From positions 1 to 36,351 of the forward strand of contig DYGX01000026.1 of assembly GCA_020724465.1 (NCBI GenBank): a DNA stretch of 36,351 nucleotides, written 5' to 3'. Below are positions 1 to 36,351 of the stretch, piece after piece. Position 1 is the first letter of the stretch, and every line of letters begins with the position of its first letter. This DNA comes from Thermoflexus sp. GTDB lineage: Bacteria > Chloroflexota > Anaerolineae > Aggregatilineales > Aggregatilineaceae. The notes under the pieces were generated by a model, which saw nothing but the letters and a program-made list of their open reading frames with translations, was not told the DNA's origin and did not search any database. The translations under genes and the position numbers were made by a program.

Positions 1-57
1 AAGCCCCTCGCCCCGCGACGCAGTCGCAGAGGGAGAGGGGTTTGGGGTGAGGGGATG
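1..57. repeat. Partial copy of a dispersed GC-rich hairpin repeat
   Basis: Bases 1-29 match 20519-20547 at 28 of 29 positions. The shared core contains a small hairpin, GCGAC facing GTCGC. The remainder (30-57) is G-rich, as in the other copy, but aligns less well. The repeat lies immediately downstream of the stop codon of the minus-strand metalloprotease gene, and the other copy lies just downstream of tsaC, also on the minus strand. This suggests a 3'-end element such as a REP-like hairpin or terminator. The left end is cut off by the window edge. Confidence 0.7.
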
Positions 58-71
58 AGGGGCGACGGCGC

Positions 72-1952
72 TCAGTCAAGCCGCTCAGCGCGCAGCTCGT
101 ACATCGCCAGCGCTTCGCTGAAGGCGGCCATTGCGCCGACGACCACGGTCAGCGGGCGGCCCGGCGCGACCGTGACCTCAGCCGCCCCGGCGGCCCGTGC
201 GTCGATGGGCATACGCTCGACGGCGATCGTCCCGTCGGGCTGTGGCTGAACAAGCGCGACGGTCCAGTTCTGCGGGACGGCGCGCGGCACGCGCAAAAAC
301 CCTTCCGGGTGCCAGACGGCGTGCCGGTCTTCCACGTCGTCGAAATAGCCCAGCTCGCGGATGGTGATGTCGTCGAGCGCCACGCCCGGCAGGTTCTCGG
401 ACGAGTCCGTCAGGTATTCAAAGCGGATCAGCACCCGCCGGCCCGCGTACGCGGAAAGATCGATTGACTCGCGCTGCCACTGGCCCGAATAGCCGCTGTA
501 GTAGGCGCCGGGCGCTTTGCCGCTGTTGGCCAGCGCCTGATCGCCGCCCAGAATGGCCCAGCGCGCGCCCCCGCTGTCCGACACCAGCACCTGGAACCAA
601 TCGTACTCGTCTTCGACATCCCACCACGCGCTGAACTCAAGCGTGGCGCGCTCCAGCCCGGTCAGGTCGAACGCGCCGGTCAGCCGGGCGGCGCTGCTGT
701 TGTAGGCGTTGGACCACCACATCCAGCTTCCTGAGGCGGGAGCGGTATCGAGCACGGCGGCCTGCTGGCTGCCCTGGAAACGCAGCCGGTAATACCCCGG
801 CGTATCGAGCAGAAGATAGTCGGCTCCGTACTGGTGCACAAGATCCGCCGCGGCGAGGGTCGAGCCGCTGCCCGCCAGCCGCCGGGGCTGGATGGTGGCC
901 GGGAGATCGACCGTCTGGTAGTAGAAGCGTCCGTCTGCGGCAAAGGGGGTGTCCAGCAGGTTGGCGACGAGCCAGTCGGCGAAGAGCGCGTCCACGCCGC
1001 CTGGCTCGCCCCACTCCAGCAGCGTCTTCTCGACTGCGGTCAGGCCGTCGTCGGGGGAGAGGGCCAGCGCGCGGATGAAATCCAGCCCGAAGCGCTCGTA
1101 GAGGTAGACCGCGAACAGGTACGATGCGCCGTAGTGCCGGCTCACCCGCGCGGGCGCGAACGACCAGCGGGGCAGCGGCAGGTCGGGGTCGCTCAGGAAC
1201 TCGGTCATGGCGCTGCCCGCGATGGCGAGCGGCGCAAAGCCGTTGAGGTGCTCGGCAAGCTGTGAAAAGCCCTCGTTCAGCCAGCGCGCCTCGTTGCCAT
1301 CGACCATGTGCTGAATCAGGTGCTGGTGCTCGTGCGCCAGTGTGGAGAGATAGGTCGCCGAGCCGAGCGGCGAGAGGTTCAGGCTGATGTACAGCATCGG
1401 CTGCTGGTTGCTTTCCGGGCAGAGCGTGCGCGGGCATTGATCATCCGGGTTGAAAGCGCCCATCACGCCGGACCAGAGGGTATCCTGGTGCACGATGTGC
1501 AGGCGTTCGGATGTGTTCAGCCCGTCGCCATAGAGGGCCTGGTTCAACCGCCAGATTCGCTGCTCAAAGAACTCCCCCGCCTCGCGTAGCGCATCGGGGT
1601 CAACGGTCTGGCGCGGCTCGAACCAGAAATAGGCGTGCTCGGTCACGTGGCGCAGCACGAACGGGGCGCGCTTGCCGGAAAAACTGCCCAGCGGAACGAA
1701 ATACTCGCGGTCGCCAGGCCGGTACTCGCGCGGGGGCGGCGTGGGGAACAGCTCGTCGGCGGTGCGCCATCCGGCTTCCAGCAGCCAGTCCGCCTGGGTG
1801 CGATGGCGCGGCGCGTGCGAGGCATCCGCCCAGGACGGCACACGCTGCGTATCGCCCTGGGCGAGCGCGACGCCGGCGCTCTGGCCCGCGACCAGCGCCG
1901 CGGTCAGCGCCACACCCAGCGAAAACGTCCAGGGATTGAGGCTGCCTTTCAT
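72..1952 (-). CDS. Secreted HExxH metalloprotease with immune-inhibitor-A-like C-terminal sandwich domains
   Basis: Predicted exported zinc peptidase of 626 residues. An N-terminal signal peptide (about residues 1-31) ends in ALA followed by Q32. The zinc site HEHQH is at 207-211, and WLNEG at 224-228 supplies the likely third ligand, E227, as in gluzincins. The C-terminal half (about 380-560) has the repeated SDSGGARW ... YAGRRVLIRF ... DDITI pattern of the beta-sandwich domains found in M6 immune-inhibitor-A-type proteins. The start was placed at 1952, because the upstream in-frame ATG (2015) adds a stretch that would precede the signal peptide. It lies 79 bp downstream of a paralogue in the same orientation, so co-transcription is likely. 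The substrate is unknown; an extracellular protein or peptide degradative role is inference. Confidence 0.8.
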   Translation of the reverse strand: MKGSLNPWTFSLGVALTAALVAGQSAGVALAQGDTQRVPSWADASHAPRHRTQADWLLEAGWRTADELFPTPPPREYRPGDREYFVPLGSFSGKRAPFVLRHVTEHAYFWFEPRQTVDPDALREAGEFFEQRIWRLNQALYGDGLNTSERLHIVHQDTLWSGVMGAFNPDDQCPRTLCPESNQQPMLYISLNLSPLGSATYLSTLAHEHQHLIQHMVDGNEARWLNEGFSQLAEHLNGFAPLAIAGSAMTEFLSDPDLPLPRWSFAPARVSRHYGASYLFAVYLYERFGLDFIRALALSPDDGLTAVEKTLLEWGEPGGVDALFADWLVANLLDTPFAADGRFYYQTVDLPATIQPRRLAGSGSTLAAADLVHQYGADYLLLDTPGYYRLRFQGSQQAAVLDTAPASGSWMWWSNAYNSSAARLTGAFDLTGLERATLEFSAWWDVEDEYDWFQVLVSDSGGARWAILGGDQALANSGKAPGAYYSGYSGQWQRESIDLSAYAGRRVLIRFEYLTDSSENLPGVALDDITIRELGYFDDVEDRHAVWHPEGFLRVPRAVPQNWTVALVQPQPDGTIAVERMPIDARAAGAAEVTVAPGRPLTVVVGAMAAFSEALAMYELRAERLD

Positions 1953-2031
1953 CGCGCGTGTTCCGGTGCTTGCAGCGGGTTGAGCGAACCGCGTGCCGGC
2001 GCAGCGATCCCCCAACCCGCGCCGCGATCGA

Positions 2032-4023
2032 TCAGCGGGCGGGCGCGAGCGCGACGCGATAGCGCGCCGGCTCGGTCGTCACCGGCGCAAGCCCGGACAC
2101 CACCAGCACGGCGTCTCCACGCTCGCCGCCAACCGTGATCGTCCATTCGCCCTGTGGCGCGTCGCCCGGACCCAGCAGCCGCGTCACCGGCCCATCTGCC
2201 GCGTCCGGCTGGACAAGCTGCACCAGGAAGTGCTGCGGCAGGTGGTTGTCCATGCGCAGCCAGCCTTCGCTCTGCCAGCCGCCGTCGCCCGATTCGAAGT
2301 CTTCCGCGTAGCCGATCTCCGGGATCCGGATGTCGTCCACGATCAGGCCGGGCTGCGTAACCGCATCGTCCGTAATGTACTCGAAGCGCAGCAGGATTTC
2401 CTGCCCGGCGTAGGGTGTCAGGTCGATGGCTTCTTCGACCCAGCCGCCGCTGTGGCCGGTGTAGCCCGGCCCGTAGGCGTTGCTGTGCGGGTCGTCAAAG
2501 GTCATGCGCGCGCTTTCCAGCGGGATCCAGCGCGCGCCCCCGTCGGTCGAAACCAGCACGTAGGCGTAGTCCCAGCCTTCCTCGATGTGATACCACGTCC
2601 AGAAGCGCAGCGTGGCGCTGGAAACGTCCCGCAGGTCGAAGGCACGGGTCAGGCGGGTGTCGCTCTCGTCGGCGCGGTTCGACCACCACATATAGCGGCC
2701 GCTGTGCGCATCCACCGGCACGATCGAGACGCTGGTGTCGCCCTCGAACGTCAGGCGATAGGTGCGCGGCTCTGCCCCGCCGGGCAGGTGCAGGTACTGC
2801 GCGCCCCACTGCCACCCGTCCAGCGCGACCGGCTCGTCCGACGCCGAAAGCTGGCGCGTCAGGCTGGCCCGGGGCAGGTTTTGCAGCGCGGTGAAGTGAT
2901 AGGCGTAGCGCCCATCGCCCACAGCGGGGTTGTGCAACAGGTTGGCGACCAGCCAGTCGCCGAACAGGTCCACGAGCGTGACCGGCGCGCCGGTGGCCGG
3001 GTCGGTGGCCTGGATCTCGGCCAGGGCCGTCTCAACCCCGGCCAGCCCGTTTTCGGGGCTGCGGATCAGCGCGGTCGTCGCGGCTTCGCCGTAGCGGTCG
3101 TAGAAGTAGGCCATGAACAGGAAGGCCGCGCCGTAATGCACGCCGCGCCCGCCGCCTTCGGGCCAGGTGTTTAACTGCAGGCTGGGGTTTTGCAGAAAGC
3201 TCCACGCGAAGCCGCTGGCGCCGTAACCGGCGATCATGGCGGCCAGTTCCGAGGCGCCCTCGTTGAGCCACGATTCCTCGTTGCGGTCGACATGCCAGTG
3301 CACCATGTGCTGGAACTCGTGCGCCAGCACGCTCTCGTATTCCGCCGTGCCGATCGCAGTGCGCATCGTGTCGAGGTTCACGAAGAACATCTCAGCCTCG
3401 TTCGAGGTCGGCACGGCCTGAACCGGATACTCGCTGGAGCTGGCGTAGTAGGCGGCGACCCAGTCGCCCATATTGCCTGCGTGCAGGATCACCAGATGCG
3501 GGTCGCCGTCGATGCCGGGCGACCATTCCTGACCGAAGACCGCGTGGATGCGCGGGCGGATCACCGTCTCGAAGCGGTCGGTCGAGCGGCGGATGGCATC
3601 CAGATCGATGGGCTGGCCAACCTCGTAATAGACGTAGATGTGATCGGTCTTGTAGACCAGCTCGGCCTCGACCTGGAACTCATAATCTTCGTCGAGGTTG
3701 TCCACCCAGAACGTACGCACCGATCCCAGCTCGCGCTCAGGCGGGGCGGTGGTCGGCGGCTCCGGGATGTCGGTCACGCCGAGCAGGCGCCGCGCCAGGT
3801 CGTTCCGGTCCCGTTCGGGGATTGTCGTCTCGCCAAGCAGGCGCAGCGTCTCGTCGCCGGGACCGCCGCGCTCCAAGGCGAGTCCGCTGCCGGACGGGGA
3901 AACCGCAGCCAGAGCAGCCGGTCCGAGGGCGGGCACCCACGCTGCTCCCAGGACGGCGGCCAGCGCCACCACCGCCAGCAGCGCGCGGGCGCGCCGGGCT
4001 AACATCCCGATCATGATGTGCAT
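2032..4023 (-). CDS. Secreted HExxH metalloprotease, paralogue of the downstream gene
   Basis: A 663-residue exported metallopeptidase with the same architecture as the next gene. It has a basic, hydrophobic signal segment (about residues 8-40), HEFQH at 235-239, WLNEG at 252-256 (E255 the likely third zinc ligand), and C-terminal beta-sandwich domains with the STDGGARW and YAGQEILLRFEYITDD patterns. The two proteins align through the protease core and C-terminus but differ at the N-terminus, so they are a tandem duplication that has diverged. Start choice is ambiguous: ATG 4023 has AGGA five bases upstream, and ATG 4014 has AAGGA eight bases upstream. A TATAAT hexamer at 4087-4082 probably drives both genes. 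The pair may act on different extracellular substrates. Confidence 0.8.
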   Translation of the reverse strand: MHIMIGMLARRARALLAVVALAAVLGAAWVPALGPAALAAVSPSGSGLALERGGPGDETLRLLGETTIPERDRNDLARRLLGVTDIPEPPTTAPPERELGSVRTFWVDNLDEDYEFQVEAELVYKTDHIYVYYEVGQPIDLDAIRRSTDRFETVIRPRIHAVFGQEWSPGIDGDPHLVILHAGNMGDWVAAYYASSSEYPVQAVPTSNEAEMFFVNLDTMRTAIGTAEYESVLAHEFQHMVHWHVDRNEESWLNEGASELAAMIAGYGASGFAWSFLQNPSLQLNTWPEGGGRGVHYGAAFLFMAYFYDRYGEAATTALIRSPENGLAGVETALAEIQATDPATGAPVTLVDLFGDWLVANLLHNPAVGDGRYAYHFTALQNLPRASLTRQLSASDEPVALDGWQWGAQYLHLPGGAEPRTYRLTFEGDTSVSIVPVDAHSGRYMWWSNRADESDTRLTRAFDLRDVSSATLRFWTWYHIEEGWDYAYVLVSTDGGARWIPLESARMTFDDPHSNAYGPGYTGHSGGWVEEAIDLTPYAGQEILLRFEYITDDAVTQPGLIVDDIRIPEIGYAEDFESGDGGWQSEGWLRMDNHLPQHFLVQLVQPDAADGPVTRLLGPGDAPQGEWTITVGGERGDAVLVVSGLAPVTTEPARYRVALAPAR

Positions 4024-4081
4024 CCTTATCCTGGCGCGGGCGCTTGCCGGGCGGCGAGGCTCGCGCGCGAGTATTGTGCCA

Positions 4082-4087
4082 ATTATA
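4082..4087 (-). promoter_or_regulatory. -10 element for the metalloprotease pair
   Basis: A perfect TATAAT on the minus strand, 58 bp upstream of the ATG at 4023, gives a 5' leader of about 50 nt. No convincing -35 is seen at 16-18 bp spacing. Confidence 0.5.
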
Positions 4088-4165
4088 CGGTGTTTCGGCC
4101 CGCAGCAGCCGCTTTTTTCACCAGCTTCTTATCCGCCGGGGGCGGTGTCCGGATCGGGGTGGCCG

Positions 4166-4174
4166 TGCTACAAT
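4166..4174 (+). promoter_or_regulatory. Extended -10 promoter of the threonine synthase gene
   Basis: TGCTACAAT fits an extended -10 (TGn followed by TACAAT). The transcript would start near 4181, leaving only 18 nt before ATG 4199 but about 42 nt before the better-spaced ATG at 4223. Confidence 0.5.
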
Positions 4175-4198
4175 CGCGCCGTGCCCGACCGCTGAACC

Positions 4199-5512
4199 AT
4201 GGAGCCGATGGAAGCCACGACGATGCCAAGCCTGCTCAAGTGCATGGACTGCGGGCGTGAATACGCCCTCGACGACCGCATCACCGCCTGTCGTGCCTGC
4301 GGCGGCCTGCTCGATGTGACGCACGATCTCGACGTGCTGCGGCCAGCCATCTCGCGCGAGCTGTTCGACCGGCGGCTGGCAAGCTGGGACGCGCTCGACC
4401 GCTCCGGCGTGTGGCGCTACCGCGAGCTGGTGCGCCCCGGCGTGAGCGCGGCGCAGGCCGTCACGCGCGGCGAGGGGAACACGACGCTCTACACCGCCGG
4501 GCCGAAGCTGGCGAGCTATGCCGGGGTGGCGCAGCTTCAACTGAAGCACGAGGGCGAAAACCCCACCGGCAGCTTCAAGGATCGCGGCATGACGGGCGGC
4601 GTGACCCAGGCGCGGGTCGTCGGCGCGCGCAGCGTGATTTGCGCCTCGACGGGCAACACCTCGGCCTCGATGGCGTCGTACGCGGCTATCGCCGGGCTGC
4701 AGGCGCTGGTCTTCTTCCCGGCGGGGTATGTCGCGCTGGGCAAGGTGGCGCAGAGCCTGGCCTACGGCGCGACCAGCGTGCAGGTCGAGGGCGATTTTGA
4801 CGACACGCTCGCGCTGGTGCGCCGCGCCTGCGACGAACTGCCAATCTACCTGCTCAACTCGATCAACCCGTTTCGCCTGGAAGGGCAGAAGACGATCGTG
4901 ATCGAGCTGCTGCACCAGCGCGGCTGGCGGGTGCCGGACTGGATCGTGGTCCCCGGCGGCAACCTGGGTAACAGCGCCGCTTTCGGCAAGGCCCTGCACG
5001 AGCTGCACGCCCTGGGGCTGATTGATCGCCTGCCCCGCCTGGCGATCGTCCAGGCCGAGGGGGCCAACCCGCTCTATCGCAGCTATCTCGACGGCTGGCA
5101 GGTGCGCCACACCGTCCGCGCCGAGACGCTGGCCACCGCGATCCGGATCGGCAACCCGGCCAACTATCCCAAGGCGGTGCGCGCGCTGCGCTGGACCGAT
5201 GGCGTGGTGACTGAGGTCAGCGATCAGGCCATTCTCGACGCCAAGGCGCAGATCGACGCGGCGGGCATCGGCTGCGAGCCGGCGTCGGCGGCGACGGTGG
5301 CGGGCATTCGCCGGCTGGTGGACGAGGGCACCATCGCGCCGGGCGACGACGTGGTGGCGGTGCTGACCGGGCATCTGCTCAAGGATCCGGACGCGGTGAT
5401 GAAGTATCACGCGGGGGCGCTGCCGGGGCTGGAGTCTACTTTCGCCAACGCCATGCGCACCATCAAGCCCTCGCTGGACGAGGTCGCCGCGCTGCTTGAG
5501 ATACAGGTATAA
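4199..5512 (+). CDS. thrC: Threonine synthase
   Basis: PLP enzyme that converts O-phosphohomoserine to threonine, the last step of threonine synthesis. The N-terminus holds a zinc-ribbon-like CxxC pair (C15/C18 and C31/C34), common in long-type bacterial and archaeal threonine synthases. The PLP lysine is K127 in NPTGSFKDRG, followed by the STGNTSAS segment and the glycine-rich phosphate loop GGNLGN. The 437-residue length is at the upper end for this type. Three in-frame ATGs exist at 4199, 4208 and 4223. ATG 4223 has GGAAG eight bases upstream and keeps the zinc ribbon intact, so it may be the true start; the longest frame is reported. The downstream Fur-family gene begins 36 bp later, with a TATAAT overlapping the thrC stop codon. 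Confidence 0.93.
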   Translation: MEPMEATTMPSLLKCMDCGREYALDDRITACRACGGLLDVTHDLDVLRPAISRELFDRRLASWDALDRSGVWRYRELVRPGVSAAQAVTRGEGNTTLYTAGPKLASYAGVAQLQLKHEGENPTGSFKDRGMTGGVTQARVVGARSVICASTGNTSASMASYAAIAGLQALVFFPAGYVALGKVAQSLAYGATSVQVEGDFDDTLALVRRACDELPIYLLNSINPFRLEGQKTIVIELLHQRGWRVPDWIVVPGGNLGNSAAFGKALHELHALGLIDRLPRLAIVQAEGANPLYRSYLDGWQVRHTVRAETLATAIRIGNPANYPKAVRALRWTDGVVTEVSDQAILDAKAQIDAAGIGCEPASAATVAGIRRLVDEGTIAPGDDVVAVLTGHLLKDPDAVMKYHAGALPGLESTFANAMRTIKPSLDEVAALLEIQV

Positions 5513-5513
5513 T
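5508..5513 (+). promoter_or_regulatory. -10 element for the Fur-family gene
   Basis: TATAAT overlaps the TAA stop of thrC. The leader to ATG 5549 would be about 30 nt, with GAGGAG-like sequence at about 5532-5537 as ribosome-binding site. No clear -35 is visible. Confidence 0.4.
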
Positions 5514-5548
5514 AGGCGTCAGGGGAAAGGCGAGGAGAACGGGCCGCC

Positions 5549-6004
5549 ATGCCACATCTGATCGACGAAGCCGAGACGCTGCTCCGCGAGCGCGGCTTCA
5601 AAGTGACGCCCCAACGCACCCTGCTGCTCCAGGTGCTGGCAAGCCAGACCGCGTACCTGGACGCCGACGAGATCTTCCAGCTTGCCCACAGTCAGGACGC
5701 CAGCATCAGCCTGGCGACGGTGTATCGCACGCTCAAGCTGTTTGCCGAGCTGGACATCATCGAGCACCGCTATGTCGAGCCGGATCACCGCCGCGAGGTG
5801 TTCCGCCTCTCCGCAGGGCCGGAGCAGCATTACCTGACGTGCATCCGCTGCGGCTCGCGCACGCTGATCCACGCCGACCTGCTCAACCGCATGGTGAGCG
5901 AGCTGGTCCGCCGCAAGGGTGTCAGCGTGACGAGCGCGTGCGCCTGCTTCACCGGCTACTGCCCCACGTGCACTGAGGAACTGCGGAAACAGGGGTTGAT
6001 CTAG
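5549..6004 (+). CDS. Fur-family metal-responsive transcriptional repressor
   Basis: A 151-residue Fur/Zur/PerR-type DNA-binding protein. The N-terminal winged helix (about 10-85) contains VTPQRTLLLQVL and the recognition segment SLATVYRTLKLF. The C-terminal dimerisation domain has the structural zinc site formed by C98/C101 and C138/C141. The usual histidine-rich stretch before the first CxxC (HHHL-type) is reduced to a single H94 (EQHYLTC), so the regulatory metal site differs from canonical Fur. Whether it senses iron, zinc, manganese or peroxide cannot be told from the sequence. The neighbours give no metal-uptake context. Length and fold features make family assignment secure. Confidence 0.9.
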   Translation: MPHLIDEAETLLRERGFKVTPQRTLLLQVLASQTAYLDADEIFQLAHSQDASISLATVYRTLKLFAELDIIEHRYVEPDHRREVFRLSAGPEQHYLTCIRCGSRTLIHADLLNRMVSELVRRKGVSVTSACACFTGYCPTCTEELRKQGLI

Positions 6005-6119
6005 GGGAAAAATGAATTTGGCGGGGCAGCAGAGGGCAGCTTGCTGCGCGGGTTAGTCGCCCCAGTGAATGAGAACTTCCAACACCGGCTTTGCACGTCC
6101 AGGCAGAGCGCGTGCCCCT

Positions 6120-6722
6120 TCACCCCCCGTATGTGTCGAACTTCTGGGCGTGGGCGAGCGCGGCTGCGGCCTGCTCCGCCAGGGTCGTCATCACGCTGAG
6201 GTGGTGGCGGCTATAGCGGGCCAGCGCCCGGCGCCCGTCCACATATAGCAGCCCGATCGTCTGCTCGCCGATGCGCAACGGCGCAGCGATAATCGTCCGC
6301 AGCTTCAGTTTGACGATGCTGTCCCACTTGTTATAGGGCACGTCGCCCTGCGCGTCCGGCAGGATGATCGGGCGGTGGCGCAGCAGGGCCGTCTGCACCA
6401 CGCGCGACGACACGCTGCACTCGCGCGCGTTAAGGTACTGGCCCGCGCCGGTACGGCCCATCTTCAGGCGCGGCTCGCCGCGAGGCGAGAGCAACAGCAG
6501 AAAGGCGCGCTCGGCGCCGGTGAAGGCCAGGGCGCTATCCAGAATGAGCGTCATCAGAGAGTAGATGTCGGTCTCGCTGTGGATGGCGCGCGTGACCTGA
6601 AGCAGGGCGTGGAGCGCGCGCAGTTCGTCGTTGTCGTCGCGAACCAGGGCCAGCTCTTCGCGCACCTCGCGCAGCAGGCGGTCGACATCGTCCAGGCGGC
6701 GTTGCCGGTCATCGGGGTTCAT
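6120..6722 (-). CDS. GAF-domain protein with N-terminal coiled coil
   Basis: A 200-residue cytoplasmic protein. Residues about 5-45 are charged and heptad-like (coiled coil), and residues about 50-192 form a GAF domain (segments AERAFLLLL, LRTIIAAPLRIGEQTIGLLYVDG and FDTYGG at the very end). GAF domains bind small ligands or mediate dimerisation. No output domain (kinase, cyclase, HTH) follows, so it may act as a partner for another signalling protein. The ATG at 6722 was chosen because the frame upstream of it lies inside the preceding membrane-protein gene. It sits 35 bp downstream of that gene and is probably co-transcribed. Ligand and target are unknown. Confidence 0.8.
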   Translation of the reverse strand: MNPDDRQRRLDDVDRLLREVREELALVRDDNDELRALHALLQVTRAIHSETDIYSLMTLILDSALAFTGAERAFLLLLSPRGEPRLKMGRTGAGQYLNARECSVSSRVVQTALLRHRPIILPDAQGDVPYNKWDSIVKLKLRTIIAAPLRIGEQTIGLLYVDGRRALARYSRHHLSVMTTLAEQAAAALAHAQKFDTYGG

Positions 6723-6757
6723 GCGGTCAGCTCCTCGCTTCCTCTGCCACCGTGCGA

Positions 6758-7744
6758 TCAGCGCTGCTCGCGCGCAAGCTGCACAAACGCCTGCACGCCC
6801 ACCAGCGCCGAGACAACCGGCGGCCACAGCGCGCCAAAGCCCAACAGCAGACCGATCAACAGGTCGCCCTGGGGCGCGCGGTCGCCGCTGCCGGGCAGCG
6901 CATGGCCGATCCATCCGGCAGCGAGAAAGAGCGCGATCATCGCCAGCCACCCGATCGCGCCGGGCGCGCGCGGCGGGGTGATGGGGTCTAGGGGCGAGCG
7001 GGTGCCGCGCAGTTTCCGTGTGGCAGACAGCATGCCGATCAAGAACGCGATCAACGCCAGGACGATCCCCGCTCCCGCGCCGCCGATCTCGCCCCGCGCC
7101 AGCCCGATCGCCAGCGCCGCCACCAGAACGGCCACCGCTCCGATCCACTCGCCTGGCCCCAGCAGCCAGTCTTCCGCGCGCCTGACCGGCTCCCGCGCCG
7201 CGATCCCGGCGAGCAACAAACATACGGCCAGCGCCAGCCCGGTCGCCACAAGCGCCGTTTCGAGCGCAGCGGACTCGATCGTGCCATTCGACGCGCCGGG
7301 CGCCCAGCGGACCCACACACCCCACGCCAGCCCCACGATCGCCGCGACCAGCAGGTGCAGGATGCTCGCGCGCCGCCCGGAGAGCAGCAGCCGGAACGCG
7401 GCCAGCGCGCCGAGAAACGCCAGCGTTTGCGCGCCGAGCGGCCTCACCAGCAGGCTGACCGGCAGATCGCGCGTGCTGACCTGGCTGATCAGCGTGCCGT
7501 TTGCCAGCCCGTACGCGCCCGCGATGAGCAGCAGGCTGGCGGCGTCGGACGCGCGCAGGCGAACGATCAGATCGAGCGCGATCGCCGCCAGCGCGCCGTA
7601 CACCACGACAAACCCGATGATCCTCAGCGGTGTATACCCGGCGGGGTGCTGCCACACCACGAACTCCGAAAACGCCACCAGCAGCGCCGTGAAGCTCAGC
7701 CGGTTGCCCCACGGCGCCACGCCCAAAGTCATCCCGTTGCGCAT
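6758..7744 (-). CDS. Multi-pass membrane protein of unknown function
   Basis: A 328-residue protein that is almost entirely hydrophobic, with about ten predicted transmembrane helices separated by short arginine-containing loops. The ATG at 7744 has AAGGAG five bases upstream (7755-7750), a strong ribosome-binding site. I recognise no catalytic motif and no transporter signature. It is followed at 35 bp by the GAF protein, so the two probably form a small operon, perhaps a membrane component with a soluble sensory partner (inference). The divergent GNAT gene lies just upstream. Confidence 0.75.
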   Translation of the reverse strand: MRNGMTLGVAPWGNRLSFTALLVAFSEFVVWQHPAGYTPLRIIGFVVVYGALAAIALDLIVRLRASDAASLLLIAGAYGLANGTLISQVSTRDLPVSLLVRPLGAQTLAFLGALAAFRLLLSGRRASILHLLVAAIVGLAWGVWVRWAPGASNGTIESAALETALVATGLALAVCLLLAGIAAREPVRRAEDWLLGPGEWIGAVAVLVAALAIGLARGEIGGAGAGIVLALIAFLIGMLSATRKLRGTRSPLDPITPPRAPGAIGWLAMIALFLAAGWIGHALPGSGDRAPQGDLLIGLLLGFGALWPPVVSALVGVQAFVQLAREQR

Positions 7745-7791
7745 ACCGGCTCCTTCAGGGGATGGACGTTCGCCCAGGCTGCGCGCGGTCC

Positions 7792-7819
7792 TTGAAAATC
7801 CGCCGCCGCGCCGTACAAT
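7792..7819 (+). promoter_or_regulatory. Sigma-70-type promoter of the acetyltransferase gene
   Basis: TTGAAA (7792-7797), a 16 bp spacer, then TACAAT (7814-7819). Transcription would begin near 7826. This excludes the upstream in-frame ATG at 7762 and supports the start at 7861. Confidence 0.65.
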
Positions 7820-7860
7820 TGCCGGCGTGCCTGATCGCTCGCCAGGAGATCGCCCGCGCG

Positions 7861-8451
7861 ATGGATTTCCCGCGCCCCAAAACTCAACCGGTGATCCGCC
7901 CGATGACCGAGGCCGACATTCCCCGGCTGGCGGAGATCCGCCCCGGCTTTGTCAGCGCGACGGTGCTGGACGTTGAGCGGCTCGGCAGCGGGATCGAGGC
8001 GGGCTGGCGGCTGGTCGAGCGCCGGCTGGAGCAGCCCTTCGACAAAGGCACGGGCTACGATTTCGATCCGGCGGAGCAGCGCAACATCCTGGGGCGCCTG
8101 CGGCGCGGCGATGGGTTGCATCTGGTTGTGGAGCGGGCCGGGCGGCTGGTTGGGGTGCTGGATGTGGTGCCTGAGGATTGGAACAACACGGCCTGGGTGT
8201 GGAATCTGATGCTCGATCACGACGTGCGCCGGCAGGGCCTGGGGCGCGATCTGTTCATCCGCGCGGCGGACTGGGCGCGGCGCCAGGGCTATCGCGCACT
8301 GGTCTTTGAGACGCAAAGCAACAATGTGCCGGCCTGCCGCTTCTACGCGGCGATGGGCTGCGAGCTGGAAGGCATCCGCACCGCCTACTACACCAACGAC
8401 GATCTTGCTCGCCGCGAGGTGGCGCTGTTCTGGATCTACCGCCTGACCTGA
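7861..8451 (+). CDS. GNAT acetyltransferase similar to streptothricin acetyltransferases
   Basis: A 196-residue N-acetyltransferase. The acetyl-CoA-binding motif A is present as DVRRQGLGRDLF. The following FETQSNNVPACRFYAAMGC segment closely resembles the ETQxNNVPAC...Y...GF signature of Sat-type streptothricin acetyltransferases. The C-terminal aromatic segment ALFWIYRL also matches that group. The start at 7861 follows a TTGAAA/TACAAT promoter and an AGGAG (7844-7848, spacing 12). Other proteins of this branch acetylate different amines, so resistance is a possible but unproven role. It is a single gene divergent from a membrane-protein operon. Confidence 0.85.
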   Translation: MDFPRPKTQPVIRPMTEADIPRLAEIRPGFVSATVLDVERLGSGIEAGWRLVERRLEQPFDKGTGYDFDPAEQRNILGRLRRGDGLHLVVERAGRLVGVLDVVPEDWNNTAWVWNLMLDHDVRRQGLGRDLFIRAADWARRQGYRALVFETQSNNVPACRFYAAMGCELEGIRTAYYTNDDLARREVALFWIYRLT

Positions 8452-8461
8452 TGCTGCCTGC

Positions 8462-11089
8462 CTAGCCACGGTCTGCACGAGCCTGTTGCAGGGCTGCCGC
8501 AATCTCTGCCAGCACATTTCCCCCACCTATGTGAGCGATCAGCGGCGCCAGAGCGGCCAGATCGCCCAGCACTGCCGGATAGCTGCCCCGCCGCATCTGC
8601 CCGACGGCGTTCCGCCACAGCGTGTACGACTGCGCCGGAGTCAGATGCGCGGCGCAGGCCTCGGCCACACGGCGCAGGCTGCGGCTGCGCGCTGGCGGGT
8701 CGGTGATGGCTAGCGCCCGGTCAAGCGCCCACTCGAGGGCGTCTTGCTGCCGGTTCTGCAAATAGCTCTGCGTGTCAACGTAGGGGGCCAGCGTCGCCAG
8801 GGCGCTGGCGCGGTCGTAGCTGTCCGTAAGCCGCAGCGCGACGTCCAGCGCCTCGTCGAGGATCGCGTCGCGCAGCGCGGGGCGGTGATGCGGCGCCAGT
8901 TCCAGCAGCGCGCTCACCCGCTCGACCGGGTCGGGCACGGCGCGTGCGGCGGCCAGCGCCGCGTCGCGCAGCTGATCGGGGCGGCGCGGCAACAGCGCGG
9001 CGAGGGCGTGCAGGCGATCAAAGGGCGGCGCGATCGCCAGCGCCGCCTTGATCGCGGCGTCGAGCGCGCTGTCCGGCAGCACCGGCCCGATCGCCGCCAG
9101 CATCGAGGCGCTTCGCTGCGCCAGGTCGCTTTGCGTGGCGGTTTGAATCACATCCAGCGCGACGCGTTCGCGGGGTTCATCCGGCAGAAAGCCGAGCAGC
9201 GCGCTCAGCGCGGACGTTCGTTTGACGGGGTCGGTAATGGTGTAAGCGTCGGCCAGGGCGTCGGGCAGGCGGTCGGCGGGCAGATGCGGCGCGAGAAAGA
9301 CGAGCGCCCGCCCGCGCTCGTCCTCGTCGGTGATCGAGCGGGCGGCGGTGAGGGCTTCTTCCAGCGCGCGGGCGCGCAGCGCGTCCGGCAGATGCGGAGC
9401 CAGATCCACCAGCGCCGTGACACGCTCGTACCGGTGCTCGATCGCCAGCGCCGCCGCCAGGGCATCCGCCAGCGCTTTGGCGCGCGCCGCCGCCGATAGA
9501 TAGGGCGCGATGGCCGCGAGCGCCGCCGCCCGCGCTTCGGACGTTTGCAATTCCTGCGCGGTGTTGTAGGCGGCCACGCTCAGGCCAGGGGGCAGGTGTG
9601 GGGCCAGCTGCGCCAGCGTCCGCGCGCGGTCGCGATCGTCTTCGATGCTTTTCAGCGCCTGAAGCGCCTCGGTCAGCAGCTCGGTTGATAGGTAGGGCGC
9701 CAGCACCGCGAAGGCGCGGGCGCGGGCGTCGGCGCTGCCGATCGAGAAGGTTACCGTGATCGCTTCCTGCACGCCGTCCGGATTGTTGCGCAGCAGCCCG
9801 GTCGCCTCGATGGGCTGCGCCAGCGCCATCAGCGCGCGGGCGCGGGCGTCGTCCCCGGCGATGTCTGCGATGGCGCGCAGGGCCTCGCTCAGCACGCCCG
9901 GCTGTTGGTCCGGCGCCAGCACCGCGATCATCTGCGTCAGCAGGGCGGCGCGGGCGTCGGGCGGGTCCAGGGCGCGGGCCAGCGCCAGCAAGCGGGCGTG
10001 GAATTCGGGCGGCAGGTGCGGGGGCAGGTCTCCGAGCGCCATCGCGCGGGCCATCGCGCTGGGGATGCGCGCCGCCGCGTCAAAGGCCAGCGCTACGGCT
10101 TCGTGCTGCAAATCGGGCGCCAGCCGGTCGATCAGCGCGCTCAAGGCGCGGACGCGAGACGCCGGATCCGCGATCGTCTGCACGGCGCTCAGCACACGCT
10201 GTTGCAGCGCGGGCAGCAGTGCGCCGGTCTCGCTGGCGCTGAGGTGCGGCAGCAGATCAAGCAGCGCCTCGACCTGCACGGCAGGCGGGGGCGGCGGCTC
10301 CATGGCGTCGATCTGCTGGCGGAGCAGCGTCAGCGGGTTGGTTTTCTCGCCGGCGCGGTTCATGTGCGGCGCCAGCCGGGCCAGCAGGCGGGTGCGCGCC
10401 GCGGGGTCATCGAGCCGGGCGGCGGCGTCCCAGGCGGCGCGCAGATCGTCCGGCTCAAGCTCGCCCGCGATCTGCGCCTGCGCCAGCAGGCGCGCCTGGA
10501 GGTCCGGCGCGGCCAGGCTGTCCTGCGCGGCGGCCAGCGCCAGCAGATGGCGCACCTGGCGATGCAGGGCGCCGGGGCCTTCGGCGAGCGCCGCCTCAAG
10601 CAGCCGGTCCAGATCATCCCCACCCGCTTCGACCGCGCTGCCGGGGTGAATCTGACCGAGCTGGCCCAGCAGCAGGCGCAGCTCCGGCGAGCGGTCCAGC
10701 GCCTCGGCAATCAGGCCGAACAGCGTGCGCGCCTGCTCAAGCAGGCTTGCCCGGTCGGCGGTGTCGCTCAGCGCGGCGGCCCACTCATCCGCGACCACCT
10801 CGTAATCCGGCGCCTGCCCCGGCAGGAAGTACTTGATCAGCTCGTTAACCACGCGCGGGCGGGCCAGCAAAGCGATCTTGGAGAGGCCATCTGACGCGGT
10901 GCCTCCCCCAAGCGCGCGGTCGCGCTCGGCGGCCTGCTGCAGCGCGGCCCAATAGGCGCGGCGCACGGTCTCGGCATGGTAGAACTGCTCGAAGGTCCCA
11001 CCGGGGAACAGCCGCGCCAGTGCCCGGACGAATTGCTCCGCCGCGCTGGCGATCTGCTGCGGTTGGTTGAGCGAGTGCAGTGCCGTCAT
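8462..11089 (-). CDS. Large alpha-helical repeat protein with LAPHLP-type repeats
   Basis: An 875-residue protein, without signal peptide or membrane segments. The first ~110 residues (including GTFEQFYHAETVRRAYWAAL) form a distinct helical region. From about residue 190 onward the protein consists of roughly 16-18 degenerate helix-turn-helix repeats of 32-38 residues, marked by LAPHLP, LAPYLS or similar followed by an alanine/leucine-rich helix and a D/E-R-A pair. Such repeats form superhelical scaffolds, and similar repeats occur at the C-terminus of large NTPase (NACHT/NB-ARC-type) proteins in filamentous bacteria. No P-loop is present here. The start at 11089 was chosen because ATG 11140 would sit at the transcription start implied by TATACT (11152-11147). 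Partner and function unknown. Confidence 0.8.
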   Translation of the reverse strand: MTALHSLNQPQQIASAAEQFVRALARLFPGGTFEQFYHAETVRRAYWAALQQAAERDRALGGGTASDGLSKIALLARPRVVNELIKYFLPGQAPDYEVVADEWAAALSDTADRASLLEQARTLFGLIAEALDRSPELRLLLGQLGQIHPGSAVEAGGDDLDRLLEAALAEGPGALHRQVRHLLALAAAQDSLAAPDLQARLLAQAQIAGELEPDDLRAAWDAAARLDDPAARTRLLARLAPHMNRAGEKTNPLTLLRQQIDAMEPPPPPAVQVEALLDLLPHLSASETGALLPALQQRVLSAVQTIADPASRVRALSALIDRLAPDLQHEAVALAFDAAARIPSAMARAMALGDLPPHLPPEFHARLLALARALDPPDARAALLTQMIAVLAPDQQPGVLSEALRAIADIAGDDARARALMALAQPIEATGLLRNNPDGVQEAITVTFSIGSADARARAFAVLAPYLSTELLTEALQALKSIEDDRDRARTLAQLAPHLPPGLSVAAYNTAQELQTSEARAAALAAIAPYLSAAARAKALADALAAALAIEHRYERVTALVDLAPHLPDALRARALEEALTAARSITDEDERGRALVFLAPHLPADRLPDALADAYTITDPVKRTSALSALLGFLPDEPRERVALDVIQTATQSDLAQRSASMLAAIGPVLPDSALDAAIKAALAIAPPFDRLHALAALLPRRPDQLRDAALAAARAVPDPVERVSALLELAPHHRPALRDAILDEALDVALRLTDSYDRASALATLAPYVDTQSYLQNRQQDALEWALDRALAITDPPARSRSLRRVAEACAAHLTPAQSYTLWRNAVGQMRRGSYPAVLGDLAALAPLIAHIGGGNVLAEIAAALQQARADRG

Positions 11090-11146
11090 GCCGTGCCTGA
11101 AGTCTCCGGGCCGGGCGCTGAATCGCCCGCCGCGTACCATGCCCCA

Positions 11147-11152
11147 AGTATA
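11147..11152 (-). promoter_or_regulatory. -10 element of the repeat-protein gene
   Basis: TATACT on the minus strand. A start of transcription near 11140 gives a leader of about 50 nt to ATG 11089. The -35 is not obvious. Confidence 0.4.
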
Positions 11153-11227
11153 GCCGGGTGACCGATGCGGTGCGATACGACAAGAGTCCTAAGCCCGGCG
11201 CGCGGCGCCGAAGGCCCGATCCAACAC

Positions 11228-11260
11228 CCAGCGCGCTCCGGTTCATCTGGGGCGCGCTGG
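11228..11260 (-). terminator. Strong hairpin downstream of the PA14/SH3b gene
   Basis: A 12-bp stem (11228-11239 pairs with 11249-11260; one G-T wobble) with a 9-nt loop lies 25 bp past the stop codon at 11285. No T-run follows, so it may be a 3' stabilising hairpin or an atypical terminator. Confidence 0.5.
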
Positions 11261-11284
11261 TACAAGGCAGAGTTGGGGTGTGCG

Positions 11285-13000
11285 TTATTGCGCCGTGACG
11301 GGCACGCTGCTCAGGCTGCCCTGAACGATGCGGTACCACGGGGCCGACGACCAGCCGACCAGGTCGCCATGCCGGACCTTCAGCCAGTTGCCGTCCGGGC
11401 TGACGCCCACCACCTGGACGCGCGTGCCCCAGACGGCCCGGCCAATCGTCTCGAATTGCAGGCCGGGGCCGCTGCGGATGCGCATGTTGCCAAAAGCCTG
11501 GGCGATCACGCCTTCGGTGGGTTCTGGCGGCGGGAAGACCGGCTGCGGGCCGTCCGTGTATGGCAAGGCGTCGAAGTTGCCCTCGATGATGCGGACCAGC
11601 GAAGCGAAGGCCCAGCCCGTCTGGCCGCGGAAGTTGACCTGATACCAGGCGTGGTTGCGGCTGCGGCCCAGGATATCCACCTCGCTGCCCCACGGCATGA
11701 TGCCAAGCTGAGCGCTGCGAGTTGTCGGCTCGGCGCGCAGGCGCAGATTCGCCAGCACCCGCCCGCGCACGCCGGTCGGCTGCGGCGGCGGGGTCGGCTG
11801 CGCCGGGCCGCCCTGGTCCTGAATGACCGGCAGCGCGTTGATGTCTCCGCTCAGCGTCAGGAAGCGCGCGGCGGACCAGCCTTCCTGCCCGCTGACGGTC
11901 AGGCGCACCCAGGCGTTATCGCCGCTGCGGCCGGTGGCCGGGAACGTCTGCCCGCGGCTGATGGTCGTGATCACGTTCGCGTCTGTGCTGGGCGCGGTGC
12001 GGACGTTCAGCCGCGAGACGTTGACGGTCGCCGTGATGGCGCCAGCCGGGGGCGCAGGCGCGACGCTGCCGCCGGTCGGGCTGAGGACGGGGTTCTGCGC
12101 GGCGGGCGGCGTCCAGGTCAGGAACAGGAACGCCGTCGAGGTCAGCTCGCGGTATTCCACTTTGAACGTGTGCGGCCCGTTGAGCAGCGTCACCTCAGCC
12201 TGCACCTGCTCGGTCGCCAGCGTGTCCCAGCGGTCAAAGATCAGGGTACTATCCACATAGAAGCGGAAGCCGTCGTCGCCATAGGCGTAAAAGGTATAGA
12301 CGCCCTGGGGCATATCGTTGGGGACGGTCAGATAGCGCAGGATGCGCGCCGAGAAGTTGTCGGGCGGGACCGCGCCGCCGGGCGAGCCGGTGCCCCAGTT
12401 CAGGTTCAAACCGCTGGCCGGGTACGAGGTCGAGTAGATAACGGGACCGGCCAGGTCCGGACCTACGAAGAAATCGGCGTACCACAGCGGGCCGCCGGTG
12501 CCCGGCGCGCCGCTGCCGACCAGCGCCCAACTGACGATGATGGTGGCGTCTACCGCCGCGTCGAACATCTCGACGGTGATGTTGTGCGAGCCATCCGCCG
12601 GGAAGGTGTGCTGCGCCTGCAGGGTCCGCAGCGACGCCTCGCGCCAGTCGTTGATCACCAGCACGCCATCGATGAACAGCCGCGCGCCGTCATCGACCTG
12701 CACGGTGAACTGATACGTCCCCGCCGGGAAGAAGGCGGTTGTGACGAAGCGCACCGAAAAGTTGTCGGTCTGCGGGATGGTCGTGATGCCGTTGATCACG
12801 GGCGGCCCCTGCAGCCAGTTGAAGTTCACTGCGGCGGTCGTGCCGGTCCAGGCAGGCACGCCGGCGAGGTCGCGGTTGTTGAAGACCTGGACATTCCAGA
12901 TGGACTGAGCCGCAGCGGGCGTGGGCGTGCCGGTCACGGCGACACCCAGCGCGGTCACCCCGACTGCGACAATAACGAGCCAATGCAAGAATCGGTTCAT
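11285..13000 (-). CDS. Secreted protein with two PA14 and three SH3b domains
   Basis: A 571-residue exported protein. The signal peptide ends near A31 (AAA before Q32). Residues about 34-170 and 180-310 are two PA14 domains (WLQGPP ... FSVRF ... DDGARLFIDG and DDGFRFYVDSTLIFDRW motifs), which usually bind glycans. After a proline-rich linker come three bacterial SH3 domains (about 335-395, 415-475 and 495-571), each with the RxxPSxxxxxxxxxxxG ... W pattern (LNVRTAPS, LRLRAEPT, MRIRSGPG), which often bind cell-wall peptides. No catalytic domain is present, so a surface-binding or adhesive role is likely. ATG 13000 is preferred over 13021 because GAGGG lies about eight bases upstream. Confidence 0.85.
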   Translation of the reverse strand: MNRFLHWLVIVAVGVTALGVAVTGTPTPAAAQSIWNVQVFNNRDLAGVPAWTGTTAAVNFNWLQGPPVINGITTIPQTDNFSVRFVTTAFFPAGTYQFTVQVDDGARLFIDGVLVINDWREASLRTLQAQHTFPADGSHNITVEMFDAAVDATIIVSWALVGSGAPGTGGPLWYADFFVGPDLAGPVIYSTSYPASGLNLNWGTGSPGGAVPPDNFSARILRYLTVPNDMPQGVYTFYAYGDDGFRFYVDSTLIFDRWDTLATEQVQAEVTLLNGPHTFKVEYRELTSTAFLFLTWTPPAAQNPVLSPTGGSVAPAPPAGAITATVNVSRLNVRTAPSTDANVITTISRGQTFPATGRSGDNAWVRLTVSGQEGWSAARFLTLSGDINALPVIQDQGGPAQPTPPPQPTGVRGRVLANLRLRAEPTTRSAQLGIMPWGSEVDILGRSRNHAWYQVNFRGQTGWAFASLVRIIEGNFDALPYTDGPQPVFPPPEPTEGVIAQAFGNMRIRSGPGLQFETIGRAVWGTRVQVVGVSPDGNWLKVRHGDLVGWSSAPWYRIVQGSLSSVPVTAQ

Positions 13001-13202
13001 GATCGAAGCCCTCATGCGCACTGACAGATCGTTATGACAGAATTAACGTCCGGCCGCCAGGGTGCCGGGTAGGATTTACACCTGCTTATAGGTAATCTTA
13101 TCACGGAAGTTGTCTTGCCGCTGCGCCGAGTGTAGATGGCGCCGGGCGAGCGCCGGGAAAACGTCTGCTGAGGGAGCAGCGCGATCTGTCCACAGCATGC
13201 TG

Positions 13203-13254
13203 GCGCGGCGATCACAGCGGGTTTTTGGCAATTCTCATAAAGAATTCGCCGCGC
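13203..13254. promoter_or_regulatory. Nested inverted repeat between the PA14/SH3b gene and glnA
   Basis: GCGCGGCGA (13203-13211) is the exact reverse complement of TCGCCGCGC (13246-13254). Inside it, AATTC (13230-13234) faces GAATT (13242-13246) with a 7-base loop. It lies 70-125 bp upstream of the glnA -10, a suitable place for an activator or repressor site. The rest of 13001-13323 has no gene I can support. Confidence 0.4.
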
Positions 13255-13323
13255 GCCCGCCAGTCCCGTTACCCTAGAGGCACGGGCTGGACCGAGGCGG
13301 ACCAGCCCTGTGACCCCAAAAGC

Positions 13324-13333
13324 TTGCTATAAT
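13324..13333 (+). promoter_or_regulatory. Extended -10 promoter of glnA
   Basis: TTGCTATAAT contains TGC directly before a perfect TATAAT (13328-13333). The in-frame ATG at 13332 overlaps this hexamer and so cannot be in the transcript; transcription should begin near 13340. No good -35 is seen, in keeping with an extended -10 or an activator-dependent promoter. Confidence 0.7.
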
Positions 13334-13379
13334 GTCCGACGAGTGCTGGACAGCGCGTTCCAGTGGCTGGATGGAATTC

Positions 13380-14738
13380 ATGCTCGAAGACACTCTCCCC
13401 AAATACACCCGCGCCGAAGACGCCCGCCAGGATTTGCACGAGCGGAACGTTCGCACGGTTGAGCTTCAATTCACCGACGTGATGGGCATGGTCAAGTCCG
13501 TCACCATCGATCTCGACTACCTGCCCGCCGCGGTCGAGTCGGGGGTGTGGTTCGATGGCTCCGCCGTCGAGAGCTTCGCGCGGGTGGCCGAGTCCGATAT
13601 GTATTTGCTGCCGGACCTGAGCACGTTGGCGATTGTGCCCTGGGAGCCGCACCGGCCCGAAGTCGGGCGGACGGCACGCGTCTTCTGCGACGTTTACACG
13701 CCCAACGCGCAACCGTTCGCCGGAGACCCGCGTGGAGCGCTGCGCCGGGCGGTTGAAATGGCCGCCGAGCAGGGGCTGCGGTACCGCGTCGCGCCGGAAC
13801 TGGAATACTACATCTTCCACGATCCATCCGGCGACGGCGCGTTGCTGCCCGATGATCAGGCCAGCTATTTCGACGCGCCGAACGGGGTGGCGCGGGTGAT
13901 CCGCAAGCGTGTTGCCGATGCTCTGCGTGCGATGGGAATCGTGGTGGAGTCGAGCCATCATGAAGTCGGCGGTGGCCAGCACGAGCTGGACCTGGCGCCG
14001 CTCGATGCGCTCCAGGCAGCCGACGCGATCATCACGGCACGGATGGCCGTGCGTACCATCGCGCGCCAGGAAGGGCGCTTCGCCAGCTTTATGCCCAAGC
14101 CGATCACCAATGCGCCGGGCAACGGGATGCATGTCCACCAGTGGCTGGCGTCGTGCGAGACGGGCGAGAACATCTTCACCGATCCCGCGGACGACTACGG
14201 CCTGTCGGCGGCGGGGAAGCACTTCCTGGCGGGGCAACTGGCCCACGCCCGCGAGATTTGCGCGGTGCTGGCGCCGCTGATCAACAGCTACCGGCGCTTG
14301 ATGGCCGGGCTGGAAGCGCCGATCTACGTCACATGGGCGCAGTTGAACCGTGGGGCACTGGTGCGCGTGCCGCGACTGGCCGAGGGGCACGGTCTCGGCA
14401 CGCGGATCGAGATGCGCGCCCCCGACCCAAGCTGCAACCCCTATCTCGCTTTTGCGGTGCTGCTTCATGCCGGGCTGCGCGGGATCCGCGACGAGCTGCC
14501 GCTGCCGCCCGCCGCCGAGGAAGAGCTGTACGAAGTCTCGAACCGCCGGCGTCACCTGACCACGCTGCCCACCTCACTCGACGCCGCGCTCGAAGCGCTG
14601 GAAGCCAGCGAGCTGGCGCGCGAGGCGCTCGGCCTGCATCTGTACGAGCGCTTCCTGGAAGCCAAGCGCCTCGAATGGCAGGACTATTTGCTGGTCGTCA
14701 GCCCGTGGGAGCTGGATCGCTACCTGGGCATCTATTGA
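13380..14738 (+). CDS. glnA: Glutamine synthetase, type I
   Basis: Catalyses ATP-dependent formation of glutamine from glutamate and ammonia. From the start used here it is 452 residues. Family landmarks are VELQFTDVMGMVKSV near the N-terminus, WFDGSAVESFARVAESDMYL, the metal and glutamate ligands in PELEYYIF, the ATP-site segment KPITNAPGNGMHVH, NSYRRL, and RIEMRAPDPSCNPYLA. The NLYDLPP tyrosine loop used for adenylylation in enteric enzymes is not present, so control is probably by feedback or transcription. The start at 13380 follows GGATGGA and lies about 40 nt from the predicted transcription start. A PucR-type regulator follows after 34 bp. Confidence 0.93.
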   Translation: MLEDTLPKYTRAEDARQDLHERNVRTVELQFTDVMGMVKSVTIDLDYLPAAVESGVWFDGSAVESFARVAESDMYLLPDLSTLAIVPWEPHRPEVGRTARVFCDVYTPNAQPFAGDPRGALRRAVEMAAEQGLRYRVAPELEYYIFHDPSGDGALLPDDQASYFDAPNGVARVIRKRVADALRAMGIVVESSHHEVGGGQHELDLAPLDALQAADAIITARMAVRTIARQEGRFASFMPKPITNAPGNGMHVHQWLASCETGENIFTDPADDYGLSAAGKHFLAGQLAHAREICAVLAPLINSYRRLMAGLEAPIYVTWAQLNRGALVRVPRLAEGHGLGTRIEMRAPDPSCNPYLAFAVLLHAGLRGIRDELPLPPAAEEELYEVSNRRRHLTTLPTSLDAALEALEASELAREALGLHLYERFLEAKRLEWQDYLLVVSPWELDRYLGIY

Positions 14739-14772
14739 GCGGGATCGCGCGGGAGGGCGTGCGAAAGCGCCG

Positions 14773-16386
14773 GTGAACCAGCAGTCGCGGTATACCGTTC
14801 AGGACCTGATCCGGCTTGCGCTGCCGGTTGGCACGATCGTTGCTGCCGGGCAGGCGGGCATGCAGCGCCGCGTCAAGTGGGTGAGCGTGCTCAACACCCG
14901 CCCGCCGGCGTTCCCCGATCTGGCGGGGGGCGAGCTGGCGCTGATCTCGCTGGACGCCATGCGCCTGCTCAGCGACAAGCTCACGCTGCCGAGCCTGATC
15001 CACGATCTGAGCGTAATGGATGTGGCCGCGATCGCCGTCGCCGGCGAGATCGGCCCGCCGGCGCTTGCCGCCGCCGACGAGCGGCAGATTCCCCTGCTCC
15101 GCCTGCCGGACACCGCACAGCTTCGCACCATCGAGCGCCAGGTCGCGCAGGTGTTGATGGGCAGCCCGATCGCGCCTGAGGAACGCGGGCGCGAGGTGCG
15201 CGAGCAGCTTTTGCAGCTTTCGACCGAGAATCGCGGGCTGGGCGCGCTGGCCGCGGCCCTGGCCGATCTGGCCGGGAAGACGGTAGTCGTGCAGGACAAG
15301 CGTCTGCACACGCTGGCCGCTGCCGGTCCGCTGACCGGCTCACCCGCCTGGCCGGTCATCGAGGACGCGCTCTACGACGTCAACCCGCTGCCGGCCCTGT
15401 TCCGCGACCGGATGGAAGTGGCGCAGGCCAGCCCGGATCCGGTCTCGATCGCGCTGCCGAAGATGGAGCTGCGCCGCCTGGTGGCGCCGATTGTCGCGGG
15501 GAAGATGGGGCGCGGCTTTCTGTCGCTCATCTTCGAGGAGCATGAGCCGGTCGACGCGTTCGACGTCGCCTTCACCCGGCACGGTGCGGCGGTCTGCGCG
15601 CTGGAAATGGCCAAGGAAAAGGCCATCCGCGAGGCGCAAAAGCGCGTGCAGGGCAACGTGCTGGAGCAGTTCCTGGGCGGGATGATCAACGAGAACGAGG
15701 CGCTGCTGCGCCTGACGCGCCTGGGCTACCAGCCAAACCAGGTCTATATCACGCTGTATATCGGCGGGCTGCGCGATCACCAACCAACCGCGCGCCAGAT
15801 CGAGGCCCTGTGCAACGAGCAGGCCACCGCGCTGGGGTTCAGCGCGCTGGTCCAGCCCTACGGCAGCGAGGTGATCGTCTTCTGCGAGGGTGATGAAGCG
15901 AATGCCCGCGACCTGGCGCTGGCCGTCCAGGGGCGGGCGGCGGAGCGTTACGGCGTGCAGGTGGTGGTCGGCATGGGTCAGCCGGCAGTGGACCTGCCCG
16001 CCTGGCGCGAGAGCTTTCACCAGGCCGTCGCCGCCTATCGCATGGCGCAGCAGTGGCGCCTGACCAACCCTCTTGCCTTCTCCGAGATGGGCGTCTATCG
16101 CCTGTTGTCGTTGCTGGCCGGCTCGCCGGAGCTGAGCAAGTTCTATCACGAGACCCTAGGCGAGCTGGCAGAAGACCACCCCAACAACGCCGAATTCCTG
16201 ACCACGCTCGAAGCCTTCTTTGAGGAACACGGCAACCTGACGCGCACCGCCAAGCGGCTGCATGTCCATCGCAACACGCTGCTGTACCGGATGGAGCGCA
16301 TCCGCGAGATCAGCGGGCTGGACCTGGACAATCCCGACACCCGGCTGGCCGTTCATCTGGCGCTGCGCATCCGCCGCATTCTTTAA
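14773..16386 (+). CDS. PucR/CdaR-type transcriptional regulator
   Basis: A 537-residue regulator. Residues about 8-125 form the PucR N-terminal ligand domain (YTVQDLIRLALPVGT ... VKWVSVLNTRPP ... IAVAG). A central GAF/CdaR-like region follows (about 160-400). The C-terminus (about 478-537) is the PucR-type helix-turn-helix with GNLTRTAKRLHVHRNTLLYRMERI and the terminal LAVHLALRI. Members control purine, nitrogen or sugar-acid genes. The start is GTG at 14773; the nearest Shine-Dalgarno-like GGGAGGG is 15 bases upstream, so initiation may be weak or coupled to glnA, which ends 34 bp upstream. Co-transcription with glnA suggests a link to nitrogen assimilation (inference). Confidence 0.88.
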   Translation: MNQQSRYTVQDLIRLALPVGTIVAAGQAGMQRRVKWVSVLNTRPPAFPDLAGGELALISLDAMRLLSDKLTLPSLIHDLSVMDVAAIAVAGEIGPPALAAADERQIPLLRLPDTAQLRTIERQVAQVLMGSPIAPEERGREVREQLLQLSTENRGLGALAAALADLAGKTVVVQDKRLHTLAAAGPLTGSPAWPVIEDALYDVNPLPALFRDRMEVAQASPDPVSIALPKMELRRLVAPIVAGKMGRGFLSLIFEEHEPVDAFDVAFTRHGAAVCALEMAKEKAIREAQKRVQGNVLEQFLGGMINENEALLRLTRLGYQPNQVYITLYIGGLRDHQPTARQIEALCNEQATALGFSALVQPYGSEVIVFCEGDEANARDLALAVQGRAAERYGVQVVVGMGQPAVDLPAWRESFHQAVAAYRMAQQWRLTNPLAFSEMGVYRLLSLLAGSPELSKFYHETLGELAEDHPNNAEFLTTLEAFFEEHGNLTRTAKRLHVHRNTLLYRMERIREISGLDLDNPDTRLAVHLALRIRRIL

Positions 16387-16416
16387 GCACCGCTCGCATG
16401 GCGTAAGGAGAAGACC

Positions 16417-17454
16417 ATGGGGCCTTCACAACCGATCCGGCTGGCGCTGCTGGGCACGGGGTTGTTCGCGCGGGACGCGCATCTGCCGGCGCTGAACGCG
16501 CTGGCCGGCACGTTCGAGGTGGTGGCAATCTACACGCGCGACCCGGCCTCGCGGGCGGCAGCCGAAGCCGCCCGGCAGATCCCCGGCCCGGTGACGCTGA
16601 CCGACGATCTGGACGGACTGCTGGCGCGCGACGACATCGAGGCGGTCGATATTGTCTGGCCGATCCAGCGTGTGGCCGAGGGGGTCGAGCGCGCCCTGCA
16701 AGCCGGCAAGCACATCATCAGCGAGAAACCCGCCGCGGCCAGCGTGGCCGAAGGGCGGCGCCTGCTGGCGCAGTACGCGGCCCACCCGGGGCAGGTCTGG
16801 ATGGTGGCCGAGAACTGGCGCTACGAACCGGCCTTCCGGCAGGCAGCGGAGCTGGTGGCCGGCGGCGCGCTGGGCCGCTTGCTGGCGCTCGACTGGATCG
16901 CGCACGTCGCGATGGCCCCGCAGAATCCGTATTACGGCACTGCCTGGCGGCGCGAAGGCGCGTTCATGGGCGGTTATCTGCTCGATGGCGGGGTGCATCA
17001 CATCGCGGCTCTGCGTATGGTGGCCGGCGAGATCGCCGCGGTCAGCGCAGCGGTGACGCAGCACCGGCCCGATCTGCCGCCGTCCGACACGCTCAGCGCG
17101 GCGCTGGAGTTCGAGAACGGCGCGCTCGGCGTCTACGGCGTCACCTACGCCAGCGGGTCGCCCTGGCCGCCGTCGCTGCGCGTGGTGGGCGAGACGGGCG
17201 CGCTGCGCGTCCATCACCACGCCATCGAGATCACCGGAGAAGACGGCCACACCCGCCGGATCGAGATCGAGGGGCGCAGCGGGATCCAGAACGAACTGGC
17301 CGCTTTCGCCGCTGCCATCCGCCGCGGGGAGCCCCACGCCAACACCCCTGCCGAGGGCGTGCAGGACGTGGCCGTGATTGAGGCGATCATCCGCTCGGCG
17401 GAGAGCGGGCAGCGCGTCGCGCCGGAGCGGGTGATCGGAGCGAAGACGAGCTAA
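16417..17454 (+). CDS. Gfo/Idh/MocA-family NAD(P)-dependent oxidoreductase
   Basis: A 345-residue sugar or cyclitol dehydrogenase-like enzyme. The Rossmann fold begins with LALLGTGLFARDAHLPAL (G-x-G-x-x-A-type motif). EKP at 103-105 is the conserved family motif carrying the catalytic lysine. GGYLLDGGVHHIAAL supplies the usual second-domain histidine region. AAGGAG lies six bases before ATG 16417. It follows the PucR-type gene by 30 bp and may be the last gene of the glnA operon. Substrate cannot be assigned from sequence; the family covers many sugar derivatives. Confidence 0.88.
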   Translation: MGPSQPIRLALLGTGLFARDAHLPALNALAGTFEVVAIYTRDPASRAAAEAARQIPGPVTLTDDLDGLLARDDIEAVDIVWPIQRVAEGVERALQAGKHIISEKPAAASVAEGRRLLAQYAAHPGQVWMVAENWRYEPAFRQAAELVAGGALGRLLALDWIAHVAMAPQNPYYGTAWRREGAFMGGYLLDGGVHHIAALRMVAGEIAAVSAAVTQHRPDLPPSDTLSAALEFENGALGVYGVTYASGSPWPPSLRVVGETGALRVHHHAIEITGEDGHTRRIEIEGRSGIQNELAAFAAAIRRGEPHANTPAEGVQDVAVIEAIIRSAESGQRVAPERVIGAKTS

Positions 17455-17537
17455 AGGCAGCCAGAAGCAGCGAGGAACAGCTAAGAGCAGCGATAAAGTA
17501 GCGAAAGACAGCGATCAGGCAGGCAAAAGCAGCAGGG
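17455..17537. repeat. Degenerate ~11-bp tandem repeat in a convergent intergenic region
   Basis: About seven imperfect units related to AAGCAGCGA, spaced 9-11 bp, run from the stop codon of the oxidoreductase toward the end of the convergent kinase gene. The tract is purine-rich on the plus strand. No coding potential or T-run terminator is evident. Confidence 0.45.
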
Positions 17538-17593
17538 TGTGCGAGAACTCGTACCGCTGCCTGCGCGCTGTCCGGATGCTGCTCCTGGTTGCT

Positions 17594-18760
17594 CTACGGC
17601 CGGAAGGGAATCTGCACCGTGATGGTCGTGCCCTGACCGGCGGCGCTTTCGATCATCAGCTTGCCACCCAGGCGGCGCGCGCGCTGGTCCATATTGCGCA
17701 GGCCGAAGCTGTTCGGGTTTTCGAGTTTCTCCGGGTCAAAGCCCTTCCCGTCGTCGCTGATCGTCATGACCAGGTTGTTGCCGACCTCGCGCACCTTGAC
17801 GCGCACCTGGGTCGCCTCGGCGTGCCGCGCCACGTTGGACAGCGCCTCACGCGCGATCTGCGAGAGCGAGTGGCGCTGCTTTTCGTTCAGCGTGCGCAGC
17901 GACGAGGGCACATCCAGCACCACGTCCACCCGCGCGAAATCCTTGAAATGGCGCGCCAGGTTGTCGAGCCGCTGGCCGAAAGTGGCCTGCTCGTCGCGCG
18001 CGGTGCGCAGGTTGCGGATGTAGAGGCGGATGTCCTCAATGATCTGGTTGAGATCCTCGATAATGCCCTGGTACTGCTGCTCCTGCTCCGGCGTCATCGG
18101 GAACTGCCCGCGCAGGATCTCCAGCTTCATCCCGACCGCGTAGACCGACTGAATCACGCCGTCGTGCAGCTCCATGCCGATGCGGTCGCGCTCGCGGCTC
18201 TGCGCCAACTGCTGAAGCTGCTCCGACAGCCGCGCGTTCTCGATAGCAATCGCGGCGTGGTTGGCCAGCAGCACGATCATGCGCTCGTCGTCTTCGCTGA
18301 ACGGCCCCCCGTCGAGCGGGTCGGTCAGGTAGAGGTTACCGAGCCGCTCGCCCCGGCTGATGATCGGCACACCGAGCAGGCGCGTCATCTCGGGGTGGTT
18401 CTCGCAGAAGCCCACCGAGCGCGGGTCCGCGCGCAGGTTGTCCAGGCGGATCGGCTTGTCGCTTTCGAGGATGGCGCCCAGCAGGCCTCGTCCACGGGGT
18501 TCGTGGGCAATGCGGGCTGCAACGGCCGGGTCGATGCCGGACGTGATAAACGCTTTGAGTGTGCCGTCTTCGTTGGGCACACCGAGGGCGGCATAGCGTG
18601 CCTGGGCCAGCTCGCGGGCGATGTCCACGATCGCTTGCAGCGTGCGGGGCAGGCTCAGATCGCTGGTCACGGCGGCAACTGCCCGGCTGAGCGCATCCAT
18701 CATTTGCAGATGCCGGGTGCGTTCGTCGTTGGCTTGGTTTGAGGTAGGGTTCGTTGTCAC
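17594..18760 (-). CDS. GAF-domain sensor histidine kinase (NarL/DevS-type)
   Basis: A 388-residue cytosolic two-component sensor. A GAF domain (about 38-178) has the pattern GRGLLGAIL, GFCENHPEM, LGVPII and LGNLYLTD typical of DevS/DosS-like GAF domains. The HisKA_3 dimerisation helix carries the phospho-acceptor H199 in RERDRIGMELHDGVIQ. A C-terminal ATPase domain (about 270-388) has N-box SNVARHAEA and DDGKGFD, then GLRNM. There are no membrane segments, so it senses a cytoplasmic or diffusible signal; C119/H122 in the GAF loop are notable but no heme ligand can be assigned. The start is GTG at 18760. It is divergent from a NarL-type response regulator, its likely partner. Confidence 0.9.
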   Translation of the reverse strand: MTTNPTSNQANDERTRHLQMMDALSRAVAAVTSDLSLPRTLQAIVDIARELAQARYAALGVPNEDGTLKAFITSGIDPAVAARIAHEPRGRGLLGAILESDKPIRLDNLRADPRSVGFCENHPEMTRLLGVPIISRGERLGNLYLTDPLDGGPFSEDDERMIVLLANHAAIAIENARLSEQLQQLAQSRERDRIGMELHDGVIQSVYAVGMKLEILRGQFPMTPEQEQQYQGIIEDLNQIIEDIRLYIRNLRTARDEQATFGQRLDNLARHFKDFARVDVVLDVPSSLRTLNEKQRHSLSQIAREALSNVARHAEATQVRVKVREVGNNLVMTISDDGKGFDPEKLENPNSFGLRNMDQRARRLGGKLMIESAAGQGTTITVQIPFRP

Positions 18761-18799
18761 GGCTAATTTGACCTCAACTCGGATCAGGATTACTATTTT

Positions 18800-18848
18800 C
18801 CGTGATTATTTAGCAAGAAAATCAGAAGAAACTCGCTCGAAATCACGG
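18800..18848. promoter_or_regulatory. Inverted repeat in the kinase/regulator divergent promoter region
   Basis: CCGTGATT (18800-18807) and AATCACGG (18841-18848) are exact reverse complements with centres 41 bp apart, close to four helical turns. The region is markedly AT-rich compared with its surroundings. The left arm lies just upstream of the kinase gene and the right arm 40 bp upstream of the TATAAT for the regulator gene, so it could be an operator for the NarL-type regulator. Confidence 0.45.
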
Positions 18849-18888
18849 TCTTTGGACACTCATTGGTGGAAATTGACAGGCCACTTTG

Positions 18889-18894
18889 TATAAT
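18889..18894 (+). promoter_or_regulatory. -10 element of the response regulator gene
   Basis: Perfect TATAAT. A TTGACA lies upstream at 18873-18878 but only 10 bp away, too close for a standard promoter; the -35 region is otherwise weak, which fits an activated promoter. The leader to GTG 19017 would be about 115 nt. Confidence 0.45.
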
Positions 18895-19016
18895 CTGAGC
18901 ACACTTACACTTAGCTGGACCGCAGTTTCTGGTTGGGCACTGTGTGCTCGTCCAGGTATCGATTCATGGTAACAAGCCATGCGATCGATAATCAACGGAC
19001 AGGCCGGAGTAAGCTA

Positions 19017-19688
19017 GTGACACCATTGAGAATTCTGATCGCGGACGATCACGCGGTAGTTCGGGCCGGGTTGAAGGCGCTGCTTGAGCAGCAGCCGGAT
19101 TTCCAGGTGGTCGCCGAAGCGGAAAGCGGGCTTGAAGCCGTGCGCCAGGCGCTGGCCCACCAGCCGGATATCGTCGTGATGGACATCCGCATGCCGGGCG
19201 GCCTGTCGGGTATTGAAGCCTGCGAGCAGATCGTCAACGAGCTGCCCGGCTGCAAAGTCATCATGCTGACCTCGTACGCCGAAGACGAGCTGGTGATGGA
19301 CGCGGTGCGCGCGGGCGCGGTCGGATACGTGCTCAAGCGGGTCGGCAGCGCCGATCTGGTCGATGCCATTCGTACCGTGGCTGCCGGCGACGCGCTGATC
19401 GACCCCAGCATGACCAAGGCGCTGCTCGAAGAGGTGCGCCAGGCCGCCCAGGTGAAAGAGGCGTCCGCCTTCTCGGAGCTGACCCCGCAGGAAATGCGCA
19501 TTCTCGCGCTGATGGTCGAAGGGTTGACCAACCGCGAGATCGCGGCGCAGCTCTTCCTGGGCGAAGGGACGGTCCGCAACTACGTCGGCAACATCCTCAG
19601 CAAGCTGCAGGTCTCCAACCGGGCCGAAGCCGCTGTGTTCGCCGTCAAGAACCATATCGAGCGCCATCTGCCTGCTGATGACGACTAG
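19017..19688 (+). CDS. NarL/FixJ-family response regulator
   Basis: A 223-residue two-component regulator. The receiver domain (1-120) has the acidic pair D10/D11, phospho-acceptor D56 in VVMDIRMPGG, the conserved LTSYAED threonine/serine region and K in YVLKRVGS. The LuxR-type helix-turn-helix (about 155-215) reads LTPQEMRIL ... LTNREIAAQLFLGEGTVRNYVGNI. GTG 19017 was chosen because GGAG lies seven bases upstream and the resulting length is typical; a frame-open ATG at 18933 would add 28 residues before the domain. Its partner is the divergent GAF histidine kinase at 17594-18760. Confidence 0.9.
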   Translation: MTPLRILIADDHAVVRAGLKALLEQQPDFQVVAEAESGLEAVRQALAHQPDIVVMDIRMPGGLSGIEACEQIVNELPGCKVIMLTSYAEDELVMDAVRAGAVGYVLKRVGSADLVDAIRTVAAGDALIDPSMTKALLEEVRQAAQVKEASAFSELTPQEMRILALMVEGLTNREIAAQLFLGEGTVRNYVGNILSKLQVSNRAEAAVFAVKNHIERHLPADDD

Positions 19689-19702
19689 CGCGCGGCGCGT
19701 CG

Positions 19703-20155
19703 TCAATCCTCATTCTCTGCTTCTGCCTGTTCCAGCGCGCCGGCGCGAGTCAGGCGCAGCACCACCGCCAGCACAAACCAGCTTAAGATGGTCGCGCCTG
19801 TAGCCAGCACATAGAGCTTCGCGCCGACTGCCAGCCCGATCACGGCGACCAGCCAGACCGAGGCGGCGGTGGTCAGGCCCTGCACGCTGGCTTTGCGCTG
19901 GATAATGACGCCGCCACCGAGAAAGCCGATCCCGGTGATGACGCCCGCTGCCAGACGCCCGGCTGTCTCCGGCTCGTAGGTCAGCGCGCTCATGGTCATC
20001 ACCAGCGCCGCGCCCATGGCAACCAGCATGTGGGTTCTCAGCCCGGCGGGCCGGCGGCTCCACTCGCGGTTGAGACCCACAATCCCGCCCAGGACGGCAG
20101 CGATCACCACGGTGATCAGCGCGTCGAGCTGTTCGGCTGCACTGACATCCATCAT
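19703..20155 (-). CDS. MgtC/SapB-family membrane protein
   Basis: A 150-residue integral membrane protein with about four to five transmembrane helices. It has the family pattern GGIVGLNREWSRRPAGLRTHMLVAMGAAL and GIGFLGGGVIIQ, and a charged C-terminal tail. MgtC-like proteins are linked to growth at low magnesium or acid pH and to modulation of ATP synthase or transporters in pathogens; in environmental bacteria the role is less clear. The gene ends only 14 bp from the stop codon of the convergent response regulator. ATG 20155 is followed directly by a second ATG; either could be used. Upstream there is a TATAGT at 20180-20175 flanked by TTTGCA/TGCAAA arms. Confidence 0.88.
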   Translation of the reverse strand: MMDVSAAEQLDALITVVIAAVLGGIVGLNREWSRRPAGLRTHMLVAMGAALVMTMSALTYEPETAGRLAAGVITGIGFLGGGVIIQRKASVQGLTTAASVWLVAVIGLAVGAKLYVLATGATILSWFVLAVVLRLTRAGALEQAEAENED

Positions 20156-20439
20156 CGTGCCTGCTTTCTTTGCAACTATAAATGGGGCACTTAGATGTTA
20201 ACAGTGCAAAAGATCATCGGGTAGATGGGCAATCGGCACCCGGACGGCATGCCCGCTCGCCGGACCGGAACAGATGCCGCACGCGGGGGCGAGCCTGGCG
20301 GATGGGGGCTAAGCAGACCGGATCGCAGCGAAAAGCCGGGGGGATGCAGAGAGGCCGCGCAATATGAGTGGTCCCCGCGAAGGAAAAAACGTCCGGCGCT
20401 CCCTGTAAAGGGTCTGATCGCTCTAGAGCGTGTGATGCG

Positions 20440-20575
20440 CTTTTCGGCCCTCACTCCCCCTCAACCCCCGGCCCCTTCTCCCTCGCGCGCGGGGAGAAGG
20501 AGTGCACACGGCGGCTCAAAGCCCCTCGCCCCGCGACGCCGTCGCAGGCGGAAAGAGCCGAGGGTGAGGGGCGAA
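20440..20575. repeat. GC-rich multi-hairpin dispersed repeat (REP-like)
   Basis: Contains CCTTCTCCC (20474-20482) facing GGGAGAAGG (20492-20500), then GCCCCTC ... GAGGGGC enclosing a small GCGAC/GTCGC hairpin. Bases 20519-20547 match 1-29 of the window at 28 of 29 positions. It lies just past the stop of tsaC (minus strand). The rest of 20156-20600 has no gene I can support: only the MgtC promoter region and short open frames without ribosome-binding sites. Confidence 0.7.
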
Positions 20576-20600
20576 CCCCCCGTGAAGGTCATAACACCCT

Positions 20601-21221
20601 CTAGGGGATGAGGCCGAGCACCGCGCGGAGCGCCCGCTCGCTGATCGGGCCGGGCCGCAGAACGCGCGGCTCACCGTCCTCGAAGGTGACGACGGTCGAC
20701 GGGACGCCGCCGCGACACGGCCCGCCGTCGAGGTAGAGGGCCACGCGGTCGCCCAGCGCGTCGATCGCGTCCCGGACGGTGCAGGCGGGCGGCTCGTCGC
20801 TGCGGTTGGCGCTGGTGACGGCCAGCGCCCCGCCTGCCGCTGCCAGCACGGCGCGTGTGGCGGCATGGTCGGGCACGCGCACGCCGACGGTGGGCAGTTG
20901 GGTGAGGTTGTGCGGCAGGTGCTCGAGCCGGGGCACCGCGATGGTCAGCGGCCCTGGCCAGAAGGCGGCTGCCAGGCGGCGGGCGGCTTCGGTAAATTCG
21001 CGCGTGACCAGTGCGGCGGCGTTGGCATCGGCCAGCAGCACGGGGATCGCCCGCTCCGGCGGGCGCTGCTTGGCGATGAAGATCCGGTCAATCGCCGCCA
21101 CGTCGATCGCGGCGGCCACGCCGTACACGGTATCGGTCGGCAGCACGACCAGCTCCCCGGCGCGCAGCAGGCGGGCTGCTTCCGCAATCGCTTCTGGGGC
21201 ATCGGCCGGCAGGATACGCAT
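20601..21221 (-). CDS. tsaC: L-threonylcarbamoyladenylate synthase (YrdC/Sua5)
   Basis: Makes threonylcarbamoyl-AMP from threonine, bicarbonate and ATP, the first step of t6A37 tRNA modification. The 206-residue YrdC-domain protein has the N-terminal PTDTVYGVAA motif, KQRPPERAIPVL, WPGPLTIAV, VGVRVPDH, and the SANRSDEPPA segment. It lacks the extra C-terminal Sua5 domain. ATG 21221 follows the prmC stop by three bases, so translation is probably coupled. The gene ends the prfA-prmC-tsaC operon, a common bacterial arrangement linking translation termination and tRNA modification. Confidence 0.93.
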   Translation of the reverse strand: MRILPADAPEAIAEAARLLRAGELVVLPTDTVYGVAAAIDVAAIDRIFIAKQRPPERAIPVLLADANAAALVTREFTEAARRLAAAFWPGPLTIAVPRLEHLPHNLTQLPTVGVRVPDHAATRAVLAAAGGALAVTSANRSDEPPACTVRDAIDALGDRVALYLDGGPCRGGVPSTVVTFEDGEPRVLRPGPISERALRAVLGLIP

Positions 21222-21224
21222 CCG

Positions 21225-22081
21225 TTATCCGCTCCTCTCAATGCGCAGCACGCGATCGTGCCCGGCGTAGTCGGGCAGCACCACGATCGCCGCGCCGGGA
21301 AAGGCGCGCGCAGCCAGCGCCGCGGCACGCTCGCCCTGCCCCGCGCCGATCTCCAGCAGCGCCAGCCCGCTCGCGGCCAGCGCCCGCGGCGCCTGCGCCA
21401 GCAGCCGGCGGATGGCGTCGAGGCCGTCCGGCCCGCCGTCGAGCGCCAGGCGCGGTTCGTGGCGCGCCACCTCAAGCGCGGCCAGGTCGTCTGTGGGAAT
21501 ATACGGCAGGTTGGCAGCGATCAGGTCGAGCATCACTCCGGCCTCCAGCAGCGGGCCGAGCAAATCGCCCTCGTAAAACACGATGCGCCCCGCGACTCCG
21601 GCGCGGTCGGCGTTTTCCCGCGCAACGGCGAGGGCTTCCGGCGAGCAGTCGACGGCGTGAACCCGCGCGTCCGGTAGATGCGCAGCCAGCGTCACCGCGA
21701 TCGCGCCGCTCCCGGTGCCCACGTCGGCCACGCGCAGCCCGGCGTGGCCCTGCGCCCAGGCCAGCGCCGCCTCGACCAGCAGCTCTGTTTCCGGGCGCGG
21801 GATCAGCACCGCGGGCGAGACGAACAGCTCGCGATCGTAGAAGGCGCGCCTGCCCGTCAGATAGGCGACCGGCATGCCGGTCGCCCGGCGCGCCACCAGC
21901 CCGGCGAAGCGCGCGGCCTGCTCCGCGCTCAGGGGCCGCTCGGGGTGGGCCAGCAACTCGACGCGCGGTACGGCCAGCACGTGCGCCAGCAGGATTGCAG
22001 CGTCGAGCGGCTCGGCGCCCGCAGTGTTCTTCAACTGCGCCCGCGCCCAGGCGAGCGCCTCACCGGCAGCTTGCGGAAGCG

Positions 22082-22085
<4 letters not shown>
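21225..22085 (-). CDS. prmC: Release factor glutamine methyltransferase
   Basis: N5-methylates the glutamine of the GGQ motif of release factors. The 286-residue protein has the N-terminal helical domain, [15 protein letters not shown]-binding [12 protein letters not shown] (GTGSG at 123-127) and the substrate-glutamine motif as NLPY (192-195) rather than the usual NPPY. ATG 22085 overlaps the prfA TGA in an ATGA arrangement, and tsaC begins three bases after the stop. Its substrate is the product of the preceding gene. Confidence 0.94.
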
Positions 22086-23158
<1,073 letters not shown>

Positions 23159-23209
23159 GAGTCTTGCGAATCCTTCCGCCAACAGGGGCGTGTGTTCGTG
23201 TGCGGGGGA

Positions 23210-23218
23210 ATTATACCA
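23210..23218 (-). promoter_or_regulatory. Extended -10 promoter of prfA-prmC-tsaC
   Basis: TGGTATAAT on the minus strand (extended -10). The identical nine bases lie before tatA. The -35 position is not conserved. Confidence 0.65.
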
Positions 23219-23313
23219 TAGTGGATGCGGTCTGAAGCGGGTGAAGATCGAAGCGGGCGCGGCGCGGGAGCAGCCACCGGCCACCCCCGCGCCATCGCCC
23301 GGATCAAGAGCGC

Positions 23314-26300
23314 CTACGCCCCGGCCAGCGCCGGCTCTGGGGCGCGCTGATCCGGATGGATGCCCGCCATCAGCAGGCCAAGCTGCTCGCGGGTGGCCTC
23401 GCGGGCGTTCACCGTGTCGATGATCTCGCCCTTGTACATGACGGCAATCCGGTCGGAGAGCGCCATGATCTCGTCCAGCTCGGCCGAGACGAGCAACACG
23501 GCGGCGCCTTCGTCGCGCTGCTCGATGATGCGGCGGTGGATGAACTCGATCGAGCCGACGTCGATACCACGCGTCGGCTGGGCGGCGATCAGCAGGCGCG
23601 GTCGGCGGCTGAACTCGCGCGCGACGATCATCTTCTGCTGGTTGCCGCCGGAAAGACTGCCGCCGGCGGTGGTGGGCGACGGCGTGCGGATGTCAAATTC
23701 CTCGATGAGCCGCCGCGCGTTCGCCAGAATCGCCTCTTCGTTGCGCAGCAGCCCGCCGTCGAGCGCCGCGTTCTGCTCGCGCCCCCGCACCACCCGATCC
23801 AGCCAGGCCCGCCCGCGCGCCATCAAAGCGCGGACCGGCCCGGCGCCAAAGACCAGGATCGCCACCCCATGGGCGATGATGCCGAACGCGATCTCGGCGA
23901 CGAGCAGCAGCAGGATGCTGATGATCAGCGGCCACTGCAGCGCCGCCGCGCGCTCGCTGCCCAGCGCCACACTCGGCACGATCTCGCGCATTTCGAGCGG
24001 GACGTGGTAGGCATCGAGGATCGCCGTCCACAGCCATTGATCCCAGACCCACAGCGCCAGCCCGGTCAGCCCGGCGACGACCGCGCCGAACACCAGCGCG
24101 TAGGACGTCAGCGCGAGCGGCACCATCAACAGCGTAGGCTCTTGCGCAAAGGGCTTGATGTAATAGTCGTTGAGGATCAGGTTGTCGGCGACCGAGTAGA
24201 GGTGCACCAGGCCGTACCGCTGGCGATCTTCGGGGACATGGCTCGACCCGGCGTCCTTGATCTGGCGCGCTGTGATACGCTCGCGCCGGATGACGCGCAG
24301 ACCCAGCCGCCGGTCGAACCAGGCGCGCCCGTCCGGATCCTGGGCCGTCAGCACGAACGAGACGAGCGCCGGGACGCCCGTCGGCAGCCGGAGCGCCAGC
24401 CAGATCAGGTAGCGCAGCGTCAGCCGCAGCGTGCCGGGATGTTTGTCTTGCTCATTGGCGATCTCTAGCGAGAAAAAGGACATGCCGATGGTGCGGGCGC
24501 TGATGCGCCAGCTTCCCAGGAAGTAGAGCGCATCCACGACGACGAAGACAATCAGCGCGCCGGCGATCCGCGTCGCGGTCGAAGCGTTGCGGAAGGTCGA
24601 CTCGCCGAAATAAGCCACGAAATACCCCAGCAGATAGGCGATCAGGCCGACCAGCACCATATCGATCACGAACGCCGCGGCGCGCGCCCAGAGTTTGCCG
24701 GTAGGCTGCACATCGGGCTGAAGCTCCACACCGAGCAGCTTCACCGATCCGCTGGTTGCTTCGCGCAAGCCGGTGAGGACTTCGACCAGCTCGGTTTGCC
24801 CGTTGCCCTGCACGCCGGCGATGCCCAGCACCTCGCCTGCCCGCACCGAAAAGCTGACGTCCTGCAGCGCCTTGGCGCCGCGGTCGTTGTAGGCGTTCAG
24901 GCCGACGACTTCGAGGACCGTCTCGCCCGGCTGCGCCTCGTCCTTCTCGATCTGCAGGATCACCTCGCGGCCCACCATCATCGCGGCCAGCGACGCTTCG
25001 GTCGCTTCTGCGGGGGTAGTCGTGCCCACCACCTGGCCGTCGCGCATGACGACGATATGGGTTGCGACCTCAAAGACTTCTTTCAGCTTGTGCGTGATGA
25101 AGATGATCGAGACGCCCTGCGATGCCAGCTCGCGCATGATCTTGAACAGCTCGCGGCTTTCTTGCGGGGTGAGCACCGCGGTCGGTTCATCCAGGATGAG
25201 AATATCGGCGTTGCGATAGAGCGCCTTGATGATCTCGACGCGCTGCTGCACGCCGACCGGCAGCCGCTCGATCACCACGTCCGGATCGACTTCCAGCCCG
25301 TATTGCTGCGACAGCTCGCGCACGCGCTCGGCGGCCAGACGCTCGTTACGGATCTGGGTGACGCCGTGCAGCGCGCTGTTGAAAGCATCCAGCGCGGCAT
25401 CCAGTGGCGAGATCGCGACAACCTCGCCCGCGGCGCGCCGGGCGCGCTGCTGGTGCGTGCGGACCAGCGCCCAGATCAGCCCGGCCACGACAATCGCCGT
25501 CAGGGCGACGCGCAGCGCGGCGCTCACGTGATCGAGGTTCATCCAGGCGATCGCGCCGGAGAAGACGATCAGCGCGCCGAGCAGCCCCTGGTCCGCGGCG
25601 CGCAGCATCGCCGGGCGGGGAAAGATCCCGCGCCACGAGCGCAGGCTGTGCCAGCCGAAGGCCAGCAGGAAAACCGCCACGCTCAGCGCACGCGCGCGCG
25701 GCGGCCAGATATCGATGGCGTCGATCAGCCAGCCGGGCATGCCTGCGCCGCGATAGCTTTCGAGCTTGGCCCGCGCGTTTGCCATAAGCTGCGCGACGCT
25801 GCCTGCCTCGCGGGCTTCGCGGCGCCAGTCGAAATTGACACGCACGCGCTCGACCACGGCGAGCTTGGTGCCGTCGCTCTCACCGGCGCGTTCGTCGACC
25901 ACATCGATCGGGTGCCGCAGCGCCACATCGGTCAACGCGACCTGGGTCATCAGCTCGACCCGCACCGCGATCCAGACGGCCAGCAGCACCAGCCCCACGC
26001 GCCACAGCGCGCCCCAAACCAGCCGCGCTACGGCGGGAAACGCGACGCCTAGCGCCAGACCCGCCCCAACGACCGCGCCGCCCAGCAGGTACCGGGCCGC
26101 GCTCAGGGCTACGCCGAGCAGCACGCAGAACAGAAAGACGGTCAGGCTGGGCAGCCAGTGCAGTACCGCGCTCCACAGCGGGTGACCCCGTCCCTGGACG
26201 GCGACCGTCCCTTCCTCGCCGAGCACCACGTTTTCGGCGACGGTCATGACTTCGACCAGCTGGAAGTGCTGGTGCACCATGCCGATGCCGTGCTGGATGG

Positions 26301-26544
26301 CTTCGCGCGGGCTGGCAAAGCGCACCTCTTCGCCCTTGACGCGGATCGTGCCCGAGTCCGGGCGATAGAGGCCATAGATGATGTTCATCAGAGTGCTCTT
26401 GCCCGCGCCGTTTTCGCCCAACAGCGCCAGGATCTCGCCGCGCCGCAGCTTCAGGCTGACATGGTCGTTGGCAAGCACGCCGGGAAACTGCTTGACGATG
26501 TCCTCGACTTCGAGGATGACCTCGGGTTCGGGCCGGTTTGTCAT
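23314..26544 (-). CDS. BMP-type nucleoside/sugar ABC ATPase with three inserted membrane blocks (one RDD-like)
   Basis: One uninterrupted 1076-residue frame; the family norm is about 510. NBD1: Walker [10 protein letters not shown] (43-51), Q-loop Q92, signature LPVGVQQ (428-434), Walker B LILDEP (449-454), H485. NBD2: degenerate P-loop GVQGNGQTE (577-585), [11 protein letters not shown] (769-779), LSGGNQQ (964-970), AAQPTRGID (987-995); that degeneracy is normal here. Insertion 1 (about 113-395) has six likely membrane helices around a ~90-residue loop. Insertion 2 (about 610-757) resembles an RDD domain: [16 protein letters not shown], and a terminal [11 protein letters not shown]. Insertion 3 (about 798-932) has two long hydrophobic segments. 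Insertions 1 and 3 both follow the VAENVVL/VADNLIL motif. ATG 26544 has AGGAG upstream and lies seven bases after the permease stop. Last gene of the transporter operon. Confidence 0.9.
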
Positions 26545-26551
26545 GGCGCGC

Positions 26552-27556
26552 TCACTCCTGTTCGTAGGCTTTGCCGACGTGTGCCGGCGGCTGCGCCCGG
26601 CCGACAAACCCGGCGAGGACCACGATCGTGAGAATGTAGGGCAGCATACCGACAAGCTGGTGCGGGAAGTTGATCCCGAAAAGCTGAAGCTGATTCTGCA
26701 GCGCCATGGCAAACCCGAAGAGCAGCGAGCCTTTGAGGGCGCCGGATGGCCGCCAGTTGCCGAAGATCATCACGGCCAGGGCGATGAAGCCGCGCCCGGC
26801 GGTCATGCCCTGCTCGAACAGGCCGACCGCGGCCAGGGTCAGGAAGGCGCCTGCCAGCCCGGCCAGCATGCCCCCCAGGGCAAGGTTGGTGTATTGGATG
26901 CGGTAGACGTCGATGCCAAGCGTGTCGGCGGCGCGCGGGTTCTCGCCCACCGAGCGCGTGCGCAGGCCCCAGGTGGTGTGATACAGCGCCCAGCCCAGCA
27001 CAAACACCAGCAGAATCGACAGATAGGTGATCAGGTCCTTATCGAACAGGATGCGCCCGATATCGTGCGGCAGGTAAAAGGTGAAGTTATCCGCCAGCCT
27101 CAGCTCGACCGATTCTGACCTCGGCCAGGGGTTGCGGATCAGGTCCGGCAGCTTGCCGAGGGTCGGCGCTTCGCGCTGGTAGAAGTAGCCGGTCAGGCCC
27201 AGCGCCAGGATATTCAGCACGGCGCCGCTGATGATCTGGTCGATCTTGTACTGGATCGAGAGCACGCCGTGCAACAGGCCCATCGCCGCGCCGGTGAGCA
27301 GCGCCACCGCCAGCGCGATGGTCAGCCGGACGGGGGCGTCTTGCAGGGTGGCGCTGACCTCGGGGCGGCTGAGGAAGACGTTGGTCATGAACCCGGTGAA
27401 GGCCGACATCAGCATCATGCCTTCGATGCCGATGTTGACGATGCCGGAGCGCTCGCCCAGGATGCCGCACAGCGACCCCAGCGTGATGGGGACGGAGAAG
27501 CGGATCGCAGCGTTGATCGTGGCGACAATCGCCAGGCCAAACTGAACTTCGCTCAT
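26552..27556 (-). CDS. nupQ: Nucleoside-type ABC transporter permease (NupQ-like)
   Basis: A 334-residue inner-membrane permease of the branched-chain/ribose-type family used by BMP transporters. Typical segments are GILGERSGIVNIGIEGMML near the N-terminus, KIDQIISGAVLNILALGLT, the coupling-helix region GLRTRSVGENPRAADTLGIDV, and GMTAGRGFIALAVMIFGNW. About eight to ten membrane helices are visible. It begins 18 bp after the other permease gene and ends seven bases before the ATPase gene. With NupP-like it would form the translocation pore for nucleosides or related small molecules. Confidence 0.9.
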   Translation of the reverse strand: MSEVQFGLAIVATINAAIRFSVPITLGSLCGILGERSGIVNIGIEGMMLMSAFTGFMTNVFLSRPEVSATLQDAPVRLTIALAVALLTGAAMGLLHGVLSIQYKIDQIISGAVLNILALGLTGYFYQREAPTLGKLPDLIRNPWPRSESVELRLADNFTFYLPHDIGRILFDKDLITYLSILLVFVLGWALYHTTWGLRTRSVGENPRAADTLGIDVYRIQYTNLALGGMLAGLAGAFLTLAAVGLFEQGMTAGRGFIALAVMIFGNWRPSGALKGSLLFGFAMALQNQLQLFGINFPHQLVGMLPYILTIVVLAGFVGRAQPPAHVGKAYEQE

Positions 27557-27574
27557 GAGTCGCTCTCCGCTCCT

Positions 27575-28750
27575 TTACGGGGTTTCGCGCCGGATAATCG
27601 GGCCGCGGCCAACGGCGCGCAGCCGGTACAGCCGGCGGATGATCTGGTCAGCGGCGACAAACATCAGGATCAGCGCCTGGATCACCTGGATCAATTCCTT
27701 GGCAACGTCCGCGGTGCGGGACATGCGCGTGGTCCCGGCGTCCATCGCGCCGAACAGAAAGGCGGAGAAATTGACGCCGATCGGGTTGTTGCCGGCCAGG
27801 AAGGCGACGGTGATTCCGTCGAACCCGAGGGCGAGGCTCTGATTGGCCTCGTAACCGTGGTTGACGCCCAGCGTCTGGATGCCGCCCGCCAGCCCGGCCA
27901 GCATCCCGGCAATCGCCATGGTCAGGATCATGTTGCGCTTGACGTTGACCCCGGCGTATTTGGCGGCGGTGGCGCTCAGGCCCACCATCCGCAGTTGGAA
28001 GCCGAACGTCGTCTTGTAGAGCAGGAACCAGATGGCGATGGTGGCAATGATGGCGATGAAGATGCCGATATGCAACTCGAAATTGGGCGGGACGGTGTAG
28101 ATCACGGGCAGTTCGGCGCTCTCCAGAATGGGCGGTGTGCGCGGGATGGCGTCCATCGAGTTCGGGTTCGAGAGCGGCCCAGGCTTGATCGTACCGTCCG
28201 CGCTGCCGGTGGAGATCAGCCAGGTGGCGAACTGCATCGCGATATAGTTGAGCATGATGGTCGTGATCACCTCGTGCGCGTCGGCGTAGGCTTTCAACGC
28301 GCCGGGGATCGCGCCCCAGATGGCCCCCGCTACCCCTGCCGCGGCCAGCGCCAGGGTTACGTGCAGCACCGGCGGCAGCCCTTTGATCGAAAAACCCGCC
28401 CAGGCCGCGACGACCGAAGCGATGATCAACTGGCCCTGCGCCCCGATGTTGAACAGGCCGCTCTTGAAAGCGAACGCGACCGAGACGCCGGAGAGGACGA
28501 GCGGGGTCATGTTGCGAAAGGTTGCCAGCAGCCCGCGCGGTTCCAGGAACGCGCCCTCGAACAACCCTTCAAACGCCGTGATCGGGTCTCGCCCGTTGAG
28601 CAGGATCAGGATGGAGCCGACCAGAATCGCGGTGAAGACAGAGAGTGTCGGGATCAGCAGGCCCTGAACGAGCGTCCACAGGCGCGGGGCAAAGGGAAGA
28701 CGAAGACGAGCGGGCGCGGGAGCAGGTCGTGTTTCTGTGCTTGCGCTCAT
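27575..28750 (-). CDS. nupP: Nucleoside-type ABC transporter permease (NupP-like)
   Basis: A 391-residue permease, first gene of the transporter operon. Family segments include TPLVLSGVSVAFAFKSGLFNIGAQGQ, AHEVITTIMLNYIA, the coupling region FGFQLRMVGLSATAAKYAGVNV, and GFDGITVAFLAGNNPIG. About ten membrane helices are seen, with a long extracytoplasmic loop (about 205-245). ATG 28750 was chosen because AAGGAC lies eight bases upstream; the upstream in-frame ATG (28816) adds an unrelated proline-rich stretch. No gene for the BMP-family binding lipoprotein lies beside it: the next gene upstream is divergent and unrelated. Confidence 0.9.
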   Translation of the reverse strand: MSASTETRPAPAPARLRLPFAPRLWTLVQGLLIPTLSVFTAILVGSILILLNGRDPITAFEGLFEGAFLEPRGLLATFRNMTPLVLSGVSVAFAFKSGLFNIGAQGQLIIASVVAAWAGFSIKGLPPVLHVTLALAAAGVAGAIWGAIPGALKAYADAHEVITTIMLNYIAMQFATWLISTGSADGTIKPGPLSNPNSMDAIPRTPPILESAELPVIYTVPPNFELHIGIFIAIIATIAIWFLLYKTTFGFQLRMVGLSATAAKYAGVNVKRNMILTMAIAGMLAGLAGGIQTLGVNHGYEANQSLALGFDGITVAFLAGNNPIGVNFSAFLFGAMDAGTTRMSRTADVAKELIQVIQALILMFVAADQIIRRLYRLRAVGRGPIIRRETP

Positions 28751-28833
28751 TGACGAAAGTCCTTCAATAACCCGCAGTTGCACTGCCGGGGGTGGTCCCA
28801 GACCGGGCGATGGCACCGTGTCTGTGGCTGTGA

Positions 28834-28839
28834 ATTATA
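28834..28839 (-). promoter_or_regulatory. -10 element of the transporter operon
   Basis: TATAAT on the minus strand, preceded by CGG. The leader to ATG 28750 is about 77 nt. It faces away from the TATAAT at 28919-28924, forming a divergent promoter pair about 80 bp apart. Confidence 0.5.
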
Positions 28840-28918
28840 CCGGACGATGGCAAAAACCGTAAGCGTGGAGCGCTGAACCACCGGCAGAACACCGGTTCGC
28901 TGCGCCGCCGGCGCACGG

Positions 28919-28924
28919 TATAAT
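28919..28924 (+). promoter_or_regulatory. -10 element of the UDP-sulfoquinovose synthase gene
   Basis: TATAAT preceded by ACGG. The leader to ATG 29020 is about 90 nt. The -35 is weak. Confidence 0.45.
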
Positions 28925-29019
28925 CAGGCGCGACTCTGGCAAGACGTGTGCGAGCAGCCTGCCGGATGCGTGTCTGGCGGGCGGGCGGAATCTAACGACC
29001 GGATGAGGAGATTGACGCG

Positions 29020-30243
29020 ATGCGGATTCTGATCCTTGGCGGCGATGGTTATTTAGGTTGGGCCAGCGCGATGTACTTCAGCCGGCGCGGCCACGAGGTG
29101 GCGGTCGTAGACAACTTCACCCGGCGGTTGATGCATCTGGAGCGCGGAACCGACAGCCTGACGCCGATCCAGACGCTCCCGGTGCGGATCGAGGCGTGGC
29201 GCGAGGTCACTGGCCGGACGATCGAGCCGTTCATCGGCGACATTCAAGACTGGTATTTCATCAGCCGCGTGATTCGCGACTTCCGGCCGGATACGATCGT
29301 GCACTACGGCGAGATCCCCAGCGCGCCCTACTCGATGATCGACGTGCATCACGCCGTGCGCGTCCACGAGAACAACGTCAACGGCACGCTCAACGTGCTG
29401 TGGGCCATGCACGAATTCGCGCCCGAGGCGCATCTGATCAAGCTGGGCACGATGGGCGAGTATGGCACGCCGAACATCGACATCCCCGAAGGCTACTTCG
29501 AGATCGAGTACAACGGACGCCGCGACGAGCTGCCCTTCCCCAAACAAGCCGGCTCGTTCTATCACCTGACCAAAGTGCACGACAGCCACAATATCATGTT
29601 CGCCTGCAAAATCTGGGGCTTGCGCGCTACCGACCTCAACCAGGGGGTGGTCTACGGCATCGAGACGGACGAGGCGAACCTGGACGACCGGCTGATCAAC
29701 CGCTTCGACTACGACGAGTCGTTTGGGACGGCGCTCAACCGCTTCTGCGTGCAGGCCGTGGCCGGGATCCCGCTGACGCTGTTCGGCAAGGGCAAGCAGA
29801 CGCGCGGCTACCTCAACATCCGTGACACATTGCAGTGCGTGGAGCTGACCGCGCTCAACCCGCCTGTGCCGGGCAAGATGCGCGTCTTCAACCAGTGGGT
29901 CGAAAGTTTCTCGGTGTCCGAGCTGGCGCACATTGTTCAGCAGGCGGCGCGGCAGATCGGCATCGAGGTCTCTATCGCACATTACGAAAATCCGCGCGTC
30001 GAAGCCGAGGAGCATTACTACAACCCCGCGCACAAGGAGCTGTTCGACCTCGGCCTGAAGCCGCATTACCTGTCCGATTCACTGGTCGAGAGCGTGATCC
30101 GGCGCGTGGTGCAGTACAAAGATCGCATCATTCGCGACTCGATCATCCCGCGCATCACCTGGCAGCGCGGCGCGACCGACCAGTATATGGCGATCACCGA
30201 GATCGAGCCGAGCGAGACGCCCGCCCAAGAAGCGCGCGGCTGA
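29020..30243 (+). CDS. sqdB: UDP-sulfoquinovose synthase (SQD1/SqdB family)
   Basis: Converts UDP-glucose and sulfite to UDP-sulfoquinovose, the head-group donor for sulfolipid. The 407-residue extended SDR enzyme matches SQD1 along its length. It has the NAD motif GGDGYLGWASA, VDNFTRR, HYGEIPSAPYSMID, KLGTMGEYGTPNIDI (T144), the YHLTK active-site pair Y181/K185, RATDLNQGVVYG, FGTALNRFCVQA, GKQTRGYLNIRDT, and NPRVEAEEHYYNPAH. GAGGAG lies upstream of ATG 29020. No sulfolipid glycosyltransferase (SqdX/SQD2) is in this window. The product could enter sulfolipid or a sulfonated surface glycan, as in some archaea. Confidence 0.93.
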   Translation: MRILILGGDGYLGWASAMYFSRRGHEVAVVDNFTRRLMHLERGTDSLTPIQTLPVRIEAWREVTGRTIEPFIGDIQDWYFISRVIRDFRPDTIVHYGEIPSAPYSMIDVHHAVRVHENNVNGTLNVLWAMHEFAPEAHLIKLGTMGEYGTPNIDIPEGYFEIEYNGRRDELPFPKQAGSFYHLTKVHDSHNIMFACKIWGLRATDLNQGVVYGIETDEANLDDRLINRFDYDESFGTALNRFCVQAVAGIPLTLFGKGKQTRGYLNIRDTLQCVELTALNPPVPGKMRVFNQWVESFSVSELAHIVQQAARQIGIEVSIAHYENPRVEAEEHYYNPAHKELFDLGLKPHYLSDSLVESVIRRVVQYKDRIIRDSIIPRITWQRGATDQYMAITEIEPSETPAQEARG

Positions 30244-30250
30244 CTCCCCG

Positions 30251-30282
30251 GCGGCGCGATAGGGCGCACACAAACGCGCCGC
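30251..30282. terminator. Hairpin between convergent genes
   Basis: GCGGCGCG (30251-30258) pairs exactly with CGCGCCGC (30275-30282) across a 16-nt loop, between the stop of sqdB and the stop of the convergent gene. There is no T-run, so termination would be atypical, but it could serve both directions. Confidence 0.45.
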
Positions 30283-30324
30283 GAGGCCGTGTCCCCGCGG
30301 CGCGTCGCGTGCAGATCCAGGCGA

Positions 30325-31614
30325 TCAGGAGCTGGCTGAGCCGGTGTTGTCGGGATCGTCGGGCGTGTCGGTGGCGCTGGCATCGGCTTGCTGAGCCGGT
30401 GCCTGCTCGTCCGGCGCGTCGCCCGTTTCTTCGTGCGGCGCCTCGACGCGCTCGGTGTCCGCTTCGGCGGGCTGATTTTCGGCGACCGCTTCCGGCACGA
30501 GCGCCGGTTCGGCGGGCGCTTCTTCCGCGGGCGCTTCTTCTGGGGCGGTTTCCTCGACCGGCTCGGCGCGGGGCAGGATCCAGGTGTCGAGCGCCACAGC
30601 CAGCCCGGCAGCGTCCAGCGCCTTGGCGACCGCATCGCTGGACGCATCCAGCTCGTTGAGGATGCTGTACGGCAGGCCGAGCGTGCCGATCCACTCCGGC
30701 AGGTGGTCGAGCATGAGGGCGAAGTCCGTCGCGCGGATGCGGTCCAGCCGGACGCCCGCGTGCTGGAGCGTTTCGCGCAGCGCGGTGACATCCTGGCCGT
30801 GCAGCGCGGCGACGAACAGCAAGCACGGGCCGACCAGCTCGCTGTGAGTCAGGCGTTCCTCGGTCTGTGTGGCGAGAATGCGCGCCAGATAGTGCTCGCC
30901 GCCCTGCGAAGCGCGCCGGTGGCCGAGCTGGTTGCCAAGCTGGACCGTCATCATCAGCAGGTCGAGCAGCGTTCCGAGCGCATCCTGGCGGCCCTGGCCG
31001 AGCGTCGGGGCGTGCTTGATTGCCTGGGCGGCCAGCCCTGCGGCGATGCTGGCGGCCCAGGGAGTGAAGCGCTGGCTGCGCGGGTTTTTGCCCTTCTGAG
31101 CGGCCAGGCGCCAGTCCAGCAGCCCGGTCACGATCGAGAGCAGATCGACAATCGCGGCGGCGCGCTCGGCATCGGGGGCGGCGCGCACCACATCCCAGTC
31201 GATCACGACTTCGGTGGCGGGGCCGGTTTCGATCTCGATCTGGCGGCGCTGCCCGTCGACTTCTTCTTCGGCCAGCGCAAACGGCGTCAGCAGCACGTCG
31301 CTATCGAGCGCGCTGGGGATGACCACCAGCGGGCGCTTCTGGCGGCCGGCGACGATCTTACCGGCGTGCAGCGGCGCGCCCTGCCCGACGACATAGATCG
31401 CCTCGACGCGCGACGGCAGGTTATCTGCCAGATAATCGAACAGATCGCGATCGTAGGTGTCCGGCTCGGCCTGGATGAACACGGGCAGCTTCAGCTCGCT
31501 GCCAAGCACGGCCCAGACGTCTTCGGTCGTCAGCAGCGCGACCGGGCGCGTTTCTTCGACCGTGCTGAGCGCCTGAAACGTCAGGCGAGGAAGAGGCCAG
31601 ACTGGCATTGCCAT
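30325..31614 (-). CDS. Divergent glycerol-1-phosphate-dehydrogenase-like protein with an acidic C-terminal tail
   Basis: A 429-residue protein. Residues about 20-345 resemble iron-containing-alcohol-dehydrogenase/G1P dehydrogenase (AraM/EgsA) enzymes: PLVVIPSALDSDVLLTP (95-111), VVIDWDVVRAAP (136-147), VDLLSIVTGLLDWRLA (156-171, D157 as metal ligand), GEH (239-241) and THSE (256-259). The nucleotide-binding GGG motif is replaced by GQGAPLHAGK (77-86), so NAD(P) binding or catalysis is in doubt. Residues about 353-429 are a low-complexity tail of Ala, Pro, Glu and Asp. A TGGACT-N17-TACACT promoter lies upstream (31716-31688). If active it would make or oxidise sn-glycerol-1-phosphate; otherwise it may be a regulatory homologue. 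Confidence 0.7.
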   Translation of the reverse strand: MAMPVWPLPRLTFQALSTVEETRPVALLTTEDVWAVLGSELKLPVFIQAEPDTYDRDLFDYLADNLPSRVEAIYVVGQGAPLHAGKIVAGRQKRPLVVIPSALDSDVLLTPFALAEEEVDGQRRQIEIETGPATEVVIDWDVVRAAPDAERAAAIVDLLSIVTGLLDWRLAAQKGKNPRSQRFTPWAASIAAGLAAQAIKHAPTLGQGRQDALGTLLDLLMMTVQLGNQLGHRRASQGGEHYLARILATQTEERLTHSELVGPCLLFVAALHGQDVTALRETLQHAGVRLDRIRATDFALMLDHLPEWIGTLGLPYSILNELDASSDAVAKALDAAGLAVALDTWILPRAEPVEETAPEEAPAEEAPAEPALVPEAVAENQPAEADTERVEAPHEETGDAPDEQAPAQQADASATDTPDDPDNTGSASS

Positions 31615-31687
31615 CTCTCCATCGTGATGCGTACCGCGCTCGAACCCGCGCCGGCTGGCGGAGTTAAGAATCGGTTAGCGTGCTTCC

Positions 31688-31716
31688 AGTGTAGTGCGGA
31701 TTGGCGTGTAAGTCCA
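31688..31716 (-). promoter_or_regulatory. Promoter of the G1P-dehydrogenase-like gene
   Basis: TGGACT (31716-31711), a 17 bp spacer and TACACT (31693-31688) on the minus strand; the leader is about 67 nt. Confidence 0.45.
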
Positions 31717-31726
31717 GCGCGGCGCA

Positions 31727-31755
31727 TTGCCCGCGGCGGGGGCGTGTGCTAAGAT
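31727..31755 (+). promoter_or_regulatory. Promoter of the LysM/lamin-tail gene
   Basis: TTGCCC (31727-31732), a 17 bp spacer and TAAGAT (31750-31755), with TGC directly before the -10 (extended). It supports the start at 31819 over the in-frame ATG at 31771. Confidence 0.5.
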
Positions 31756-31818
31756 CGCCGCCATGCGACGGTGGGTGAGGTGCGGCGCGTGTCCGGGCAG
31801 GCAGAAGGGTTTGGCATC

Positions 31819-32805
31819 ATGAGCCGTCGGGTGCTGTTGGGCTTTATCTTTGTCAATGTGATCGTCTCGCTGGCGGTGGCGGCGATTGTGGTGACCTGGG
31901 ACCGCGCGCGCCGCCCTAAGGCCGAGCCGCTGCTGGGGCCGACCCAAATTGTGATCCTCACCGCAACGCCCCTGCCCGGCTCCGTGCTGCAGGCAGGCGA
32001 ATATCAGGGGACCATCGACGCGCTGCAGGTCACGCTGGAGGCGCTCGGCCAGGCGCCTCAGGTCGCCGTAGTGACGGCGACGCAGGGCGCGGTAGCCGGG
32101 CTGCCGGAAGGTGCGGCCATCGCGACGATCGATCCGGCGCTGCTGCCCCCCGTCCCGACCGATCTGCCGGAAGGCGCGCAGCCGCTGGCTGCCGCAGCGG
32201 GCGGGACGCCCGACGACGGCTGCATCCGTCACGTCGTTCAGGCGGGCGAAGTGGTTTCCCTGATTGCGCAGCAGTATGGCGTCTTCCCCGGCGATGTGCT
32301 GGCGGCGAACGATATGGAGCCGGACGACATCCTGCACATCGGGGATGTGCTGCTTATTCCCACGTCGGGCTGCGCCGCGCTCTTCACGCCGACACCCGTG
32401 CCCAGCCCGACCAACACACCCTTTTCGTTGACGCGCGTCGCCGCGACGGTGACGCTGCCTCCCGCCGCCGAAAATGCCCAGATCGCCATCGTCGCGATCT
32501 CCAACTACGGCGACATCAACACCGAGATGATCGAGCTACGCAACGTCGGCGAGCGGGTGAACCTCGAAGGCTGGACATTGGTCGACGAGCAGGGGAATAC
32601 CTTCACCTTCCCCGGCTTCTACATGCCCAAAGACAGCCGCGTGCGCATCTACACGCGTCAGGGAACCAATACACCGGCGGCGTTGTACTGGGGTCGGGAT
32701 ACGGCGGTATGGTCGGCGGGCGAGGTGGTGACGCTCAACGACGCGCTGGGGATGATCCAGGCGACCGCTCGTGTTGGCGATCCGGGATCGCTGGCGCCGG
32801 GCTAA
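31819..32805 (+). CDS. Membrane-anchored LysM and lamin-tail-domain protein
   Basis: A 328-residue protein with one N-terminal membrane helix (about 5-26) and an extracytoplasmic remainder. After a low-complexity linker, residues 137-182 form a LysM domain (HVVQAGEVVSLIAQQYGV ... LHIGDVLLIP) flanked by C135 and C185, which could pair in a disulfide. A second proline/threonine-rich linker leads to a lamin-tail (LTD) domain at about 219-318 (EMIELRNVGERVNLEGWTLVDE ... SRVRIYTRQG). LysM binds peptidoglycan or chitin-like glycans; bacterial LTD domains occur in secreted, surface or nuclease proteins. No catalytic domain is present. ATG 31819 has AAGGG nine bases upstream. Confidence 0.85.
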   Translation: MSRRVLLGFIFVNVIVSLAVAAIVVTWDRARRPKAEPLLGPTQIVILTATPLPGSVLQAGEYQGTIDALQVTLEALGQAPQVAVVTATQGAVAGLPEGAAIATIDPALLPPVPTDLPEGAQPLAAAAGGTPDDGCIRHVVQAGEVVSLIAQQYGVFPGDVLAANDMEPDDILHIGDVLLIPTSGCAALFTPTPVPSPTNTPFSLTRVAATVTLPPAAENAQIAIVAISNYGDINTEMIELRNVGERVNLEGWTLVDEQGNTFTFPGFYMPKDSRVRIYTRQGTNTPAALYWGRDTAVWSAGEVVTLNDALGMIQATARVGDPGSLAPG

Positions 32806-32830
32806 GGCGGGCCGGGCGCCAGACACGAAA

Positions 32831-32859
32831 TACCCTCAGACGAACGGCAGCCGAGGGTA
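32831..32859. terminator. Hairpin between convergent genes
   Basis: TACCCTC (32831-32837) pairs exactly with GAGGGTA (32853-32859) across a 15-nt loop, between the LysM/LTD stop (32805) and the tatA stop (32916). No T-run; probably a shared 3' hairpin. Confidence 0.5.
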
Positions 32860-32915
32860 CGATCAAGCGCGAGCTGGGCGCATCATCGGCAGACAGCCAC
32901 GCGCAGCCGGGAGTG

Positions 32916-33101
32916 TCATTTCTTCGAAGTGGTTTCGGTGTTGCTCTCGTCGTCCGCCGTCTCGTCGCCTTTCAGGCCGCGGCGAAACTCGCGGATGGCC
33001 GAACCCATCTCGCCACCGATGCGCGACACACGTCCCACACCAAACAGAAGCACCACGACCGCCAGAATCAACAGCAACTCGGTTGTGCCTAGCTGACCCA
33101 T
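32916..33101 (-). CDS. tatA: Sec-independent translocase component TatA
   Basis: Small subunit of the twin-arginine pathway, which forms the protein-conducting oligomer for folded exported proteins. The 61-residue protein has a short N-terminal region, one membrane helix (about 8-22), the FG hinge at F20-G21, an amphipathic helix (about 27-44, RIGGEMGSAIREFRRGL) and an acidic C-terminal tail. ATG 33101 follows AAGGAG, which sets the start; an upstream in-frame ATG (33167) would fuse an unneeded extension. No tatC or tatB lies nearby. An extended -10 TGGTATAAT is at 33150-33142. Confidence 0.9.
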   Translation of the reverse strand: MGQLGTTELLLILAVVVLLFGVGRVSRIGGEMGSAIREFRRGLKGDETADDESNTETTSKK

Positions 33102-33141
33102 CCTCGACTCCTTAACAATCTGGCTTGTCATCTGTGCCCTC

Positions 33142-33150
33142 ATTATACCA
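33142..33150 (-). promoter_or_regulatory. Extended -10 promoter of tatA
   Basis: TGGTATAAT on the minus strand, identical to the prfA element. The leader to ATG 33101 is about 35 nt. Confidence 0.6.
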
Positions 33151-33240
33151 ACTCCTGCGCATTTCAAAACAGGCGCGAGCAGCGAGTGCTAAATGTCACG
33201 GCGCTTCGGTGATGGTGTGCGCAGGCGCGGCGCGCAACAT

Positions 33241-33270
33241 TTGCGGAACGTCTGTGCGGCTTGCTACACT
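33241..33270 (+). promoter_or_regulatory. Promoter of dnaX-ybaB-recR
   Basis: TTGCGG (33241-33246), an 18 bp spacer and TACACT (33265-33270) preceded by TGC (extended -10). The leader to ATG 33298 is about 20 nt and contains GGGAG. Confidence 0.55.
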
Positions 33271-33297
33271 AGGCGCAGCAACTATCGGGAGTGAATC

Positions 33298-34878
33298 ATG
33301 CCCGCTCAGGCGCTCTATCTAAAATGGCGGCCGCAGACCTTCGAAGATGTCATCGGCCAGCAGCACATCACCCGGACGCTGCGCAACGCACTGCGCCAGG
33401 GGCGTATCCGGCACGCGTACCTGTTCAGCGGCCCGCGCGGGACCGGCAAGACCTCGACGGCCCGGCTGCTGGCAAAGGCGGTCAACTGCACCCATCCCGA
33501 CCCGGACCGGCGCCCCTGCAACGAATGCCACTTCTGCCGGGCCGTCAGCGAAGGCCGGCTGATGGACCTGATCGAGATCGATGCCGCGTCCCATACGGGT
33601 GTGGACGACGTGCGCGACCTGCGCGATAAGATCGCGTTCGCGCCGAGCGAGGGACAGTACAAAGTCTACATTATCGACGAAGTGCACCGCTTTTCGGGCG
33701 CGGCCTTCGACGCGCTGCTCAAGACGCTCGAGGAACCGCCGCCTCACGCGATTTTCGTGCTGGCAACAACCGAGATCGCTAAAGTCCCGGCCACCATCAA
33801 AAGCCGCTGCCAGTTGTTCGAGTTCCGCCGCGTGTCGCTGACTGAGGTCGCCGATCTGCTCCAGGCGATTTGCGACGAGGAGCACGTGTCGATTGACCGC
33901 GCCGCGCTGGAACTGCTGGCACGCGAGGGGACAGGCAGCGTCCGCGACAGCATCAGCCTGCTCGACCAACTGCTGGCGGACCCGGACGCGCACATTTCGC
34001 TGGAAGAAGCGGAAGCGATTCTGGGCACGGCCAGCGGGCAGAACGTGGTCGACCTGGTTGACGCGCTGATTGCCAACGACGCCGCGCGCGGCCTGGACCT
34101 GATCAACGCGGCGGTCGATGCTGGGGCGGATCCGCGCCAGTTCGGGCGCCAGACGGTTGAACACCTGCGCCAGATGATGCTGGTCAAGATGGGCGGCAGC
34201 GATCTGATCGACGTCAGCCAGGAGCGCCGCCAGATTGTCGAGCGCCAGGCCGAGGCGGTTGGGCGCAAAACCCTGCTCAACGCGCTGCGGGCGTTCAACG
34301 GCGCGGTGCAGGAATGGCAGGGCGGCTGGCAGCCGCAGCTTCCGCTGGAGCTGGCCTTTCTGGAAAGTCTGAAGCCTGCCGCCGAAGACGAACCGGTTGC
34401 TGCGCCGTCGCCTGCCTACGCCCGCACGCAGGACGATCTGCCCAAACCCGTCGAGCGGGCCCCGGTCGCAGCACCCCCGCCGGCGGCTTCACCCGGCGCG
34501 GAAGCGGCGGCGGTCCGGCTGGCGGATGTCAAGGCGCAGTGGATTCAGATTCAGAAGATCGCCCGGCGCTATCATCCGTCGCTGCCCGCGCTGATGGAGC
34601 ACGCGACGCCCCGCGAGATTAAGGGCGACCGTCTGGTGCTTGGGGTGCGAACGGGGGTGTTCAAAGAGAAACTCGGCGCAGACGACAAGCGTCAGGCGCT
34701 CGAAGAGGCGCTGGCCGAGGTGCTGAATGTGGCGCTGAAGGTCTCCATCGTGGTGACGGGCGATGCCGGCGAGCATCAGCAGGCGTATGAGGATTTGCTG
34801 GCGCAGGACGAGGTGCTGTCGTTCGGCGTCAACGAACTGGGCGGCGAACTTTCACCGCTGGATGACCTGGACGAATAG
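33298..34878 (+). CDS. dnaX: DNA polymerase III subunit gamma/tau
   Basis: Clamp-loader ATPase of the replisome. The 526-residue protein has AAA+ motifs Walker A GPRGTGKT (45-52), a four-cysteine zinc module (C64, C74, C77, C80), Walker B DEVH (127-130, here DEVHRFS), LKTLEEPPPHAIFVLATTE, and the SRC motif (IKSRCQLFEF). Domains I-III run to about residue 365; after a proline/alanine linker, residues about 400-526 form a C-terminal region that probably binds the polymerase. No A-rich frameshift site is evident, so a single product is expected. GGGAG lies six bases upstream of the ATG. It heads the conserved dnaX-ybaB-recR cluster. Confidence 0.95.
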   Translation: MPAQALYLKWRPQTFEDVIGQQHITRTLRNALRQGRIRHAYLFSGPRGTGKTSTARLLAKAVNCTHPDPDRRPCNECHFCRAVSEGRLMDLIEIDAASHTGVDDVRDLRDKIAFAPSEGQYKVYIIDEVHRFSGAAFDALLKTLEEPPPHAIFVLATTEIAKVPATIKSRCQLFEFRRVSLTEVADLLQAICDEEHVSIDRAALELLAREGTGSVRDSISLLDQLLADPDAHISLEEAEAILGTASGQNVVDLVDALIANDAARGLDLINAAVDAGADPRQFGRQTVEHLRQMMLVKMGGSDLIDVSQERRQIVERQAEAVGRKTLLNALRAFNGAVQEWQGGWQPQLPLELAFLESLKPAAEDEPVAAPSPAYARTQDDLPKPVERAPVAAPPPAASPGAEAAAVRLADVKAQWIQIQKIARRYHPSLPALMEHATPREIKGDRLVLGVRTGVFKEKLGADDKRQALEEALAEVLNVALKVSIVVTGDAGEHQQAYEDLLAQDEVLSFGVNELGGELSPLDDLDE

Positions 34879-34972
34879 GCACAGGCCGGCGGATTCCTTA
34901 ACATTATAAGTAGCCACTGTGCATCGCTCGAACGAGGATGAACGAAGCCGGAGAAGACGAGGAGCGAACCGA

Positions 34973-35359
34973 ATGAGCAAAGGGAAACGGCCGCGGGCAG
35001 GCGTTCCGGGCGGCGGAATGCCGAATCAGAGCGCGATGCTGCGCCAGATTCAAAAGATGCAGGAAGACATGCAAGCCGCCCAACAGGCGTTGGAGACGGA
35101 AACGATCGACGTGAGCGTGGGCGGCGGCGCGATTACCATTACCATCACCGGCAGCCAGAAGGTCCAGGCGATCCAGATCAATCCTGACCTGATCGATACG
35201 AGCGATCCGGAATGGCTGTCCGATCTGCAAGATTTGCTGGTGGCGGGCGTGAACCAGGCGATTGAGCAGGCGCAGCAGCTTGCCGCCGAGCGCATGGGGA
35301 GCGTGACCGGCGGGCTGGACAGCATGCTGCCGGGCGGCCTGGGCGGGTTGTTCGGCTAG
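34973..35359 (+). CDS. ybaB: YbaB/EbfC nucleoid-associated protein
   Basis: A small DNA-binding protein of 128 residues that forms dimers and coats DNA. The central region has MLRQIQKMQEDMQAAQQALE (the coiled helix), IDVSVGGGAITITITGSQKV and IQINPDLID, all typical of the family, followed by a glycine-rich tail ending GGLGGLFG. ATG 34973 follows GAGGAG at eight bases and removes the arginine-rich stretch of the longer open frame (start 34919). It lies between dnaX and recR, its usual place in bacteria. Confidence 0.92.
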   Translation: MSKGKRPRAGVPGGGMPNQSAMLRQIQKMQEDMQAAQQALETETIDVSVGGGAITITITGSQKVQAIQINPDLIDTSDPEWLSDLQDLLVAGVNQAIEQAQQLAAERMGSVTGGLDSMLPGGLGGLFG

Positions 35360-35387
35360 GCGCGGCACACGCCGGGCGAGGTGTGCG

Positions 35388-35990
35388 TTGAGCAAAGCGA
35401 TTCCCCAATCCGTCACCAACCTGATCGAGGCGTTTTCGCGGCTGCCTGGTGTGGGGCCGAAGACGGCTTCGCGCCTGACGTACTATCTGCTGCGCGCGCC
35501 GGATGAACTGTCGCAAACCCTGGCAGCGGCCCTGGCCGATCTCAAGTCGAAGACGCGCTATTGCTCAGTGTGCTTCAACATCACTGAGGAAGATCCGTGC
35601 CCCATCTGCCAGGATGAGGCGCGCGACGCCTCGCAGGTCGTCGTCGTCGAGGATCCGCTCGACGTGCTGGCGGTGGAGCGCACCGGCGCCTACACCGGGC
35701 GCTATCACGTGTTGCACGGGGCGATCTCGCCGGTGGAAGGGATCGGGCCGGAAGATCTGAAGATCCGCGAGCTGGTCGAGCGCGTGCAGCAGGGGGGTGT
35801 GCTGGAAGTGATCATCGCCACCAACCCCGGCATGGAAGGCGACGCGACGGCGATGTATGTACAGCGGCAGTTGGCGCCAACCGGCGTGCGTGTGACCCGG
35901 CTGGCGCGGGGCCTGCCGACCGGCGGCGATCTAGAATATGTGGATTCGGTGACGCTGCTGCGCGCCCTGCAGGGACGTCACGAGATGTGA
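35388..35990 (+). CDS. recR: Recombination mediator protein RecR
   Basis: Acts with RecO/RecF to load RecA on gaps during repair. The 200-residue protein has the N-terminal helix-hairpin-helix (LIEAFSRLPGVGPKTASRL), a zinc finger with C59, C62, C71 and C74, a Toprim domain (VVVVEDPLDVLAVERTG ... IIATNPGMEGDATAMY) and the C-terminal ARGLPTGGDLEYVDSVTL motif. The start is TTG at 35388, with AGGTG upstream; no ATG or GTG lies in frame at a suitable position. The ybaB stop is 28 bp upstream. Confidence 0.94.
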   Translation: MSKAIPQSVTNLIEAFSRLPGVGPKTASRLTYYLLRAPDELSQTLAAALADLKSKTRYCSVCFNITEEDPCPICQDEARDASQVVVVEDPLDVLAVERTGAYTGRYHVLHGAISPVEGIGPEDLKIRELVERVQQGGVLEVIIATNPGMEGDATAMYVQRQLAPTGVRVTRLARGLPTGGDLEYVDSVTLLRALQGRHEM

Positions 35991-35998
35991 CTGGCGGG

Positions 35999-36022
35999 GT
36001 TTGTGGGGCGGAAGCCACAAAC
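35999..36022 (+). terminator. Hairpin just after recR
   Basis: GTTTGTGG (35999-36006) pairs exactly with CCACAAAC (36015-36022) with loop GGCGGAAG, starting nine bases after the recR stop. An alternative fold closes a GGAA tetraloop. There is no T-run downstream, so it may be a 3' end or stabilising hairpin. Confidence 0.55.
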
Positions 36023-36078
36023 TCGACGCCTTAATGACCCGGCGCGCAGAGTTTTACGCAACATTAATGAAATCGGCC

Positions 36079-36107
36079 TTGACGACCCCTGGCAGAGGTG
36101 GTAATAT
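36079..36107 (+). promoter_or_regulatory. Strong sigma-70-type promoter in the 3'-end intergenic region
   Basis: TTGACG (36079-36084), an exact 17 bp spacer and TAATAT (36102-36107), with TGG directly before the -10 (extended). This is the best-matching promoter in the window; transcription would begin near 36114. Confidence 0.7.
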
Positions 36108-36113
36108 GACGAC

Positions 36114-36272
36114 ACGCTCAAACAGAACACCGCACCGTCCAACGGTGGCCGGTTCTGGAACATCAAACGTCAGAAAGGGGGCAACCCTGGAGCACTAAAG
36201 CGAACTGAGAACCATTTGCGTTTTCAAGAAGCTTGTGCCCCCGCCGCGCTGTCCTGAACACACGGCGGTTTT
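36114..36272 (+). ncRNA. Candidate small RNA or leader transcript
   Basis: About 160 nt between a near-consensus promoter and a GC stem followed by TTTT. Near its 5' end a hairpin forms from CAGAAC/GTTCTG (36123-36128/36152-36157) and CACCG/CGGTG (36133-36137/36143-36147), separated by a 4x4 internal loop, with loop TCCAA. GGGGGCA (36177-36183) can pair with TGCCCCC (36236-36242), which overlaps the terminator stem. The only open frame with a fair upstream sequence begins within the -10 element and so would not be in the transcript. It could be an autonomous sRNA or the attenuated leader of a gene beyond the window. It matches no RNA family I recognise. Confidence 0.4.
36241..36272 (+). terminator. 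Intrinsic terminator-like hairpin
   Basis: CCGCCG (36241-36246) pairs with CGGCGG (36263-36268) and is followed at once by TTTTGTT. The remaining 36273-36351 shows no gene. Confidence 0.55.
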
Positions 36273-36351
36273 GTTCCCCTCCCCCCGTTTGATGACGCAC
36301 CTTAACAACAGCAGAGTGACAGAGCAGTAACGTGCGAGGACCTGAGGATAG

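Follow-up and report, generated by a model that had tools for sequence, protein, structure and literature searches.

The window analysed here, a 36,351-nucleotide stretch of a Thermoflexus sp. contig (DYGX01000026.1), carries an ATP-binding cassette (ABC) ATPase gene whose two nucleotide-binding domains (NBDs) are interrupted by three inserts, and two adjacent permease genes, P and Q. Insert borders come from an alignment with Chloroflexus locus L036, a relative that lacks the inserts. The features are as follows.

23314..26544, minus strand: two-domain ABC ATPase gene with inserts (1076 aa; stop codon 23314-23316; ABC_tran E 8.4e-47)
26200..26544, minus strand: NBD1 first part, aa 1-115 (Walker A 43-51, Q-loop 89-94)
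25357..26199, minus strand: insert 1 (site 1), aa 116-396, 281 residues, six predicted transmembrane (TM) helices and a small alpha/beta outer region
25735..25914, minus strand: predicted extracytoplasmic loop or domain of insert 1, about aa 211-270 (AlphaFold2 model)
24934..25356, minus strand: NBD1 second part, aa 397-537 (signature 428-434, Walker B 450-455, H-loop 483-487)
24724..24924, minus strand: NBD2 first part, aa 541-607 (degenerate Walker A, 577-585)
24286..24723, minus strand: insert 2 (site 2), aa 608-753, 146 residues, RDD domain (PF06271)
24142..24285, minus strand: NBD2 middle part, aa 754-801 (Q-loop equivalent 769-775)
23755..24141, minus strand: insert 3 (site 3), aa 802-930, 129 residues, two long predicted TM helices, equivalent to site 1
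23317..23754, minus strand: NBD2 last part, aa 931-1076 (signature LSGGNQQ, 964-970)
26552..27556, minus strand: permease Q, 334 aa, BPD_transp_2 (PF02653, E 4.4e-42), directly upstream of the ATPase
27575..28816, minus strand: permease P, 413 aa, BPD_transp_2 (PF02653, E 1.1e-44), upstream of Q

The ATPase is encoded by a single unbroken minus-strand frame of 1076 codons, with its ATG at 26544, a GGAG upstream of the ATG and a gap of 7 bases from the stop codon of Q. The Walker A, Q-loop, signature, Walker B and H-loop motifs of NBD1 were all found in order (PF00005). The Walker A of NBD2 is degenerate and identical to that of the insert-free reference (L036), and the other NBD2 motifs follow in order. 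An earlier note on this DNA had described the motifs around the inserts as conserved and in register, and this description holds, with the reference-like degenerate Walker A in NBD2. An AlphaFold2 model of the whole ATPase has a mean pLDDT of 79 and a pTM of only 0.55, the latter leaving the placement of the inserts relative to the NBDs uncertain. In this model, 231 of the 234 residues of LptB (4p31_A) align with NBD1 (range 9-527, Z 27.6, rmsd 2.5) and 234 of 235 (4p33_A) with NBD2 (range 542-1061, Z 26.7, rmsd 2.8), where the ranges give end residues only. Both NBD folds are thus predicted to be kept despite the three inserts; a core unable to fold around them had been named as a ground for refutation, and the model speaks against it. 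We infer that the cassette still binds and hydrolyses ATP.

The nearest NCBIfam models to the ATPase are NF047930 (putative B6), PRK13549 (xylose) and RbsA, with scores under the cut-off of all 25 models listed, and in trees its core clusters with ATPases from Bmp-P-Q clusters. These matches, the motifs and the trees bear out the proposal of a two-domain RbsA/NupO-like ATPase. Two fused NBDs, top similarity to the BMP/RbsA-type class and an adjacent BPD_transp_2 permease pair were found in the window, while no gene for a BMP substrate-binding protein was detected in its cluster. With 1076 aa and nine TM-like windows, against about 500 aa without membrane helices in the class, we count the ATPase as a variant of the class and not as a plain member.

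The three inserts, estimated in the earlier note at about 280, 150 and 135 membrane-rich residues, measure 281, 146 and 129 and together add 556 residues, with all TM-like windows confined to them. In the model, insert 1 has six long helices, insert 2 has two long helices and two short ones, and insert 3 has two long helices and a third of 18 residues. Strands 213-219 and 228-234 and helices 240-247 and 250-262 make up the modelled outer region of insert 1; its loop was assigned to the outer side from the helix count. The proposed family search identified insert 2 as an RDD domain (E 4.6e-14 within the whole protein and 4.9e-16 alone; 53.3 and 59.7 bits against a curated cut-off of 24.1), and the isolated insert had no match in NCBIfam. 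The RDD family is marked by one conserved Arg and two conserved Asp, and by eye insert 2 has R-x6-D within a ten-letter stretch of its first helix and a later D (WFDRRLG). A lone RDD is also present in the same genome as a 138-aa frame (G000:C31). Inserts 1 and 3 stayed below the Pfam cut-offs (best Peptidase_U4, E 1.3, and DUF3487, E 1.6, respectively), and no NCBIfam family was found for insert 1. A PDB fold search with insert 1 alone returned 0 matches at E<=0.001 and 150 at E<=10. A second structural comparison gave mostly generic helical matches, the best being a designed filament (Z 12.5, 104 of 289 residues); matches to LptF/G-, NosY- and FtsEX-containing entries (Z 5.8-7.0) lie in the range of common helical arrangements. 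A foreign composition of the inserts was ruled out, with GC3 of 0.86-0.92 in the inserts and 0.83-0.90 in the core.

The NBDs of ABC importers are textbook cytosolic motors, tied to the membrane mainly via coupling helices. Taking as TM-like any window of 19 aa with a Kyte-Doolittle mean of at least 1.6, we found nine such windows in the ATPase, every one inside the inserts, and among 51 insert-free homologues none in 49 and one in each of the other two. Shuffling the whole ATPase yields a mean of 6.3 windows owing to its hydrophobic composition, so the evidence is the location of the windows and not their number. Of the nine predicted cytosolic loops, five have a net positive charge and four are neutral or negative; none of the five predicted outer loops is net positive, and that of insert 1 contains 10 K/R and 10 D/E. 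Hydropathy and the model agree on membrane-spanning inserts and charge agrees only in part; these predictions point to an ATPase subunit that is itself embedded in the membrane.

When the two NBDs are aligned, sites 1 and 3 fall at equivalent positions after the Q-loop, at +19 to +26 and +27 to +33 respectively, NBD2 having 7 extra residues before the signature. Site 2 lies at -21 to -15 from the Q-loop of NBD2. For pneumococcal FtsE (Q88), regions R2 (71-79), R3 and R4 (101-115) are reported to shape the coupling-helix cavity (PMC7468199). Counted by residue and not by superposition, all three sites correspond to loops that would shape the groove for a permease coupling helix.

The orthologue check called for in the earlier note found the same insertion in related genomes. 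The ATPase with inserts is present in 16 of the 18 genomes of the window's family (f1), its own included: 12 give one near-complete match, G002, G005 and G008 are cut by contig ends, and G012 gives two matches in one frame. The insert-1 profile was found in 16/18 f1, 11/11 f7 and 8/10 f8 genomes. The architecture recurs at 96, 78 and about 57-66% identity in genomes that were assembled separately, so an assembly error fails as a refutation. One stop was reported inside the search match in each of G013, G015 and G017, and their frames (1079, 1070 and 1079 aa) hold all three inserts. Against the 96% relative L009, dN/dS is 0.20, 0.14 and 0.08 in the inserts and 0.03 in the core (2.4 to 5.9 times the core value); over six comparisons it is 0.08-0.79 in the inserts and 0.03-0.22 in the core, rising to 0.79 against more distant relatives. 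As measured by these ratios, the inserts are shown to be under purifying selection.

In a tree built from the core of the ATPase only, the gains form a nested series, from none to site 3, then site 1, then an enlarged site 1 plus RDD; L027 and L028 are site-3-only forms. For the FastTree version, 11 of 118 loci yielded no protein and were left out (L002, L007, L017, L052, L081, L089, L096, L098, L101, L104 and L107; L096 and L098 contain all three inserts), and merging 20 duplicates and the copy of the window left 87 rows with none below the 70% coverage limit. Support is 0.98 for the site-3 clade, 0.945 for the site-1 clade and 0.969 for f1+f8 in FastTree, and 100, 99 and 95 by ultrafast bootstrap in a 48-row tree, where f7 reaches 76 and several f1 nodes 26-61. 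The placement of the insert-free L114 receives 0.34 in FastTree versus 91 in ultrafast bootstrap. With seven rows added, all 32 tips of the invaded clade are site-3 carriers, including the truncated L016 (support 0.99), and no insert-free row falls inside the clade. L010, L016 and L018 stop at contig ends, and this truncation accounts for the lack of sites 2 and 3 in L016. Reversal inside the clade was ruled out, as the insert-free ATPases of the f8 members G053 and G064 fall outside it. Insert-free orthologues, raised together with an assembly error as a ground for refutation, would be a challenge; the insert-free homologues found lie outside this well-supported clade. The core phylogeny thus shows a stepwise, nested gain of the inserts. 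This history, the RDD identity of insert 2, the correspondence between sites 1 and 3 and the strand go beyond the earlier note.

Site 1 was invaded separately in two further Chloroflexota clades, and its inserts hold 2 to 12 TM-like windows across relatives. The site-1 insert is absent in f4, and f7 has insert 1 without the outer region. Positions R..W...W, P, WxG and D are invariant in 23 rows of f1, f7 and f8 (MAFFT alignment). At site 1, f7 and f1 are linked by a profile match of 82.7% over 35 columns; f7-f8a gives 57.4% and f7-f8b is not above 30%, all raised by the few core residues that the hhalign site alignments take in at each edge. A shared origin of the insert-1 and insert-3 modules, or of insert 1 and the separate site-1 inserts, was rejected in the sense of absence in small alignments only, no pair exceeding 30% (f3 at most 1.0%). 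The RDD domain occupies the same site in f1 and in the f8 locus L020; whole-protein Pfam searches found it in L020, L019 and L012 and not in L021 and L171, insert 2 being incompletely extracted in L012, L013, L014, L019, L021 and L095. When an insert-free ATPase was used to survey the phylum, matches at E<=1e-80 were obtained in 147 of 251 genomes; the matches listed each form one stretch of about 1,500 bases, a result compatible with rare inserts elsewhere. A four-helix insert of the L046 type was found in 0 of 301 phylum genomes, a sample without a positive control, and among the best 5000 plasmid records none had 80% query coverage.

Compared with 21 loci, P and Q carry no insert comparable to those of the ATPase. 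The only differences span 15-47 residues and fall either close to the N-terminus or around residues 137-150 of Q, and a replacement of lost permease helices by the inserts was rejected. In f8, P-Q is unlinked to the ATPase and the pair lies elsewhere in the genome; an intact P (59-66% identity) is present in 7 of the 8 f8 genomes with an invaded ATPase, the eighth (G040) having two fragments. In the f7 loci L030-L032, Q is upstream and P was not found. A Bmp gene was detected before P in 0 of 11 invaded P-Q-ATPase loci (the window included; at least 3.8 kb before P) versus 17 of 19 insert-free loci (at least 1.4 kb before P; exceptions L039 and L076). All three Bmp genes detected in the window's genome adjoin insert-free ATPases, and each of the 43 genomes tested (18 + 25), with or without an invaded ATPase, has Bmp matches. 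In G057, the sole Bmp protein detected is a tandem and the sole P at E<=1e-20 belongs to the invaded system, which suggests an unlinked partner.

We consider it probable that an ATPase of BMP/RbsA type has become polytopic, with helices lying beside P-Q and moved directly by its helical subdomain. The subunit would serve an importer together with the neighboring permeases P and Q. Three membrane modules entered loops that correspond to the rim of the coupling-helix docking groove, one per ATPase half after the Q-loop (sites 1 and 3) and the RDD before the NBD2 Q-loop (site 2). Each module most likely crosses the membrane and returns both ends to the cytosol, packing presumably beside P and Q. 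In DppDF, the helical subdomain is reported to turn by about 20 degrees (PMC12136057). Upon ATP binding, such a rotation would move the subunit's own membrane helices along with the P/Q coupling helices, and the inserts may act as a built-in anchor and a second lever on the permease. A bolder version, tentative and in our view rather doubtful, is an ABC importer of a new class, whose polytopic ATP-binding subunit forms a third membrane domain beside P-Q and pulls its own helices in each ATP cycle; the RDD might then couple uptake to cation exchange.

The inserts may instead have accreted neutrally, as hairpins tolerated at membrane-facing loops and ratcheted without new function while the transporter works as before, in the manner of the expansion segments of ribosomal RNA. 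This account, unlikely but to be taken seriously, fits the permissive loops, the invasion of site 1 in three separate clades, the enlargement of inserts by nesting within older ones, the variable number of TM-like windows at site 1 and the faster evolution of the inserts. It sits poorly with the retention of the insert-1 profile across f1, f7 and f8, the position of the insert-free ATPases of the two f8 exceptions outside the clade, the residues invariant over 23 rows and a recognised RDD at the same site in f1 and L020.

The lack of any detected Bmp gene before P at the 11 invaded loci, the three Bmp genes beside insert-free ATPases in the window's genome and the small modelled outer region of insert 1 would suit an ATPase subunit that catches the substrate itself, the outer loops of inserts 1 and 3 substituting for the missing BMP-type binding protein. 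We regard this as improbable: every genome tested has a Bmp match, G057 points to an unlinked partner, f4 lacks the site-1 insert and f7 the outer region. More improbable still is that the inserts are cut out, or the product cleaved into ATPase and membrane pieces, although they lie in loops, an RDD also stands alone in the genome and the best, non-significant Pfam match of insert 1 is a peptidase family. Such cuts would split each NBD between Walker A and signature, intein-, intron- and protease-like families all scored below cut-off, and inserts and core share one frame in the extracted relatives. Misassembly, a chimera or a wrong reading frame could be suspected in a draft genome of 56 contigs and deserves almost no credence, being refuted by the same architecture in separately assembled genomes, purifying selection and phylogenetic nesting.

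RbsA/XylG/NupO-type double ATPases share the two-domain ATPase and BPD_transp_2 partners with the window system, but are about 500 aa long without TM segments, whereas the window ATPase has 556 more residues and three membrane modules. OppD/DppD-type ATPases (Mtb OppABCD, DppABCD) also have two NBDs per chain and are among the top whole-model Foldseek matches (TM by target 0.52-0.68), with an rmsd of about 19-23 A that indicates a different domain placement; we know of no membrane-spanning inserts within their NBDs. P-glycoprotein, ABCA and others likewise combine an ATPase and membrane helices on one chain, with the membrane domain before or after the whole ATPase domain. In the window ATPase, the inserts break into both NBDs, beyond Walker A and ahead of the signature, and P and Q persist as separate permeases. 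Mycoplasma ABC ATPases have NBDs that tolerate long insertions, which to our knowledge are not transmembrane. An RDD member of Halobacillus andaensis is reported to be a Na+(Li+,K+)/H+ antiporter (PMC5996927); here an RDD is nested in NBD2 of an ABC ATPase. A limited literature search returned no description of an importer ABC ATPase with membrane inserts in its NBDs, which agrees with the earlier note without proving it.

In conclusion, this importer has a motor with predicted membrane helices of its own, which a residue count puts at the coupling groove. The stages still found today (no insert; site 3; sites 3 and 1; an enlarged site 1; plus RDD) offer a test of how a conserved machine absorbs membrane domains, for which the two separate invasions of site 1 also serve, and the system could show whether a membrane-side pull on the helical subdomain alters transport. 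If true, this would be a rare case in which a highly conserved cytosolic motor can be traced, through surviving intermediates, as it took up membrane modules step by step, at a spot that was invaded on at least three separate occasions.

The interrupted two-domain ATPase described in the earlier note was confirmed as a single open frame of 1076 codons on the minus strand of the window (23314-26544). Its ATG start lies 7 bases past the stop of a permease gene; the BPD_transp_2 permease pair, named P and Q, is directly upstream, and prfA, prmC and a Sua5-like gene come after it. Pfam detected ABC_tran in four stretches of the protein (E 8.4e-47) and, in a whole-protein search, an RDD domain in insert 2 (E 4.6e-14). 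The nearest NCBIfam models are NF047930, xylose ATPase and RbsA, with the protein falling under the cut-off of every model shown. The inserts were delimited by alignment to an insert-free Chloroflexus relative.

Features of the invaded ATPase (amino-acid positions; gene on the minus strand; helices from the AlphaFold2 model)
aa 43-51: NBD1 Walker A
aa 89-94: NBD1 Q-loop
aa 116-396: insert 1; helices 122-146, 150-168, 170-210, 271-302, 316-336 and 342-368; small alpha/beta region 213-262
aa 428-434: NBD1 signature
aa 450-455: NBD1 Walker B
aa 483-487: NBD1 H-loop
aa 608-753: insert 2, with RDD domain at 616-746; helices 618-646 and 656-682, plus shorter ones
aa 802-930: insert 3; helices 807-845, 863-900 and 902-919

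NBD2 contains the corresponding motifs, and its degenerate Walker A is that of the insert-free reference. The architecture is secure. Long antisense frames face the gene (for example, 24796-26052, plus strand); such frames are common at high G+C and are not gene evidence. Elsewhere in the window, a 454-aa frame (30388-31752, plus strand), whose neighbours are an epimerase gene and a LysM/lamin-tail gene, has no Pfam match at 1e-5 and is possibly no gene.

In same-genus genomes, the invaded ATPase matches at 96% across aa 1-1075, and at 78% across aa 1-987, where a contig ends. In the family of the window (f1), 16 of 18 genomes, the window's own counted, have a match: 12 are single and near-complete, three are cut at contig ends, and one consists of two matches sharing a frame. 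The two genomes lacking a match are drafts, 75% and 90% complete, in 700 and 630 contigs. Against the 96% relative (L009), dS is around 0.2 in each part of the gene, and dN/dS is 0.033 for the core (the ATPase minus inserts) and 0.195, 0.136 and 0.079 for inserts 1-3. In five comparisons with more distant relatives, dN/dS ranges from 0.17 to 0.79 in the inserts and from 0.09 to 0.22 in the core. GC3 is alike in inserts and core. These ratios indicate that the inserts are under constraint, weaker than that of the core; with the same gene present in other genomes, the reading of the gene as an artefact was rejected.

All nine TM-like windows of the protein fall inside the inserts; among 51 insert-free homologues, 49 lack such windows and two have one each. 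A shuffle of the whole protein yields 6.3 such windows on average, so the evidence is their position, not their count. In the AlphaFold2 model (41-row alignment, mean pLDDT 79.3, pTM 0.55), six and two membrane crossings would bring the chain back to the cytosol; insert 1 modelled alone shows identical helices (mean pLDDT 82.5, pTM 0.71). For this predicted topology, five of nine cytosolic loops carry a net positive charge, the other four being neutral or negative, and none of the five outer loops is net positive. Both NBDs are predicted to keep their fold. In a structural second look, model range 9-527 (NBD1) aligns with 231 of 234 LptB residues (Z 27.6, rmsd 2.5) and range 542-1061 (NBD2) with 234 of 235 (Z 26.7, rmsd 2.8), a fit that holds per domain because range ends alone are given and some rows cross from NBD1 into NBD2 (for example, 7-999). 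The top whole-model Foldseek matches are fused double NBDs like the invaded ATPase, such as OppD and DppD, but with large rmsd.

For the history of the inserts, which proved stepwise, proteins were taken from the best 80 genome-collection matches (at least 77 loci) plus further genomes of the family and order. The tree of 87 rows was built on core columns only, with the neighbourhoods of the inserts masked, and an IQ-TREE subset of 48 rows comprised all those with inserts and 12 insert-free ones. Ultrafast bootstrap supported the site-3 carriers at 100, the carriers of both site 1 and site 3 at 99, f1+f8 at 95, and f4 and f8 at 100 each; FastTree support for the first three was 0.98, 0.945 and 0.969. 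The placement of insert-free L114 as sister to the whole clade of site-3 carriers received 91 in IQ-TREE versus 0.34 in FastTree.

Inserts by family of the order
f4: site 3 alone, 104-106 aa, as a rule two TM-like windows
f7: site 1, 150-163 aa, two TM-like windows; site 3, 94-97 aa
f8: site 1, 443-532 aa, 9 to 12 TM-like windows; site 3, 115-219 aa
f1: site 1, ~280-323 aa; site 2, RDD; site 3, ~84-140 aa

The RDD insert is present in all 16 f1 genomes possessing the ATPase, and the genome of the window has a stand-alone RDD frame too. Pfam further recognises RDD at site 2 of the f8 locus L020 but not in L021 (f8); L171 (f8) has a long site-2 insert, RDD-like by eye and unrecognised as RDD. 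An antiporter of the RDD family is reported in PMC5996927.

Profile comparison gave 92.5-99.8% in all ten pairs of site-3 modules from f1, f4, f7 and f8, and 99.4-99.8% for the site-1 modules of f1 and f8, which indicates homology within each set. The f1 and f7 site-1 modules share a 35-column match (82.7%); f7 reached 57.4% with f8a and nothing above 30% with f8b. A 23-row site-1 alignment shows no variation at R63, W66, W70, P170, W193, G195 and D271 (fragment numbering). The f7 hairpin lines up with the central part of the f1 and f8 inserts; these carry additional helices ahead of it and another pair past the WRG motif, a pattern that we read as later insertions enlarging an older insert.

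The insert-1 profile matched 35 of 81 genomes searched in the order (f1 16/18, f7 11/11, f8 8/10) and none in f4 (0/5), f5 (0/1) or the rest (0/36). No free-standing insert 1 was seen in the 81 genomes, each match sitting in a long frame at the invaded-ATPase position. The f8 exceptions, G053 and G064, have insert-free ATPases grouping with L066 outside the invaded clade. Nor was reversal seen: all 32 site-3 carriers form a clade free of any other tip (FastTree 0.99; seven rows added, truncated L016 counted as a carrier). Site 1 is also occupied in a separate Chloroflexota clade (L042, L046, L058 and L064; IQ-TREE support 100) by an insert of 111-112 aa containing four TM-like windows, and in two f3 genomes, G055 (L164, G055:C507) and G019 (L165, G019:C181), by one of 95-96 aa with three; L164 and L165 pair with support 0.995 amid insert-free rows. 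No kinship was detectable between either insert and that of f1/f7/f8, or between the two. Read by parsimony, these trees imply three or more entries of membrane helices into site 1. A gene for the BMP-type substrate-binding protein (Bmp) adjoins in three of the four loci of the Chloroflexota clade; the fourth has merely 0.25 kb upstream.

No comparable inserts were found in P or Q at 21 loci compared. In f8, the invaded ATPase is not adjacent to P-Q: of the eight genomes possessing the invaded ATPase, seven keep an intact P elsewhere at 59-66% identity, in every case with Q adjoining it, and the remaining one has P in two fragments. In G024 (contig C1) and G035 (contig C3), the pair shares a contig with the ATPase at a distance of ~48 kb. 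The scanned genes next to the ATPase in L021 and L023 (f8) are unrelated. At f7 loci L030-L032, Q is present and P was not found.

A Bmp gene was detected before P in none of 11 invaded P-Q-ATPase loci (window, L014, L015, L018, L019, L025, L027, L028, L029, L033 and L034). Of 19 insert-free loci of this layout that extend 1.4 kb or more upstream of P, 17 have one. The invaded system might have no receptor or one supplied in trans. Bmp matches occur in 18/18 family genomes and 25/25 others tested, and in G057 a tandem protein was the sole Bmp found, along with a sole P, which belongs to the invaded system. This makes a receptor in trans likelier than no receptor. The three Bmp genes found in the genome of the window are all beside insert-free ATPases. 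Tandem Bmp proteins (side-by-side matches in one frame of ~625-717 aa) were seen in L124, L126, G024, G030, G035, G040, G045, G049, G057, G061, G020, G027 and G043; G004 and G008 have Bmp frames >1100 aa. Three f4 loci encode similar small proteins of no assigned function upstream of P (L027:4048-4698, L028:4795-5496, L034:4930-5607), in the place of the Bmp gene of insert-free relatives.

In a profile alignment of NBD1 with NBD2 (51 insert-free proteins, 40 retained by the program), sites 1 and 3 occupy equivalent positions past the Q-loop. Counted from the Q-loop residue, site 1 lies at +19 to +26, site 3 at +27 to +33 in an NBD that is 7 residues longer ahead of its signature, and site 2 at -21 to -15. 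According to PMC7468199, regions R2 (71-79), R3 (86-96) and R4 (101-115) of pneumococcal FtsE (Q88) form the coupling-helix cavity, and HisP has an additional hairpin within loop 63-72. By residue count rather than superposition, R4 would hold sites 1 and 3, and site 2 would lie in the stretch from the 63-72 loop to R2. The helical subdomain of DppABCDF rotates ~20 degrees between states (PMC12136057). From these counted positions and this rotation, we propose that the inserts would hang from ATPase parts that face the permease and move against it. Among the papers listed on TM segments inserted in NBDs, RDD domains, insertions in mycoplasma ATPases, the ATPases of BMP importers and this lineage, none was seen to describe such a protein. 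We file the invaded ATPase as a new form of BMP/RbsA-type importer ATPase, whose inserts may contact the permease and serve as a lever or an anchor.
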